Assembly: GCA_030625775.1 (NCBI GenBank) | Contig: DAOUQC010000011.1 | Location: 1-64,000, forward strand | Direction: 5' to 3' | Origin: Verrucomicrobiota bacterium | GTDB lineage: Bacteria; Verrucomicrobiota; Verrucomicrobiia; Verrucomicrobiales; DEV007 | Length of the DNA stretch: 64,000 bases | Shown here: one piece after another, positions 1-64,000 of the stretch | Position numbering within the stretch: position 1 is the first letter of the stretch | Layout of the letters: each line of letters opens with the position of its first letter | The notes under the pieces: generated by a model | Databases searched by the model: none | What the model saw: only the letters and a program-made list of their open reading frames with translations | Told to the model about the DNA's origin: nothing | Translations under genes and position numbers: made by a program

Positions 1-6
1 TCCCCC

Positions 7-1470
7 ATGCTCGCCCCACGCACTTTCATCTTCGCAGCGCTTTTATCATTGGCGGGACATGCCGCATCAAAACCCAACGTGCTATTCATCGTAGCCGATG
101 ATCTGAATTGCGCGATCGGCCCCTACGGTGATCAAACGGCAATCACGCCGAACCTCGATCGCCTCGCCGCACGCGGACTCACCTTCGAACGCACCTACTG
201 CCAGCAAGCGGTGTGCAACCCATCCCGCTCTTCCTTCCTCACCGGCCTGCGACCCAACACCGTCGCTGTCGACGATCTGCGTAAGGGCTTTCGCGATACC
301 GCACCTGATGGGCAAAATCTCATCACCCTGCCGCAACATTTCAAAAACCACGGCTACTTCTGTCAGAACATCGGCAAGTTATTCCACAATATGGGAGAAA
401 CCCAGGACCGTCGTTCCTGGTCGATTGACGAAGTCTTATTCAAAGGCACCCATTCCAACGATACTTTGTTTGCCAACGCCGCTCGTCCGCCCGGGGCAGA
501 AAAGCCTCCATACAAAGCACCCGTCACTGAAGCATCCAATGTGCCCGACACCGCTTATCGCGACGGACAAATCGCCAACCTGGCCGCTGCCATGTTGCGC
601 GATCACGCCGGCAGCGAACAAGCCTTCTTTCTCGCCGTGGGGTTTTGGCGCCCGCACCTGCCTTTCGTCGCTCCGAAAAAATACTGGGATCTCTACGACC
701 CAAAAAAAATCGCTCTGCCCAGTCCTCCGCTTCCACCCGCTGGTGCCCCGGAAATTGCCCTTCACTCATCACGTGAAATTCATGGTTATGGTGGCACACC
801 AAAAGATCGCGCTTTCACCGAGTCCGAAATCCGTCACTACCGCCACGGTTATTATGCCGCGATCAGTTTCATGGACGCCCAGATCGGTGAAATCCTCGAT
901 GCTCTCGACGACAGTGGGCAGGCAGACAATACCATCGTCGTCTTCACCTCCGACCACGGATTCCACATCGGTGAACACTCGCTGTGGGGCAAGACCACCA
1001 ACTTCGAACTCGATGCCCGCGTCCCCCTCATCATTGCCGATCCCTCTCGTAAAGCCGGCCAAGGCAAGACCTCTCAGGCCCTTTCCGAACTGGTTGATCT
1101 CTATCCCACTCTTGCTGACCTGGCCGGTATTGCGAGTGATCTGCCATCAAATCTCGAAGGGCTCAGTCTCGCTCCGGTGGTATCCGACCCTTCCGCTTCG
1201 GTTAAAGAAACCGCCTTCACCCAACACCAGCATCCTTTTTACGGCAGTCGAAAGAACTGGAAAGCCTGGGGTTACTCTGTCCGCACTGATCACTGGCGTT
1301 ACACCGAATGGCGTGCCATCAACAGCGGCAAGGTGATAGCCAACGAGCTCTACGATCACAAAAGTGGCAAGCACGAAACCCACAACCTCGCCAACGATTC
1401 AAAGCAAAGCGCCGTCATCAAACAGTTGTCGGCACACATCAAAAAAACCTTCGGCCAGGCAGCAAAATAA
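7..1470 (+). CDS. Secreted sulfatase, iduronate-2-sulfatase type
   Basis: A 487-residue sulfatase that should hydrolyse sulfate esters on a polysaccharide or glycosaminoglycan in the periplasm or outside the cell. Residues 1-20 form a signal peptide. A metal-binding VADD stands at 29-32, the CNPSR formylglycine signature at Cys70-Arg74, and an SDHGFHIGEH block near 315-324 followed by LWGK. These are the alkaline-phosphatase-superfamily metal and catalytic residues and match the iduronate-2-sulfatase branch. The cysteine must be converted to formylglycine by a maturase not seen in this window. The gene is first in a tight same-strand run with a symporter gene two bases after its stop, so it is probably one transcript. 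The start lies six bases into the window, so an upstream in-frame extension cannot be excluded, but the signal peptide supports this ATG. The substrate is inferred only from context. Confidence 0.9.
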   Translation: MLAPRTFIFAALLSLAGHAASKPNVLFIVADDLNCAIGPYGDQTAITPNLDRLAARGLTFERTYCQQAVCNPSRSSFLTGLRPNTVAVDDLRKGFRDTAPDGQNLITLPQHFKNHGYFCQNIGKLFHNMGETQDRRSWSIDEVLFKGTHSNDTLFANAARPPGAEKPPYKAPVTEASNVPDTAYRDGQIANLAAAMLRDHAGSEQAFFLAVGFWRPHLPFVAPKKYWDLYDPKKIALPSPPLPPAGAPEIALHSSREIHGYGGTPKDRAFTESEIRHYRHGYYAAISFMDAQIGEILDALDDSGQADNTIVVFTSDHGFHIGEHSLWGKTTNFELDARVPLIIADPSRKAGQGKTSQALSELVDLYPTLADLAGIASDLPSNLEGLSLAPVVSDPSASVKETAFTQHQHPFYGSRKNWKAWGYSVRTDHWRYTEWRAINSGKVIANELYDHKSGKHETHNLANDSKQSAVIKQLSAHIKKTFGQAAK

Positions 1471-1472
1471 TC

Positions 1473-3026
1473 ATGACTCCCGATACCCCCACTTCATCAT
1501 TGCCGGTGCTCGACTTGGTCGTGCTATGTTTGTACATCGTAGCCGTAGTGGCCTTCGGCTGCTGGTTTGTTCGCAAAAGCAGCACCACCTCCGAATTCAT
1601 GACCGCCGGGGGCGCACTTCCCGGCTGGGCTGTCGGCCTCTCGATTTTCGGCACCTACCTGAGCAGCAACACTTTCCTCGGTGTGCCGGGAAAAGCCTTC
1701 GGTGCTAACTGGAACGCCTTCGTATTCAGTCTCAGCCTGCCGATCGCAGCCTGGGTCGCAGTGAAATACTTTGTGCCCTTCTACCGACGCAGCGGCACGA
1801 CGTCCGCCTACGAAAACATGGAAACCCGCTTCGGCCCCTGGGCGAGAACCTATGCAGCGACCTGTTACCTGCTCACCCAGATCGCCCGCATGGGCTCGAT
1901 CATGTTCGGAGTCGCCATCGGACTGCGCGCACTAACCGGATGGGAACTTTCGACCATCATCATCATCACCGGAATCCTTGTCACGCTCTACACCCTGCTC
2001 GGCGGAATCGAAGCAGTGATCTGGACTGACGTGACACAAAGCATCGTATTGATGATCGGCGCCTTATTGGTTCTCGGAGTCCTGCTCTTCGATCATCCGG
2101 ATGGTCCCGCAGGATCAATCCAGTTCGCCGCAGACAATGGAAAATTCAGTCTCGGCAGTTTTTCACCCGACCTCACGACTTCAACTTTCTGGCTGGTGAT
2201 GCTATACGGCTTATTCATCAATCTCAATAACTTCGGCATCGATCAAAGTTATATTCAGCGTTACCACACCACTAAAAGTGAATCAGCCGCCAAGCGCTCG
2301 GTGATGTTAGGGGCCCTGCTCTACGTGCCTGTTTCGCTGATTTTTTTCCTGATCGGTTCACTGTTGTTTTCCTATTACAATGCCCACCCCGATATGCTGG
2401 CGGAAGTCACGGCCCAAGTCGCCGCCCAAACCGGCAAAGCCGCCTCCGAACTTGGCCCTGCCGACATCGGTGACAAAGTCCTGCCTCATTTCATGACCCA
2501 CGCCCTGCCCTCGGGTGCCGCCGGGCTGATCATCGCCGCGATTTTTGCTGCCGCAATGAGCAGTGTGGATACCAGCCTGAACAGCTCCGCAACAGTCATC
2601 CTCTGCGATGTTTACAAACGCTACATCAACCCGAATGCGGACGAGCAGACCAGCATGCGGGTGTTACGGATCTCGACCGTTCTATGGGGAATCATCGGCA
2701 CGGGAGTGGCTCTGGCCATGATCGGAGCGGCTAGTGTGCTCGACATCTGGTGGAAACTCTCCGGCCTCTTTGCCGGCGGCATGCTCGGCCTGTTCCTGCT
2801 GGGCCTGATCAGCCGCAAAGCCAACAACGCCGCTGCTGCCACCGGCGTCATCACCGGTGTGCTCGTTTTGCTGTGGGTGGCGCTTTCACCAGACTCACGC
2901 CTGCCGGAAAAATTACAGAGCCCCTTTCACGCCAACATGGCAATCGTCGTAGGAACGCTGACAATTTTTCTCGTCGGCCTGCTGGTGTCTCGCTTCACAA
3001 AATCAGCCAAAGCCTCTCAATCATGA
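1473..3026 (+). CDS. Sodium/solute symporter (SSS family)
   Basis: A 517-residue inner-membrane transporter of the sodium:solute symporter family, expected to import a sugar or sugar acid with Na+. About 13 hydrophobic segments run through the protein, and the family block [13 protein letters not shown] lies near residue 180. The ATG at 1473 starts immediately before a hydrophobic first helix and two bases after the sulfatase stop. A longer frame opens at 1308 inside the sulfatase gene but would add 55 polar residues and is not believable. The stop overlaps the next start as ATGA, which implies translational coupling. Neighbouring sulfatase, isomerase-like and aldolase genes suggest the substrate is a desulfated monosaccharide; this is inference. 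Confidence 0.9.
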
Positions 3027-4648
3027 ACTCCAGCAAGCCCAAAGTCCTGCTCATCGCCAGTGGCGATTCCCGTCTCTCGTCCAATCGTCTTTGCTGGCCA
3101 GCCCAACAAGCGATGGAAGCAAAACTCAGTGAGGCGGTTGAAACTCTCGGGTTCAAAATCGCCCGCACTCATGCCGTCAACGAAGACGGGCACGGATTCA
3201 TCGACAGTCAGCACCTCGGCATGAGTATTTTTCGCGAGCTTGATCCGGACGCGCCTCTCATCGTCGCTGAGGCGGTGTGGCAGTACAGCCATCATGTTCT
3301 CGCCGGACTCTCCACCCATCGCGGCCCCATCCTTACCGTCGCCAACTGGTCGGGACAATGGCCCGGCCTCGTTGGCATGCTTAATCTCAATGGATCCCTT
3401 ACCAAGGCGGGAGTTCAATTCTCTACCCTCTGGAGCGAAACGTTCCGTGATGACTACTTCACTGACAAGCTGAACAACTGGTTGAATACTGGAACTTGCA
3501 AACATGACCTGAGCCATGTCAGCCCCTTGCGTCCCGAATCCATTGCCGACGACGTCGATACCATTGGCCGCAGGCTCGCCGATCAGCTGCGCAGCGATAA
3601 ATCCATCATGGGAGTTTTCGACGAGGGCTGCATGGGAATGTATAACGCCATCATCCCCGACCATTTGCTCAATCACACCGGTGTGTTCAAAGAACGTCTC
3701 AGCCAATCCGCCCTCTACTACGAATCACAACAAGTTCCTGATCAGCAAGCCGAAGACATTTTCCAGTGGTACCTCGACCACGGTTTCAATTTTCATTTTG
3801 GCGACAACGAAGACGAAGACCTCACCAAAACGCAGGTGATTGAACAATGCCGGATGTACATCGCCGCCGTTCGAATCGCCGATGACTTCGGCTGTGAGTC
3901 CATCGGCATTCAATACCAGCTTGGCCTGAAAGATCTCATGCCCGCCAGCGATCTCGTTGAAGGCACTCTGAATAGCACCCGGCGCCCACCGGTCTTCAAT
4001 CGTGACGGGTCACGTGAACTCTATCCAGGACGCTGCATTCCTCATTTCAATGAAGTCGACGAGTGTGCCGGCTTGGACGCCTTACTCATCAACCGCCTTC
4101 ATACGGAACTCGGGCAACCTGTCGAAACCACCCTGCATGATTTGCGTTGGGGTGATTTTGATCAATCAGGGACCACAGACGAGTATGTCTGGGTCTTTGA
4201 AATTTCCGGATCTGCACCCGCCGAACATCACGGCGGATGGGACAAAAGCCACGGTTACGGCCAGGCAAGAATGTATTTCCCCAAGGGCGGCTCCACCCTG
4301 TCCGGCGTGGCCACAGCCGGGGAAATCATCTGGTCCCGAATTTACATGGCCAATGACGCCCTGCACCTTGATATCGGACGCGGCAAAGTCATCGAACTGC
4401 CCGAAGAAGAAACCCAACGCCGCCTGGATTCAACCACCCCTGTCTGGCCCATCATGCATGGAGTCACCTACGGAACCAGTCGTGATCAGATGATGGCACA
4501 ACATCAAGCCAATCACATCCAGGTGGTCTATGCCACTGATACCGAATCAGCGGATCGTGCCCTGTTCGCACGCGCAGCTTTTGCACACCACCTGGGCATC
4601 CAGGTCAACTTGTGCGGCACTCGAAAAAACTCTTCTCTATGGGCTTAA
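3023..4648 (+). CDS. L-fucose/arabinose isomerase-like protein
   Basis: A 541-residue cytoplasmic protein without signal peptide. The N-terminal part resembles the first domains of the FucI/AraA isomerases, notably the stretch around residues 99-118 ([18 protein letters not shown]) and the LWSETF segment that follows. A later acidic [13 protein letters not shown] region and the C-terminal [11 protein letters not shown] and HGVTYG segments fit the sugar-binding C-terminal part of FucI-like proteins. The ATG overlaps the symporter stop; the frame open upstream from 2750 lies inside the symporter gene and is not used. The likely role is aldose-ketose isomerisation of the imported sugar, possibly fucose or a related deoxysugar. 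I am sure of the gene, moderately sure of the family, and unsure of the substrate. Confidence 0.7.
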
Positions 4649-4651
4649 GTC

Positions 4652-5464
4652 ATGCCTTTCAAAATTTACATCGCCCTCCTGCCAGTCGTCCTACTGGCAA
4701 CAACCTTTTGCCCGTCATCGATTGCTAATGACCAGCCTGCCAACATCGCCTTCATTCTGGCCGATGACCCGGGTTATGCTGATATCGGCTGTTATGGATC
4801 GAACATCAATCAAACCCCTCATTTGGACAAACTGGCAAAAGGGGGTGCACATTTCACTGATTTCCATAGCAACGGCCCCATGTGCTCGCCCACCCGGGCC
4901 GCTTTTCTTACCGGCCGTTACCAGCACCGGTATGGCTCCCGTTTTGAATACGCGCTCAACGGTGCCCTGCACGAACCTGGCTTGCCGCTCTCAACCGTGA
5001 CCATTGCCAAAGTCCTGCGCAAGGCTGGTTACGCAACCGGCATGTTCGGCAAATGGCACCTTGGTTATGAAGCCCCTTATCTGCCCACCAATATGGGATT
5101 CGATGAATTCCGTGACCTGGTTTCTGGCGACGGAGACTATCACACCCAGGTCGATCGCTCCGGCAACAAGGACTGGTGGAAAGGAAAAAACATTTCCATG
5201 GAAAAGGGATACTCCACGGATTTGATTACTGATCACAGTATCGACTTCATTGAGCGACACCAAGGCCAACCCTTTTTCCTCTTTGTCCCCCACCTTGCCA
5301 TTCATTTTTCCTGGCAGGGTCATGGCAATCCGGGCTGTTACGGGCAAAAGCTAATCAAGATCCCGAACATTGACCGCCTGGCATCACAGGGTATTCGTTT
5401 TTTGCAAGCCTACGCCGGAGGAGCCGTCTGCACCCCTTCAAGAGCCGCTCTGATCTACACCTGA
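4652..5464 (+). pseudogene. Truncated chimeric sulfatase with two CxPSR motifs
   Basis: An open frame of 270 codons that cannot be a complete sulfatase (the family usually has 450-600 residues). Residues 1-222 are a normal N-terminal half: signal peptide to about 25, LADD at 37-39, CSPTR signature at Cys78, GKWHLGY at 133-139 and a PHLAIHF segment at 213-219. After WQG at 221-223 the sequence jumps to HGNPGCYGQ, IPNIDRLASQGIRF and a second signature CTPSR at Cys260, which is the first 60 residues of another sulfatase. The frame ends six codons later (AALIYT, where families read LLTG). The C-terminal SDNG-type metal ligands are absent. The simplest reading is a deletion that fused the starts of two tandem sulfatase genes, near base 5320. 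It sits in frame in the operon between the isomerase-like gene and the aldolase gene. Confidence 0.75.
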
Positions 5465-5472
5465 CACCTGAC

Positions 5473-6432
5473 ATGAACAATTATTCATCCCAACGCCCTT
5501 ACCGCGGAATTATTCCCCCTCTTGTCACTCCCCTGTCCGGAGCCGACGATCTGGATGAAGCAGGTCTGGGACATCTGATCAACCATCTCTGCGAGGGTGG
5601 GGTTCATGGCTTGTTCATACTCGGCACCACCGGGGAAGCTCCCAGCCTGAGCTATCGTCTGAGGCGTAAAATGGTCGAACTGAGCTGCATTTTCACAAAA
5701 AAAAGGCTTCCGGTTCTAGTCGGCATCACCGACACCGCCTTTGTCGAATCGGTTGAGCTCGCCCATCACGCCGCCGAGTGTGGTGCGGACGCGGTCGTCG
5801 TCGCACCTCCCTACTACCTACCGCCCGGACAGCCCGAGCTGTTGGAATACCTCAATGATCTGATCGCCGAACTTCCCCTGCCCTGCATGCTCTACAACAT
5901 GCCACCCCTGACCAAAGTCGAGATCGGAACTGCAGTCGTAGAACAATTGCTAAATAACAAAGGCATCGTTGGCCTCAAAGACAGCTCCGGGGATATGAGC
6001 TATTTCCATCACATCGAGAACCTTGCTCACGCAAGCAGCAATTGGAGCGTATTAATGGGGCCCGAACTGCTGATGATGGACTCAGTCCTGAGCGGTGGGG
6101 ATGGAGGTGTCACCGGCGGAGCCAATCTATTCCCCCGATTCTTTTCCGCCGCCTGGTCTGCCGCTGATAACGGAGACCTCCCTGCCGTGCACAATATGCA
6201 GGAGACGATGATTCAGCTCCAGCAACTTTACAGCGTCGGTAAACACGCCTCGGCGGGCATCAAAGGAATCAAATGCGCCTTGGACATCCTTGGCATTTCG
6301 AGTGCACGCATGGCCGAGCCTTTTCGCGCTTTCAACGAACCTGAAAAACAAGCGGTTGCTTCGCTGCTGGATGAGCTACGTGAGAACCCGCTGCTAGCAG
6401 CTGATTTTGACGCAGTTAAATCCCGCGACTAA
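5473..6432 (+). CDS. Dihydrodipicolinate synthase family aldolase
   Basis: A 319-residue cytoplasmic TIM-barrel lyase of the DapA/NanA superfamily. The pyruvate-binding GTTGE is at 51-55, the catalytic tyrosine in YNMP at Tyr141, and the Schiff-base lysine in GLKDSSG at Lys169. This family includes dihydrodipicolinate synthase, N-acetylneuraminate lyase and 2-keto-3-deoxy sugar-acid aldolases or dehydratases. Because it closes an operon of sulfatase, symporter and sugar isomerase-like genes, a catabolic role in cleaving a keto-deoxy sugar acid to pyruvate plus an aldehyde is more likely than lysine biosynthesis; that is inference. The start lies eight bases after the broken sulfatase. The stop overlaps that of convergent ssb by two bases, leaving no room for a separate terminator. 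Confidence 0.85.
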   Translation: MNNYSSQRPYRGIIPPLVTPLSGADDLDEAGLGHLINHLCEGGVHGLFILGTTGEAPSLSYRLRRKMVELSCIFTKKRLPVLVGITDTAFVESVELAHHAAECGADAVVVAPPYYLPPGQPELLEYLNDLIAELPLPCMLYNMPPLTKVEIGTAVVEQLLNNKGIVGLKDSSGDMSYFHHIENLAHASSNWSVLMGPELLMMDSVLSGGDGGVTGGANLFPRFFSAAWSAADNGDLPAVHNMQETMIQLQQLYSVGKHASAGIKGIKCALDILGISSARMAEPFRAFNEPEKQAVASLLDELRENPLLAADFDAVKSRD

Positions 6433-6944
6433 AAGGGAATGTCGTCGTCGTCCATTTGCGGGGCTGCAGATGAACCTCCACCACCGCCTGCACCAGAGGG
6501 AGGGGCCTCGTAACCGCCACCGCCTTCATTAGCGCTGCCGCCCTGATTGCCTCCACCTGAGGCTTGTTGGCCTCCCTGATAGGAACCCCCTCCGCCACCG
6601 GCATTGTCATCACGACCACCGAGGAATTGGAAATTTTCTCCTACCACTTTCAACTTGCTGCGCTTCTGGCCGGTATTTTTGTCATCCCAGCTATCCAGCT
6701 GCAAGCGTCCCTCGACATACAATGGGCGCCCTTTTTTCATGTACTGCCCCAGTGTTTCAGCCTGACGCCCCCAAAAGGTGATATCAACAAAAGTCGTTTC
6801 TTCCCTTTTATCACCATCGTCAGTGCTGTAATTGCGGTTGATCGCCAATCCAAGATCGGTCACTGCCGTACCCTTGGGCGTATATCGAACCTCTGGATCT
6901 CTGGTGAGATTCCCAATCAACATTACTTTATTCAAATTTGCCAT
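6429..6944 (-). CDS. ssb: Single-stranded DNA-binding protein
   Basis: A 171-residue SSB. The OB fold occupies residues 1-110 with the conserved opening NKVMLIGNLTRDPEVRYTP and the FWGRQAETLGQYMKKGRPLYVEG block. A glycine-rich linker of about 50 residues follows and the protein ends in the acidic tip MDDDDIPF, the docking peptide for replication and repair partners. It is the last gene of a minus-strand run behind rpsF, a pairing common in bacteria, although rpsR does not follow here. The gene starts 76 bases after the rpsF stop. Its 3' end overlaps the convergent aldolase gene. Confidence 0.97.
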   Translation of the reverse strand: MANLNKVMLIGNLTRDPEVRYTPKGTAVTDLGLAINRNYSTDDGDKREETTFVDITFWGRQAETLGQYMKKGRPLYVEGRLQLDSWDDKNTGQKRSKLKVVGENFQFLGGRDDNAGGGGGSYQGGQQASGGGNQGGSANEGGGGYEAPPSGAGGGGGSSAAPQMDDDDIPF

Positions 6945-7020
6945 AATGCGAAATGCTAAGGACTCTTAAAATAGATAGCGATCTTTCTTTTCAGAAAAAT
7001 ACTTTTGCTAACTTTCCTAA

Positions 7021-7305
7021 CTATTTCTTCTGGAAGTACTGCAAAAAAACGTTTTCGTCTCTTTTCAGAAACTCACGAATCTTAGTCAATGCCTCAGGTT
7101 CGGCATCGAACTGGAAGTTTATATAAAATCCGTGTGCTAGGTGGCGTGCGTTATAGGCAAATTCCTTCCTCCCCAAACGATCAATCTGCTCCAGCGAAAC
7201 GCCTTCACCCTCCATTTTTTTGCTGATGTCACTGACCATGTCATCGACCCCGTCTTCTTTGCCCTGTGTATTAAGGACAACAATACCTTCGTATTTTCTC
7301 TTCAT
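7021..7305 (-). CDS. rpsF: 30S ribosomal protein S6
   Basis: A 94-residue S6 protein of the small ribosomal subunit platform, of typical length. The opening RKYEGIVVLNTQGKEDGVDDMV and the GRKEFAYNARHLAHGFYINFQF segment are the family hallmarks. The start codon overlaps the pth stop as ATGA, indicating translational coupling. The order rplY-pth-rpsF is also found in Chlamydiae; there rpsR and rplI follow, whereas here ssb follows. Confidence 0.96.
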   Translation of the reverse strand: MKRKYEGIVVLNTQGKEDGVDDMVSDISKKMEGEGVSLEQIDRLGRKEFAYNARHLAHGFYINFQFDAEPEALTKIREFLKRDENVFLQYFQKK

Positions 7306-7985
7306 ATTTCCGATCTTCCTGTTTCCTTTTCTAAAAATTCTACATCCGGCTTCACCTTAGGATCAGCCTTGGTTTTAGCTTTGCTCTTTTTTTTCTCCGG
7401 CTGCTCATTATAGGCATTCATGGCAGCCGTCAAGCCATGAGAGAGCGCATAGTTGACCGCATCTGCCGCTCGCGCCACCCTTTTTTCCAATTCTTCTCGT
7501 TCCACACCACTGAATTTGCCCAGCACATAGCCCGATAATTCACCTGCAACCCCGCCTTTTCCTCCATTCGAGGCTAAATCCTCATCTCGCCCAATACCAA
7601 ATTTCAAGCGGGCAAAATTCTGCGTTCCCATGCTTTGAATGATTGATTTGATACCATTGTGCCCTGCAGCCGAACCAGAAGCCCTCAGGCGCAAGCGCCC
7701 CGGCCCGAGATCGAGATCGTCATATACCACCAGTATTTCACTGGCTTCGATTTTGTGAAAACGGCAGAGGGCCGAGACCGCTCGTCCGCTTAAATTCATG
7801 AAAGTCCGGGGCTTCATCAGAAATACATCGTCATGCCGGGTCACTTCAGCTTGCCATTTTTTTTCTACCGACCAGGAAAGCCCTGCCCGGCTCGCCAGGG
7901 CATCGACAATATCAAAGCCTACATTGTGACGAGTGTTGTGATATTCCTTGCCTGGATTGCCCAAGCCTATCACCAGGCGAATCAT
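7302..7985 (-). CDS. pth: Peptidyl-tRNA hydrolase
   Basis: A 227-residue peptidyl-tRNA hydrolase that recycles tRNA from stalled or dropped-off peptidyl-tRNA. Asn10 in GLGNPG and catalytic His20 in TRHNVGF are both present, and the FMNLSG and DDLDLGPGRLRLRASGSAAGHNG blocks follow. The frame is open up to 8057, but the ATG at 7985 has a strong ribosome binding site (GGAGG five bases upstream) and gives the family N-terminus, so it is preferred. The C-terminus carries an extra lysine-rich tail of about 35 residues (KKKSKAKTKAD region), longer than the E. coli protein and possibly an RNA-contacting extension. It lies between rplY and rpsF. Confidence 0.95.
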   Translation of the reverse strand: MIRLVIGLGNPGKEYHNTRHNVGFDIVDALASRAGLSWSVEKKWQAEVTRHDDVFLMKPRTFMNLSGRAVSALCRFHKIEASEILVVYDDLDLGPGRLRLRASGSAAGHNGIKSIIQSMGTQNFARLKFGIGRDEDLASNGGKGGVAGELSGYVLGKFSGVEREELEKRVARAADAVNYALSHGLTAAMNAYNEQPEKKKSKAKTKADPKVKPDVEFLEKETGRSEI

Positions 7986-8095
7986 TTCCCCTCCCCCATC
8001 CGCTGTTTTCCGTGCATTCATGCTGACAAAAAAAAGACGCGGACCAATGTCGGTCACGCGTCCCTTTTTAACTTACTTCCCGCCAAAGGGAAAGA

Positions 8096-8752
8096 TCAAT
8101 CCTTGGAATCACCGCCTTCTTCACCTTCACCTTCAGCAGCTTCTTCTCCTGCTACTGCTTCACCACCTTCATCATCCGAAACGGCTGCTCTTGATGCGGC
8201 CACCATGGCCACGACCACCCCTCCGTCCATAGTCGTTTCAACTCCTTCAGGAAATTCCAGGTCGCTGACATGAACTGCTTCATCAAGTTCAACATGAGAA
8301 ACATCAATTTCAAGTTTTTCCGGCAAATCAGCAGGACGACAATGAACCTCAACGCTACGCAACTGGTGTTCGAGGATACCCCCGGTTTTCACCCCTTCAG
8401 GTTCGCCGAGCAATTCGATCGGTATGTGGGCTGACAAAATCTGATCCTCTTTCACCGCATGGAAATCCACGTGGATGACCGCCCCGGTCAAAGGTTTGAT
8501 CTGCACCTCCTGAACCATGGCCAGCTTGGTTTTTTCCTTGGCCCCTTCGATTTCAAGATTGACCAGGAAGTTATCACTGGTGCTGCGTTTCAGCAGATCC
8601 CTGAAATCCTTCGATTTCAGCTGAATCGTGTAATTGTCCTGATCAGCACCGTAAATAATCGCTGGGATAATTCCATCACGACGTAGCTTTTTTGCCACTC
8701 CGGTTCCTGCCTGTTCGCGTTTCGTCGCTTGTAATGTTTCGTGAGAAGCCAT
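8096..8752 (-). CDS. rplY: 50S ribosomal protein L25/Ctc-type
   Basis: A 218-residue 5S-rRNA-binding protein of the long L25/TL5/Ctc class. An N-terminal L25 domain (residues 1-95, including LRRDGIIPAIIYG near 23-35) is followed by the TL5 C-terminal beta domain with LLGEPEGVKTGGILEHQLRS and SHVELDEAVHVSDL. The last 30 residues are an acidic Gly/Glu/Ala tail, common in PVC and other phyla. It lies between prs and pth, the standard prs-rplY-pth order of many bacteria. Confidence 0.95.
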   Translation of the reverse strand: MASHETLQATKREQAGTGVAKKLRRDGIIPAIIYGADQDNYTIQLKSKDFRDLLKRSTSDNFLVNLEIEGAKEKTKLAMVQEVQIKPLTGAVIHVDFHAVKEDQILSAHIPIELLGEPEGVKTGGILEHQLRSVEVHCRPADLPEKLEIDVSHVELDEAVHVSDLEFPEGVETTMDGGVVVAMVAASRAAVSDDEGGEAVAGEEAAEGEGEEGGDSKD

Positions 8753-8880
8753 GACTGATCTCTGTTAAATATTTATTTGTCTGATCCTTCTTCCGGCAGA
8801 GCCGGCCCCATCGAGTTCCCCTGGTGCGATTTCCGCTCAACCAAGGGGTTTTTTGGTATTAAAACCCATCCCAATGCGAA

Positions 8881-8904
8881 GGGCGCGAATAATAAGCGCG
8901 ACCC
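8881..8904 (-). terminator. Stem-loop directly after prs
   Basis: A GC-rich imperfect hairpin begins at the prs stop codon: GGG/CCC and CGCG/CGCG arms with a single bulged A and a nine-base AT-rich loop. There is no run of T after it on the minus strand, so it is at best a weak or factor-assisted terminator, or an RNA processing and stability element between prs and rplY. A second small hairpin (GGTTTT/AAAACC) lies about 20 bases further on. Confidence 0.35.
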
Positions 8905-9842
8905 TAGACAATGTCAAAAAGAGATGTCACCGATTCATCGTGGTGAATTCGCCGGATCCCCTCCCCGAGTAAAGGAGCCACACTCAGCGCCGTCACCTTT
9001 TTCCCTACTGAATAGGGGGTGGAGTTGGTGCAAATCAACTCTTCAATCGCCGATTCATTGAGTCGCCTGTTGCCCATTTCCCCCAGAACCGCATGGGAAA
9101 CCCCTGCAAAAATTGATCTTGCCCCTTTCTCTTTCAGGATTTTCGCCGCTGCCGTCAGGGTGCCTGCTGTTTCCGTGATGTCATCCACCAGCAGAACATT
9201 GCAGCCATCCACTTCCCCTATCACATTCATTGCCTCGACCTCGGTCGCGCTTACCCGGTGCTTGGCCACAATCGCCAACTCGGCTCCCAAAGCTTCAGAA
9301 TAAGCACGTGCCATTTTCACCCCGCCCACATCCGGTGACACCACCACCAGATTATCTTTCAAATTTTTATTTCTCAGGTGATTGATCAAAACCGGTGCGG
9401 CATAAAGGTGATCGACTGGAATATCAAAAAATCCCTGAATCTGTCCGGCATGCAAATCCATGGTCAAAACCCGATCCACACCTGATGCCACCAACAGGTT
9501 GGCCACCAGCTTCGATGTGATCGGCACCCGCGGTTGATCCTTACGATCCTGGCGGGCATAACCAAAAAAGGGCAATACCGCTGTGATCCGGTCTGCACTT
9601 GCCCGGCGGGCCGCATCCACCATGATCAACAATTCCATCAAATTCTGGTTGGTCGGCGGGCAGGTCGGTTGCACAAAGAAAATATCCCGTCCGCGGATAT
9701 TTTCGTTGATCTTCACAAAAGTCTCACCGTCCGGAAAGGTCTTCACCGTGGCATCACCACGAGGCACCCCGAGGTATTTTGCAATTTCATCGACCAGGGA
9801 CGGATGAGCCGTCCCACTGAATATTTTTAGTTCTGATGCCAT
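8904..9842 (-). CDS. prs: Ribose-phosphate pyrophosphokinase
   Basis: A 312-residue PRPP synthetase that makes 5-phosphoribosyl-1-pyrophosphate from ribose 5-phosphate and ATP for nucleotide, histidine and tryptophan synthesis. Family blocks are complete: FPDGE at 36-40, FFGYARQDRK at 92-101, DLHAGQIQGFF at 129-139, and the PRPP loop DDITETAGT at 220-228. The ATG at 9842 gives the usual N-terminus and is preceded by GGAAGAG nine bases upstream. An alternative ATG at 9923 overlaps the gmhA stop as ATGA and would add 27 serine/threonine-rich residues not usual for this enzyme; either could be used in this coupled operon. Confidence 0.95.
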   Translation of the reverse strand: MASELKIFSGTAHPSLVDEIAKYLGVPRGDATVKTFPDGETFVKINENIRGRDIFFVQPTCPPTNQNLMELLIMVDAARRASADRITAVLPFFGYARQDRKDQPRVPITSKLVANLLVASGVDRVLTMDLHAGQIQGFFDIPVDHLYAAPVLINHLRNKNLKDNLVVVSPDVGGVKMARAYSEALGAELAIVAKHRVSATEVEAMNVIGEVDGCNVLLVDDITETAGTLTAAAKILKEKGARSIFAGVSHAVLGEMGNRRLNESAIEELICTNSTPYSVGKKVTALSVAPLLGEGIRRIHHDESVTSLFDIV

Positions 9843-9922
9843 CGATTGGGACTCTTCCAGAATGCTGGTGGAAACGCCAGTCAAATTCGTCGTCTTTTCT
9901 CCAGAAATACCACTTTTTTTCA

Positions 9923-10519
9923 TCACTGGTCTCCATCCGCAAAGGTTTCCTCCACCAGATCGCAAAGAATATGCCCTGCCAGCAAGTGGCATTCCTGTAT
10001 CCGGGCAGTGATCTCCGATGGTGCAGCCAGAATCAAATCAACCTGATCCGCGGCTTTTGCCGCTTCTCCACCAGTGCGCCCGGTAAACAAAACCGTCAGC
10101 GCACCGATCTTTTTTGCCGCCGACAGACCCGCCAATACATTGGAGCTGCTGCCCGAAGTGGAAATCCCTACCACCACATCATCCGCTTTGCACAAAGCCT
10201 CAACCTGACGCGCAAAAATCGATTCGAAGCCAAAGTCATTGCCGCCTGCCGTCAACGCCGAAGTGTCGGTGGTGAACGCAATCGAAGCCAGGGCCGCACG
10301 CTGCCGTGTGTAGCGCACCACAAATTCGGTCGCCAGATGCTGGGCATCCGCCGCACTGCCTCCATTGCCAAAAAAGCAGATCTTACCGCCCGCCCGTAAG
10401 GCCGCTTCCGTCCGCTGAACCAGAACTTCCAGAACATCTCCGCAGCTCTCACTCAACGATGCGACGACTTCAAGGTGATCAGAAATCGTTTGTTCGATTT
10501 TTTCGCGCTGGTTTTTCAT
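9923..10519 (-). CDS. gmhA: Phosphoheptose isomerase
   Basis: A 198-residue SIS-domain protein matching sedoheptulose 7-phosphate isomerase, the first step of ADP-heptose synthesis for the lipopolysaccharide core. The GNGGSAADAQHLATEFV motif lies at about 52-68 and the SGSSSNVLAGL phosphate-binding loop at about 122-132. Length and both loops fit GmhA better than other SIS proteins, although a DiaA-like role cannot be excluded. It is followed by prs and preceded by the STAS-like gene on the same strand. No other heptose gene is in the window. Confidence 0.85.
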   Translation of the reverse strand: MKNQREKIEQTISDHLEVVASLSESCGDVLEVLVQRTEAALRAGGKICFFGNGGSAADAQHLATEFVVRYTRQRAALASIAFTTDTSALTAGGNDFGFESIFARQVEALCKADDVVVGISTSGSSSNVLAGLSAAKKIGALTVLFTGRTGGEAAKAADQVDLILAAPSEITARIQECHLLAGHILCDLVEETFADGDQ

Positions 10520-10573
10520 ATTAATCCTTTAAAACCATGGTCTGAGAATGAGCAGAAAACAATCCTGAATGTT

Positions 10574-10942
10574 TCAGCCCTCTCCACTCGCCCAGATCTT
10601 CGCCTGTTCCAGATCCTGATAGGCAAACAATTTGATTTCCGCACTCACAAAATGATTGGCGATGGATTCCCCGAGATTGCCAATCGCTGAATCTGTAGAA
10701 AACGCCACGCGGGATATTTTCTTATGATGATCCCTGACAAATTTGAGATGAGAACTCAAACCCGCAAATGAATCCCATCCCGGAAAAGCCTCCGTGTGAA
10801 TCACGAGACCATTCAGTTGGCCCGCCTTATCAATTTGTGGATCAATGACTTTTGCCGCAGATTCAAAATCCTCTCTGGACAGTGGTCCGTCCGGTTCAAG
10901 CAGGGCGATCCCTTTTGCCTCATTTATTTCTACTGCCAGCAT
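10574..10942 (-). CDS. SpoIIAA-like STAS/SEC14 domain protein
   Basis: A 122-residue soluble protein of the SpoIIAA-like (DUF3478, STAS/SEC14) type. The segment GPLSREDFESAAKVIDPQID near 19-38 followed by NGLVIHTEAFPGWDSFAGLSSHL and the C-terminal FAYQDLEQAKIWA is characteristic. Relatives are small mixed alpha/beta domains with proposed lipid- or regulator-binding roles, but no function is established. It sits between the LolA-like gene and gmhA on the same strand with short gaps. Confidence 0.75.
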   Translation of the reverse strand: MLAVEINEAKGIALLEPDGPLSREDFESAAKVIDPQIDKAGQLNGLVIHTEAFPGWDSFAGLSSHLKFVRDHHKKISRVAFSTDSAIGNLGESIANHFVSAEIKLFAYQDLEQAKIWASGEG

Positions 10943-10956
10943 ATTTTCTCCTTAAC

Positions 10957-11673
10957 TTATGAACCCTCCGAAACCTCGTAACCTTCCAAGTTGGGTTTCA
11001 GCAATTGTGCCGGAATCGTTGGGTTGAATTTCAACTTGGTGAAAGTGGTTCGAACTCTTGATTTATCGCGAAACTGGAGCTCGAATCCCTGCAGAAAATA
11101 TTTTTCCATATTGATGAAAAACACCATCCTGCGCATGGCTCCAGTCAGTTTTTTATCCTTGGGCTTGAGGGTGAGTTCGTAAACTTTGCCATCATTCCCG
11201 ATACTCAGAATATCGAAATGCACTCTCAGTTCTTCCATCGAACGCGGGAAAGTGCTTGCTATTGAATGGATGGCCGCAGGCACAACCGAACGGCCCTTGT
11301 CTTTTCCTGAAACTAGCGAAATCCGTTGTGCTCGCTTCTTTTTTGGCCTCATCACGGTCAACCAATCCTGGTTACGAATTGCAACCGTGGAGGGGGGATC
11401 CCCCAACTCCCAGCGAAAATTATCAGGATAATGAATCCAAATATGACCTTTTGTGGTCAAAGGGCTGCGTAAAGTCCGTAAATATTTTTGCTGCACAAAA
11501 GTCGCTTCAAGCGATTTTGTTCCGCCCATCCGCTCAAGCCATTTTTTGACCGGAGTTAGATCCAGCTCTTCACCAGCAAAGCTGCTACTTGAAAAAAGTC
11601 CGGCGAACAACAGGCAGACTGACAGGAATTTCAAGCAAGCACGAAGCTTATAATGGCTGCGATGGATTTTCAT
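10957..11673 (-). CDS. LolA-like outer-membrane lipoprotein carrier
   Basis: A 238-residue periplasmic protein of the LolA family. The signal peptide covers about residues 1-33 (KFLSVCLLFAGLFSSSSFAG). The mature part has LEATFVQQKYLRTLRSPLTTKGHIWIHYPDNFRWEL, the LolA opening that reads sFxQ.k....l..p..s.G.l.... in the family. The ATG at 11673 places the basic signal-peptide start correctly; the frame opens earlier at 11721. The protein may carry lipoproteins to the outer membrane or, as for the LolA homologues in aryl-polyene loci, another lipid. It is divergent from the MsbA-like exporter gene. Confidence 0.8.
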   Translation of the reverse strand: MKIHRSHYKLRACLKFLSVCLLFAGLFSSSSFAGEELDLTPVKKWLERMGGTKSLEATFVQQKYLRTLRSPLTTKGHIWIHYPDNFRWELGDPPSTVAIRNQDWLTVMRPKKKRAQRISLVSGKDKGRSVVPAAIHSIASTFPRSMEELRVHFDILSIGNDGKVYELTLKPKDKKLTGAMRRMVFFINMEKYFLQGFELQFRDKSRVRTTFTKLKFNPTIPAQLLKPNLEGYEVSEGS

Positions 11674-11825
11674 CAAATTATTATCCGCAACAAGGAACCA
11701 CGAATAGCAGGGATAACACACATATTTTTGAATGATTCTCTATTCTCACTTTTCCTTATCCGTGGTATCCATGCTATCCGTGAAGCAACATCCAACAAGG
11801 TGTGTCGTCACGACACCTTTCCTCA

Positions 11826-13649
11826 ATGACTTTGCCAGCAAACGAACAACAAGATAGCCCCAGGGTATCACCGCGTACGGTGATCAGCCTGTATGTCAAA
11901 ATGACAAAAGGCTCCCGGCTCTTGTTCCTCAGTGCCCTTGCCTTACTGGGGGTGAGCCTTTTGATGTATCTGGGCTTTGCGCTGGCCATCGGCAAACTGG
12001 TAGATGGAGCCCTGGCTGCCTACACTGGAGAAACCGAGGCAGGCGGCGGGATGGCTGATTGGGGGATCAACCAGTGGGCCTGGCTCCTATTTGCCCTCCT
12101 GCTGATAAATATGGTGTGCAATTTTTTTGAAGCCTGCTGGTTCCAGGTAGTCGGTGAGCGAGCTGCCGTTGAGCTGAGAACCCGACTGCTCGATCGCCTG
12201 ATACACTTACCCATGGGCTTTTTTTCAACGATCCGCGCAGGTGATCTCTCCAGCCGGATTTTGGCAGATGTCGGCTTGCTGCAGGAAGGTTGGATCAACG
12301 ATGTGCGCAACGCCATCTCCTACATCGTCATGTTGCTCGGCTCGGTGACTATGCTGTTTGTCATTTCCCCTTCACTGGCAATTTTTGTCTTTTTGACCGT
12401 CCCTCCGGTCGTTGTATTGACAGTTTGGTTCGGGAAAAAAATCTCTGCCGGTGCACGACGCGTCCAGAACCAGTTAGGTCAAACCTCTGTGATTGCCGAA
12501 GAGGCCATTCATGGAATCCACCGGGTAAAAACCTTCACCAACGAAGAATACGAAAACCGCCGCTTTGGTAAAACAATGGCCGAATACCTGAACTCTGCTA
12601 CAAGCGTAGCCAGACATCGAGCCGGTTTGTTCAGTGGCATCGTATTTGTCCTGATGACGGCTTCGGTTTTTCTGATGTGGTACGGATCACTGCAAATTCA
12701 GCAGCGGAAACTAACTCCGGGAGATTTTACCAGCTTCATGTTTTTCCTCGGTTTCCTGGGTAACGCCGGTGGTTTGCTGGCCCAACTTGCGGGGAGGATT
12801 CATCGAATGGCGGGAGCCGCCCAGCGGGTGAGTGATTTACTGGATGAAAAACCAGAAGAGACAAACGGAAATGACGGAGCCTCGGATTCATTTGCCGATA
12901 CCTTGACGGGGGATATTGAATTTTGCGACGTCTCGTTCACCTATCCTGGAAGACAACAAGTCTCGGTTCTAAATGGAATCAATTTGCATCTAAAGCCAGG
13001 AAAATGCGTCGCTGTTGTTGGACCCAGCGGAGCAGGCAAATCGACTTTGACAGCATTGATATTCCGTTTGTTTGAGCCCAGCCAGGGGATACTGAAAATC
13101 GACGGCAAAAATGCCAGCGACTATTCACTGGCCCATCTGCGCGGGCAAATGGCCATGGTTCCACAGGAAGTGCTGCTGTTTGGTGGCACGATAGAAGAAA
13201 ACATTGCCTACGGCCGACCAGAGGCCAGCCGCGGGGAAGTGATCGAAGCCGCAAAAAAAGCGAACGCTCTGGAATTTATCGAGCAGTTACCCAAGGGATT
13301 CGATACTCCAGCTGGAGACCGGGGAGTGCAACTGTCCGGCGGGCAGCGGCAGCGCATTGCGATCGCCCGGGCAATTTTAAGAGATCCCGCAGTGCTCTTA
13401 CTGGATGAAGCTACCAGTTCACTTGATTCGGAAAACGAGAAGCTGATACAAAAAGCTTTGGCAGACTTGATTCGAAAACGGACCAGTCTGGTGATCGCCC
13501 ACCGACTGAGTACAGTCCGGCAGGCCGATACCATCATTGTCATGAAAGAAGGGCAAATCGTCGAGCAAGGTACCCACGATGAATTGCACGAAGCAAACGG
13601 ATTTTACCGCCAGCTGTGTGACGAGCAAGAGTGCTTGATCGAAGATTGA
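11826..13649 (+). CDS. MsbA-like ABC exporter, fused permease and ATPase
   Basis: A 607-residue half-transporter. Six membrane helices in the first 330 residues (type IV exporter fold) precede a complete nucleotide-binding domain: Walker A GPSGAGKS at 399-406, signature LSGGQRQR, and Walker B LLLDEATSS. It resembles MsbA/LmrA/ABCB10-type lipid or drug exporters; export of lipid A precursors or another envelope lipid is plausible from the neighbouring acyltransferase, LolA-like and glycosyltransferase genes. A GTG at 11802 would add eight residues; neither start has a convincing ribosome binding site. The stop lies 57 bases before the ATG of the GT2-methyltransferase gene. Confidence 0.85.
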   Translation: MTLPANEQQDSPRVSPRTVISLYVKMTKGSRLLFLSALALLGVSLLMYLGFALAIGKLVDGALAAYTGETEAGGGMADWGINQWAWLLFALLLINMVCNFFEACWFQVVGERAAVELRTRLLDRLIHLPMGFFSTIRAGDLSSRILADVGLLQEGWINDVRNAISYIVMLLGSVTMLFVISPSLAIFVFLTVPPVVVLTVWFGKKISAGARRVQNQLGQTSVIAEEAIHGIHRVKTFTNEEYENRRFGKTMAEYLNSATSVARHRAGLFSGIVFVLMTASVFLMWYGSLQIQQRKLTPGDFTSFMFFLGFLGNAGGLLAQLAGRIHRMAGAAQRVSDLLDEKPEETNGNDGASDSFADTLTGDIEFCDVSFTYPGRQQVSVLNGINLHLKPGKCVAVVGPSGAGKSTLTALIFRLFEPSQGILKIDGKNASDYSLAHLRGQMAMVPQEVLLFGGTIEENIAYGRPEASRGEVIEAAKKANALEFIEQLPKGFDTPAGDRGVQLSGGQRQRIAIARAILRDPAVLLLDEATSSLDSENEKLIQKALADLIRKRTSLVIAHRLSTVRQADTIIVMKEGQIVEQGTHDELHEANGFYRQLCDEQECLIED

Positions 13650-13705
13650 TTCCCGCTTTGCTTCGACTTGCGAAAGCCGAAGAGCATGGGAAAATTAAAT
13701 TACCC

Positions 13706-15202
13706 ATGCCCGCCACACCCACACCGTCCAGCACCCACCTGGTCTTGATCCCGAGTTACAATACCGGCGCCAAGGTTCTCGAGACGGTGACGGAAGCTTT
13801 GCAATACTGGGCCCCGGTTTGGGTGGTGGTAGACGGCAGCAATGATGGCAGTGGAGAGGAACTCGACGCTTTGGCAAAAACAAAAGAACACCTGCGCGTT
13901 TTTCGTCTGGCAAGAAACCAGGGCAAAGGCTCGGCAATTCTACACGGTTTTGATGAGGCCGAAGCTCATGCCTACACCCATATCCTTTGCATGGATGCCG
14001 ACGGACAGCACCCGGCGGATATGATCCCCGACTACATGTCGCTGTCCATGGCGATGCCGGAACGAATGATACTCGGCAAACCGATATTCGATGACACCGC
14101 CCCCAGAATCCGGGTGAATGGGAGAAAGCTTTCCAATTTTTGGGTTAATGTCGAAACACTCTGGGACGGGATCGGGGATTCACTGTTCGGAATGAGGGTT
14201 TACCCCGTGCCTGACCTGATAAGAATCATGGAGCGCATTCGCTGGGCAAGACGCTATGATTTTGACGCTGAAATCGCCGTGCGCCTGTCGTGGAGGGGAG
14301 TGAGACCGGTAAACCTTCCAACTCCAGTGAAATACCTCACTGTGGATGAAGGCGGCGTCTCCCATTTCAAATACGGACGCGACAATGTATTGATCACATG
14401 GATGCACTTCCGCCTGTTTGTCCTGCAATGGTGGTTCAGAGCACCGGGACTTGCGCTGCGTCGACGACGAGTGAATAAAGCAGAGCAGCTGGAAAATCCC
14501 GATTCTGATGAATCCTTACGGGCAGTGCAGAAGTGCATTTCCCGGCACTACCGGACAAAATGGCACCAGGCCTATGCCAAAAGCAAACTGCGGACAGATC
14601 CGGTATATGAAGCCACTCTCAGCGTATTGAAAGACTACCCTGACCTCCCTTTGCTTGATCTTGGCTGTGGCATCGGACTGCTGGAATTTTATCTGCGGGA
14701 ACGTGGAATAAACACTCCCCTTATTGCTCTTGACCAGGATGCTGGGAAAATTAAAATTGCCAGTAATATCGCTAATACACATTACAAAAACTTACGCTTT
14801 GAAGTCACACGTGCCGAGAATAGTCTGCCAGAGTTTCAGGGCAACGTCGCCCTGCTGGACGTTTTGCAATATTGCAGTGAAGATCTTCAGGAAGACATCC
14901 TGCGCAAAGCTGCGGATGCGGTCGCACCCGGAGGAGTCCTGGTGATTCGCAGTGGCTTGAATGATTCGAGCTGCCGGTCTAAAATTTCAAAACTGGTTGA
15001 CCGCATTGGATGCCTCGTCTCCTGGATGAAATCCTCAGTCCATGACTTTCCCACAAAAACATTCGTTAGCGAAATCCTCATATCTGAAGGTTTACACGGT
15101 GAATCCCAGCCGCTCTGGGGCAATACCCCCTTCAACAACTACCTGATGGTCTACCGCCGCCCACAAATAAAAGAGTCTGGCGCAGGCAAGACGCAACAGT
15201 AA
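13706..15202 (+). CDS. GT2 glycosyltransferase fused to a methyltransferase
   Basis: A 498-residue two-domain protein. Residues 1-245 form a family 2 glycosyltransferase with LVLIPSYNTG, VVVDGSNDGSG and the metal-binding MDADGQHPAD (DADGQHP at 97-103), close to dolichyl-phosphate-mannose-synthase-like enzymes. Residues 275-498 form a class I SAM-dependent methyltransferase with LLDLGCGIG (LDLGCGIG at 317-324), IALDQD, and VAPGGVLVIRSG. No membrane helices are evident. A GTG at 13631 overlapping the ABC transporter stop would add 25 residues, but the ATG at 13706 opens right before the GT fold. The last 52 bases overlap the convergent deacetylase gene. Substrates are unknown; a lipid-linked sugar that is also methylated is a reasonable guess. 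Confidence 0.85.
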   Translation: MPATPTPSSTHLVLIPSYNTGAKVLETVTEALQYWAPVWVVVDGSNDGSGEELDALAKTKEHLRVFRLARNQGKGSAILHGFDEAEAHAYTHILCMDADGQHPADMIPDYMSLSMAMPERMILGKPIFDDTAPRIRVNGRKLSNFWVNVETLWDGIGDSLFGMRVYPVPDLIRIMERIRWARRYDFDAEIAVRLSWRGVRPVNLPTPVKYLTVDEGGVSHFKYGRDNVLITWMHFRLFVLQWWFRAPGLALRRRRVNKAEQLENPDSDESLRAVQKCISRHYRTKWHQAYAKSKLRTDPVYEATLSVLKDYPDLPLLDLGCGIGLLEFYLRERGINTPLIALDQDAGKIKIASNIANTHYKNLRFEVTRAENSLPEFQGNVALLDVLQYCSEDLQEDILRKAADAVAPGGVLVIRSGLNDSSCRSKISKLVDRIGCLVSWMKSSVHDFPTKTFVSEILISEGLHGESQPLWGNTPFNNYLMVYRRPQIKESGAGKTQQ

Positions 15203-15942
15203 TTTTCATCTGATAAGTCGGCTAACAATTCGCCTAAGGTTTCAGACAGGGTTCCCTTGCCCTCGTGAAGCAAAACGATAGCGCCCGGCTTGATGTGCTT
15301 CTGAATACGATGAACAATACGCTCACTATCAGTCGATACCCCGTCGAAGCCTCTTGCTGTCCAGGCAATCAGCGGTAGCCCCTCTTTTCTCAAAACAGAA
15401 TGCAGAGACCACGGTTTGTGTCCTACCGGAGCACGAAACAGTTCCGGCGGGGCTCCGCTAAGCTCGCTGATGACTTCTGAGCAATCAGCTATTTCCCTTT
15501 CCAATTGTCTTTTCGGCAAACACCAGAAACTTCGCTCCGGATGGTTCATGCTATGATTTGCCACCTGATGCCCACGCTCCACTATCTGCCGGACAATGGA
15601 GGGATTGTTTTTAGCTCGATTCCCGATCACAAAAAAGGTGGCTTTGGCCTGATGCTCATCCAATAGCTTGAGGATCACCGGCGTTTCCTCCGGGTCAGGG
15701 CCATCATCGATGGTCAGCCAGATTTCTTTTTTATCAGTTCGAAAACGAGTGACCACTGGACCCAGCCACTGCACGACAGGATTCAATTGCGCATACAGTA
15801 ACAACAAGTGACTCGCAAAAATGATCGACAACCCGGTGAAAATTTTGCCCGCAAGCAAAACCACAATCGCCGTCAGGCACAGTCCGGTCAGCAGGCCGAT
15901 AAAAACCTTCCGCTTCCGGCCGCCGCAACAACCCCACTTCAT
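15151..15942 (-). CDS. Membrane-anchored polysaccharide deacetylase
   Basis: A 263-residue NodB-homology protein. Two hydrophobic stretches in the first 60 residues anchor it in the inner membrane with the catalytic domain outside. The metal and catalytic signatures TIDDGPDPEETP and the second-motif histidines in NHSMNHPE are present, followed by FRAPVGHKPW and a late VLLHEG. Such enzymes remove N- or O-acetyl groups from glycans. The ATG overlaps the preceding gene stop as ATGA, so it is the last gene of a four-gene minus-strand unit with MMPL exporter and acyltransferase. The frame is open up to 15999 but the coupled ATG is preferred. Confidence 0.88.
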   Translation of the reverse strand: MKWGCCGGRKRKVFIGLLTGLCLTAIVVLLAGKIFTGLSIIFASHLLLLYAQLNPVVQWLGPVVTRFRTDKKEIWLTIDDGPDPEETPVILKLLDEHQAKATFFVIGNRAKNNPSIVRQIVERGHQVANHSMNHPERSFWCLPKRQLEREIADCSEVISELSGAPPELFRAPVGHKPWSLHSVLRKEGLPLIAWTARGFDGVSTDSERIVHRIQKHIKPGAIVLLHEGKGTLSETLGELLADLSDENYCCVLPAPDSFICGRR

Positions 15943-16499
15943 TCGGGATCCCCCTTGATCTGGGAAATGAAATTCCCGGTGAAAAAAACCAGACTGCATA
16001 CAAAATTAAGGGCAACCCCAATCAACCAGGGGGTGGCAAAAAAAATAAGCGCCCATTTGCCCGATGAAACCATAAACAAAGCTAACAGCGTGACAGACAA
16101 AAGATGAAGCCCCGCCGGTATTTCCCCCGCTGCCCCTGGTAGGAAAAATCCAATGGATTTCAAACAACGATAGATGAAGGCAAAACCAAAAAACAGCACA
16201 TGAAGGGTTACGAATGTCAGCATCACAGCTAAGGGGAAAGCCACAACAAAAGACCACAGCGCCGCCCCCCAACTCTCACCAACAGCGACGGTGAAATAGC
16301 CTGTCAGCAAAACAAAAGTAAGCACCGCGAGGGTATAACATTCCACCGTATCCTGCCCCGGACGATTGACCGCATATTCAATGCCGTCCACACCCTTTCC
16401 TCTCACCTCGCGCAGCTTATCCAGCAAAGACCCAAATACCACAAACAAAGCCGTGTGGCTACGGGCGGCGGGATCAAGACTGGATTCGGGAACAGGCAT
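15939..16499 (-). CDS. Unknown four-helix inner-membrane protein
   Basis: A 186-residue integral membrane protein with about four hydrophobic helices after a polar 50-residue N-terminus (GVDGIEYAVNRPGQDTVECY). I do not recognise it with certainty; its size and topology resemble the predicted membrane proteins of the COG4648 kind found with aryl-polyene-type exporter genes. Its start lies 12 bases after a heptanucleotide tandem repeat that also holds the stop of the upstream acyltransferase gene, and its own stop overlaps the deacetylase start. The tight order suggests it works with the exporter and acyltransferase. Confidence 0.6.
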   Translation of the reverse strand: MPVPESSLDPAARSHTALFVVFGSLLDKLREVRGKGVDGIEYAVNRPGQDTVECYTLAVLTFVLLTGYFTVAVGESWGAALWSFVVAFPLAVMLTFVTLHVLFFGFAFIYRCLKSIGFFLPGAAGEIPAGLHLLSVTLLALFMVSSGKWALIFFATPWLIGVALNFVCSLVFFTGNFISQIKGDPE

Positions 16500-16509
16500 A
16501 GCTTGAAGA

Positions 16510-17553
<1,044 letters not shown>

Positions 17554-17565
17554 TTTATTCAGTGC

Positions 17566-19983
17566 CTATGCGCGACGCAGGCGGCGCCACCAATGTGGCA
17601 GCAAGCTTATCGTCACCAGCATAATGATCAAGACCCCAAGACCACAAATCCGCCCAATACTGGCCAGCCCCAGATTGGATGCCAACGACAAAGAGGCAAA
17701 ACCAATCGCAGTCGAAAGCCCGCAAAAAAGAATCGCCCGCGCAATCCCCTGTCTCACCTCTTGCAGGTTGCCTTCACTGCGGCGCAAGGCGAAAATCATA
17801 TGGATACTGTAATCCAAACCGACCCCGAAAAGAATCGGCACACTGCTGAGGCTGAAGGCATTCCATTCGATTTTAAAAACCGAACTGAATGCCAGCAAAA
17901 CCGCCATACTGAACACCAGGGTAGCAACACTGAGAAACACGTCACGCCAATCGCGAAACACAAAATACAACATCACAAACAACGCCACGGCCAGAGGCAG
18001 GAACACCCGTATAGAATCCCCCTCAATAAGCCTCTTGATGGCAGGGTCGAGAGTGTTCCACCCCGTAAGGTAAATGCCCACCTCTGCCAGCTCCGCACTT
18101 GTCTTTTCAAGCACCGCAGCATCACTTCCTTGCGTGACCCCACCCAGGATAAAACACCGTCCCTGCTCATCCATCGAAAAAATCCGCTCCATCATCCACC
18201 TGCTGCTATCATAACCAGGGGAGACAAAATTTCCATCGGACGTGCCAAACCACGATTCCCACACTGCAAAAATTTGCCAGGTAAGAATCAGCGCCTCGTC
18301 GTTGAAACCCGCCTTCTCTACTGCTGCAGCCAGGCGTTTTTTGTCGGCTACCAGCGCAGCCAGAAGCTCACGGTTTTTTTGCTGATACCCTGGATTCGGA
18401 ATGAGGGCGTCCGGCAGAACAAATCCAGCGATGGCTCCACTTTCCACTGCTGTATTGAGAAGCTTTTGTGCAGCCCTCATCTGCCCAGGCAAAACCGTCA
18501 AGTCAGCTGCGGCAATCACCACCGGCTGTTGCCTGCCATCGCCCTGTGACAGGCGGCTCTGCATCTTTTCCGTCGCTTCCATCGACGGGCTGTCCCGCAG
18601 TTGCATCGGTTTAAAATTCTCCTGAAATCGAGGAAGACCTGATACCAGCAAAACCCCTATTGAAAAAACCGCCAGCACCCAGGTGGTCACAGCAAACCAA
18701 CGCGAATCACTCCGCTGGGAGGATGCTTCCACTGCCTCAGACTGCTGCGATGACTGGCCAGGCGACTCAGGCCGTTTCACGGCGTAGCGGGCCGCCACCG
18801 GCGAGTAAAACAACAACATCACCACACTGCCGACCAACACCCCGATGGCCACCAACACCCCCAACTGGGCGATGCCGGGAAAACTGCTGAACTGAAGCGC
18901 AAAAAATACCGCCGCAGTCGTGCAGGCGGCCCAAATGATGCTCGGGCCAACCAGTCGCTTGAGAGCAGGCGCATCGCCGGGAGTGAGCCGTGCTTCTTTG
19001 TAAAGGATCACCCCATAGTCAATCGTCAACCCGATCAAAATGGCTGCAAAGCCGACCGACATGATACTCAGTTCACCGATCACGACTGAAGCAATTGCAA
19101 TCGTCAGGCCAAAGGTCACCACCAGCATGAACACCAGCCAGAACAAGGGAGCCAGACGGCGATGCATGATCCAGAAGAGCAGACAAATCAATAAAATCGT
19201 GGAAGTGACCGACAAAGTCATATCCTTCTCCATGCCGCCGCCGATTTCCGCGACAAAGGCGGGCTCTCCAGTGTAGGCAATCTCAAGCAAAGGCCAGTCA
19301 GGATGTTTTTCTGTCGCTTTGCTCTTCCACCCGTCGACCAGCATGCGGATTTCCGCCAGCCACAAGCCGGATTTTTTGTAATCCATAGCCTCCTCTCCAG
19401 GGGCTTTGAGGTAAAGAACCCGGAAGCGCTGATCGGCAGAGGCAAAAGCACGGTCTGCCGCCGAAGGATCCAAGCCCGCACTTTCGAGTCCACTCGGCAG
19501 ACCACTGATCAATCCAAGCGGGTCGTAAGCCCGCATGTAGGTTTCCTGGTCGGGCAAGCCAGTGGAAAGCTCCTCAATGAGCTCGGCGAGTTCGAGCTCA
19601 ATGTGATCCGCTGCCAGCCGCGCCAGCAATTTTTTGGTCTGCACGGGATCTGCATTGAACCATAGATAAGCCAGCAAATCGGCAGCCACTTGGGAATCGC
19701 TCTGCAGCGGCAGATTCCAAACCACACAATCCACCAGGTCAGGACGTCGTTCAAATTCGGCCGCCAGCGATTGCGCGGCGCTTTCAGCATCATCACCCTC
19801 CAGGGTGATGATCAATTCATTGGGACGACTGAACTGCTCATAAAAAAATTTCACCCCCTTCACCTCTGGCAAATGCGCTGGCAAAAGTGCCAGCGGATCC
19901 ACATTCATAGTGATCCGGGACAAGCCGAAGCCTGTCAGGACAATGAAGATAAAAATGAGAATAGAAGCCCGCAGTCGCAACAT
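17566..19983 (-). CDS. MMPL/RND-type exporter
   Basis: An 805-residue inner-membrane exporter with the two-fold RND/MMPL plan: one helix, a large periplasmic loop (about residues 25-250), five helices, then the repeat of one helix, loop (about 445-650) and five helices. The GLTIDYGVILYKEARL and FGVGLDYSIHMIFAL segments are the paired helix-4 motifs with the proton-relay aspartates. Members move hydrophobic lipids such as hopanoids, mycolates and aryl-polyene conjugates. It heads a minus-strand unit with acyltransferase, small membrane protein and deacetylase. Together with the LolA-like gene this suggests export of an acylated envelope lipid. Confidence 0.88.
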   Translation of the reverse strand: MLRLRASILIFIFIVLTGFGLSRITMNVDPLALLPAHLPEVKGVKFFYEQFSRPNELIITLEGDDAESAAQSLAAEFERRPDLVDCVVWNLPLQSDSQVAADLLAYLWFNADPVQTKKLLARLAADHIELELAELIEELSTGLPDQETYMRAYDPLGLISGLPSGLESAGLDPSAADRAFASADQRFRVLYLKAPGEEAMDYKKSGLWLAEIRMLVDGWKSKATEKHPDWPLLEIAYTGEPAFVAEIGGGMEKDMTLSVTSTILLICLLFWIMHRRLAPLFWLVFMLVVTFGLTIAIASVVIGELSIMSVGFAAILIGLTIDYGVILYKEARLTPGDAPALKRLVGPSIIWAACTTAAVFFALQFSSFPGIAQLGVLVAIGVLVGSVVMLLFYSPVAARYAVKRPESPGQSSQQSEAVEASSQRSDSRWFAVTTWVLAVFSIGVLLVSGLPRFQENFKPMQLRDSPSMEATEKMQSRLSQGDGRQQPVVIAAADLTVLPGQMRAAQKLLNTAVESGAIAGFVLPDALIPNPGYQQKNRELLAALVADKKRLAAAVEKAGFNDEALILTWQIFAVWESWFGTSDGNFVSPGYDSSRWMMERIFSMDEQGRCFILGGVTQGSDAAVLEKTSAELAEVGIYLTGWNTLDPAIKRLIEGDSIRVFLPLAVALFVMLYFVFRDWRDVFLSVATLVFSMAVLLAFSSVFKIEWNAFSLSSVPILFGVGLDYSIHMIFALRRSEGNLQEVRQGIARAILFCGLSTAIGFASLSLASNLGLASIGRICGLGVLIIMLVTISLLPHWWRRLRRA

Positions 19984-20091
19984 GATAACAAGTCGGCATT
20001 GTGATCGGTCAGCCCCCGAATGTCAAAACGGGATCGCAACGAACAGAGAAGAATGTCCCAACAGGAAAGCTGTGGAATCCAGCTCATCAGG

Positions 20092-20316
20092 TCAATGGTG
20101 TTGCTTAATCACAATTTTCTCAGGAAACCCCCAAAATTCCGAATCCCCGTATTCACCAGTATTGGTGTTGTTGTGATTTGAATAAATACTATGTGAACCC
20201 GAAGGAATCCGACCCGACCAATCGTCCAGCCGCAAGCGAGCCCTCAAGTGGCTGCTAATCCCGTCAAAGAAGGAACGATGAGCATTTAATTTCGACCACG
20301 ACCACAAAATACCCAC
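20092..20316 (-). CDS. Possible 74-residue small protein or gene remnant
   Basis: This is the only minus-strand frame of note in the 376-base gap at 19984-20359. A GTG at 20316 is preceded by a perfect AAGGAGG six bases upstream, which is rare here. The product looks protein-like in its second half (WSGRIPSGSHSIYS, then TGEYGDSEFWGFPEKIVIK) but I recognise no family, and there is no signal peptide. It could be a small gene or the C-terminal remnant of a lost longer gene. The rest of the gap shows nothing I can name. Confidence 0.3.
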   Translation of the reverse strand: MGILWSWSKLNAHRSFFDGISSHLRARLRLDDWSGRIPSGSHSIYSNHNNTNTGEYGDSEFWGFPEKIVIKQHH

Positions 20317-20359
20317 CTCCGGCCTCCTTGTATGCTACTCTCCCGAGTCCTTCGATATT

Positions 20360-20623
20360 ATGGAAATCACCAACAAAACAAAAAAGCCTCTCAGGGTTCC
20401 TCTTCCAGCCGGAAAGAAACTATTCTTGAGCCCGGGAAAGTCAGGACAGATCACCCAGACGGCCGCCGCACGCCCTGCAGTAGTTAAGCTGCTTGAAGCA
20501 GGAGACGTTGAAATCTCTGAAGAGGGCGCCAAGCGACAGGGTGGCAGTAGTTCCGGCAGCACCGTTTCCGAAGTCTCACGCGACGGTAGGTCCGGGGCCA
20601 TGCGGCAGTCCGGCGACAAATAA
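20360..20623 (+). CDS. Small conserved-looking hypothetical protein
   Basis: An 87-residue basic protein. The opening MEITNKTKKPLRVPLPAGKK, then LFLSPGKSGQI, and the AVVKLLEAGDVEISEEG stretch look like a compact beta domain; the last 30 residues are Ser/Gly-rich and disordered. Proteins with a similar opening occur as unannotated small genes elsewhere, but no function is known to me. No ribosome binding site is evident; a TATGCT hexamer 28 bases upstream could be a -10 box. A seven-base inverted repeat (AGTGGCA/TGCCACT) follows the stop and could be a terminator stem without a T-run. Confidence 0.55.
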   Translation: MEITNKTKKPLRVPLPAGKKLFLSPGKSGQITQTAAARPAVVKLLEAGDVEISEEGAKRQGGSSSGSTVSEVSRDGRSGAMRQSGDK

Positions 20624-20849
20624 TAAGTGGCAATCATTAGCAGTGCTCATGCCACTCTAATTCCATATTCGGATTCCCAGAAAGGACGTTTCCGGAGTAT
20701 TTTTACCGTATAAAAAGGTGCGCATGAAAGCACTGCCGAGCATGAAAACGGGTTAGCACAGCGTTGGTTAATGGTTGCCACTAATCCTCGGAAAAGCTTG
20801 TGTCCTAATTGGGGACCTATAAAATCGCCGGATTGCTCCCCACTCAGTC

Positions 20850-22352
20850 ATGCGCTCGCTCCTATCAATCCTCTTCCTCGGTCTGACGGTTTGTGGATCG
20901 GGATATGCCGAGAAGGCGATCTCGATCGGCCATCACCGGCAGATGTTCATCGACGACTTCATCATCGACGAAACCGAGAACATCACTCGAAGGCTTTGCC
21001 CGGTTGAAAAACACCCCGAAAACCCCGTTGTGCGCCCGGATCGCCCCTGGGAGGGGCGGCTGACCGTGCCGCAGGGATCCGTGATCTACGACGAGCAAGA
21101 AAAGCTCTTCAAGATGTGGTACACCACCAATGTGCAGTCACGCGGAGAGGGAGAAACCTTCAACAAAGGCAAGGCGCTGGCCTACGCCACCAGCGAGGAT
21201 GGGGTGCATTGGGATAAGCCCGAGATGGACATCGTCATCGAAGACGGTCGCAAGACCAATCAGGTCATCGCACCAATGGAATTCGGCTACATGTATCAAC
21301 CCTACTTTGTCATCAAAGACCCGGAGGATGAGAATCCTCAGCAGCGTTACAAAATGGCCTTCCTATCCATTCAGCGAAACATCAACGACCCAAATATCGC
21401 TAATCATGGGAACACCCGCAGAGGTTCGGGCGTGGCTTTCAGTGCGGATGGTCTGCACTGGAACAAGGTCAAGGATTTCGCTTCCGATGACCTGATCGAT
21501 ATCAGCCACTTCATGGTCGACCCAACGCGTGAGGATAAATTCGTCATCTACGGCCGAACGCTGAAGGTGCTACCCGAGATTCAGGAGGCCTGGAAGGGAT
21601 ACGACTGGTTCGAGCCAGTCTACGGCGGACGTGCGGTGATTCGTTCAACCAGTCGCGACTTCCTCAATTGGGAGCCGGCGGATTTTATTCTGGGGCCCGA
21701 TTTGAAAGACCCGCCCAGCACAGAGATTTATTCGATGAATGTGTTTCCCTACGAGGGAATCTATCTGGGCCTGGTCCAACGCTACCTCTGCCGTCTCGAC
21801 AAGAACACCATCGATATTCAACTGGCCATCAGTCGGGATGGGGTGCACTTCGAGAGACCCTTCCGGGATGCCTTTTTTCCCCTCGGCTCGATCGGCACCT
21901 GGGATCGTTTCCAATTGCACAACATGTCCGGCCCTCCACTGACGCAGGGCGATGAACTGTGGTTTTATTACGGAGGGAGGACCTCCCGCCACCGCCCTAA
22001 CAAAATGACTGATGCCAAACCTGGCGGCTCCACTGGCCTGGCCACCATCTTAAGGGATCGCTTCGTTGCGGCAGAAGCCAGTTTCGAAGGCGGACGCCTA
22101 CTCACCAAGCTTGTAAAATGCGAGGGAGCGGCACTCAAGGTGAACGCCAATACCACATTCGGTAAAATCGAGATTCGATTGCTCGACGATCAAGGTGACC
22201 CACTGATGGGGTATGAGGCGAACATCGAAGGAGTCGATTCGGTCGAGCATATAGTGCCCTTTGATAAAGTGACGGAGTCGCTTCAGGGGCAACCGATACG
22301 AGTTGAGTTTATGATCTACAACGCACAGTTGTATTCGTTTTCGATTCAGTAA
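20850..22352 (+). CDS. Secreted glycosidase-like beta-propeller protein
   Basis: A 500-residue secreted protein with a signal peptide over residues 1-20. Repeated SEDGVHWDKPE, SADGLHWNKVKDF, TSRDFLNWEPA and SRDGVHFERP units are the aspartate-rich blade signatures of five-bladed propeller proteins related to GH32/GH43 glycosidases. Such proteins are very common in Planctomycetes and Verrucomicrobia, usually without a tested activity. The C-terminal 90 residues form a separate beta domain (LLTKLVKCEGAALKVN). The stop codon lies at the outer edge of the first attC-like site, so this gene is the immediate left neighbour of the cassette cluster. Confidence 0.8.
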   Translation: MRSLLSILFLGLTVCGSGYAEKAISIGHHRQMFIDDFIIDETENITRRLCPVEKHPENPVVRPDRPWEGRLTVPQGSVIYDEQEKLFKMWYTTNVQSRGEGETFNKGKALAYATSEDGVHWDKPEMDIVIEDGRKTNQVIAPMEFGYMYQPYFVIKDPEDENPQQRYKMAFLSIQRNINDPNIANHGNTRRGSGVAFSADGLHWNKVKDFASDDLIDISHFMVDPTREDKFVIYGRTLKVLPEIQEAWKGYDWFEPVYGGRAVIRSTSRDFLNWEPADFILGPDLKDPPSTEIYSMNVFPYEGIYLGLVQRYLCRLDKNTIDIQLAISRDGVHFERPFRDAFFPLGSIGTWDRFQLHNMSGPPLTQGDELWFYYGGRTSRHRPNKMTDAKPGGSTGLATILRDRFVAAEASFEGGRLLTKLVKCEGAALKVNANTTFGKIEIRLLDDQGDPLMGYEANIEGVDSVEHIVPFDKVTESLQGQPIRVEFMIYNAQLYSFSIQ

Positions 22353-22403
22353 CGTTCAGTGTATAGTCGCGCCATTAGCGTCGACTGCCACTCCTTGTTG
22401 GGC
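22347..22403 (-). repeat. attC-like recombination site 1
   Basis: Read on the minus strand, the site begins with GCCCAAC (fits RYYYAAC exactly) and ends with GTTACTG (GTT core). Between them AGTG and AGTCG pair with CGACT and CACT around a short unpaired bulge, and an inner CGC/GCG stem closes a small loop. This is the R-L-loop-L-R plan of integron attC sites. It lies 17 bases after the stop of the first minus-strand cassette gene and overlaps the stop codon of the opposing plus-strand gene. Confidence 0.65.
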
Positions 22404-22419
22404 ATCTGGATGGCGTATG

Positions 22420-22992
22420 CTAAATATGTTCATTGACCAGTTCTCCATGCTTTCGCTTTACTGCCAATAATAATAAGCCATAGATAAGCAAAATGTAGAA
22501 TGCGACCGTCATGGTGCTTTTCAGGATTGAAAATGCACTTGTAAACTGAACCACCCCTAGACTCAAAGTCGGATAAGATTTGAGCATAATCACAACACCT
22601 ATGTTTTCGATATAATCGAACAAGCCCGCAGCAGCAGGAACCAAAGCCAGTATAAATATTTTTGACCCAGAATTAAATCTCTTACTGAAAACCCAGATTA
22701 ACATTAGGGTGTATGTTACTGCGAATAGTCCAGGGTATATGAAATCAATTGGCAACTGAAGCATCAAATATGTCTCCCTGCCTTCAGGCCCTATGGACTC
22801 AAGCAACTTCTTTGCATATTCATAAGAATACCCACTGGGTAACATGTCGAACAGCTTCATTTCCGGAGCCTGTTCCAGAACCGCTGGAATAGAGTAGGAA
22901 ATAATAGCGATGAACACACAAGTAGTTATGCCGAAAAGCAACAGAACAAGCCTTCCTGAAACTTTCAGATTTATTTTTTCAAATATCATCAT
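22420..22992 (-). CDS. Unknown membrane protein (cassette gene 1)
   Basis: A 190-residue protein with four to five predicted helices (LVLLLFGITTCVFIAIISY; a second near 80-100; FILALVPAAAGLFDYIENIGVVIM; FYILLIYGLLLLAV). I recognise no family. It starts with two consecutive ATG codons and no clear ribosome binding site. It is the last minus-strand gene of the attC-bounded cluster, followed by attC-like site 1 and preceded by site 2, so it has the arrangement of a mobile gene cassette of about 680 bases. Its coding sequence is visibly richer in A+T than the flanking chromosomal genes. Confidence 0.7.
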   Translation of the reverse strand: MMIFEKINLKVSGRLVLLLFGITTCVFIAIISYSIPAVLEQAPEMKLFDMLPSGYSYEYAKKLLESIGPEGRETYLMLQLPIDFIYPGLFAVTYTLMLIWVFSKRFNSGSKIFILALVPAAAGLFDYIENIGVVIMLKSYPTLSLGVVQFTSAFSILKSTMTVAFYILLIYGLLLLAVKRKHGELVNEHI

Positions 22993-23023
22993 TACAGGAC
23001 CTTTAAATTAAACTTCATGTTTC

Positions 23024-23144
23024 GCCCAACGACCGAGCACAGGCAACCCGCTAGTGGGGGCGAGTGTTAACGAAGAGGTTAATGGTTAAAGTTTTCTTTA
23101 TTCTTAACTGCGGAGCGGCTAGCGGGTTGCTCTACTGCGTTTTG
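23024..23144 (-). repeat. attC-like recombination site 2 (long form)
   Basis: On the minus strand the site ends in GTTGGGC, an exact GTTRRRY. Its main stem is long: GAGCAACCCGCTAG on the 5' side pairs with CTAGCGGGTTGC and GTGCTC on the 3' side, leaving a few unpaired bases in one arm. The 5' arm lies inside the 3' end of the cassette gene, so the last 20 residues of that protein are encoded by the site. A shorter version using GTTAAC as the 5' core is possible. The 5' core is less clear than in sites 3 and 4. Confidence 0.5.
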
Positions 23145-23723
23145 TTCTCCCTCGTTTGGTTCCATCGTGACGAATACATCCTCAACTTTCAAGTTCTTAT
23201 AGGCTGAAATATCAAGATGCTCGGAAACAAAGGTTTCGATCTTCTCAAATGTCGAAAGATCGTATTCCGGTTCGAAAATCTGTTTCTGATTTTCGTATCC
23301 AGTAAATTGCGCCTCGAACGAAAAGGAGGAAGTGAAATTGCGATAGCAGTCATCCCACACCTCCATGTCAAAAAATAATTCGCAATTGACTTGGAAGTTT
23401 CGTCCGCCAAGATGGCGTAGCTCCAAAAATGGAAGATCAATCGGAAGCCACTGGTTCCGCATTGGGCTCATCCCCTGAATTTCGTCCTTCTTGTAACGGT
23501 ATACTCCCGAAATTTGACGCCAGTCGCGCGCGCCATTCAAAGGCATATTCGTGAGTTGAATAGCGCGTTCAAACGGCTCATCCTCTTCGTGCAACGCAAA
23601 GCCTTCGAGATCGATGGAGATGTTGTAGTCTATCCGTAAGCCCGTATCTGGGTAAGTCATCAGTAGTGTGTCAATTCGACCACCCTTGATTCGTTGAAGT
23701 TGTTCTTTGGGGAAATCACGCAC
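23079..23723 (-). CDS. Unknown soluble protein (cassette gene 2)
   Basis: A 214-residue protein without signal peptide or membrane helix, rich in acidic and aromatic residues. No family is recognised. The C-terminus (NAVEQPASRSAVKN and six more residues) is encoded by the 5' arm of attC-like site 2, suggesting the reading frame runs through an attC stem, as happens for some integron cassettes. It starts 15 bases after attC-like site 3, the very short leader typical of cassettes. Confidence 0.7.
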   Translation of the reverse strand: MRDFPKEQLQRIKGGRIDTLLMTYPDTGLRIDYNISIDLEGFALHEEDEPFERAIQLTNMPLNGARDWRQISGVYRYKKDEIQGMSPMRNQWLPIDLPFLELRHLGGRNFQVNCELFFDMEVWDDCYRNFTSSFSFEAQFTGYENQKQIFEPEYDLSTFEKIETFVSEHLDISAYKNLKVEDVFVTMEPNEGEQNAVEQPASRSAVKNKENFNH

Positions 23724-23737
23724 GAGATATTTTCTTA

Positions 23738-23792
23738 GGCTAACGTTCAGGCTGACACACCCATAGGGTTGTCGTCCAGCCGCTTGTTATCC
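23738..23792 (-). repeat. attC-like recombination site 3
   Basis: On the minus strand the site runs GGATAAC, spacer AAGC, a stem and loop, spacer TGAAC, and ends GTTAGCC. The 5' arm GGCTGGACGACAACCC pairs with GGGTGTGTCAGCC if four bases of the 5' arm are left unpaired. Unpaired bases on the 5' (L'') arm only are the signature that orients real attC sites. One of the two clearest sites in the cluster, between cassette genes 2 and 3. Confidence 0.75.
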
Positions 23793-23800
23793 GTATCAGT

Positions 23801-24358
23801 CTATTTAGACTTTCTCCTGGAAATTACTAACCATTCCTCATTGGTTTTACCGTTTTGGTCATATTTTTCAGCCGACTTCAAACTGCTCTTAACTCTAAGT
23901 GTAAAGAAAAATTCCTTACTGTAACGAAGAGTAAATGTGCGGCGTTTCTCATCAATTCCTGAAAGGCTGTAATTGAATACACCCTTTCCTTTGGCGGATT
24001 CATCCGCTTCAATATATTTATCAGTAACAGTATATACGGTTCCATCTTCAGCCTTAAACGAAACCATGTTCAACCACTTGAGGAATGTGACTTTTCCCGC
24101 CGTAAGCGACCTTTTTCCCGAGTCAGCGTTCCCGCCGACCTTATCAATTTCGTTCAGGATGGCTGATACTGCTTTCTTATCGCCTCCTTTTACATAATCA
24201 GATTTTAGTTTGTTTAAAGCCTCTATATATTTTTGCTTCAAAGCCTGCCCCTCCTTATCGTAGGATTTACGTAGATCAGCAAGGCGCTGAGGTTCTTCCG
24301 CACCCACTGTAGATGTCAGCAGCAGCACATAAAATAGAAGTTTTTGGATAGAGGTCAT
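23801..24358 (-). CDS. Unknown secreted protein (cassette gene 3)
   Basis: A 185-residue protein with a signal peptide at 1-20 (cleavage near TVGAEE). Residues 25-70 form an amphipathic coiled helix pair (LRKSYDKEGQALKQKYIEAL and DYVKGGDKKAVSAILNEID), a pattern seen in many secreted Verrucomicrobia and Planctomycetes proteins. The remainder looks like a small beta domain. Function unknown. It is bounded by attC-like sites 3 and 4, so it has the form of one cassette of about 635 bases, yet its architecture is native to this phylum, suggesting capture from a related genome. Confidence 0.7.
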   Translation of the reverse strand: MTSIQKLLFYVLLLTSTVGAEEPQRLADLRKSYDKEGQALKQKYIEALNKLKSDYVKGGDKKAVSAILNEIDKVGGNADSGKRSLTAGKVTFLKWLNMVSFKAEDGTVYTVTDKYIEADESAKGKGVFNYSLSGIDEKRRTFTLRYSKEFFFTLRVKSSLKSAEKYDQNGKTNEEWLVISRRKSK

Positions 24359-24372
24359 GGGAGATAATTTAA

Positions 24373-24427
24373 GGATAACGGTTGAGGCTAGCTCATCCTC
24401 TGCGGGAGTGAGCGTAGCATGTTGAAA
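24373..24427 (-). repeat. attC-like recombination site 4
   Basis: On the minus strand the site runs from TTTCAAC (six of seven bases fit RYYYAAC) to GTTATCC. The arm GCTACGCTCACTCC pairs fully with GGATGAGCTAGC when two bases of the 5' arm, both C, are left out of the helix. The loop is CGCAGA. A 12-bp stem interrupted only by two one-sided extrahelical bases, flanked by AAC and GTT cores, is hard to explain other than as attC. It separates cassette genes 3 and 4. Confidence 0.78.
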
Positions 24428-24439
24428 AGTGTATCGAAG

Positions 24440-24826
24440 TTAAAATGGGCTGACAACTGAAAACAGGCAGAGGATTAGCTGAGCCGTTTTGTTCGCTTCT
24501 TGTTTTGTGGAAATGTTGCCCTTGTTTTTAGTATGATGATTCTTGGAGATGCTACGAAATAGAGTAGCAATGCCTCCACAACAAAAAAGAGCTGCGAGAA
24601 ATCCGGTGATCAATACTGGTAGATAAAACGGAAAATATTCAAGCTGATCCTGCCACCACGAAGTATCTGATGCGAAATCCTGCATTTCTCGTTGGTCTCC
24701 GACTGCGTCCGAAACAATAAAGTGCACGCCGTTGAATAAATAGAAAGTTACGATTCCACAAGCGATGCCAACAGCAATAAATGTCAGACCAAGGACGGTT
24801 CGGATTAAGTGAGCCAATGGGTTCAT
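24440..24826 (-). CDS. Unknown two-helix membrane protein (cassette gene 4)
   Basis: A 128-residue protein with two hydrophobic helices (residues 9-30 and about 63-90) joined by a polar loop containing VGDQREMQDFASDTSWW, and a charged cytoplasmic-looking tail. No family recognised. It is the first gene, in transcription order, of the attC-bounded cluster, with attC-like site 4 after its stop and the degenerate site 5 about 50 bases before its start. Confidence 0.65.
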   Translation of the reverse strand: MNPLAHLIRTVLGLTFIAVGIACGIVTFYLFNGVHFIVSDAVGDQREMQDFASDTSWWQDQLEYFPFYLPVLITGFLAALFCCGGIATLFRSISKNHHTKNKGNISTKQEANKTAQLILCLFSVVSPF

Positions 24827-24871
24827 TTTCTAGCGAACAGTTTTATTATACGACCCCTACCCTGATCTCGG

Positions 24872-24923
24872 ATATTTCGAGTTCAGTGACCTGCGAAGCA
24901 GGTTCAACTGCAACTCGTTCGCG
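24872..24923 (-). repeat. Degenerate attC-like site 5
   Basis: On the minus strand GAGTTGCAGTTGAACCTGC pairs with GCAGGTCACTGAACTC across a TTC loop if three bases of the 5' arm are left unpaired, giving a 16-bp stem with one-sided extrahelical bases. A GAAC core is present on the 5' side, but the expected GTT on the 3' side reads GAA, so the site may be dead or mark the edge of the cluster. Orientation matches sites 1-4. Confidence 0.45.
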
Positions 24924-25179
24924 GCCTTAGCTCGATTCTACTGACGCCACTTTTTCGGTCAAGCCTCGAATTTCATCTGAGTATGATTGCTCGCCAGGGT
25001 TTTTGTATGCTACATCCTCTCCATGCTCGATTTACTCCTAAGGTTACATCCGTATGGATATGGACGACAATGGGGGCTAAACGATCACAGATAGTTAATC
25101 ACAATTCACCCGAGGTAGATTTCCAATGCTGGCTCGATTATTTTTGAGCTGAACTCCAGATTCGCCACTTCACCTTGGC
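24924..25179. other. Gene-free stretch next to the cassette cluster
   Basis: With the degenerate attC-like site, the gap between cassette gene 4 and the SHD1-like gene is 353 bases. I find no plausible reading frame, no integrase fragment, and no clear attI site. It contains an 11-base word (TTGTATGCTAC at 25003-25013) that also occurs at 20328-20338. A promoter for the cassette genes could lie here but none is convincing. Confidence 0.5.
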
Positions 25180-25956
25180 TCACCCCTCGGGAAGTGGGAT
25201 CACCCGCATGAAGGTCTGCTGTTTGATGGCCCGTTTCTGATCCGACGCGGTGAGCTGGTCGAGAGGGAAAAGAAATTCCTTATTGTTGCGCCGGAAGCGG
25301 CATTGGCCATCGGCGACTTCAACCAGTTCAGCCAGCATCTTGCGACCTTTGCTATCCGACCATTCAGAAGCTTGGGCCCAAGCCGGTTTTGCGATGCTGA
25401 GAATTTTGAGATCTTTTTTACCGAAGCCGATGTCGTATTTAAAGATACCTCCAAGTTCGTAGGCGTAGGTTTCGACCGGGTCGCCTTCTCCGAGAGATCC
25501 GGTGAGATCCTTGATAAGAACCAGGCCTGAGACAATTTCCGCCCCTCGTTTGTGATCCGGAGACTCCTTCTTGGCATCTTCCTTCTCGTCCTTTACCAAA
25601 CCTGTATTGACCACCACCCCGTCTTTTCCCGCTTGGAATACCTCGCCCTGGACCCAGTAGGCCTTGAGCCGGATATTGTTGAGAGCATCCTGAAAGCTGT
25701 GACGGATCGTACCTGCTTGAAATTTTGACAAGTCAGCCCAGGGGACCAGCTTGAGGCCTTCGGTGGTTTTGAGATAGGCCCCTTCGGTGCCGAGATCAAC
25801 CATCGAGGCATTAGCAAAAACACGATCTTTTTTCGCAGTGGATTTGTTGGTTTGGGCAAAAGCCGGAACCAGCCAGAACGGGGTGCCGATTACTATGGCA
25901 GCCAGAATGACAGCCAGAAAACGGGCGTGGCGGCATAAGGAGGTGATTCGAAACAT
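25180..25956 (-). CDS. Secreted SHD1-like domain protein
   Basis: A 258-residue protein with a signal peptide over residues 1-35 (cleavage after PAFAQ). The C-terminal 60 residues, with WSDSKGRKMLAELVEV, RFRRNNKEFLFPL and LDQLTASDQ, match the SHD1-like repeat that is frequent in secreted Verrucomicrobia and Planctomycetes proteins. The middle part, with an acidic KDEKEDAKKESPDHKRG insert, is unassigned. No enzymatic role can be inferred. It lies downstream of the HEAT-repeat sulfatase on the same strand with an 87-base gap. Confidence 0.7.
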   Translation of the reverse strand: MFRITSLCRHARFLAVILAAIVIGTPFWLVPAFAQTNKSTAKKDRVFANASMVDLGTEGAYLKTTEGLKLVPWADLSKFQAGTIRHSFQDALNNIRLKAYWVQGEVFQAGKDGVVVNTGLVKDEKEDAKKESPDHKRGAEIVSGLVLIKDLTGSLGEGDPVETYAYELGGIFKYDIGFGKKDLKILSIAKPAWAQASEWSDSKGRKMLAELVEVADGQCRFRRNNKEFLFPLDQLTASDQKRAIKQQTFMRVIPLPEG

Positions 25957-26043
25957 AACAAGAATATAGGACTCGGAAACGCAGCGTCAAGGGGGGTAAG
26001 CTCTCGCTTCAATGTTACATCTCATTTTACAGAGCAATTACTT

Positions 26044-27981
26044 TTACCCCGAGCCATTTTTGGACTCAGAAAAACGTTTAATGAATGCTTCGGTTGAGAA
26101 CAAAATGAACATCGCTTTGTCCTTCTCCGGATCCACAATAATCGGCGAAGTTCCCGGTGGCCGAATCACCTTCATCCGTACATCACAGGCCTTCATCGCC
26201 GGCAACGCAGCTTTCGCTTTTTCTCCAAGCAACTCAATGCTCCTGGCCGCGTGTTGAACGGCGGCGAGATTTGGCTCATCAAGGGCAGTAGCCAGCACTG
26301 GAATCGACTTATCCATGTAACCATGACGCGCCAGGGCATTCGCCGCTTCAATACGCACATTGGCCACGTCGTCAGACAATGCTGCTGTCAGGGTTTTCAA
26401 CGCATCCGGTGAAAGCGACCTCGAAGCGCTCAAGCCAAGCGCTCCCCAATATCTAATTGCTGCATCCGCATTCTTCAGATTGGCGATCAAATCCTCTTGC
26501 TTCCCTTGCCCTACTTCTGACGCCGCTTCGACTATAGCCTCCTGATCATAAGATCTCCGGCTCCGTGCCATCTCCCACAGGGTCGATCCCTTGGAGATAT
26601 CCCAGGCCACGGCCTCCGCAATGAATCCCAGATCCCGGCTATCACGGATGTGAGAGAACAATTGCTCCCGCATTCTATTAAGAGTCCCGCGGTGCTCGCC
26701 GGAGTCAGCAAGATTATTCAGATTCATCGGATCAACCTGGCAGTCGTAGAGTTCTTCCAGCTCCCTATTGGGGGCCGCAAAATGCCATTGCGCTTTAGTC
26801 ATTTTTTTTGGATCAGCCAGACGATAAAACTCGTGGCGGATCTCGCCAAGATCCGGCCAGGCGGTCGGCTGATTATAACCAAGGTGTGGCATGAAATTGC
26901 GAATATAGAGATAACGTTTGTCGCGAACCGAACGCGCCAAATCAAGCACTTCATCCACCCGGTCACGATGGCCATAGACGTAATTCCTCTCCGCCACCGC
27001 CTCTTGGCCAAGAAAAGGTTTGCCCTCCATGTAATCGGGAATTTTTACTCCAGCCAGACTCAACACGCTTGGTCCGAAATCTACGAAACTGACCAGTTGA
27101 TCAGTTCGAGTTCCCGCTTTACCCGGAGCCAAATGCTGATATTTTTTTGGAAACTTTACGATCATCGCCACCTGCATACCGGAATCGAGCAAAGCCCGTT
27201 TGTGCCGGGGCATTCCAGATCCGTGATCGGAATAGAAAAAAACAATCGTATCTTCAGCCAGTCCGTCATCTTCAAGTTGTTTCAGAATCGCACCGACTTC
27301 CTTGTCCATTGCCGTGACGCAATCATAATAACGCGCCATCGTTTTCCTGACGATTGGTGTATCAGGGTAATAGGGCGGCAGCGGAACTTTTGCGGGATCA
27401 TGAATTTCAGACGGTGACAGCTTGCTCTGCACTTCACTGACAAATTTATCATGTGGCCACACCATGGTCCGGCTCTGGTGAGAGGTCATCAGGTTGAAAA
27501 TGCTGAAGAAATCCTGACCCTTCTTTCGCTTTCGCCAATGTGCCGTGTCACTGTTTCCATTCCACGACGCCTGGATGATTTCTTTATAGTTCCCGCTGTT
27601 GTAGTCGGTCTTAACATTATTGGAAGTGTAGTAGCCCTGCTCACGCAAAAAGCTCGGAAAGCCGGTCATGAATTTTGGAATGGGAAAAGCCGAGCGCATT
27701 TGCTGGGTTCCCTGCGAGGTAGCATAAAGACCGTTGATGAGGCAGGAGCGTGAAGGCGAGCAGACTGGTGCCGTAGCAAAAGCATTTTCGTACAACACCC
27801 CTTCCGTTGCCAGTCGGTCAATGTGAGGCGTAATGGCAAAGGGATCGCCGTAACAAGCCAGTGTTGGGCTCATGTCCTCTGCAGTAATCCAAAGAATGTT
27901 GGGTCGGGATGCCTCCCGGGTGAATCCGCAAGACAGACAGAAACATAAGATCGCAGGGATTAGTAATATTTTTGTCCTCAT
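26044..27981 (-). CDS. Sulfatase with C-terminal HEAT repeats
   Basis: A 645-residue secreted sulfatase. A signal peptide covers about 1-25, TAEDMS carries the first metal ligands, CSPSR starts at Cys74, and FFYSDHGSGMPRHKR is the later metal and lysine block. Overall it resembles N-sulfoglucosamine sulfohydrolase-like (heparan-type) sulfatases. Residues from about 500 to 620 form two to three HEAT-like helical repeats (IRYWGALGLSA, VRIEAANALARHG, VQHAARSIELLG), a common addition in this phylum. The ATG at 27981 is preferred over a GTG at 28005. It follows the ceramidase/haem fusion gene on the same strand with a 42-base gap, so the two are probably co-transcribed. Confidence 0.88.
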   Translation of the reverse strand: MRTKILLIPAILCFCLSCGFTREASRPNILWITAEDMSPTLACYGDPFAITPHIDRLATEGVLYENAFATAPVCSPSRSCLINGLYATSQGTQQMRSAFPIPKFMTGFPSFLREQGYYTSNNVKTDYNSGNYKEIIQASWNGNSDTAHWRKRKKGQDFFSIFNLMTSHQSRTMVWPHDKFVSEVQSKLSPSEIHDPAKVPLPPYYPDTPIVRKTMARYYDCVTAMDKEVGAILKQLEDDGLAEDTIVFFYSDHGSGMPRHKRALLDSGMQVAMIVKFPKKYQHLAPGKAGTRTDQLVSFVDFGPSVLSLAGVKIPDYMEGKPFLGQEAVAERNYVYGHRDRVDEVLDLARSVRDKRYLYIRNFMPHLGYNQPTAWPDLGEIRHEFYRLADPKKMTKAQWHFAAPNRELEELYDCQVDPMNLNNLADSGEHRGTLNRMREQLFSHIRDSRDLGFIAEAVAWDISKGSTLWEMARSRRSYDQEAIVEAASEVGQGKQEDLIANLKNADAAIRYWGALGLSASRSLSPDALKTLTAALSDDVANVRIEAANALARHGYMDKSIPVLATALDEPNLAAVQHAARSIELLGEKAKAALPAMKACDVRMKVIRPPGTSPIIVDPEKDKAMFILFSTEAFIKRFSESKNGSG

Positions 27982-28023
27982 AACAAGCTTCAGCTCAACC
28001 TTCACTTCATTACACCAATCAGA

Positions 28024-31000
28024 TCAATCTCGCGACCCTTTAGCGGCATCCTCTTTAACTTTTATCATTGCCTCATCCAGCTCCTTCACCGTCCACGGCA
28101 AAGCCCGATCACTCGTCGACGCTCGCACCTTTGTCACCGTCGCCGCGCTCACTACTCCTGCTCCGTTATCCCACTCCCTGCGAACATAAGTCAGGATCGC
28201 GGCAATATTCTCATCCGTCAGGACAGGGTTGTCCTTCTGCCCTGGCATGACGAGATTCCACTCCGTTTTATTGACAAGCATCGGGCCATAAATACCCTGA
28301 AGAATGATGCGGATCAGCCGTTCCTCCGAACCCAACACCCAGGGCGAATTCACCAACGGCGGCGCCATGCTCGCCATCCCCCGTCCGTGAATCTGGTGGC
28401 AGGCAATGCAAAGCCCTTGGTATTGTGTTCGGCCTAAATCGAATTGCGCCTGTTCCGCCTTGCTCAAAGGACGAACCTTCGCGAGCAAAACCTTTTTGCT
28501 CGTATCCCCGGGCCAGGTCACCAGCTTCTCAGCCTTCGCCACCGCTTTCACCACTTCGGATGCTGCACTCGCCCGCAACTTTGCAAGGGACTCCGGCTCA
28601 CGCTCCAGTAACAGGGGCCTTCCCCTTTTGGATGCTCGCAACATGCCCTGAAGCAAATTAACCTGTATCCCCGGATTGTCCTCACTTGCGATCACTGCCA
28701 GCAACTTGTCCACTCTCTCCGGTCTCCGCTGGCGAAAGATCACCGATGCGAGCTCACTTAAAAACACACCGCGCCCCCCCATAGGCCGCTTGCCGAAATC
28801 CGGCACATTACGAAGCACTTCGAGAAAAACCAGTTCGCGGCCAGCAATCCCACTGATCGCCCCGTGCCGAAAATGCGAGTCCTCGGCATTGCGTAGAAAA
28901 ATTTCCGCCATGCTTCGCAAGACTCGTTCATCATCGTGGGCTTCCCCCAAACTTAAGAGCGCCTGCAGTTGCACGCCTGGATCGGAATCCTTTCCCAATT
29001 TGAGAAGCCTTGAAAGATAACTCGAATTTTTGATCTTGCTCTCTCCTATCCGCACCGCCGCCGCACGGACTTGTGGATTCGTATCTGACATCGCTACCAT
29101 CACCGTTTCCACATCTGCCGCGTCCAAACCCTCTAGTGTCCAAATAGCATGCAGTCGGCCAAGCGGATTCTTTCCATCGGTGGCGAGCGCACGCAAAGCC
29201 TTCACCGCCTCCTCCCCACCCCGATCCACCAGTAGGCGCTGCGCCGTATCTCTCCACCAGCCGTTGGCATGATTGAGTATTTTTACGAGTTCTGCCGGAC
29301 TTGCATCCTCTAAATTCGGCAATGCCCCCGGCAATGTATCTTCATGAACAATCCGGTAAATCCGACCCATGCCTACTGGAGCATTGAGCTTCCGCTCAAT
29401 GATCTGCTCCCCCAGAAACTTATTCATGAACAGTTTGTACTCGATGACTCCTCTATAAAAATCGACGATGTAGAGACAGCCATCCGGCCCCGTTGTGGCC
29501 TGCACGGGCCGAAAGCGTTCATCACTCGATACCAGGAACTCACGCTCCCCCCAGTCCGGATCCGGCGTCAGTTTATGCACTGCGTCGAGGCGAGTCCCCT
29601 TCTCCTTGAGCGTAAACCGCCCCACCACATTACCCGCTGGCTCCGGCACAAAAGCATTGCCATAAAACTCCGCTGGATAACGATCCCCCCTGTAGATTCC
29701 CGGCGACGTCGCTGCCGTCGTCTTCGCTAACCTCCCATCCTCGCGTAACATTCCCTCTGTATTTCCCGCCACCACTCCGGGATTCAAACGAATCGTATGC
29801 ACCGTCTGGTCTCCAACGACCCGCTCGTAAATTCCCGACGGCGAGAACAAGTTGGGTTGGCGCACCATGTAACGAAAAGGAATAAAATCAGCATGCAGCC
29901 AGCTCGCGTTTACGTTCGCAAAAACCCGGCCGTAATCATCCTGGGTCACACCAAAATCACCGCGGTAAGCATCTGGTGCAGTGATCAATTTACCGTCATG
30001 AAACTGGAACCGCTCAGGCAATCGCGTATTCACCATCCAGTTATCCAGCCCGCGCAGGAGTCCGCTCGCCGTCCGCGAGGCCGCATCACGCTGCCCGTAG
30101 CTCTCGTAAACCGATGTTTTTCCATCACAAACGAGGTCGCCATCTGTATCGCGGCAATACCATAAGGTGGGCGGTGCACCGATCAAGACCCCGCCCTCAA
30201 CAAAAGCAATCGCACGCGGCATCACCAGGCCGTCGAGAAAGACCGTCCGCTTATCCATTATTCCATCACCGTCTTCATCTTCCAACACCGCCACCGAACC
30301 AATCGGTTCATTTTCGTCATCACCTTCCAGCGTATGCATGTAGCCCCGCATCTCCACTACCCACAGTCGGCCCCTGGCGTCCCAGGCACAGGTCACCGGA
30401 TCCTCGACGAGCGGCTCAGTTGCCACTGCCTCGATGCGAAAACCCGGCGGCAATCGAAATGATGCGAGCGCTTCCTGCGGAGAAAAAATCGGTGCGGGCG
30501 GCAAGTTCATATCCCGCCAGAAATCCTGCGCCACATCCGAACGAATCTTCCTCCTCTCGATAAAGGATTTCGGTAACATTTTTTTAACCGTTGAAATAAT
30601 CTGGTCCTCAACCTCCATAGAAAGGCGGGACGGTTTATCGTAGTTATCCATCGAATCATCCACCTCGTATCCGCCCTCGCGAATCAGGCGCTTCGAGGCA
30701 ATGTAACCAGGGGCATCGTTGGCATAGGCAGTAACCCAGAGCTTGCTCTGATCGAGTTCACGTTTCAATCGCAACGTATAGTCGATAACAACCTCACCCG
30801 CTAAAAAGACCATTGCCAAGTCTTCTCCGAATACCCATGTCTGAATAGGGTAATCGAATGACCCCGGAATTTTTTCACCTCGATCCAGACGGTCAAGCAT
30901 CAATTGGGCATGGAAAGCCCGGCGTTTGTTATCCTTGAGACGTTCCTGCAGTTCCTTCCGGTCGGGCACATGCTCAAAAGCTAGTTTGATGTTATTCAAG

Positions 31001-31944
31001 CGGGTTTTCGGAAGAGAGTTGAGAGCAATTCGTTTGCCCGCCAGTAATTTGTCGACTTCGTCAGCAACCGCCGTCCCGTGTTTATCAACCATTACGGAAC
31101 CGCTTGATGCTCCTCGATTTTTGGGATTGGCATCACCTCCACACCCGATTGAGACAAGCGCGACACTGCCGGGATGACGCTTTTCAATCGTGCGCGCCGC
31201 AACCCCTGCCCAGTCACCGTGGAACTTGTTAAACTTCCCTCCGTAGGTGGTGCAATGGCAAGCGTAATTCACCAGAACCGCTCTCACCGCTCCATCGGGT
31301 TTTGTCACTACGATGACAGGCAAAGAGTGATCGACAGGCCCCTTGGGATTAGGACGCATCCCCACCCATTTGCCATCAACAATATGTCGCCGATTGACTG
31401 CAAAATCGACTTTGCCCTGGCTCCACGAAACATAGGCAGGCTGACGAGTTTTTAATGCTTCAAGAGCTACCCGTTCCAAGCGATCCAACAGCTGATCGGT
31501 ATACCCCTTGATCCTACCCATTTGATCCTCAGGCAGGAATTCGGAAAAGTGAGTCTCGTTCAAAAAACCAGCCAGGCAGGGTCCGGTATGAGTGTGTGTG
31601 GCACAGACCGTTATTCGCGAACGCTCGATACCTGCCTTCTCCTTCAAAGTTTTTGCCAGCTTGTCTACCAGGTAGCCCGGTATCCCTATCAACTCGGTCG
31701 TAATCAGAATGGAAGGCCCGTCTTTATCATCCCCAAAGGCAAGTGCAGACGCCTTCAGCCCGGCGGCCACGCCGACCGATTCCACTTCGCGGCTGGCGTA
31801 GCCGCAAAGACGAATGGGGCCATCGGGAGTGATGTCGATTTGCGCTACACCGACTGGCATAAGTTTGCTTGAATCATCACCAGCGAACGCCATCGCCGCA
31901 GTGCAGCAAAGCACAAAAGAAAAGAGGGTGGTTGCTTTATTCAT
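28024..31944 (-). CDS. Ceramidase-like domain fused to PVC-type haem protein
   Basis: A 1306-residue secreted protein. The signal peptide is residues 1-22. Residues 25-470 form a neutral/alkaline non-lysosomal ceramidase-like domain (AQIDITPDGPIRLCGYASRE, CATHTHTGPC, VNYACHCTTYG, SIGCGGDANP). From about residue 495 (FRLPPGFRIEAVATEPLVEDP) a PVC-type membrane-bound dehydrogenase/propeller domain follows with VCDGKTSVYE and DFYRGVIEY, then HEAT repeats at about 880-1080, and a cytochrome-c-like end with CIACH at 1179-1183 and a distal GPMLVNKTEWNLVMPG methionine segment. The haem part suggests periplasmic electron transfer from sugar or polyol oxidation. The two halves are usually separate genes. 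Gene order LptA-like, fusion, sulfatase on one strand. Confidence 0.85.
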   Translation of the reverse strand: MNKATTLFSFVLCCTAAMAFAGDDSSKLMPVGVAQIDITPDGPIRLCGYASREVESVGVAAGLKASALAFGDDKDGPSILITTELIGIPGYLVDKLAKTLKEKAGIERSRITVCATHTHTGPCLAGFLNETHFSEFLPEDQMGRIKGYTDQLLDRLERVALEALKTRQPAYVSWSQGKVDFAVNRRHIVDGKWVGMRPNPKGPVDHSLPVIVVTKPDGAVRAVLVNYACHCTTYGGKFNKFHGDWAGVAARTIEKRHPGSVALVSIGCGGDANPKNRGASSGSVMVDKHGTAVADEVDKLLAGKRIALNSLPKTRLNNIKLAFEHVPDRKELQERLKDNKRRAFHAQLMLDRLDRGEKIPGSFDYPIQTWVFGEDLAMVFLAGEVVIDYTLRLKRELDQSKLWVTAYANDAPGYIASKRLIREGGYEVDDSMDNYDKPSRLSMEVEDQIISTVKKMLPKSFIERRKIRSDVAQDFWRDMNLPPAPIFSPQEALASFRLPPGFRIEAVATEPLVEDPVTCAWDARGRLWVVEMRGYMHTLEGDDENEPIGSVAVLEDEDGDGIMDKRTVFLDGLVMPRAIAFVEGGVLIGAPPTLWYCRDTDGDLVCDGKTSVYESYGQRDAASRTASGLLRGLDNWMVNTRLPERFQFHDGKLITAPDAYRGDFGVTQDDYGRVFANVNASWLHADFIPFRYMVRQPNLFSPSGIYERVVGDQTVHTIRLNPGVVAGNTEGMLREDGRLAKTTAATSPGIYRGDRYPAEFYGNAFVPEPAGNVVGRFTLKEKGTRLDAVHKLTPDPDWGEREFLVSSDERFRPVQATTGPDGCLYIVDFYRGVIEYKLFMNKFLGEQIIERKLNAPVGMGRIYRIVHEDTLPGALPNLEDASPAELVKILNHANGWWRDTAQRLLVDRGGEEAVKALRALATDGKNPLGRLHAIWTLEGLDAADVETVMVAMSDTNPQVRAAAVRIGESKIKNSSYLSRLLKLGKDSDPGVQLQALLSLGEAHDDERVLRSMAEIFLRNAEDSHFRHGAISGIAGRELVFLEVLRNVPDFGKRPMGGRGVFLSELASVIFRQRRPERVDKLLAVIASEDNPGIQVNLLQGMLRASKRGRPLLLEREPESLAKLRASAASEVVKAVAKAEKLVTWPGDTSKKVLLAKVRPLSKAEQAQFDLGRTQYQGLCIACHQIHGRGMASMAPPLVNSPWVLGSEERLIRIILQGIYGPMLVNKTEWNLVMPGQKDNPVLTDENIAAILTYVRREWDNGAGVVSAATVTKVRASTSDRALPWTVKELDEAMIKVKEDAAKGSRD

Positions 31945-31954
31945 TCCGCGTTAC

Positions 31955-32551
31955 TCATTCTGACCTTACCAATCGTGGAAGTGTAGAACGTTTAGGCATG
32001 CTTGGTATCGACTTTGCCGATTTGTCTTTCACGGTGTAGCTGCCGTCATTTTTCAAAATAATAGTCGCATCAGGAGAATTTGTTTTTATCACCGTGTCGC
32101 CACTCTGCAAGCTTGGAGGACCTCCGCCTAATATCATATCTCCGCTTCGCGGATCATAAACAAGCTTACGAGCCACTCCTAGCTCCTTCTCCCCCTTGTT
32201 GTTGTTTCTTTCAACTACCACCCTTCTACCTATCGCAATTAGTTGCTTGAAAGGAACATCCGGCTCGACAGCTCCCTGGTGAGTGTAAATCAACAAACGA
32301 TCACATTTCAGGAGGAAATCAGGGTGCTGCATTGCTACATTTCCAGTGAATGTGACTGTTTGATTTTTGTCATCTTGCTTTACATCATCAGCAGTGATTT
32401 CCATCTTAGCCGCCTTACTTTCACCAACTTCAGGCACCCCTTGTTTAGTTGGCGTAGGCTCCAAATTTGACTCTACCGATTGACTCGCAGGCCCCTGACA
32501 AGCCAACAGCAAACTGACAGCCGAACCAGACAGAAAAAACCGGAAAATCAT
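31955..32551 (-). CDS. LptA/OstA-like lipoprotein
   Basis: A 198-residue lipoprotein: lipobox SLLLAC puts the acylated cysteine at residue 18, followed by a 30-residue Pro/Ser-rich linker. Residues 50-170 match the OstA/LptA beta-jellyroll (MEITADDVKQDDKNQTVTFTGNVAMQHPDFLLKCDRLLIY, which reads itAd.....k..v..f.GnV......l.ad.l.vy in the family), the fold that conducts lipopolysaccharide across the periplasm. Classical LptA is not lipidated, so this may be a variant or an accessory. It starts a minus-strand run ten bases ahead of the ceramidase/haem fusion gene, not near other Lpt genes. Confidence 0.75.
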   Translation of the reverse strand: MIFRFFLSGSAVSLLLACQGPASQSVESNLEPTPTKQGVPEVGESKAAKMEITADDVKQDDKNQTVTFTGNVAMQHPDFLLKCDRLLIYTHQGAVEPDVPFKQLIAIGRRVVVERNNNKGEKELGVARKLVYDPRSGDMILGGGPPSLQSGDTVIKTNSPDATIILKNDGSYTVKDKSAKSIPSMPKRSTLPRLVRSE

Positions 32552-32908
32552 GATCCGCTAGCTTAACAGCCCAAGCCTTCTCAGGTCAATGACGGAGACA
32601 TAAGGGGCATGAATAAAAATGATGGGTCCCACAGATTCATAGTTGATATCCTCGTGGGGCAGATTTCCATATCTGCGAGGGAAAAGGTAAGCTGCTAAGG
32701 CAGGTATGGAACCAGCTCACAGTGAAGATAGCCGCAGGCAAATCTGCCCCACACTAGTAGAAGTCATCCAACTCACAAGCAAACCTGCACAAGTAATTTT
32801 GAGGGCAATTGTTGATTATTTGTAAGCCCGCATACTCATTCTCACTTCACATTCCAGAATCGGTCGATAATCCCATCCCCACCCTGCAACCCGAATCGAG
32901 CACCCACT
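32552..32908. other. 357-base gene-free region with inverted repeats
   Basis: No plausible gene in any frame. A perfect 13-bp inverted repeat (GTGGGGCAGATTT at 32654-32666 and its complement at 32740-32752) encloses 73 bases, and the left arm itself forms a small hairpin with GCAGAT/ATCTGC at 32659-32676. The layout could be a small palindromic mobile element, a REP-like sequence, or a transcription-termination structure between the two minus-strand genes. No target-site duplication is visible. Confidence 0.5.
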
Positions 32909-33622
32909 TCAATTGCTCGAGATCCGGAATTTCACTTGAACACTGGTTTTCACCGAAATCGTTCCTGGAGCCACCGACGGCCCATTAGCTCCATTGAATA
33001 CCGGCATTTCAATTCTATTACTCCTGAGACCACCCGAATTTGAAAACGGATTTGATCCCGATGCCACATTCTCCTCGATAAGCAGCGGCTCGTAAATCGA
33101 AGACCCCAAAGCCTCTGCCAGCGCCCCGGCTTTTTCCCGAGCGACTTTCACAGCTTCCACCCGTGAATCATTCTGATATTTGATCCTCTCAGAGGCGCCG
33201 AAAGAAACCCCCTTCACGCTGACATCGGGCAAATTGGCAACCCCCAGCCAGAGAGGACGGTATTTTTCCAGATCGCTGGATTTGAAGGTGATATGAGTGG
33301 ACGCGGCATAACCTTCCTTTACTCGATTGCGGTCCCGATAGACCCAGTTTTCAGAAAGCTGAATGCGGGATGTCTGGATTTCCTTTTCCTCAATTTTTTG
33401 CTCTTTGAGAAATTTGAGCACAACCCCCACTTTCTGATCATGAAGCTGTGCCACCAACCCAACATCTTTCCCTTTGGTCTCAACTACAAGGCTCCAGGTC
33501 ATTTCATCGGGCACGACTTTGATTTCTGCTGTGCCGAAAACGGATACGTGCGGCAATTTGATGTCTTCCGCATGGGCGCAAACAGTGATGGAAACGGTGA
33601 GAATGGCTATTAGTTTTTTCAT
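32909..33622 (-). CDS. Periplasmic SIMPL (DUF541) domain protein
   Basis: A 237-residue exported protein with a short signal peptide (KKLIAILTVSITVCAHA). The body matches the SIMPL/DUF541 family: ISVxG-like HVSVFGTAEIKVVPDEM, VETKGKDV, EEKEIQTSRIQLSENW, and the late VEAVKVAREKAGALAEALG. Homologues such as oxidative-stress and outer-membrane-associated proteins have no agreed molecular function. The ATG at 33622 gives the signal peptide; the frame open upstream to 33874 would add 84 residues lying over the neighbouring methyltransferase gene and is rejected. Confidence 0.85.
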   Translation of the reverse strand: MKKLIAILTVSITVCAHAEDIKLPHVSVFGTAEIKVVPDEMTWSLVVETKGKDVGLVAQLHDQKVGVVLKFLKEQKIEEKEIQTSRIQLSENWVYRDRNRVKEGYAASTHITFKSSDLEKYRPLWLGVANLPDVSVKGVSFGASERIKYQNDSRVEAVKVAREKAGALAEALGSSIYEPLLIEENVASGSNPFSNSGGLRSNRIEMPVFNGANGPSVAPGTISVKTSVQVKFRISSN

Positions 33623-33656
33623 GCGGATTTTGGGTGAATTTGTTTGATCGGCAGCT

Positions 33657-34547
33657 TTACTCGGATGGGGAACTCTTTCCCAAGCCGCCTTTAAACAACA
33701 CCGCATACATATTATCACTGCTGGGCAGACGATCCACCCACCTTTGACGAACTTCTGCAAAGCCACATTGCAACGCGAGTTGCTGCAGGCTTTGCGGGGT
33801 AAAATAATTAACGTGATCCGGATAGCGAAAACCACACCAGTTCGCCCCGGTGAAACGCCGATTGATGCAGGCATAATTTGGCACCTTGACGATACAGGCC
33901 GCCCCTGGTTTCATAGCTGCACAAGCAGCTTCCAGCACTTCCCTTGGCTGAATTTCATGCTCCAGGTAACTCGACATGATCACACAGGCCACAGAATCAG
34001 GAGGCAGGCTTTGAAAACCCGACAGGGAATCAGAATGCAGGCAACGCCCTTTCAGCTTACGACATTTTGAGTCAGCACTGGCCGCGAGTTCCTTGGAGAT
34101 TTCTATTCCAATCGGGGTGACCTTGTGGCCCGCTTCGCAAAGCTCAACTGAGATCGACTGCAAAGCACTGCCGGTACCACAGCCTACATCTACAAAATGG
34201 CCACTCCAGATACTGGACCCGAGTGATTTGATCACCAGATCACGAATTTTGCGCCGCTTCAAAACGTGGCGTTTCAAATGTTTGGCCTGACGACTGACGG
34301 CAGCGCGCACTGGAGCTGCTGCCTGACGCTTGATGGTGACTTTTTTAGAAGTTTTTTCCCAGGCGAATTCATCTTTCAGACGTTCGTAGGCGGGCGGGTT
34401 CTCCAGGTAAGTAAAAGCACAGGCAGAGCATTCTTTGAGTATCCACGGAGGTTGAGACCAGGGAGAGGCTTCACTGTTTGCATTGTCGTGATGACATAAG
34501 GGGCAAAGCCGATGAATCGTAGGTTGATCTGAAGTTTCAGTATCCAT
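33657..34547 (-). CDS. SAM-dependent methyltransferase with N-terminal zinc-like knuckle
   Basis: A 296-residue cytoplasmic protein. The N-terminus carries CPLCHHDN and CSACAFTYLENP, two CxxC pairs typical of the small zinc knuckle that precedes methyltransferases acting on nucleotide- or lipid-linked sugars. The SAM-binding loop is FVDVGCGTGSALQ near 118-130, and VACVIMSSYLEHEIQP with AACAAMKPGAACIVKVPNY completes the class I fold. The substrate is unknown. It is divergent from recN across a 119-base gap. Confidence 0.8.
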   Translation of the reverse strand: MDTETSDQPTIHRLCPLCHHDNANSEASPWSQPPWILKECSACAFTYLENPPAYERLKDEFAWEKTSKKVTIKRQAAAPVRAAVSRQAKHLKRHVLKRRKIRDLVIKSLGSSIWSGHFVDVGCGTGSALQSISVELCEAGHKVTPIGIEISKELAASADSKCRKLKGRCLHSDSLSGFQSLPPDSVACVIMSSYLEHEIQPREVLEAACAAMKPGAACIVKVPNYACINRRFTGANWCGFRYPDHVNYFTPQSLQQLALQCGFAEVRQRWVDRLPSSDNMYAVLFKGGLGKSSPSE

Positions 34548-34666
34548 AAAAATATATTCTAGCGGATTTTACGAGAATTTTCCAACATTGAAATAGCTTC
34601 ACCTTTGGATCCCCTGGGACTCTTAGTGTTTGTTCTCTGTGGCAAAAGTCCTATGCTGTCCCTGCA

Positions 34667-36319
34667 ATGCTGACAACTCTCAAAATTAAAAATTTAGCTC
34701 TGGTGGAAAATCTGACCTGGGAACCAGGTGCCGGACTGGTGGGCGTGACTGGAGAGACGGGGGCCGGCAAATCGATGATCATCGGAGCTTTAAAGCTCAT
34801 TCTCGGCGAGCGTGCCAAACACGACCTGATCCGCCGTGGCGAAACGACTTGCACCGTCGAAGCCGTGTTCGAACTGAGCAACCGGGAGCAGGTCAATGAG
34901 TTGCTCGAAAACGCCGGGCTCGAAACCTGTGACGGCAATACCCTGGTATTAAAACGCAGCTTCAGCGAAGGCAGCAACAAACAATTCATCAACTGCTCCC
35001 CGGCAACCTTGTCCGTGCTGAAGGCTCTCGGCGATTTGCTGATCGATCTACATGGCCCTCACGATCACCAGTCACTGCTGTCTCGTGATCGGCAATTGGC
35101 GATGCTGGACGAATACGCACAAATAAAGGAAGCCGCAAAAAAATACCGCACCTCATGGAGGGAATGGCAGAACGCCCTCACCGACTTCGAACAACTGCGC
35201 AACAGCGAACGATCCAGCGAACAGGAACTGGATTTACTGAGGTTCCAGGTCGAGGAAATCGAAGCCGCTGAACTCGACCCGCAGCAGGCAGCCGATCTGG
35301 ATCAACGCTATCAGCTCGCCAAAAACAGCACCCGCCTGGTGGATGCTGCCAATGCCGCGGGCGGGCAATTGAGTGAAACCATCCTACCCACGCTGATGGA
35401 AGTACAACGCTCGTTGCGTGAACTGGAGCAACTTGACTCCGGTGTTCTGGAACTGAGCAGCGGTTTTGATTCGGCTTACATCGAATTGGAGGAACTGAGC
35501 CAGACCCTGATGACCTATGTCGAAAAACTTGATCTCAATCCCGAATCCCTGCTTATCATGGAACAGCGCATCGATCTGCTTGAAAATCTGCGCCGTAAAT
35601 ATGGCAACAGCATCGAAGAAGTCATCGCCCATGGTCAACAGGCCGCTGAAAGGCTCGCCCGTATCGACAATCGCGGTGATGAATTGAAACGAATGGAAGC
35701 GATTGCGGACAAGATCGGCAAAAAAGTCATCAAACAAGGGCAGGCTTTGTCAAAAAAACGGCGTGACTGCGCCCCGAGACTGGCCAGGGAGATCTCACGC
35801 CACCTGAAAGATCTGGGATTCAAACAATCGAAGTTCGAGATCCCACTGGAACCACTCAAGACACCAGAGCTGAAAGGCCTCGAACAAGCCGACTTTGTTT
35901 TTGCCCCCAACCCGGGCGAACCTCCCAAACCGCTGCGTGTGATCGCATCCAGCGGAGAAATGTCGAGAGTGATGCTGGCGGTGAAAAGTGCTCTAGCCGA
36001 ACAGGATCAGATTCCGCTGATGGTTTTTGATGAAATCGATGCCAATGTCGGCGGTGAAATTGCCCATGCGGTCGGTGCCAAAATGGCATCGTTGGGCGAA
36101 CAACACCAAGTGGTAGCGATCACCCACCTGCCTCCGGTTGCCGCATCAGCTCATTGCCATTATGTTGTACGCAAAGAATTTAGCAAAAACAGCACCCGCT
36201 CGACGCTGAAAGAAGTAAAAGGTGAAAGCCGGGTGAGTGAATTGTCACGAATGCTGGGCGGAGGTGGAGAGTCCGCCAAGGCACATGCACAAACCTTGCT
36301 TGCGGGCAATATTCCGTAA
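34667..36319 (+). CDS. recN: DNA repair protein RecN
   Basis: A 550-residue SMC-like ATPase for double-strand-break repair, of normal length. Walker A GETGAGKS lies at 29-36, the coiled-coil arms span about 150-380 with conserved DLLRFQVEEIEAAEL, and the C-terminal SSGEMSRVMLAVK signature and LMVFDEIDANVGGEIA Walker B follow, ending in AITHLPPVAASAHCHYVVRKE. No LexA-type operator is obvious upstream; a TATGCT hexamer lies 15 bases before the start. The TPR gene starts 29 bases after the stop. Confidence 0.97.
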   Translation: MLTTLKIKNLALVENLTWEPGAGLVGVTGETGAGKSMIIGALKLILGERAKHDLIRRGETTCTVEAVFELSNREQVNELLENAGLETCDGNTLVLKRSFSEGSNKQFINCSPATLSVLKALGDLLIDLHGPHDHQSLLSRDRQLAMLDEYAQIKEAAKKYRTSWREWQNALTDFEQLRNSERSSEQELDLLRFQVEEIEAAELDPQQAADLDQRYQLAKNSTRLVDAANAAGGQLSETILPTLMEVQRSLRELEQLDSGVLELSSGFDSAYIELEELSQTLMTYVEKLDLNPESLLIMEQRIDLLENLRRKYGNSIEEVIAHGQQAAERLARIDNRGDELKRMEAIADKIGKKVIKQGQALSKKRRDCAPRLAREISRHLKDLGFKQSKFEIPLEPLKTPELKGLEQADFVFAPNPGEPPKPLRVIASSGEMSRVMLAVKSALAEQDQIPLMVFDEIDANVGGEIAHAVGAKMASLGEQHQVVAITHLPPVAASAHCHYVVRKEFSKNSTRSTLKEVKGESRVSELSRMLGGGGESAKAHAQTLLAGNIP

Positions 36320-36348
36320 TCCCCATCCTCAATTCCCAGTTCCCTCCG

Positions 36349-39300
36349 ATGTCCAAAGCTGCCACCATCATCCCCCGCCCGCCTTTCCAAGGTGCGGGCC
36401 GGCTTGGGCGCTTCGGCAGATTTTCTGCAGGCCTGCTACTAAGCCTGGGCATGGGTGCTATCACCAGCCTGAATGCCGCCGAAAAGGCCAGGGAGACAAA
36501 AAGCGAAGCCGAGCAAACCAGTCAGGCAAAGCCGAAAAATCGCCCGCCCACAAGTATTCCCTGGAGCAAGGCGGATACCAAGATCGCCAACCATTACATC
36601 CAGATCCTTCAAGACCAGCCCGAATACGGCCGGGTGCTTAATCTGATATGGGATCTGTATCGCCGGCACCAACAGGAGGCCTTGTTGCTTTCTTATTTTA
36701 AAGGGGCTGCCGAACAAGCGGACTCAACAGTGGCAAAAGTCCTCTACGGACACCTGCTCAGGAAAAAAAACCAATTGAGCGAGGCTCTCATATACTACAA
36801 ACAAGCCCTCTCCATTGATCCAGACAATCTGCACGCCTTACGCGGCACGGCAGAAATTCTCGATCAGGAGGAACAATACGACAAGGCACTGGTTTTTTAT
36901 GACCACCTCGTAGAACTGCTTCCCTCAGGACATAAAGACAATCTGTTACTTCGATTGCACCGGGCTGATTTATTAAAATCTGCCAATCGCACGAATGAAG
37001 CTGTGGCGGTATGGAACCAACTACTGATGGAAAATCCCCATGACAAAATCTTGCGTACCCGGATGGTGGCCCTTTTGCTTGAAGCCGGGCGCACGGATGA
37101 AGCAATCCGAATTTTACAACAGCAAGCGCAATCCGAAGATCCGGAAGAAAAACTGGCAGCTTTGGAAACTTTGAGCAGCCTGTACGGATTCATTGATGAT
37201 TTTGACAGGGCAATTGGGGCCGCTGAGAAAGCGAAGAGTTTGCTGCACTTCAAAGACTATCGCTACCGACAGTTTTTTGCCGCTGAAGAAAGATTATACG
37301 AACGCTTTGAGCGCTTGAAGGAATTCGAAGAAAAGCTGCTTCACAAGGTAACCGACAAAGGAGGCAGCGAACAATCGCTGCGGGACCTGACTGAGTTTTT
37401 CCGCCTTACCGCCAAACCCAAACAAGAGCAGATATGGGTAAAACGCTTGATCCAGGCCGCGCCCGGCAATACCGCTTACTCTCTGCGACTGGCCAGGCTA
37501 CTGATCGAAAACGAAGAATTTCAGCTGGCAGCAACTCACTTGGATCAATTGATCCGGCAACAATCCCCACCCCCTCTCAGTCTGGTTTTCATGCGCTCTC
37601 TCGCAGCCTTGAACACCGAAGGCAAGGAGGCGGCAGAGGCGGTGCTGAATCAATATCTGACCAATCAAAACAACGAAGCCTCCCGACCGGAAACCCATGA
37701 CCGATTGCTCGAATTTGCCCGCTATCACTACCTCGACCAAGTCGTCGAAAGCATGTTAGGTAAAGTTTTGGATGGTCAGAAAAAAACTGGCGATGGAAAC
37801 GAAGGTAGCGGATCCCTTGCTCTCGCCAGGTTTTTCAGTGAACGCGGGCGAACTCAAAAAGCCCGCGAAACCATTGCTTCTTATGTTAAGCGCAATGAAG
37901 GGCCTCCCAAAACCAAAGCTCACCGTTTCGCCGAAGCAGCCAAGGTTTATGCCGAATTAAAAATGTATGATGAAGCTGGAAAGATACTGCAAAAATCTCT
38001 GGAAATCCTACCTGGCAATATAGAGGCGCTGCTCATCCTGGCCTCCGTTCAGACAGAATCGGGAAAGACAGACAAAGCTGTAGCCACTTACAATCAAGTG
38101 TGGCAGAGCGCCCCTGATTTAGCCGGTCAGACAGAAATTGACCACCGTCTTTTCAGCCTGTTGCGAGCTTTGGTCGACAAGGACCGTCCTGCCCCCACCG
38201 CAGTCCAATCCCCCCTGTCGATGCCCCCCCCGCAAACAACAGCTGAGATGCAACGCCTCGCCCGGGCAGCTAGTTTGAACCCCAATACTCTTAATACCGA
38301 TGAACCCCTGCCGGAAAAGCTTCTGCAGTTTTATGAAACGATCAAACAGGATGCGGAACAACAGCCCGATCTACGTCACAAATACCGTGTGGCCTGGTGG
38401 GGATTCAAGCTGCAGGATTACCGGGAAATGTATCATCAGCTGTCCGATCTGCATCAACCCGACAAACCCAACATTGAAGTCGAAAAACTGATGTTGGAAC
38501 TGGCCGAACTGACAGGCAATACCTTGTTAGCTGGCAGAAAACTCAAACTATTATCGGAAATCGACACCCCGCATGAAAGTGATTATTTACGCCGCTGGGC
38601 CGAATTCCGCTTCAAGATGGAATACCAGGATCAAGCCGTGCGCTTGATGGAGGAGCTCGCCCAGAGAGATGACGCAACCCTGAATACGCTGAAATCCCTG
38701 GTCGAATTTTACAAACGCCAGGGGCGGACACAGGATCAACTCGCCGTTTGGCGAAACGCTTATGAGCGGGCAAGTATCGATGAAAAGCGTCACATCGCCA
38801 AGCAACTGACTACAACCTTACTCGAAATGGGCAAAGTGGAAGAGGCCCTGGATGTTCAGTTGGATCTGATCGAAAAAGAAAACGATCCCGTCCAGCAACG
38901 CCGTCTTTTCGAAGCACAATTGACTCTGGCGACACGAACTCAAAAATTACCATGGCTGAAAAAGCGTTACAGCGGACTGATTTCGCAGTCCCCCTTCGAA
39001 CAATTTTACCCGGAAGCCCTGGGGAAGATCCACCGTGCCACCGGGGATTCCAAGGCCGCCTATCAAGTGCTGAAAAAGGCCTACTATATGTCTGATCATG
39101 ACCAATCCTTGCTGGCCCAGTTAGGGGAGCTCGCAGATCAATCAAACGACCTCAAAGCAGCCATTTATTACCGGCGCCAATTAATCGTCAGTGATGGAAG
39201 CAAAACCAACCAGGAAAGCTGGAAGCTGCTAATCGATATGCTGGAAAAAGATCTGCGTGTGGCGGAAGCTGATTTTACTAGGCAACGATTCGAGGGGAAA

Positions 39301-42300
39301 TTTGCCCGGGACGCAGGTTTTTTAAGAGACAGTGCCAACTACTACCTGAAAACCAATCGCCCAGAAAAAGCTCAAGCATTTTTTCAGAAGCTGGTCAAAC
39401 TGCGCCCCTGGGATTCTGCCCTGTGGCTGGAATTAGGACTATTGCAAAAAGAAAACGGGCATCACTCCGAAGCCCTCGCCGCTTTCCTCAAAGCCATCGA
39501 TACCACCTCGCAAGATGCCCTGCCCAAAGACAAGCCCAAGCAGTCACTCTCCTACCTGCCCGTGATCAATGGAGGTTGGCATTCCATCTCCGAGCTACGT
39601 CCGAAAAACAGCGGATTGGAAAGCCTGGTCACAGGTATTCAGGAATACCGCTTTCTCGAGAATGAGCAACATGAAGAACTTATTTCCTGGCTTCGAAAAC
39701 CCCACCCCGAATTCCTCCGGGTGCCGTCTCCCCGCACCGCCATTCGGCTGCGTGCGATTGAGGAAGCAGCACGCCTGTCAAAAAATGATCCTCCCACTCT
39801 GAAAAAATGGATCACCCGTTGGACAAATGACAACACCCTGGCCGCAGAAGAAAAACTTTGGGCCACTTTTTATGCCGGGGCCTTCGACCTATCCCAAACC
39901 ATCCTGGACAAAAAAATGCTACCCCTGACCGATAATCCAAGCCGTTTTCTCCACACCTTGCTCAGCTTGCGCATGGGACATGCCGAGGCATTGTTCGAAC
40001 AAACAAAACCCGGGACCAAACAACAAGGCGGTTCATTTTCCATGTTAGTCACATTGCTCTTGTTGCAGGAAAGCCCTGAAGCCATCAGTCAGCAAGCCCT
40101 GGAAATCGTATTTCGAAAAACCCCGATCACCCTCTCCATAGCTCGACATTTGCAAAACAACCTGCAATTGGATGGCAAGCTCGCCTCAGCCTACAAGGCT
40201 GGCAAGGCCCTGGCACTCACCCTGTCATCGATAGATGCTGATTTCATGTATAAGACTGCCAAATCAGCAGAGTGGCTGGGGCATTACCAGGATCGCCTCT
40301 TCTGGTTGGAGCGCAGTCTGGTGGCCATCGAGCCCAATGCCATCCGGGGCCTTCCTGTCTCATTTTTTGGGATAGCATCTGAACTGTACGGTTTAAGAGA
40401 AAGTGCCGAGGGAAAATCGGCTTTACTGGACTACCTCAGGCAGAAAATTGAGCGGCACCCCGCAGCCACCCGGGATACGATACTCGAAAGCCGACTGAAC
40501 CTCGCAATGATATCCGGCGACCGGAATGGCATACTTGCTTCACTTCGGGCTCTGACAGAAAGTTATTCCGAGGCGGGACGCCCCAGCCACAATCCTTCCG
40601 CCCGCAGGGGCTATGCCCAGATCCAACATTGGATTGGCATGGAGCGCCTGTTGAATGAACACGTTCGCCGCCTACCTGCCAATGTTTCCCCTGAAGACTT
40701 TTATGACGCGATGAGCACGGTCAATCAGGTCGTCGTGCAGGATGCTGCGGTGGCTGCCCAGTTCCAACAATTCTCCATGGCCCGGCTGATGTGGTTACTG
40801 ACAGATAAAAGCCCGCCTGAACGCCGCCAACGGGTAGCAGAATTCTCCTCCCGATTAAACGATGAAACCCTCCGCCTCGAACTGGCGCGCACTTTGGAAT
40901 CACGAGGATTTTTCCGTGAAGCCATTCCAGTTTACCATCAGCTGATCAAGTCCGACCCAAACGATTTCACCCTGATCAGAGGTTTTTTCACTGCATGCCG
41001 GAAAGCCAGGGACTATCAGCCCGCCTTGAAATTGATCGACCGATTTTTGAACCGGGAAGCCCCCCGTTCAGCTGGTATGACTGATCTTTATCTCGCACAG
41101 AAACACGCTCATTTTCTGGGTCTTGCTGGAGACCTTAAAGCTTTGTTATCCTTTGGCCAGCATTTGCCGTCAGCATTCACCCAAAATACCAGCCCCTCCC
41201 ATTCTGACCTAAGTAATGAATACTACCGTTCTTTGATGGGTCTCTACCGTGAGAATAATCAGGCTGACGAAGAACTAGACATACTGCAACGACTGAAAGC
41301 CCGCAAAGGACTAACTCGCAGCGACCATTTGTCAGGAGGTCGGCTGTTGCTGGCTCAAAATCAATCCGAAGAGGCCCTCATTTGGCTGGAAGCCATGGAA
41401 CTGAACCAGAGTCAACCAACCATCGAAATAGAAACCATCCGTCTGCTTGCGGATATTTACGCCACCTCCCAACAAGCGACAAAAGAAAAATTTGCCAAGC
41501 TCACTCGTCAGGCCCTCAAATATAATAACACCGAGTTGATCCTGCACTTGGCCGAACGCCTTGAAAATGCAGGGCACGGAAGCATGGTGGACAGTGCCTT
41601 GCTGCTGAGTATTCGCACCACACAATCAGATTCAGTGCGAGCGACTTTGTTGATGGCTTTGATCAAAGCTCGCTTGAACCGAGGGGGAACAGCAAGGGAT
41701 TCAGGAGATCAAATGCAAGCTTTGCTGGCTTCTCTTGACCCCGGGTCAAAGCTGGCAGCCGAATGGTTCGCAGTGATCCGAGACAAAGCCAGAACAGATC
41801 CCGACGGCTTTCGCAAAGCCCTCGCCAGCAGCTCCCCACTTCAACAAAGACCTGGCTCAACTATTCTATGGAAGCTAAGCAACAATTTAATTACCTGGAT
41901 ACAAGCGGATAAAAAATCTTCCATTCTGCAGGGTCTGAATCCTGCATCAATGAGTGAAGCGGAACTGCTATGTGTATTGGAACAACTTGCCGAACTAAAA
42001 GCCTACCAGGATGCTGACAAGCTGCTATCGGGATACACTGCATCACATAAGCGCCCTTTGGGATTTGAGGCCCCCTCTCGCCTGTTGCACGTTCTTGCCC
42101 GATTAAAAAACAACCCCCGGGTTGCCGCTCTTCACGCAAAATTGATAGCTGAACCGATCAGCGAAACCTTTCGCCGCCGGGTGCGCATCAGGAGTGCTCC
42201 CGACTTTTTGAAACGACAGTCTCTTCCGGAGGATTTTATTGAAGCCGCTTACCCGGATTTAGCGGGATCCCTGTATCGCACGTATAAACAAGCACTGCAA

Positions 42301-42615
42301 AAAGACGGTCGGGTGCCGGGAGATTTTCTTGCCGGCCATGCCCGCCTGCTGATGGAAAATGGTGACTTCCCGGCTGCTGAAAACCTATTGGTTCAATTGT
42401 TCCGCCGCGCATCAAGCAGTGACGACGGAACCATCCTTAGTGCATCGAATACCATGATCGATTTGTACCAGGCCTGGAAATTTCCCGACCAACAAATACG
42501 ACCTGCAGCCATTGATGTACGGCTCAAACGCTACTATCTAAGCTCGGGCTTGCAGATCAAAATCAACAAGCTATTCGAAATGCGTTCGAGAGAGGAAAAC
42601 TCAGCCAGGCATTGA
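36349..42615 (+). CDS. Giant secreted TPR-repeat protein (2088 residues)
   Basis: The longest gene here. A basic N-terminus and hydrophobic segment at about 27-46 look like a signal peptide or anchor. The rest is almost wholly helical with many TPR-like units, for example SEALIYYKQALSIDPDNLHALRGTAEIL near 143-170 and DKAVATYNQVWQSAPDL near 575. No catalytic motif is seen. Such proteins scaffold envelope complexes, and the coupled lipoprotein gene suggests it acts at the outer membrane. The stop overlaps the next gene's TTG start (TTGA). Function unknown. Confidence 0.85.
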   Translation: MSKAATIIPRPPFQGAGRLGRFGRFSAGLLLSLGMGAITSLNAAEKARETKSEAEQTSQAKPKNRPPTSIPWSKADTKIANHYIQILQDQPEYGRVLNLIWDLYRRHQQEALLLSYFKGAAEQADSTVAKVLYGHLLRKKNQLSEALIYYKQALSIDPDNLHALRGTAEILDQEEQYDKALVFYDHLVELLPSGHKDNLLLRLHRADLLKSANRTNEAVAVWNQLLMENPHDKILRTRMVALLLEAGRTDEAIRILQQQAQSEDPEEKLAALETLSSLYGFIDDFDRAIGAAEKAKSLLHFKDYRYRQFFAAEERLYERFERLKEFEEKLLHKVTDKGGSEQSLRDLTEFFRLTAKPKQEQIWVKRLIQAAPGNTAYSLRLARLLIENEEFQLAATHLDQLIRQQSPPPLSLVFMRSLAALNTEGKEAAEAVLNQYLTNQNNEASRPETHDRLLEFARYHYLDQVVESMLGKVLDGQKKTGDGNEGSGSLALARFFSERGRTQKARETIASYVKRNEGPPKTKAHRFAEAAKVYAELKMYDEAGKILQKSLEILPGNIEALLILASVQTESGKTDKAVATYNQVWQSAPDLAGQTEIDHRLFSLLRALVDKDRPAPTAVQSPLSMPPPQTTAEMQRLARAASLNPNTLNTDEPLPEKLLQFYETIKQDAEQQPDLRHKYRVAWWGFKLQDYREMYHQLSDLHQPDKPNIEVEKLMLELAELTGNTLLAGRKLKLLSEIDTPHESDYLRRWAEFRFKMEYQDQAVRLMEELAQRDDATLNTLKSLVEFYKRQGRTQDQLAVWRNAYERASIDEKRHIAKQLTTTLLEMGKVEEALDVQLDLIEKENDPVQQRRLFEAQLTLATRTQKLPWLKKRYSGLISQSPFEQFYPEALGKIHRATGDSKAAYQVLKKAYYMSDHDQSLLAQLGELADQSNDLKAAIYYRRQLIVSDGSKTNQESWKLLIDMLEKDLRVAEADFTRQRFEGKFARDAGFLRDSANYYLKTNRPEKAQAFFQKLVKLRPWDSALWLELGLLQKENGHHSEALAAFLKAIDTTSQDALPKDKPKQSLSYLPVINGGWHSISELRPKNSGLESLVTGIQEYRFLENEQHEELISWLRKPHPEFLRVPSPRTAIRLRAIEEAARLSKNDPPTLKKWITRWTNDNTLAAEEKLWATFYAGAFDLSQTILDKKMLPLTDNPSRFLHTLLSLRMGHAEALFEQTKPGTKQQGGSFSMLVTLLLLQESPEAISQQALEIVFRKTPITLSIARHLQNNLQLDGKLASAYKAGKALALTLSSIDADFMYKTAKSAEWLGHYQDRLFWLERSLVAIEPNAIRGLPVSFFGIASELYGLRESAEGKSALLDYLRQKIERHPAATRDTILESRLNLAMISGDRNGILASLRALTESYSEAGRPSHNPSARRGYAQIQHWIGMERLLNEHVRRLPANVSPEDFYDAMSTVNQVVVQDAAVAAQFQQFSMARLMWLLTDKSPPERRQRVAEFSSRLNDETLRLELARTLESRGFFREAIPVYHQLIKSDPNDFTLIRGFFTACRKARDYQPALKLIDRFLNREAPRSAGMTDLYLAQKHAHFLGLAGDLKALLSFGQHLPSAFTQNTSPSHSDLSNEYYRSLMGLYRENNQADEELDILQRLKARKGLTRSDHLSGGRLLLAQNQSEEALIWLEAMELNQSQPTIEIETIRLLADIYATSQQATKEKFAKLTRQALKYNNTELILHLAERLENAGHGSMVDSALLLSIRTTQSDSVRATLLMALIKARLNRGGTARDSGDQMQALLASLDPGSKLAAEWFAVIRDKARTDPDGFRKALASSSPLQQRPGSTILWKLSNNLITWIQADKKSSILQGLNPASMSEAELLCVLEQLAELKAYQDADKLLSGYTASHKRPLGFEAPSRLLHVLARLKNNPRVAALHAKLIAEPISETFRRRVRIRSAPDFLKRQSLPEDFIEAAYPDLAGSLYRTYKQALQKDGRVPGDFLAGHARLLMENGDFPAAENLLVQLFRRASSSDDGTILSASNTMIDLYQAWKFPDQQIRPAAIDVRLKRYYLSSGLQIKINKLFEMRSREENSARH

Positions 42616-43319
42616 AAACAAAATCCAACAGATCCACCGCCCCGATACATGCAACCCAGGTTTTGCATCTGTGCTTACTATTGCCTGTGCTTTTTTTTAT
42701 CACCAGCTGCCTCCAGCGTACGATCACAACTAAAAAGCGCAGCTACTCCATCTCCGGTTCCGGATCGGAGCCGGATGATAGCGATAAAATGAAAAAGCGC
42801 TATGCCTCGGGGTTTGAGGTAGGAGAAGATGGAACCATGCAGACCTCCAGAAAAGATCTGTACTCAGAGAAATCCTTCCGCAATGCCAAGGGTAATGAGG
42901 CCGAGCTGAAGAATTTCCGGATGGGGAAAAGGGACATGAGTATGAAAGAATTCCGCACCCCGGAGTACTTGACCCGGCAAAAGGATTACCGCACCCGGGA
43001 AAGCAATATTTCCAAAGATGCCCGCGAATCTGACGTGGATCGCTTCACTACAGCAGACTCCAATGCTGAAGCCCGAATCAGAAAATCCAAACCAGGCTTT
43101 CTGGACTGGCTGAATCCTTTCAGTAAAAAGCAGGACTACTACGATGCGGAAAAAACTTACCGCACTTCCTCCAATCGCACTGGTTCCAGAGCTATCGAAA
43201 GCGCTCCTTCGCCAGAACCTATGAGCCAAATCGGGGCGGGTCCCCAGGATCAAATCAATCCTGCTTTGAGTATGGATGATGTCAAAAAAATGCTCAATCC
43301 CGCAAGCTTCAATCAATAA
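42612..43319 (+). CDS. Unknown lipoprotein coupled to the TPR protein
   Basis: A 235-residue lipoprotein starting at TTG that overlaps the TPR gene stop. The lipobox LFFITSC puts the acylated residue at Cys33 after an N-terminus of 20 polar residues. The mature part is highly charged and low in hydrophobics, with tandem degenerate units (LYSEKSFRNAKGNEAELKNF, then MSMKEFRTPEYLTRQKDYRT), and is probably disordered. It contains a conserved-looking KPGFLDWLNPFSKKQDYYDAEK segment. No family assigned. The translational coupling argues for a joint role with the TPR protein. Confidence 0.75.
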   Translation: MKTKSNRSTAPIHATQVLHLCLLLPVLFFITSCLQRTITTKKRSYSISGSGSEPDDSDKMKKRYASGFEVGEDGTMQTSRKDLYSEKSFRNAKGNEAELKNFRMGKRDMSMKEFRTPEYLTRQKDYRTRESNISKDARESDVDRFTTADSNAEARIRKSKPGFLDWLNPFSKKQDYYDAEKTYRTSSNRTGSRAIESAPSPEPMSQIGAGPQDQINPALSMDDVKKMLNPASFNQ

Positions 43320-43424
43320 AACCGGTGACAGTTGAATGCCGACAAGGACAAGCTCTTGCGTAGGGAGTGACTTTTCAAGACCTTCTCTCTGATAGAATCC
43401 CGCAACAACAACGTATCCATCTCT

Positions 43425-44213
43425 ATGACATACAGCGTTGAACCTCATCGACCGGCCTGGCCACAGCCACACTGCCGGTCTGCATACCAATTCGGGCAGG
43501 CCCTGATATGCTTGGTGATTTTTACCGTGACCGGATTACGACAGAATGCCAAGGGCAGTGAAGACCGCGCAACGAGAATTGCTGCCAAAGTGAGCCCTCG
43601 ATTAAAAGCCGAAGTGGCAGGGAAAAGCTTGAAATGGGGAGCGCCGGTTTACATGCGCCTTTTCAAGGAATCCAATGAACTCGAACTTTGGATGCAAGGC
43701 AGTGGCAAAAACGGGGAGTATGTGCTCTTCCGGAATTACAAAATTTGTTACTGGTCGGGCACCCTTGGACCAAAATTGAAACAGGGCGACAAACAATCAC
43801 CTGAGGGGTTTTACCAGGTGAATGCAGGCCGAATGAACCCGCAGAGCCGCTACCATCTATCGTTCGACCTTGGTTACCCCAATGCTTACGACCGGGCAAA
43901 AAAAAGAACTGGCAATTACCTGATGGTCCACGGCAACTGTGTCTCGATCGGCTGTTATGCCATGGGAGATGATAACATTGAAGAGATCTACACACTCACC
44001 TCCGCCGCATTAAAAAACGGCCAGAAGAATGTGGCCGTGCATTGTTTTCCCTTCCGTATGCTCAAAGTGCGGATGATTCAGGATGACGTCAGAAAGAGTC
44101 CTTGGCTGCCCTTCTGGCAGAATCTGCAAAAGGCCTATCAAGCTTTTGAAATCGAGTGGCGACCACCAGGAGTGACTGTCAAAAACGGGCACTACGTGAT
44201 CAACCGCGGCTAA
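43425..44213 (+). CDS. L,D-transpeptidase (YkuD/YafK type)
   Basis: A 262-residue cell-wall enzyme. A hydrophobic segment at about 24-38 anchors or exports it. The catalytic signature is complete: His169 in MVHGNC, Ser174 and nucleophile Cys177 in VSIGCYAM, preceded by SPEGFYQV, as in the YafK group of murein L,D-transpeptidases. These enzymes crosslink peptidoglycan or detach and attach proteins to it. It follows the TPR/lipoprotein pair by 105 bases on the same strand. The stop overlaps that of the convergent DUF368 gene by four bases. Confidence 0.88.
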   Translation: MTYSVEPHRPAWPQPHCRSAYQFGQALICLVIFTVTGLRQNAKGSEDRATRIAAKVSPRLKAEVAGKSLKWGAPVYMRLFKESNELELWMQGSGKNGEYVLFRNYKICYWSGTLGPKLKQGDKQSPEGFYQVNAGRMNPQSRYHLSFDLGYPNAYDRAKKRTGNYLMVHGNCVSIGCYAMGDDNIEEIYTLTSAALKNGQKNVAVHCFPFRMLKVRMIQDDVRKSPWLPFWQNLQKAYQAFEIEWRPPGVTVKNGHYVINRG

Positions 44214-45259
44214 ACACTTTCCCGCCGGGCACTCATGCGCTTGTTCACTGTTTCCAGAACCAGGATGAGGGCCATTCCAAGTACAACGAGCCCAAGTGAG
44301 ATCCACCATTGACTGCTTAAAAAATCCGGCAAGCAGTTGGGTTCCACGATGGGAACCAGGTCTCCATGGCGATCCTCGATGAAGGTCGTATTTTCAACAT
44401 TTTTAAATGGCCAGATTTTGCGCAAGGATCCCATCATGAACCCAATCAAGCCGGCGATGGTCAGTGCGTGATAATGTTTCAACAACCAGCTAAGCACCCG
44501 GGCAAAACCGAGCAATCCAACAGCGGCTCCTGCGGCAAAAATCACAAAAACCTTGAGATCGAGATCTTTCAACGCCCCGACGACAAAAGCGTATTGCCCA
44601 AGCAACAGCAGAATAAAGGAGCCACTTATCCCCGGCAGGATCATCGCCATAATGGCAACCATGCCACTGAAAAATAAATAAGGTGCCGTGTGCGGCATTT
44701 CGGCGGGCACCAAACCGACAATGATCCAGGCAATGATGGTGCCTATAATAAAAGCAACAGCGGCAGAAAGATTCCATTTCAAATGGCGACTGAGAGTTGC
44801 GATTGATGCCAATACCAGGCCGAAGAAAAAAGCATAGAGGAAAACCTTACCTGTGGAGTCACCCAATACCCCGTGCACCACATTAGCCAACAGTTTCAGC
44901 GTGATCAGAATGCCTGAACCCAGCACCAGCAGGAACTGCCAGGGTACCTGCTGGAAACACGCTTTGATCTTAAATCCGAGTGCCAGGCGAGCCAGTCGAA
45001 CATTGAAAGACTTGATAGCATCCAGCAATTCTTCATAAATGCCCATAATGAAGGCCATGGTTCCGCCTGAAACCCCTGGCACAATATCAGCTGCGCCCAT
45101 GCACACCCCGGTGAAAAACAGGTAGCCATTTTCCCTGAGATTGCGTTTCTGATGAACTGGATTTTCTTCTCCGCTGATTGAAGGGTCGCCATCTTTTTTT
45201 CGAGGGCTCGAATTTTTTTGCTTGGAAGAGCTGGGGGGAAGACGGGCTGAGGTATTCAT
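44210..45259 (-). CDS. DUF368 polytopic membrane protein
   Basis: A 349-residue inner-membrane protein of the DUF368 family, recently connected to undecaprenyl-phosphate recycling. The family block GAADIVPGVSGGTMAFIMGIYEELLDAI near 60-87 and the second repeat MILPGISGSFILLLLGQY near 215-232 are the paired signature loops. About eight helices are visible. The first 45 residues are polar and unusual. The frame runs back to 45376, but there it only reads through the tRNA-Leu gene; ATG 45259 is the first start after the tRNA. Confidence 0.9.
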   Translation of the reverse strand: MNTSARLPPSSSKQKNSSPRKKDGDPSISGEENPVHQKRNLRENGYLFFTGVCMGAADIVPGVSGGTMAFIMGIYEELLDAIKSFNVRLARLALGFKIKACFQQVPWQFLLVLGSGILITLKLLANVVHGVLGDSTGKVFLYAFFFGLVLASIATLSRHLKWNLSAAVAFIIGTIIAWIIVGLVPAEMPHTAPYLFFSGMVAIMAMILPGISGSFILLLLGQYAFVVGALKDLDLKVFVIFAAGAAVGLLGFARVLSWLLKHYHALTIAGLIGFMMGSLRKIWPFKNVENTTFIEDRHGDLVPIVEPNCLPDFLSSQWWISLGLVVLGMALILVLETVNKRMSARRESV

Positions 45260-45296
45260 TCTTGGTTTCAATCGATGAGACAACCGTTTTTGTTTT

Positions 45297-45382
45297 TGGT
45301 ACCAGGGACAGGGATCGAACCTGCACGGGCTAAGCCCACTGGATCCTAAATCCAGCGCGTCTACCAGTTCCGCCACCCTGGC
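45297..45382 (-). tRNA. tRNA-Leu (anticodon UAG), CCA encoded
   Basis: An 86-base tRNA read on the minus strand. The acceptor arm GCCAGGG pairs with CCCTGGT, the D region has TGGCGGAACTGGTAGACGCG, the anticodon stem CTGGA/TCCAG holds loop TTTAGGA with anticodon TAG, a long variable arm (GTGGGCTTAGCCC) marks a class II tRNA, and the T arm has GGTTCGATCCC. The 3' CCA is genome-encoded. It lies between pckG and the DUF368 gene on the same strand. Confidence 0.97.
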
Positions 45383-45401
45383 CTTATAAAAATAAGGGGT
45401 G

Positions 45402-45439
45402 AAAAACAGGAGACCCGGTGATTACTCGACCGGATCTCC
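45402..45439 (-). terminator. Rho-independent terminator of pckG
   Basis: On the minus strand, 51 bases after the pckG stop, GGAGA and CCGGT pair with ACCGG and TCTCC around a nine-base loop with one mismatch, followed by a TGTTTTT tract. It separates pckG from the tRNA-Leu gene. Confidence 0.75.
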
Positions 45440-45489
45440 TTGAATTTTCGGTAGACCCAAGTCTGCCATGAACTTTACTCGTTCGCAAC

Positions 45490-47283
45490 TTAAGCTTCAA
45501 ATCGAGCGGCAACCTGGTCGCGTTGTTCAATCAGTTCTTTCGGCAAAGTGGCTTCCAGCTTGGCAAACAAATCACCCGCTGATTCCAACTCGGCAGCAAA
45601 CTCGCCTTTGTCAATTTTCATCAGCTCAGCTTGTTGCTCAGCAGAGAAGCCTTCCAGTCCGTCCAGATTCAAAGCCCCTTCGGATGGCACCCAGCCGACC
45701 GGAGTTTTGTCAGCTTGACCTTCTCCGCGAGCGCGTTTGACAATCCATTCAAGAACACGGGCGTTGTCACCGAAGCCAGGCCAGAGCCAACTTCCGTCAG
45801 CCGCGCAGCGGAACCAGTTGACGTGGAAAATAGCCGGCAGCTTGGCAGCTTTGCCGGGCATGTTCAACCAGTGCTGAAAGTAATCGCCCATGTTGTATCC
45901 GCAGAATGGCAGCATCGCCATTGGATCGCGACGGACCTGACCGGTTGCACCAGCTGCAGCTGCAGTGGTTTCCGATCCCATCGTAGCGCCAAGATACACA
46001 CCGTGTTCCCAGTCGAAAGCCTGGAAAACAAGTGGCATGGTCGTTGCACGACGTCCACCGAATATGAAAGCATCAATTGGCACACCCGCCGGATCTTCCC
46101 ATCTTGGGTCGATGGCCGGACACTGTGATGCCGGAGCAGTGAACCGAGAATTCGGATGAGCTGCCAGAGTTTCGCTGTCCTGGGTCCATGGCTGGCCCTT
46201 CCAGTCGGTCAAACCTTCTGGCGGTTCTTCGGTCATGTCTTCCCACCACACATCTCCGTCTGCTGTCAGCGCAACATTGGTGAAAATCGAGTTCGATTCC
46301 ATCGTCAACATTGCGTTAGGATTGGATTCCATCGACGTTCCCGGAGCTACTCCAAAATACCCGGCTTCCGGATTGATCGCGTAAAGGCGTCCGTCATCAC
46401 CAGGTCTCAACCAGGCAATGTCATCACCCACGGTGCTGATCTTCCAGCCTTTTTCCTGATAGGACGCTGGGGGAACCAACATCGCAAAGTTGGTTTTTCC
46501 GCAAGCACTTGGGAAAGCTCCGCTCACATAAGTGGTGTTGCCGTCTGGATCCGTGACGCCGGAGATGAGCATGTGCTCAGCCATCCATCCGTCTTCACGT
46601 GCCACAGCACTGGCAATTCTCAAAGCGAGACATTTTTTACCGAGCAGAGCGTTACCGCCGTATCCACTGCCGTAAGACCAGATTTCACGATCCTCAGGAA
46701 AATGAACGATGTATTTGTCTTCGTTGCATGGCCAAGTCACGTCTTCTTCACCTTCAGCGAGAGGCGCTCCAACAGTGTGCACACAGGGAACAAAGTCCCC
46801 ATCCGCACCCATCACGTCGAGAACAGCCTGACCCATGCGAGTCATGATCTTCATGTTCACTGCGACGTAAGCCGAGTCGGAAATTTCCACTCCGATCATG
46901 GAGAGGTTGGAACCCACAGGTCCCATCGAGAAAGGAATCACATACATGGTGCGCCCCTTCATGCAGCCTTTGAATAAACCGGCAAGTTTTTCTTTCATCT
47001 CGTTGGGATCAGCCCAGTTATTCATCGGACCAGCGTCAGCTTCGGTCTTGCTGCAGATGAAAGTGCGGTCTTCGACACGCGCCACGTCCTTGGGATCGGA
47101 AAGGGCCAGGTAGCTGTTAGGTCTCAGGTCTTCGTTCAGCTTGGTGAACGTGCCGGCTTTGACGAGCTCTCCTGCAAGGTGATCGTATTCTTTGTCTGAA
47201 CCATCACACCAGACAACAGCGTCCGGAGTGCAAAGTGCGGTCATTTCCTCGACCCATGTGCACAGTTTTTTGTTTTCAGTCAT
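45490..47283 (-). CDS. pckG: Phosphoenolpyruvate carboxykinase (GTP)
   Basis: A 597-residue cytoplasmic enzyme converting oxaloacetate and GTP to phosphoenolpyruvate, CO2 and GDP for gluconeogenesis. The N-terminus ([20 protein letters not shown]), [16 protein letters not shown] with active-site Cys261, and [29 protein letters not shown] are diagnostic of the GTP class. ATG 47283 gives the family N-terminus; the frame open up to 47352 is not needed. It stands alone with its own terminator. The dependence on gluconeogenic carbon fits a polysaccharide- and amino-acid-degrading lifestyle. Confidence 0.96.
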
Positions 47284-47427
47284 TGTTTGATCAATTCTAT
47301 GTTTTGCCTTCACCAGAGGGCCCTGAACAACACCCTGACGCGCGATCTTCACCTCACACTAGCGGCGGTGCAAGTGATACCGGAGATTCCCTTGAAGCGA
47401 ACAGTATCCCTCCTGATTAACCGGCTC

Positions 47428-48528
47428 TCAACCCCCTTCGAACTGCCTGGCCGTCGCCCGAACATAAGGTCCATAGTCTTTCAGCCGCTTTTCAAGGCAT
47501 GCCCGAGCGGCTTTTCGCCCCTTCATACCACCACGCTGATTCCCTTGCTCGATCAAGGATACAATCAGGGCAATCATGGCTTTCACGTCCTTCAACACGA
47601 CATATTCGCTGTCGATGCGGCCCGAGGGGGCGCAATTGTGGTAATTCCCAAGCAAAACCGAGATCCCGGTGGCCGTAACACCAAACAAGTTCATCGCCGT
47701 GGCTTCACAAGCTCCCCCGTCAAGCAGGGCCCGTTGCACCTCCACTCCACCGATTTCTGCGGCAGCCAGCAGCTGAGCCGTCGCTTCATCATCAAATACC
47801 GAAAGGCGATCCCCTACCCGTACCACCGGCCCTTTGCCCATTTCCACAGTCCCCCGTGGAGAACTGGTCTCCAATGAAATAAAACAAAGATCCTCCGGCA
47901 ATCGACCGCTTTTGGCCAGATGCACCGCTCCCACAAAACCTACTTCCTCCGCCCGAGTGAAGATCCCATAACAAGAACCGGGAACTTCCAGCCGCTCCAA
48001 TTCGCTGAACAAAGCCACGATGGCTACGCAGCCAACCAAGTCGTCGCACACCCGGCCATAAACCAAATCATTGTCGCGATCGTATTCAAAAGCAGGCAGA
48101 TCCCACATCGCAAATTCACCAAAATGCACTACTTTCCCCGTTGGCAAATAAGAAGCTGGCACCCCGCCTAGAAAGCGCATGTCGGGAAAACGCGGATCCA
48201 CTCCACCGTCATGCAGGTTTTTTTTCGACCGTTTATTCCCCCCTACCGGATGCCCCAGCCGGTCGCTGCTCGCCCGTATACAGGTTTTTCCCGTTGGATT
48301 TTTTACCCAGGCTGGATGATCCATATGTGCCCCAAAAGCCCACCGAGCCTTGCCTGATCCACGTTGATAACGGGCAATCAAATTGCCAAAATCATCTTCC
48401 TCGACCGAAACATGTGGAAATTCTTCAAGCAGACTCAACAAATGATCTCGCACGTGGTATTCATGAAAGGGAGCCGTTGGACAATTGAAAACGGATCGAA
48501 GTATGGAAAGCAGCTTGCCGTGGTGCAT
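47428..48528 (-). CDS. M42-family metallopeptidase
   Basis: A 366-residue cytoplasmic dinuclear aminopeptidase of the M42 (FrvX/PepA-like) type. Metal ligands and catalytic residues appear as His68 and Asp70 in GAHMDHP, Asp161-Asp162 in VCDDLVG, Glu193-Glu194 in TRAEEVGF, and Asp/Glu later in CFISLETS; a final histidine is likely in LGNYHNCAP. It should trim N-terminal residues from peptides. It is upstream of pckG on the same strand with a 144-base gap, and divergent from an acyltransferase gene. Confidence 0.85.
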   Translation of the reverse strand: MHHGKLLSILRSVFNCPTAPFHEYHVRDHLLSLLEEFPHVSVEEDDFGNLIARYQRGSGKARWAFGAHMDHPAWVKNPTGKTCIRASSDRLGHPVGGNKRSKKNLHDGGVDPRFPDMRFLGGVPASYLPTGKVVHFGEFAMWDLPAFEYDRDNDLVYGRVCDDLVGCVAIVALFSELERLEVPGSCYGIFTRAEEVGFVGAVHLAKSGRLPEDLCFISLETSSPRGTVEMGKGPVVRVGDRLSVFDDEATAQLLAAAEIGGVEVQRALLDGGACEATAMNLFGVTATGISVLLGNYHNCAPSGRIDSEYVVLKDVKAMIALIVSLIEQGNQRGGMKGRKAARACLEKRLKDYGPYVRATARQFEGG

Positions 48529-48605
48529 GTTTAACCTGATTAATTACGTATCAAGACTCCTTGTCGAACAATAAATTGCGATTCACACGGAATTCAATAG
48601 ACAAA

Positions 48606-49577
48606 ATGGCCTCTCCTTTAAAACAGATTCGCTATCGCATCGAGTGGTTGACCCTCAAGTTTTTGACGGTCACCGTTCCGCTGTTGCCACGCAAAGGAAT
48701 TTTGTGGCTGGCCAACATCCTCGGTTTTTTGGCTTACCGACTTGATGCAAACGGTCGCCACACCGCCTTGGCCAATCTCTCCGCAGTCTTCGGCGAATCG
48801 CATGATGAAAACCAACGTCTCACGATAGCAAAACAGGCTTACCGGGACTTTGCACGAACCATGCTCGACCAATTCTGGAGTTCTCGACTGACAGCCGAAA
48901 ACTACCTCAACTGCGTAGAGGTCATTGTAGAGGATCCCGAAGCCATCGCCCGGGCACAGGATAGCGGGGCGATCTGGGTAACCCCCCACTATGGGAATTT
49001 TGAGTGGACGAGCCTGATCATGGGTTTCCGCGATTTTCCTTTCATCGTAGTCGCCCAGGATTTTAAAAACCCCCTGCTCACCAATCTGTTCAAAACCAAT
49101 CGCGAGATCAGTGGCCACCGAGTCATCCCCCAGGGCGGAGCAATGCTGCGCTTGTTTAAAACTCTGAAAAGTGGAGGCAATGCCGCTTTTCTCACCGACC
49201 TGACGATCAAACCCAGCCGCACAGCTACGATTATTGACTGCTTCGGGTTGAAAACCTGTGTCACCTCCCTGCACGCCGGCTTACAACGCAAAACCCATCT
49301 GCCCATCATCCCGGGTTTCACCACTCCTCTGTCCAACGGTAATTACCGGCTCAACATCCTCGCCCCTCTCGAAATAGACGATCAGGCGAGTGATCAGGAA
49401 ATTGTGCAAGCCTGTTGGGATGTTTTCGAAGTGCATATCCGGGAAAACCCTGCCCCCTGGTTGTGGATGTACAAACACTGGCGCTACCGCCCGGAAAAGG
49501 ATGGGGAATCTTACCCGCCCTACGCACGGGAATCATCGAAGTTCAACAAGCTGGAAATGAGAGTGAAGGAAAGCTGA
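48606..49577 (+). CDS. LpxL/LpxM-type lipid A acyltransferase
   Basis: A 323-residue membrane-anchored late acyltransferase. A hydrophobic segment near 19-45 (VPLLPRKGILWLANILGFLAY), the catalytic HX4E as His128-Glu133 (HYGNFE), and the block FLTDLTIKPSRT fit the family; ENPAPWLWMYKHWRYRP is the canonical C-terminal signature. The HX4E form and the C-terminal block make it the better candidate for true lipid A secondary acylation than the HX4D protein at 16543-17553. It stands alone, divergent from the M42 peptidase gene. Confidence 0.87.
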   Translation: MASPLKQIRYRIEWLTLKFLTVTVPLLPRKGILWLANILGFLAYRLDANGRHTALANLSAVFGESHDENQRLTIAKQAYRDFARTMLDQFWSSRLTAENYLNCVEVIVEDPEAIARAQDSGAIWVTPHYGNFEWTSLIMGFRDFPFIVVAQDFKNPLLTNLFKTNREISGHRVIPQGGAMLRLFKTLKSGGNAAFLTDLTIKPSRTATIIDCFGLKTCVTSLHAGLQRKTHLPIIPGFTTPLSNGNYRLNILAPLEIDDQASDQEIVQACWDVFEVHIRENPAPWLWMYKHWRYRPEKDGESYPPYARESSKFNKLEMRVKES

Positions 49578-49631
49578 TTTGACCCACCGAGGCTTAAGGT
49601 TAAAGGTGGGTACTATTCCAAATCCCTCGCC

Positions 49632-50282
49632 CTACAACACCCCCACCAATTCCCCCGGCGCATCGATCACCACACTCGCGCCGTTTGTAATCAGTTCCTC
49701 TCGCCCTCGGAAGCCCCAGGAAACTCCTATCGCTGTGATGCCAGCATTCACGGCGGTCTGCATATCCACTGAGCTGTCACCGACAAAAAGCGCTTCCTCA
49801 GCGCTCACTCCCATTTTTTCAAGCGCATCTCTGGCACCCGCCGCATCGGGTTTTCGCGGCACACTCTCCCTTTGCCCCAATACCACGTCCCAGGGATGAT
49901 CACCAAAAAATTCCTCTACACACCTCACTGCAAAGGTGTGCGCCTTGTTGGTCAACACTCCCGTCTTCACCCCCTGCTCTGACAGCTTGCCAAGCAGCTC
50001 CGGAATACCCTCATACACCTTGGTTTTGTTGCGCCAGCGATCCTGATAAGCCGCTTTATACTCCTGTAGCCTCTGCGCAAGCGCAGCAGGATCACTCACT
50101 TCTCCCAACGGAAAAATCCGTTCCACCAGTTTACCCATGCCATCACCGATGAAATTACGGTAGGCCTCCACGCTGTGAGCCTCAAAGCCATGCGCCTGCA
50201 ACACTGCATTGCCGGAATCGGCCAGATCATCCAGCGTATCGAGCAACGTACCGTCGAGGTCAAATAGGACGGCACGTGTCAT
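49632..50282 (-). CDS. HAD-family phosphatase, phosphoglycolate phosphatase-like
   Basis: A 216-residue haloacid dehalogenase phosphatase. Motif I is FDLDGTLLDTL with nucleophile Asp8 and Asp10, motif II GVLTNK, motif III PRKPDA, and motif IV FVGDSSVDMQTA; the four-helix cap after motif I marks the Gph/PgmB group. It may remove 2-phosphoglycolate or another small phosphate ester. ATG 50282 directly precedes the fold; six extra codons are open upstream. The DUF1080 gene lies 30 bases upstream on the same strand. Confidence 0.85.
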   Translation of the reverse strand: MTRAVLFDLDGTLLDTLDDLADSGNAVLQAHGFEAHSVEAYRNFIGDGMGKLVERIFPLGEVSDPAALAQRLQEYKAAYQDRWRNKTKVYEGIPELLGKLSEQGVKTGVLTNKAHTFAVRCVEEFFGDHPWDVVLGQRESVPRKPDAAGARDALEKMGVSAEEALFVGDSSVDMQTAVNAGITAIGVSWGFRGREELITNGASVVIDAPGELVGVL

Positions 50283-50312
50283 TACCCGCTCTCCTGACAA
50301 TCAAAACAGCCC

Positions 50313-50972
50313 TTACAATTTCTTCAGCTTCACATTACGGAACCAGACCGGGTGGCCGTGATACTGAAAACCAATGCGCCCGGTGCGCGGCAAGTCCTTG
50401 AGCGGCGTCTTGAATTTATTTTTCGTTCCATCCGGATTCATGTTGGCCGTCGTCCATTTGTCAATGTCGGCATCGATGATCGTTTTCCCATTCAATACCA
50501 CCGTGATCTTCGGCCCCTTACAGGTCAGCTTCATCGTATTCCATTCACCGTCCGGCTTGCCTGCACTCTCCGTTGGAGCCTGTGCGCCATAGAGCGAACC
50601 TGCCACATGTTTGCCATCATAGATCCCTGTCGAAGCGACCTGAATCTCAAAGCCCCCCTGTACGGCATTTTTTGGATCGGTGCGGAAAAATAATCCGCTG
50701 TTGCACTCTTTGGACGTTTTATACTCGATCACGATTTCGAAATCACCGTAATCTTCGTTCGTCCAGATGTAACCTCCGCCCTTCTCAGCAGGCGAAAGCA
50801 CTCCGTCTTTCAATACCCATGCGCCGGGTTTGTCCATCTTCCAGCTCGACAGACCGCCTTTCAGCAAATCAACTGCCTCACCTGCCTGTGCGGTCACCGT
50901 CAAAAATCCTGCTGATAAAATCATCACTGCACCGAACCAAAATGCCTGCCTGGGAGTTGTTTTCTTTTTCAT
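50313..50972 (-). CDS. Secreted DUF1080 (3-keto-disaccharide hydrolase-like) protein
   Basis: A 219-residue exported protein; signal peptide about residues 1-30. The body is a concanavalin-like DUF1080 jellyroll with LLKGGLSSWKM, GGGYIWTNEDYGDFEIVIEYKTSKECNSGLFFR, GEWNTMKLTCKGPKITVVLNG and the terminal RTGRIGFQYHGHPVWFRNVKLKKL. This domain family is expanded in Planctomycetes and Verrucomicrobia; some members are now described as 3-keto-glycoside or disaccharide hydrolases. The start ATG 50972 is preferred over GTG 50981. The next gene is divergent, leaving a 175-base region for promoters. Confidence 0.88.
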   Translation of the reverse strand: MKKKTTPRQAFWFGAVMILSAGFLTVTAQAGEAVDLLKGGLSSWKMDKPGAWVLKDGVLSPAEKGGGYIWTNEDYGDFEIVIEYKTSKECNSGLFFRTDPKNAVQGGFEIQVASTGIYDGKHVAGSLYGAQAPTESAGKPDGEWNTMKLTCKGPKITVVLNGKTIIDADIDKWTTANMNPDGTKNKFKTPLKDLPRTGRIGFQYHGHPVWFRNVKLKKL

Positions 50973-51147
50973 AGGTGGCACTAAACGACGTATTCCCCAT
51001 TATGGCAAGTGAGTGCTCAGCATTTGGAATGACCGATGATTATAGAAAGCATTTTTCGCTATCGGCAGGCAATCCCGAAATAGTCACATTTTCCCTGTAT
51101 GCCATCGACCAAAACAGGATAAACTAACAGCCTAGCACTTCCCTCTT

Positions 51148-51927
51148 ATGTCCAACTTCGAGCTCACCTTCCTTGGCACGGCCACTTCCATCGGGGTTCC
51201 TGTTATCGGCTGCGATTGCCCGGTATGCGAATCAGACGATCCAAAAAATAATCGCCTGCGGGCTTCCATTTATATTAAGACTCCTGACATGGAATGGATT
51301 GTCGACACTGGCCCTGATTTTCGCACTCAATGCCTGCGAGAAAAAATCCAGCACCTCGACGCCGTTTTGTACACCCACCAGCATTCTGATCACGTCGTCG
51401 GCTTTGATGACTTGCGCCGCTTCACCGTGGGGGAAAATGCCGAGCTTCCCATATACGCCACTTGCGAATGCATGGAGGCGCTCAAGCGCAGTTTTGATTA
51501 TGCTTTCAATGGTCAGAACCGCTACCGCGGCTACTTCAAACCCAAACCCCATCTGGTAGAGGGTCCCTTCAAGTTAGGGGGAACTCAGGTGACACCCCTG
51601 CCGGTGATTCATGGCAAGGTGACAACCATCGGCTACCTATTCGAACGTCAAGGCATACGAATCGCGTATATCCCCGATGCCAAGGAAATCCCTGACAAAA
51701 CCAGATTACTCATCAACGAGGTGGATGTGCTGATCCTCGATGCCCTGCAACTCAGTCCTCACGCCACCCATCTGAGCATGGAAGAAGCATTTAGAATCAG
51801 CGTCGAGGTGAAAGCCAAGCAGACCTGGTTCACCCACTTTTCCTGCCGCATCGTTTACAACGAAGTGGAGCTGGACTTGCCTGAAAATATCAAATGCGCC
51901 TGGGACGGATTAAAAATCACAGTCTAA
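51148..51927 (+). CDS. PhnP-like metallo-beta-lactamase fold hydrolase
   Basis: A 259-residue cytoplasmic MBL-fold phosphodiesterase-like protein. It begins FLGTATSIGVPVIGCDCPVC with the structural cysteines of the PhnP type; the di-metal motif is THQHSDHVVGFDDLR near 74-88, and VIHGKVTTIGYLF, IPDAKE and THFSCRI carry the later ligands. Homologues hydrolyse cyclic phosphodiesters. It begins a plus-strand run of MBL protein, DUF2851 protein and ABC-2-like membrane protein with gaps or overlaps of a few bases, which suggests one operon. Confidence 0.86.
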   Translation: MSNFELTFLGTATSIGVPVIGCDCPVCESDDPKNNRLRASIYIKTPDMEWIVDTGPDFRTQCLREKIQHLDAVLYTHQHSDHVVGFDDLRRFTVGENAELPIYATCECMEALKRSFDYAFNGQNRYRGYFKPKPHLVEGPFKLGGTQVTPLPVIHGKVTTIGYLFERQGIRIAYIPDAKEIPDKTRLLINEVDVLILDALQLSPHATHLSMEEAFRISVEVKAKQTWFTHFSCRIVYNEVELDLPENIKCAWDGLKITV

Positions 51928-51933
51928 TTTGAA

Positions 51934-53388
51934 ATGGTGTCTCCTGATCATCCAGCTTCTTTTCCCAACACTGCACAGCAATACCGCCAATTCCTGCAGC
52001 AAGTGTTCCCAACCGCACTCGCCGAAGAAGCCCCCTCACAAAATGAGCCGGGACCTGAATCTGAACTCGAAATGCAAGCCCGCTGGTTCGCCGGGGAATT
52101 TGGCAGGAAATTCACCTCAAGCGACGGGAAAAAAATCAAGATTGTGCAATTTGGGCACTGGAATCACAGTGCCGGGCCTGATTTCACCGAAGTCGTAATC
52201 GAGATCGATGGCCGCAAGGTGAGCGGTGCGATTGAGGTAGAGCTCGATGCACGCAGCTGGGAATCCCACGGCCACGCGACCAATCCTGGCTTCGAGAATG
52301 TCATTCTGCACGTCTTTCTCGCCTGCACGCAAGGCCGTGAGCGCTTCTTCACCCGTACCGCCGAACACCGCGAAATCACCCAGGTGGCCCTCGATTGGAT
52401 CGATTTGGAAGATTGGGGTCCACGCCCATGGAATCACCTGCCGGAAGCCCGTCTCGGCCGCTGTGCCAGCCCCCTGCGTGACATGCCTCCAGACAAATTG
52501 GATTCTCTCATCTCCGCGGCGGCGCAACACCGTTTGCAGAAAAAGACCCGTCGTCTGGTGGCGGCAGCCGAAATCCACGGCGTGGATGAAGCCCTCTTCC
52601 AAGCCTTCGCCGAGGCTCTTGGTTTTCGGTACAATAAATTACCGATGAGAGTTTTAGCGCAACGAATACCGTTGGGATCTCTGTTGAGCTTGCCTGCAAT
52701 AGATCGGGAAGCCCGGCTCTTTGGAGCAGCTGGATACATCGAACTCGATTATTTTGACGACAGCCAGGATGAAAAAACCCGCCATTACCTGAAGAAGCTC
52801 TGGCACAACTGGTGGCAAATTCGCGACCAGCTTGAAACAAACGAGGAACGACAACTCAAGTGGCATCTCAGTGGGATCCGCCCACTGAATCATCCGCAAA
52901 GGCGATTAGGGGCGCTGATATCAGTGGTCAATAGCTGGTCCGAACTCCGCAAAATCATTCAATCCAGTGAGCAAAATCCCGAATCCGGGATCAAAAAACT
53001 CAAAAACTATTTTGCGTCGCTGGAACACCCCTTCTGGAATTATCACTACACCCTGCGCTCCAAGGCAACCGGGCAATCAATGGCTCTGATCGGCCGTGAC
53101 CGTATGCTGGACATTCTCGGTAATGTTCTTTTCCCCTGGATCATGCGCGAACATCCGAAGTCCTGGCAGCAATACACCCAGCTGCCAGCTTCCCAGACAA
53201 ACGAAAAACTTCGCCGGGCGGTTTTACGCCTCTTTGGCCAGGTCGAACAAAAACAACAAAACGAGCAACAGGGAACAAAAAGCTTCTACCAACAACAAGC
53301 CCTGCTGCAAATTTACACTGATTTCTGTCTTGAGGATTCCTCGGAATGTGAGGCCTGCTCCTTTCCTGAACAGTTAAGCCAATGGTAG
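51934..53388 (+). CDS. DUF2851 family protein
   Basis: A 484-residue soluble protein. The segment GHWNHSAGPDFTEVVIEIDGRKVSGAIEVELDARSWESHGHATNPGFENVILHVFL (residues 70-125 approximately; parts quoted separately as key residues GPDF, HG and NVILHV) is the DUF2851 hallmark. The C-terminus holds CLEDSSECEACSFPEQL, a cysteine-rich end common in this family. Function is unknown. It starts six bases after the MBL gene and its stop overlaps the next start by seven bases. Confidence 0.85.
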   Translation: MVSPDHPASFPNTAQQYRQFLQQVFPTALAEEAPSQNEPGPESELEMQARWFAGEFGRKFTSSDGKKIKIVQFGHWNHSAGPDFTEVVIEIDGRKVSGAIEVELDARSWESHGHATNPGFENVILHVFLACTQGRERFFTRTAEHREITQVALDWIDLEDWGPRPWNHLPEARLGRCASPLRDMPPDKLDSLISAAAQHRLQKKTRRLVAAAEIHGVDEALFQAFAEALGFRYNKLPMRVLAQRIPLGSLLSLPAIDREARLFGAAGYIELDYFDDSQDEKTRHYLKKLWHNWWQIRDQLETNEERQLKWHLSGIRPLNHPQRRLGALISVVNSWSELRKIIQSSEQNPESGIKKLKNYFASLEHPFWNYHYTLRSKATGQSMALIGRDRMLDILGNVLFPWIMREHPKSWQQYTQLPASQTNEKLRRAVLRLFGQVEQKQQNEQQGTKSFYQQQALLQIYTDFCLEDSSECEACSFPEQLSQW

Positions 53389-54359
53389 CTTCGGATCGCA
53401 TACCCCAAAACGAAAAGCTCGACTCATTCTCCGAGAAATTCGGGGCCGTGTTTGTCAAGGAGCTGCGGCAAGGCCTTCGGGCACGACGTTTTGTAGCCCC
53501 CTTCCTCACTCTTCATGCTCTGGCTTTTCTGACCGTTGTAGGCCAACTCTCGCTGGAATACTTTGCCGGTTTCGATACCGCCACAGCCTCCTATGGCTTG
53601 CAAAGGATTTTCGACAGCTTGTTTGACCAGGCATTTCTCGTTTTACTATGGCTGATCGTTGGAATCGTCATGCCCCTGACCGGCATCAATGCGCTGCAAT
53701 CTGAACTGGCCAACGAAAAAAACATCGACCTGCTCCTGCTGGCCGGTCTGAATCGATGGCAAATCATGAGAGGTAAATGGCTGGTGCTGTGCTCCCTGAG
53801 CGGATTGATTCTAATCTCGATGTTCCCCTACATGCTCACCCTGTATTTTACAGGCGGAGTCGATTTACTCAGTCAGGTAAAACAATTACTCACACTCTGG
53901 CTTTTTAATACTCTCATGAATGCTGCCATTATTGGTAGCTCTGGTTATCGCCATATTTTGTTACGCGCCCTGGTCATCGGACTAATTTTTTTCTCCTGCC
54001 TTGTCTCAGCACTGACGATTTTCATCTCCATCCCCCTTGGAGCGAGCTCGTTTTCCGCTGGAATTCTTATCGGCCAGATGATTTCGGCAATCAATCATCT
54101 GCTACTGGCCCTTCTCTATGTGATCTACAGTTTACAACTGGGAAGATCCTCCCTCCGCCTCTACGAAAGGCCTCTTGATCCTCCCCTTACAGGATTAATC
54201 ATTATCTATATTATCTTCACTCCGGTGGCTTTGGGAATATTCCGTCTCATAGGTGGTTCTCCCGGCTCTATGTTTGGCCTTGCAGTGGGCATCTTCATCG
54301 CTCTGGTGATTGATCGCAGCAGCAAAAAACAAGGCAACACGCCCTATGCTCAACCTTGA
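53382..54359 (+). CDS. ABC-2-type membrane protein
   Basis: A 325-residue integral membrane protein with seven or so helices after a cytoplasmic 35-residue N-terminus (KFGAVFVKELRQGLRARRF). That opening and the NEKNIDLLLLAGLNRWQIMRGKWLVL segment near 110-135 match permeases of ABC-2 exporters. No ATPase gene is adjacent, so its partner lies elsewhere or it has another role. Translationally coupled to the DUF2851 gene and followed by the sensor kinase gene after 56 bases. Confidence 0.7.
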   Translation: MVASDRIPQNEKLDSFSEKFGAVFVKELRQGLRARRFVAPFLTLHALAFLTVVGQLSLEYFAGFDTATASYGLQRIFDSLFDQAFLVLLWLIVGIVMPLTGINALQSELANEKNIDLLLLAGLNRWQIMRGKWLVLCSLSGLILISMFPYMLTLYFTGGVDLLSQVKQLLTLWLFNTLMNAAIIGSSGYRHILLRALVIGLIFFSCLVSALTIFISIPLGASSFSAGILIGQMISAINHLLLALLYVIYSLQLGRSSLRLYERPLDPPLTGLIIIYIIFTPVALGIFRLIGGSPGSMFGLAVGIFIALVIDRSSKKQGNTPYAQP

Positions 54360-54415
54360 TCTCATCCCGAGAATACGGGATGCCTTTTAAGAGAAGATCG
54401 TTATAATGTGAGTCG

Positions 54416-56500
54416 ATGCCGTTTTCAAAAACAGTTTCACCATCTCCATTGCTGCTAAGTCTGGCAGCTCTCTGCTGTCTTTTGCCGAATGCGGTCAGGG
54501 GGCAGGAACAGGTCAGCTCTTGGCGCCTTTATGACTCGACGGCCCGTGAACTGGTGGAGTCCATTGAGAAGGACAAAGCCGCACTGAAGCAGCTAATCGA
54601 ACCTGCCCAGACCCCTACCGCAGAATCCTTTCACGGCTTCCAACTTCAACCTTCACCTACAGCCAAACCCAAGAATGCCGCTCGGATCCGCTTTGAATTT
54701 CCAGAAAAAGTCAAAATCGATGCGGTCGCCATCTACCCCGTCGTTCGCCCGGGCCTGGGCGGTCCTCGCTCACTTGGGATGCCTAAACAGTTTCGCCTAC
54801 TGTTCGACTTCAACCGAAAACCCGGCCAGATAAAAATCAATCTGGCCGCCAGCGCCGAAGACGCGCCTCCCCCCTACGAAATCCATAACAATGATACCCC
54901 TTCCTCCCCCCTGCCAGTGTGGATTGAATTCGAAACCCGGACAGTCAAATCCCTGACTCTGGAAATCCCCAAACTGGCCCTGATCAGCAACAACCCCCGC
55001 AACGACTCATCCCTGTATGGCTGCATGTTTGCCGAAATCGAAATTTATCAGGGAGAGGTCAACGTAGCACGCATCGCCAAACTCACTGCATCCGATTCAC
55101 TGGAACGTGAATCCTGGGGCCTGCGATTGTTAAACGATGATCGAACTCCATTGGGACAAGCGGAGAACAGCGACCCTCCCCCGGACTACCGTGGCTATCA
55201 CTCCAAAATGCTTGATAGCAAATCGACAGAAGTATCTATCGAATACCGGTGGAAAGAAGATAAAATAATGGATGCCATACGCCTGCACCCGGCCAAACCG
55301 GACTACTGGAACGATGTCGGCGGATATGGCTTTCCACAAAAATTCACCCTCAGCATCCTGCCAACAGTCCGCCCCACCGGATCCCACTCGGAATGGTCGA
55401 TAGTCGTGGATCGGAGTAAAGAAAATTACCCGAACCCGGATAATAACGACATCACTTTCCAACTCCCCAGTCCCGCCCCTGTCGGCGGATTGAAACTAAC
55501 TGCCACCCTCCTTTCCGCGGAACCCGCAGACCTTCAAAAAAATCCCCGGCACCCGAAATTTTTCCTCGCTCTCGCAGAAATGAGAGGCTTGCATCAAGGG
55601 CGCGTGCTACCACAGCCCGACTCCATAATACTGTCCTCAAAACCTACGGAGCCACATTGGGCCGGTGACGGATTAGTTGATGCTTACACCAGCACCGGCA
55701 AGATCATCTCAGGTCGACGCTGGGCCTCCGACTTGTCGCAACGCAGAATCCTCACCGGGAAAATTTTCCAGCAAGAAGAAATCCTGGGCGAACGTATTCG
55801 TCAGCAGAATGTCTCCCTTTCCATCACCGCTACGGTGGTGATCGCAACGCTGCTGTTGGCAGTCATCTTCAATTGGGCTTCATCCAACCGAAGACGAATA
55901 CGTGCCGTGATGATTGATCGTGAGCGGATCGCCAACGACCTGCATGACGAAGTGGGGGGAGCACTTGGCAGCATCTCGCTGTTATCCCAGAAACTTCTCA
56001 GCATGAATGATGATGCGGCACAGAAAAGCCTGCTGAAAAAAGTTCACGATGCCGCTTCGGAAGCGCAAGCTGGCGTCCGCGAGGCCGTGTGGGCCACCAG
56101 TGCCTCTTCGGTGGACAACAAAACTTTCGAAAGCCATCTGCGCACCATCACCGACCGCATGCTGCCGGATTGTGAAATCCTATGGCAAAGCAATGGCAGT
56201 GCGATCACCCCAACCTTTGCCGCGCGCAAGCAGCATCACTTCGGCATGTTCTTTCGTGAAGCTATCCACAATATTCAGAAACACGCCAAAGCCACCACCA
56301 TCTCCCTGCGCTTTCAATGGAACCCGCGCAATATGACCTTCACTCTGTCGGACAATGGCGAGGGCCTGGATAACCTGCCCGCATCCAGTGAAAACTTCCG
56401 TACCCTGCGTTACCGTGCCGAGCAGTTGCCCGCGAAGCTTGAAATCGATTCCAATCCTGACGGAGGCACCCAATTCACCCTCACTACTCCCCTGACATGA
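54416..56500 (+). CDS. NarL-partner sensor histidine kinase with large exported sensor
   Basis: A 694-residue sensor kinase. A signal peptide (1-30) leads into about 430 exported residues with two repeats resembling discoidin (F5/8 type C) carbohydrate-binding jellyrolls, for example ARIRFEFPEKVKIDAVAIYP and VSIEYRWKEDKIMDAIRLHP. One helix near 465-487 (LSITATVVIATLLLAVIFNW) crosses the membrane. The cytoplasmic part has a HisKA_3 dimer domain with phosphorylatable His in RIANDLHDEVGGALG and an ATPase domain (EAIHNIQKHAKA, DNGEGLD). It could sense a glycan. The stop overlaps the response-regulator start as ATGA. Confidence 0.88.
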   Translation: MPFSKTVSPSPLLLSLAALCCLLPNAVRGQEQVSSWRLYDSTARELVESIEKDKAALKQLIEPAQTPTAESFHGFQLQPSPTAKPKNAARIRFEFPEKVKIDAVAIYPVVRPGLGGPRSLGMPKQFRLLFDFNRKPGQIKINLAASAEDAPPPYEIHNNDTPSSPLPVWIEFETRTVKSLTLEIPKLALISNNPRNDSSLYGCMFAEIEIYQGEVNVARIAKLTASDSLERESWGLRLLNDDRTPLGQAENSDPPPDYRGYHSKMLDSKSTEVSIEYRWKEDKIMDAIRLHPAKPDYWNDVGGYGFPQKFTLSILPTVRPTGSHSEWSIVVDRSKENYPNPDNNDITFQLPSPAPVGGLKLTATLLSAEPADLQKNPRHPKFFLALAEMRGLHQGRVLPQPDSIILSSKPTEPHWAGDGLVDAYTSTGKIISGRRWASDLSQRRILTGKIFQQEEILGERIRQQNVSLSITATVVIATLLLAVIFNWASSNRRRIRAVMIDRERIANDLHDEVGGALGSISLLSQKLLSMNDDAAQKSLLKKVHDAASEAQAGVREAVWATSASSVDNKTFESHLRTITDRMLPDCEILWQSNGSAITPTFAARKQHHFGMFFREAIHNIQKHAKATTISLRFQWNPRNMTFTLSDNGEGLDNLPASSENFRTLRYRAEQLPAKLEIDSNPDGGTQFTLTTPLT

Positions 56501-57153
56501 CAACAAGCCCGCCCGTAAAAAACATCGATGTCTGGTTGATCGAAGACAACCGACATTTTTCCGAAGCCATCGAGTGCATCCTCGAATCCGAATCCGGCAT
56601 CAAATTGAAAGAAAGTTTTCGCAGTGCGGAAGCTGCACTCAAAGCGCTGCCGAAAAAAGCTTCGCCACAAGTCATCATTCTCGATCTTGGACTGCCCGGC
56701 ATGAGCGGTATCGAGGCTATCCCCGAAATCCTGCAGCACACCCCGAACTGCCATGTGCTCGTACTCACCACTGACGATGGTCGCAGCAAGGTTCTGGCCG
56801 CCATTGCCAACGGAGCCGCTGGTTACCTGCTCAAAGGTGATGATCTCGACGCCATCGTATCCGGCATCCGCGATGTAGTGGACGGACGCGCCGCGATCAA
56901 TTCACGCGTCTCGCGAATGATCCTCGATGTCTTCCGCAAAATCCCCAAACCCCCTCCGGAAGCCAAACTGACCGAACGGGAATCTGAAATCCTCTGCATG
57001 CTCGCCGATGGCAAAATAAAGAAGGAGGTCGCCGGCCTATTGGGCATCAGCTATTACACCGTCGATACCCATGTGAAGCGAATTTACAAAAAACTCCAAG
57101 TGAACAACCTTTCCGGAGCGATTGCGAGAATGACACAAACGGGTGGGACCTGA
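56497..57153 (+). CDS. NarL/LuxR-family response regulator
   Basis: A 218-residue regulator. The receiver domain has acidic pocket EDN at 16-18, phospho-acceptor Asp63 in ILDLGLPGMSG, TT in VLVLTTDD, and lysine in YLLKGDD. The C-terminal LuxR helix-turn-helix reads LTERESEILCMLADGKIKKEVAGLLGISYYTVDTHVKRIYKKLQV. It pairs with the kinase encoded immediately before it. Targets are unknown; the operon ahead of it is not obviously regulated by it. Confidence 0.93.
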   Translation: MTTSPPVKNIDVWLIEDNRHFSEAIECILESESGIKLKESFRSAEAALKALPKKASPQVIILDLGLPGMSGIEAIPEILQHTPNCHVLVLTTDDGRSKVLAAIANGAAGYLLKGDDLDAIVSGIRDVVDGRAAINSRVSRMILDVFRKIPKPPPEAKLTERESEILCMLADGKIKKEVAGLLGISYYTVDTHVKRIYKKLQVNNLSGAIARMTQTGGT

Positions 57154-57233
57154 ATTGGAAAATCTCATCAAAACAGCCTATTTTGCCCTCTGTTGGAGGG
57201 TGAAATTTTTCCAGTGACAAAAAATAATAATCT

Positions 57234-57249
57234 TGGCACACTGTTAGCT
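57234..57249 (+). promoter_or_regulatory. Sigma-54 (-24/-12) promoter of glnB
   Basis: TGGCACACTGTTAGCT matches the sigma-54 consensus TGGCACGNNNNTTGCW at all but two positions, with the invariant GG and GC exactly ten bases apart. It lies 71 bases before the PII gene, the place where nitrogen-controlled promoters are expected. It is also immediately followed by a further 60-base leader. No NtrC site was looked for beyond reading. Confidence 0.75.
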
Positions 57250-57262
57250 ACTGGAGTAGTAG

Positions 57263-57673
<411 letters not shown>

Positions 57674-57719
57674 ATTGAGTTCCTTCGCCTGCCAGAATCG
57701 AAATGGACGGTGCGATCTA

Positions 57720-58835
57720 TTAAATTAATTGATCTTCGTTCGCCAAGTCAGGCAAACGGGGGAATACGGTGATTTCGATTACCGTTTCACTATCAATTTT
57801 CTGACCGGCCCAGGCGCAAGCCTGGGCCGCTTTGCTGGCCGGACCAGCCGCCTCGTCTGTCTCGCTGTCCGCAGCATGCCCAAAACCCCAGCCTCCAAGG
57901 GCAAAGCGAATCTCAACTTCCTGTGGCAGGGACTCGCTGTAGATACCCAAATGCCGAGCGCCATAGAACTCCTCATTGCTGCCGTTAAAACCAGTGATGC
58001 GGTCGCCTCCATCTTCCTTCAGCTCCCTGAGCTGCATAGAAATAACGACCCCCTGACTGCTATCGAGCCGTCTCAATCGGAGAAAGGCCACATCATCCGG
58101 GACTTCGTCCAACGATGCGGCAAAATGATCTTCCGTTTCATTCACGTTCTGGTTCCAGATCGAGGGATCCCGTGAGCGGAATAAAAGCAGCTCATCCCAA
58201 TCAACTGCTGTTTTGCTATCCACTCTCGCCGGGTGTGTCTCAAAATTGGGCTGCGAAGAAGCCTCCTGCCGCAAATTATTACGAAAATCCACAGCCGCCC
58301 GAGCCACTTGCTCGGAAGCCAGCGCAAAGTCCTGTAAGTCTTCCCGCATTTCGATTGCTGCACCGGACTTGGCTGCTGCACCGGACTTGGCTGCTGCTTC
58401 CACTTCGACGGCAGGTGATTTGTCCCCACTTGCTGCAAGCGACTTTGCTGCCGCCAACTCTGATCCCAGTTCCTCTAGTTGCTGATTTTTCACATCCAGA
58501 GCCCGCTTTGCTGACTCAATCTGCTCTTTCTGTCGCTGGTTTTTCTGCAGAGTCAGTTTCAATTCATTCTGCAATAAAGGCAGTTTGTCATCAGGTTGAG
58601 GCTCAGGAGGGGTAGGGAGTTTCGACGGCTCATCCATCTCTTCGCTCGCAGGCGGAGCTTCCGATTTCCTTTTCCACAGCAAAATCAGAATCAACCCCAA
58701 CAAAAAAGCACTACAGATCGGCAAAAAACGCAGTACGGTCGCCCACGGCTCAGGCTGGGCATCTGCCCATTCGGACAAAGCCGTGCCCTGCGACTGTATC
58801 GAGGCCATCAGTTCGGAATGTAACAAGTCACCCAT
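57720..58835 (-). CDS. Unknown membrane-anchored coiled-coil protein
   Basis: A 371-residue protein with one helix near 36-57 (LRFLPICSAFLLGLILILLW), a proline-rich linker, a coiled coil at about 90-135 (LLQNELKLTLQKNQRQKEQIESAKRA region, shown by heptad leucines and glutamates), an Ala/Lys/Ser/Gly low-complexity spacer and a C-terminal globular domain ending RLPDLANEDQLI. No family recognised. The spacer contains two perfect 18-base DNA repeats. It is convergent with glnB. Confidence 0.6.
   Translation of the reverse strand: MGDLLHSELMASIQSQGTALSEWADAQPEPWATVLRFLPICSAFLLGLILILLWKRKSEAPPASEEMDEPSKLPTPPEPQPDDKLPLLQNELKLTLQKNQRQKEQIESAKRALDVKNQQLEELGSELAAAKSLAASGDKSPAVEVEAAAKSGAAAKSGAAIEMREDLQDFALASEQVARAAVDFRNNLRQEASSQPNFETHPARVDSKTAVDWDELLLFRSRDPSIWNQNVNETEDHFAASLDEVPDDVAFLRLRRLDSSQGVVISMQLRELKEDGGDRITGFNGSNEEFYGARHLGIYSESLPQEVEIRFALGGWGFGHAADSETDEAAGPASKAAQACAWAGQKIDSETVIEITVFPRLPDLANEDQLI
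58357..58392. repeat. Two perfect 18-base tandem copies inside a gene
   Basis: GCTGCACCGGACTTGGCT is repeated head-to-tail and followed by GCTGCT. On the minus strand it encodes the linker repeat KSGAAA in the unknown membrane protein, so copy change would only lengthen or shorten the linker in frame. Confidence 0.9.
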
Positions 58836-58895
58836 CAGTTTTATCAGCGCTCAGTGTAGGCGCGAGACCTCAGGGCTTCAATACTTTGATTCTGC

Positions 58896-60323
58896 TCACT
58901 TGCCTTTCAGCACAGCTGCAATAGCCCGCTTCAATGGTTTTTCCACACCGGGGGCTACCCAGCACCAGCCATGCAAGTTACCGTCCTTCTCTTGCCAATG
59001 GCTTTCAAGAGGGATGTATCCCGGAGCACACTGCCCATAACCCGCCGTCATCACAAATGAATCGGGACGCAGCTGTTGGGCAAAAAGTTGGTACTCCACA
59101 TAGATTTCCGCAGGCAATAGCAGCAGCCCCGCTTGTCCCTCATTAAAATCAAACAAGGGCAGATTGATGATGCCTGCCCCACCCTCCCTTTCCGCCCTCT
59201 CCAGCCAACTGAGACCAATCGCTGCCATACCATGTTGACGTGCATCCCCTTCCTGCGACAGGATTTTCACCAGGGCTTCCCGGGTAAGACCGGGACTTTG
59301 ATTCGGCGGAAATTTCACTGTGCCCGATCGAAAAGAGACTGATTTTAAAGGCTCTCTCTCGGTATTTTTCCAGGCTTCGATCATGCCCTGATAGAGGCGC
59401 CCGGCAAGCACTGCACGATTTTCAGGACTGCCCTCATTGTATTTTCCAGCCGTCACATTACCAGCAGCGCCATTGGCAAAAATTTGAAATACTCCGGCAT
59501 CATCCTCCTGCCGTCGGGCCCGAGCCAGCCCTGGGAAATCCGGGTTGACCTTTTTTGTCCTATAATAGCTCATCGGGTGAGTAGCATAGATACTAAGCGC
59601 GCACACCGCCTGTTCGCCATTCCAAAAGCTGAGCGTTTTCAAATAGGGATCGATATTGCCCTCGGGTGCAGCTTTAGCTTCAGGAATCTTGCAGGCACTG
59701 CCACGATCGTATTTCACCGTGCCGTCTCCGAGCAGGTAGCGTCGATTCGAGGCGATTTTTTCCACCTTCCCTTTCCCCGTGCCCAGGTGAGTGATTATTT
59801 TTGACTTGGTCAAACCCGTCCGCAGCGCCTTGGCTGTCGCCTGCACACTGCGTTCATGAAAATCCAGATCGATCACTTGATGCGGCGACTGGTGGCGCTC
59901 GAGAATTTTCTGTGCGGCCAGATCGGCAAGCGGTGTGTCATGTTGATGAATCGCACAAATCATCACCCGGCCCGGGTCCGTCCCCGCCGCTTGCGCCAAC
60001 ACTTCCCGCCAACGTTGGTGCGCGTCATTGCGAATCTCCGCCCAATCAATCGAACAAAACACCAGCGGTTTGCCCTCGGGTGGCAACAACACAAAACCAC
60101 GTGCCTCGAGCGGAGCCTGAATGGACTCCGCTTTCATCCATCCGCCGGTGAACAGGGTATGCCCCAGCGGAGGAGTAACATCGGCAGAAAAAGTAGCTAA
60201 ACGGAATTTTTTATCCTCGGCCGAACCCGGAAAAGCTATCAAACAGCAGGCCAGAATCAGGATAATTCTAAAAGCATGACAGGGGGTTGCACGGAAGGGA
60301 CGAGGAGGGCTGGGGGTTTTCAT
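58896..60323 (-). CDS. Secreted ceramidase-like protein
   Basis: A 475-residue exported protein; signal peptide about 1-35. It belongs to the neutral/alkaline non-lysosomal ceramidase-like superfamily: ATFSADVTPPLGHTLFTGG opening, MICAIHQHDTPLAD replacing the usual THTHxGP motif, SIYATHPMSYY, and GAAGNVTAGKYN. The altered histidine motif and lack of the C-terminal lipid domain mean ceramide hydrolysis is doubtful; related PVC proteins are unassigned. It resembles the N-terminal half of the fusion at 28024-31944 and is a second copy of that fold in the window. Confidence 0.75.
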   Translation of the reverse strand: MKTPSPPRPFRATPCHAFRIILILACCLIAFPGSAEDKKFRLATFSADVTPPLGHTLFTGGWMKAESIQAPLEARGFVLLPPEGKPLVFCSIDWAEIRNDAHQRWREVLAQAAGTDPGRVMICAIHQHDTPLADLAAQKILERHQSPHQVIDLDFHERSVQATAKALRTGLTKSKIITHLGTGKGKVEKIASNRRYLLGDGTVKYDRGSACKIPEAKAAPEGNIDPYLKTLSFWNGEQAVCALSIYATHPMSYYRTKKVNPDFPGLARARRQEDDAGVFQIFANGAAGNVTAGKYNEGSPENRAVLAGRLYQGMIEAWKNTEREPLKSVSFRSGTVKFPPNQSPGLTREALVKILSQEGDARQHGMAAIGLSWLERAEREGGAGIINLPLFDFNEGQAGLLLLPAEIYVEYQLFAQQLRPDSFVMTAGYGQCAPGYIPLESHWQEKDGNLHGWCWVAPGVEKPLKRAIAAVLKGK

Positions 60324-60449
60324 CTTGAGTATCTATAATCTTGACCGCAAAAAGCGTCCATTCAAAATACCACTGACACCATTTTGCCTGCTGACAAGGC
60401 TGAAAAATCATTCGTCTCCCATGCTTTCTCGGTTTACAGATACATCCTT

Positions 60450-61145
60450 GTGAATTCGGACAAACAGCCACCAGAGCAGGACCAAGCCATCATTGTAGCG
60501 GAGGATGTGTATCGCACATTTGAAATCGGCTCTAGTCGGATCGAAGTGCTGCGAGGGGTGAGCCTCGAGGTGCAGGCAGGAGAAAAACTTTTTCTATGCG
60601 GAGCTTCGGGCGCCGGTAAGACCTCATTGCTTTATACTCTCGCCGGCCTGGAAAAGCCGAATCAAGGTAAAGTCCTCATTAGTGGGGAATCCCTTTACGA
60701 AATGAACCGTTCCCGCCAAGCCCGATGCCGCAATCGACGCATGGGTTACGTGTTTCAAAGCTATGCCCTGCTTCCCGAATTGACCGCCTGCGAAAATGTT
60801 TGTCTTCCAGCGATGATCGGCGGAAAAAACAGCCTGCAACGAGCGGGTGAATTGCTTGACCGCGTGGGTCTGGGTGACCGTCTGCACCACTTGCCTCCGG
60901 AGCTGTCGGGTGGAGAGCAGCAACGAGTTGCCATTGCCCGGTCTTTGATGAATGATCCAGAAATTCTTTTTGCCGATGAACCCACCGGCAACCTCGACTC
61001 TAAAACCGGTGCCGAGGTCATGGATCTGTTGCTCTCTTTGGTGGACGAACAGAACAAAACGCTGTTGGTTGTGACCCATGATTCATCTCTAGCACAATCC
61101 GGTGACCGCAAGCTGGAGCTGGTAGATGGACTAATGAACAATTAG
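60450..61145 (+). CDS. LolD-like ABC transporter ATPase
   Basis: A 231-residue ATPase of the LolD/MacB type. Walker A GASGAGKTS, Q-loop GYVFQSYALLPELTACENV, signature LSGGEQQRVAIARS and Walker B ILFADEPTGNLDS are intact and match the lipoprotein-releasing LolD group. The GTG at 60450 gives the family length; a TTG at 60384 would add 22 residues. No LolC/LolE-like permease gene is adjacent in the window, so its partner lies elsewhere. The next gene on the strand is ilvE, 47 bases on. Confidence 0.88.
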   Translation: MNSDKQPPEQDQAIIVAEDVYRTFEIGSSRIEVLRGVSLEVQAGEKLFLCGASGAGKTSLLYTLAGLEKPNQGKVLISGESLYEMNRSRQARCRNRRMGYVFQSYALLPELTACENVCLPAMIGGKNSLQRAGELLDRVGLGDRLHHLPPELSGGEQQRVAIARSLMNDPEILFADEPTGNLDSKTGAEVMDLLLSLVDEQNKTLLVVTHDSSLAQSGDRKLELVDGLMNN

Positions 61146-61192
61146 CCCGCATAGTTGAAACAAAATAGATTTAAACCCGACAGACAACAGGA

Positions 61193-62077
61193 ATGAGTAA
61201 AGTGCTACAAATACACATCGATGGGAAACTGTGCGACGAAGCCGACGCCAAGGTGTCCGTGTTCGATCACGGACTGCTATACGGTGACGGAGTGTTTGAA
61301 GGTATCCGTTTTTACCGTGGGCGGGTTTTCAAACTCCGGGCCCACATTGACCGTCTTTTTGATTCCGCCAAAGCCATCCAGCTGGAGGTGCCTTTGAGCC
61401 ATGCAAAAATGACCGAGGCCGTGATGGAGACCATTCGTGCCAATGAACTGCAGGATGGTTATGTGCGCTTGCTGGTAACCCGGGGCGTAGGCAGCCTTGG
61501 TTTGAATCCTTTTCAATGCAAACAGGCTTCAGTCATCATCATCGCTTCTAAAATCGCACTCTATGACGAAGAGAAATACCAGCAAGGTCTGACAGTGGTG
61601 ACTTGTGGAACCCGCCGCCCTGCACCGGCAGCGCTGAGCCCTTCAGTAAAGTCGCTCAATTACCTCAACAATATCATGGCAAAGATTGAGGCGATCAATG
61701 CCGGGGCAGAAGAAGGCGTCATGCTCAATGAGCAGGGATTCGTGGCGGAGTGTACCGGTGACAATATCTTTGTCGTCAAAGAAGGAAAAATCTACACCCC
61801 TCCAGTGACTGCCGGCGGCCTTAACGGAATCACCCGGCGGGTGGTCATGGAACTTGCCGAGGAGAAGGGATTCGAACTGCTTGAACAAGACTTGACTCGT
61901 TATGAATTATACACCGCTGATGAATTTTTTCTTAGCGGTACAGCGGCAGAAGTTGTGCCTGTCGCTTCTTACGACGGACGCACGATAGGCAATGGCCAGC
62001 CCGGCCCCATAACACTTCGCTTGATGGAATTCTTCCGTGAATTGACTCAAACGACAGGTGTTCCTATTTACGAATGA
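61193..62077 (+). CDS. ilvE: Branched-chain amino acid aminotransferase
   Basis: A 294-residue fold-type IV PLP enzyme transferring amino groups between glutamate and branched-chain 2-oxoacids. FDHGLLYGDGVFEGIRFYRG at 24-43 is the family opening, Lys153 in SPSVKSLNYLNN is the PLP Schiff-base lysine, and ECTGDNIFVVK and LSGTAAEVVPV are the cofactor and substrate loops. D-alanine aminotransferase or aminodeoxychorismate lyase share the fold but the motif set and length fit IlvE best. Its TGA stop begins an octanucleotide tandem repeat. Confidence 0.9.
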   Translation: MSKVLQIHIDGKLCDEADAKVSVFDHGLLYGDGVFEGIRFYRGRVFKLRAHIDRLFDSAKAIQLEVPLSHAKMTEAVMETIRANELQDGYVRLLVTRGVGSLGLNPFQCKQASVIIIASKIALYDEEKYQQGLTVVTCGTRRPAPAALSPSVKSLNYLNNIMAKIEAINAGAEEGVMLNEQGFVAECTGDNIFVVKEGKIYTPPVTAGGLNGITRRVVMELAEEKGFELLEQDLTRYELYTADEFFLSGTAAEVVPVASYDGRTIGNGQPGPITLRLMEFFRELTQTTGVPIYE

Positions 62078-62106
62078 ATGCCTGAATGCCTGAATGCCTG
62101 AATGCC
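62075..62106. repeat. Octanucleotide tandem repeat (TGAATGCC)
   Basis: Four perfect copies of TGAATGCC start with the TGA stop codon of ilvE and fill the gap before mcsA. The eight-base period puts TGA in every frame within 24 bases. The design parallels the heptanucleotide repeat at 16511-16563. Confidence 0.95.
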
Positions 62107-62124
62107 GTATTTTGAACAGCCAAA

Positions 62125-62150
62125 CGGCCACTGTGGCGCTTTCTTTTTAG
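62125..62150 (+). terminator. Possible weak terminator between ilvE and mcsA
   Basis: A short GCCA/TGGC hairpin is followed by GCTTTCTTTTT just before the mcsA start. The stem is only four base pairs, so termination would be weak, and it could partly insulate the protein-arginine-phosphorylation operon. Confidence 0.3.
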
Positions 62151-62154
62151 AACG

Positions 62155-62715
62155 ATGAATTGTGATTCCTGCCAGAACAAAAATGCGACAGTCTACCTGA
62201 CGCAATTGGTGGAGGGCAAAATGCAGAAAGTGAGCCTCTGCGAGCAATGCGCAGAAGACAAGGGGGTCACTGATCCAACAGGCTTTGCCCTGGCTGATTT
62301 ATTAGAAGGAAGCGGCACACAATCTGTCAGCCAATCGGCAGCCGCTGCCCAGGATGACGAAAAATGCGAGCTCTGCGGGTTCACACAATCCGATTTCAAA
62401 AAAACCGGCCGCTTTGGATGCAGTCAGTGTTACCAGGTCTTTCACAGCGGGCTGGACAACCTTTTGGAAGCGATGCATCGCCACAGCGAGCATCACGGTA
62501 AAAAACCCGCACACTTTATTGACACAAGGTCAAGCCAAACCAAGGCGATCGAAGCGCTTGCCGACATTGCAAAGCTGAACCTCCTCCTGGATGAGGCCGT
62601 CATAGTTGAAGACTATGAAGAGGCCGCCCGTTTAAGAGATTCTATCGCCCAGCTACAAAATAAAACACTCGAAGCAGAACCCGACCCGAATGATTCTGCC
62701 AACCCGGATGCTTAA
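62155..62715 (+). CDS. mcsA: McsA-like zinc-finger UvrB/UvrC-motif protein
   Basis: A 186-residue activator of the protein arginine kinase. Two pairs of CxxC knuckles bind zinc: CDSCQN with CEQC (residues 3-25) and CELCGF with CSQC (about 71-97). A helical UvrB/UvrC-like motif closes the protein (VIVEDYEEAARLRDSIAQL near 153-171). In Bacillus the homologue is required for McsB activity. It is followed 21 bases later by mcsB and then clpC, the same gene order as in Firmicutes, though a CtsR repressor gene is absent. Confidence 0.9.
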   Translation: MNCDSCQNKNATVYLTQLVEGKMQKVSLCEQCAEDKGVTDPTGFALADLLEGSGTQSVSQSAAAAQDDEKCELCGFTQSDFKKTGRFGCSQCYQVFHSGLDNLLEAMHRHSEHHGKKPAHFIDTRSSQTKAIEALADIAKLNLLLDEAVIVEDYEEAARLRDSIAQLQNKTLEAEPDPNDSANPDA

Positions 62716-62736
62716 GCCCTCCCACTTGTTACAAAT

Positions 62737-63840
62737 ATGATGCGTTTCTCCACATTGCTGCGAAAGCCGGCTGAGTGGATGCGGACCGACGGCCCGCATA
62801 ACGATATTGTTGTGTCTAGTCGCGTGAGACTTGCCAGGAATTTAATCGGACATTCTTTCCCTGGATGGGCACGCTCGGAAGAGCGCTTGAAATTATTGGA
62901 GATCGTCCGCCCGGCTGTCGAAGAACTGCCTGAGATGAGGGATGCCTTCTCTCAAGAGATGACCAAACTGTCAGCTATCGAAAAACAAGTGCTGGTGGAG
63001 CGGCATCTGGTCAGTCGCGAGCATGCGGCAAAAAGTGGCGGCTGTGCTACGGTGATGAACCGCAACCAAAGCATCAGCATCATGATCAATGAAGAGGATC
63101 ATTTGCGGATCCAATCCCTGCGCCCCGGCTTGCAACTGATGAAAGCCTATCAGGTGCTTGACAAAATCGATGACGAGTTGGAGTCCCACCTATCCTATGC
63201 CTTTGACCGCAAATACGGATACCTCACGGCCTGCCCAACCAATCTGGGCACTGGCTTGCGAGCTTCAGCCATGCTGCACCTGCCCGGTCTGGTGCTCAGC
63301 GACCAGATCAATCAGACCATCCAGGCAGCCAATAAAATAGGTCTGGCAGTACGGGGGCTTTATGGAGAAGGCACCGAAGCTTTGGCCAACTTATTCCAGA
63401 TCTCCAATCAAACGACTCTTGGCCAGGATGAAAAATCCATCATCGAGCACTTGGACAAGGTGATCATGCGTATCATTGAGAATGAAGAGAATGCTCGCCA
63501 TAAGCTGGTCGAAGACCAGCCCACCATGCTGCAGGACCAGATTGGACGAGCTTATGCCACCCTTCGGTTCGCCTACGTCATCCCTTCCAAGGAAGCAATG
63601 AACTTTCTTTCCATGGTCCGCTTGGGCATTGACCTCGGAGCTTTCAGTGACGAAGAGCGGGATGTGATCAATGTTTTGCTGACAGAAATCCAGCCCGCTC
63701 ACCTGCAAATCGAGGCCAAGCGTAAGCTCAATGCGGCCGAGCGGGATGTGCTGAGAGCAGAAATCATACGTCGCCACCTAAAAAACCTGACTGAACCCCG
63801 CTTTGATGATATACTGAACGAGAACCCAGATGATGAATAA
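62737..63840 (+). CDS. mcsB: Protein arginine kinase
   Basis: A 367-residue guanidino-kinase-fold enzyme that phosphorylates arginine residues to mark proteins for ClpC-ClpP degradation. Phosphagen-kinase blocks are intact: [12 protein letters not shown] near 27-38, [13 protein letters not shown] near 111-123, and [22 protein letters not shown] with catalytic Cys. The C-terminal RDVLRA at 336-341 fits the RDXXRA phosphoarginine-binding motif of Bacillus McsB, which allows allosteric self-stimulation and marks a true protein kinase rather than a free-arginine kinase. Its stop overlaps the clpC start region. Confidence 0.95.
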
Positions 63841-64000
63841 TTTCACACCCAGAGCGCAACAGGTGCTGGCTCTCGCACGAAAAGAGGCTGATCGTTTTAA
63901 TCACAACTACGTGGGTACGGAGCATTTACTGCTCGGCTTGATCAAATTAGGTCAGGGAGTTGCTGTAAATGTATTGCAAAAAATGAGTCTCGACCTCGAG
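63830..64000 (+). CDS. clpC: ClpC ATPase, 5' end only
   Basis: Only the first 57 codons are inside the window. [34 protein letters not shown] is the Clp N-domain opening, which in ClpC binds McsB adaptor and phosphoarginine-marked substrates. Two in-frame ATG codons (63830 and 63833) overlap the mcsB stop, so expression is translationally coupled. The N-domain type distinguishes ClpC from ClpB; the rest of the gene must be checked beyond the window. Confidence 0.9.

Follow-up and report, generated by a model that had tools for sequence, protein, structure and literature searches.

A Short Verrucomicrobiota Cassette Array without a Linked Integrase and with an attI-Like First Junction

Four consecutive minus-strand open reading frames, flanked by genes at 20850-22352 (plus strand) and 25180-25956 (minus strand), are found in a 64-kb stretch of DNA (here, the window) from a 78.7-kb contig, C82, of a 4.88-Mb, 158-contig draft genome. 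The window encodes a PVC-type marker protein (TIGR02604), consistent with the assignment to Verrucomicrobiota made in an earlier note on this DNA. The note proposed that each of the four genes is followed by an attC-like structure and that together they form a cluster of attC sites lacking an integrase (CALIN). Integron cassette arrays are a means of mobile gene capture, and such arrays spread antibiotic resistance. The locus raises two questions: whether these four small genes are integron cassettes, and, if they are, how an array came to stand here with no integrase beside it. Because the genome is a 158-contig draft, contigs could be mis-joined.

attC Sites and Cassettes

The cassettes span 22353-24837 on the minus strand, and an attC site terminates each of the four. 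Two covariance models were used in the search: R1, built from 13 attC sites of plasmid (clinical) integrons with the window excluded, and R2, built from 16 attC sites beside intI in relatives with this genome excluded. E values from both are rough, as the calibration was short. The features of the array are as follows.

22347-22403, minus strand: attC site 1 (cassette 1), with core complementarity and a circular fold of z -5.7
22353-23029, minus strand: cassette 1, 677 bp, reading frame 22420-22992, start core TTGGGC
23024-23150, minus strand: attC site 2 (cassette 2), 127 nt, R2 41.0 bits, E 6.4e-9
23030-23743, minus strand: cassette 2, 714 bp, reading frame 23079-23723, its end overlapping attC
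23738-23792, minus strand: attC site 3 (cassette 3), 55 nt, R1 E 0.009, R2 32.6 bits, E 1e-6
23744-24378, minus strand: cassette 3, 635 bp, reading frame 23801-24358
24373-24497, minus strand: attC site 4 (cassette 4), 125 nt, R2 13.4 bits, E 0.11
24379-24837, minus strand: cassette 4, first in the array, 459 bp, reading frame 24440-24826, its end overlapping attC

With both strands searched and filters off, the best R1 match in the window was site 3 (E 0.009). R2 returned three matches only in the 64 kb, at sites 2, 3, and 4 and all on the minus strand, of which that at site 4 was third, last, and marginal (E 0.11). An attC-model search had been put forward earlier as the check on sites 3 and 4 and on at least three sites overall; site 3 was recovered by both models, site 4 marginally by R2, and three sites in total by R2. 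Site 1 in its array form was matched by neither model, a search of Rfam returned nothing, and R1 found nothing over the whole genome because the score of site 3 is too weak at that scale. In the aligned attC sites of the relatives, the R boxes pair, as do the L boxes, with covariation, and the base at position 16 is unpaired; the clinical sites used for R1 have the same layout. Site 2 is approximately 90% identical to an attC site beside intI in a congeneric genome (G002), with divergence beginning at the R' core.

In an integron cassette, the opening six bases and the preceding G complement the cassette's own R''. The cores here bear GTT and are complementary within each cassette: GTTGGGC against R'' GCCCAAC in cassette 1 (7/7 bases), GTTAGCC against GGAGAAC in cassette 2 (5/7), GTTATCC against GGATAAC in cassette 3 (7/7), and GTTCGCT against AGCGAAC in cassette 4 (7/7). 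Between array neighbors, just 0, 1, 3, and 1 of the four variable core positions match, and the true pairing ties for best among the 24 possible pairings, cassettes 2 and 3 being interchangeable. For site 1, chromosomal sequence at the stop codon of the gene at 20850-22352 supplies the rest of R' (GTTACTG). Circular attC sites were restored by completing the core and then folded, with a class 1 site as the control. Sites 1, 3, and 4 folded end to end (z of -5.7, -3.6, and -2.95), similar to the control (z of -3.6), and site 2 kept its stem but not its outer core. Extrahelical bases are clearly confined to the L'' side at sites 3 and 4, and unpaired bases lie on both arms of site 1; the one-sided pattern had also been claimed for a fifth site, which is not an attC site (see below).

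Stem structure by itself is weak evidence. When a stem-only finder was run against 24 shuffles of the window, sites 2 and 4 ranked top in the real window (22.9 and 21.1), but a top score of at least 21 was also reached in 4 of the 24 shuffles, counting either strand and near misses (in three of them, more than one of the listed stems scored at least 21). The stem-only search is not decisive because shuffles reach similar scores, and the case for an integron rests instead on the covariance models, core complementarity, and identity to an intI-linked attC. The similar scores in some shuffled windows would suit terminator-like hairpins between ordinary genes, a reading that is contradicted by the covariance matches, the core complementarity, the near-identical intI-linked attC, and the integrase in the genome and that we consider extremely improbable. 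Earlier coordinates were exact for sites 1 and 3. For site 2 (23024-23144), the start was right and the end moves to 23150, giving 127 nt. For site 4, 24373-24427 covered the 3' part alone: the site extends over 24373-24497 because the 5' arm proper (AGCGAACAAAACGGCTCAGC...) is found another 70 bp upstream, and the shorter version was an inner hairpin.

The four products gave no significant family match in Pfam, NCBIfam, or the PDB. Cassette 1 encodes a hydrophobic protein of 190 amino acids predicted to be all-helical, cassette 2 a protein of 214 amino acids without a known domain, cassette 3 a protein of 185 amino acids that, judged by its sequence, probably carries a signal peptide and a coiled coil, and cassette 4 a hydrophobic protein of 128 amino acids (start core TTCGCT) that is probably a membrane protein. 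Single-sequence structure models were too poor for searching, both for cassette 1 (all helix, low confidence, pLDDT 60) and for cassette 2 (pLDDT 32). A role in antiphage defense, raised previously as a possibility, is unsupported, as PADLOC matched none of the four proteins. Homologues of cassette 1 were absent from the 189 other genomes of the order, those of cassette 3 in the order were weak partial matches only, and a peptide-pattern search of 84,980 species genomes found no close relatives of cassettes 2 and 4. There were likewise no homologues of cassette 4 in viral contigs, of cassettes 2 and 4 in genome contigs, or of cassette 2 in plasmids. By these searches, the four genes are not a conserved ancestral block; such a block in relatives without attC-like sequences is what the earlier note had named as speaking against cassettes. 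The GC content of the array is 43%, compared to 52% for the window, and is about the lowest of any stretch of that length.

In a congener (G001), the left neighbor gene is conserved (88% protein and approximately 90% nucleotide identity) with no array behind it. Homology ends at 22352, where the predicted junction and the stop codon fall together, and the sequence beyond is unrelated. Support for G001 as an empty site is weak because the breakpoint coincides with the stop codon.

A CALIN is defined as two or more attC sites spaced by less than 4 kb, with no integron integrase within approximately 4 kb. The array holds three model-supported attC sites as well as site 1, identified by core complementarity and folding, all inside 2.2 kb. 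TIGR02249 found no integrase on C82 and tblastn no remnant in the window, in agreement with the earlier note; no intI adjoins the array, and with intI on other contigs only this is not a complete integron. An intI could lie past the left end of C82, 22 kb from the array. The four small genes are integron cassettes and the finding is real; that they form a short sedentary integron cassette array without a linked integrase, as first proposed, is in our view almost certain from the attC models, core complementarity, and likeness to an intI-linked attC.

The First Junction of the Array

The start of the array holds a feature absent from the earlier note, and a second locus in the same genome resembles it.

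24838-24854, minus strand: attI-like junction with putative promoter element GTCGTATAATAAAACT(G), 17/17 identical to a junction in G015
24879-24916, minus strand: hairpin (the former "site 5"), not attC, z -3.5, common to the C23 locus
Contig C23: second attI-like locus without intI, CATAATTATACT|GTTGGGC followed by one cassette and preceded by a like hairpin

Cassette 4 starts at TATAATAAAACTG|TTCGCT with the core ACT|GTT, within the junction GTCGTATAATAAAACTG|TTCGCT at 24854-24832 (minus strand). A -10-like TATAAT lies at 24845-24850, and cleavage is expected between G (24838) and TT. Up to the cut, the sequence matches at 17 of 17 bases a junction that follows intI in G015, a genome of a different genus. 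Among related genomes, ACT precedes GTT at 18 of 35 intI-adjacent first junctions chosen automatically (19 of 30 after hand curation) and at 0 of 67 inter-cassette junctions, which mostly have GAC, AAC, or TAC. Fisher's exact p for first versus inter-cassette junctions is 1e-10, a value that overstates independence because some loci are near copies. The window has a single copy of the motif TAAT-N3-ACTGTT, at the array start. The first-cassette core is of the kind found beside intI in relatives and is accompanied by a -10-like element. From this attI-like first junction, the CALIN appears to have kept attI together with a -10 promoter element while lacking intI.

Further ATAAT-N3-ACTGTT...ATG sites with the look of an integron occur at G006:C120:1393-1421 and G031:C81:86483-86508, with no attC within the short loci examined. 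An identical start, TTCGCTAGAAAATGAACCC, is shared by unrelated cassettes at 24819-24837 of the window and at L109 (G001:C103, approximately 3716-3739), which suggests a conserved cassette leader for translation.

Upstream of the junction where cassette 4 starts lies the hairpin that had been taken for a fifth, degenerate attC before the first gene. Although it folds well, it lacks the GTT core of an R' and is found again upstream of the attI-like junction on C23; we reject it as an attC site. Hairpin and flank are 77% identical over 81 to 83 bp to C23:16223-16303. The cassette on C23 has a degenerate attC (E 0.037) whose R'', GCCCAAT, still mirrors the cassette start. Between the attI-like site and the gene at 25180-25956, half of a dispersed palindromic (MITE-like) element occupies 25020-25066; a copy at G000:C53:7626-7672 in this genome is 89% identical and a near-complete inverted repeat.

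Integrases in the Genome and Origin of the Array

A search of the whole genome for intI, as had been suggested, found the gene elsewhere. TIGR02249 identified a full IntI on contig C79 (357 bits against a cut-off of 265) and a second, partial one on C73, cut by the contig end. The C79 enzyme (L001:1033-2442, G000:C79) has 470 amino acids; the approximately 150 that precede its SAM-like domain had no Pfam match. Many IntI proteins of this genome and its relatives have open frames of 440 to 540 amino acids. Other attC sites lie on C119 (three in a row), C2, C83, C100, C114, and C113, and since several are near contig ends, arrays may have been fragmented by assembly. Integrons are common in the order, with an integrase in 75 of 190 sampled genomes and 63 of the 153 of good quality. 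This rate is higher than the 20% reported for complete integrons in Gammaproteobacteria (PMC8618304), but search criteria differ. In several loci (L058, L059, L064, and L001), intI and the cassettes share one direction and attI lies downstream of intI; in L068 and L052 intI is divergent, and both layouts are present in one complete genome (G029).

We propose that an integron integrase would have captured four promoter-poor cassettes as circles through their folded bottom-strand attC sites and joined them at G|TT cores, giving an array that would start at an attI-type site and end at the neighbor gene's stop codon. The -10-like TATAAT may drive transcription into cassette 4 and beyond. The integrase would have been either supplied in trans, by the complete gene on C79 or the partial one on C73, or lost locally. 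CALINs can be mobilized in trans (PMC12444791), and an IntI elsewhere in this genome can in principle move the array's cassettes in that way. The computations show the attC sites, the exact borders and the orientation of the cassettes, the attI-like junction, and an intI on other contigs; recombination and promoter activity, supply in trans, and the cause of the local absence of intI are inferred.

Three origins were weighed as alternatives within the CALIN conclusion. It is possible, at the level of a tentative proposal, that the cassettes were inserted off target at a nonclassical site (attG) beside a promoter, so that the likeness to attI reflects the core preference of IntI. Off-target insertion is one route to CALINs in the literature (PMC8618304), insertion at attG is documented in work cited in PMC11023631, the array is flanked by ordinary chromosomal genes in a window that holds no remnant of intI, and a stop codon marks its left border exactly. 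This origin does not readily account for the 17-base identity, extending upstream of the core, with the intI-linked attI of another genus, and independent insertions at unrelated sites leave unexplained the 77% identity of the C23 locus over 81 to 83 bp upstream. We hold it just as conceivable that a complete integron lost its intI by local deletion, leaving attI and cassettes behind. The attI-type first junction points this way, the half palindromic element alongside at 25020-25066 is a possible deletion agent, and loss of intI is also a proposed route to CALINs (PMC8618304); an intI remnant is absent from the window, however, and for the C23 locus a further loss, independent of the first, or a duplication would have to be invoked.

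Rather unlikely, though with the C23 locus in its favor, is an origin in which duplicated intI-less attI-promoter sites serve as extra docking for one integrase in trans. The window and C23 share the hairpin, the -10-like element, and the core, each followed by one or more cassettes. Against this, there are two cases only and the platform function is putative, the attC of the C23 cassette is degenerate (R'' GCCCAAT, E 0.037), and the whole hairpin-attI unit has no further copy in 37 relatives. More doubtful still is the general form of this proposal, that the genome keeps several intI-less attI-promoter platforms, duplicated with their upstream hairpin and loaded in trans by one integrase. If true, several such platforms would make this a distributed integron, not a decayed one.

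Relation to Known Integrons and Significance

Earlier work has described integrons in Verrucomicrobiota and found CALINs to be common (PMC8618304, PMC9024848). The array matches the CALIN class of IntegronFinder in its four attC sites within 4 kb, single orientation, few cassettes, and lack of a nearby intI, and differs from it in its attI-like first junction with a -10 element. With the sedentary chromosomal integrons of relatives it shares the attC architecture (R''/R' and L''/L' boxes with one extra base at position 16, the one-sided bulge being clear at sites 3 and 4), sites of 105 to 128 nt, and the ACT|GTT first junction; in those integrons (G029, with two intI genes and long arrays; L058; L068), unlike here, intI is directly beside the array. 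The attI2 of class 2 integrons (AATAAAATGTTRRRY, PMC12901181) is similar in its AT-rich left flank, G|TT core, and AATAAAA(C)TGTT; it differs from the present junction by one extra base, and recombination at the latter is only predicted. As described in papers that cite Loot et al. (2024), insertion at attG resembles this locus in placing chromosomal cassettes without a linked intI and is unlike it in that the junction here is attI-like and recurs with its upstream sequence.

The cassette array is therefore of an already known type, and its attI-type start without intI is the less expected part; no report of such a start was found in the open-access literature, a scope that leaves out most subscription journals. 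According to the IntegronFinder 2.0 paper (PMC9024848), attI sites beyond those of class 1 integrons are poorly characterized. Conservation of TAAT-N3-ACT|GTT beside intI across one order provides a testable consensus for attI and its promoter. Surveys have left integrase-less arrays undivided in this respect, and such a consensus could separate arrays that start at attI (former or satellite integrons) from arrays that arose by off-target insertion.
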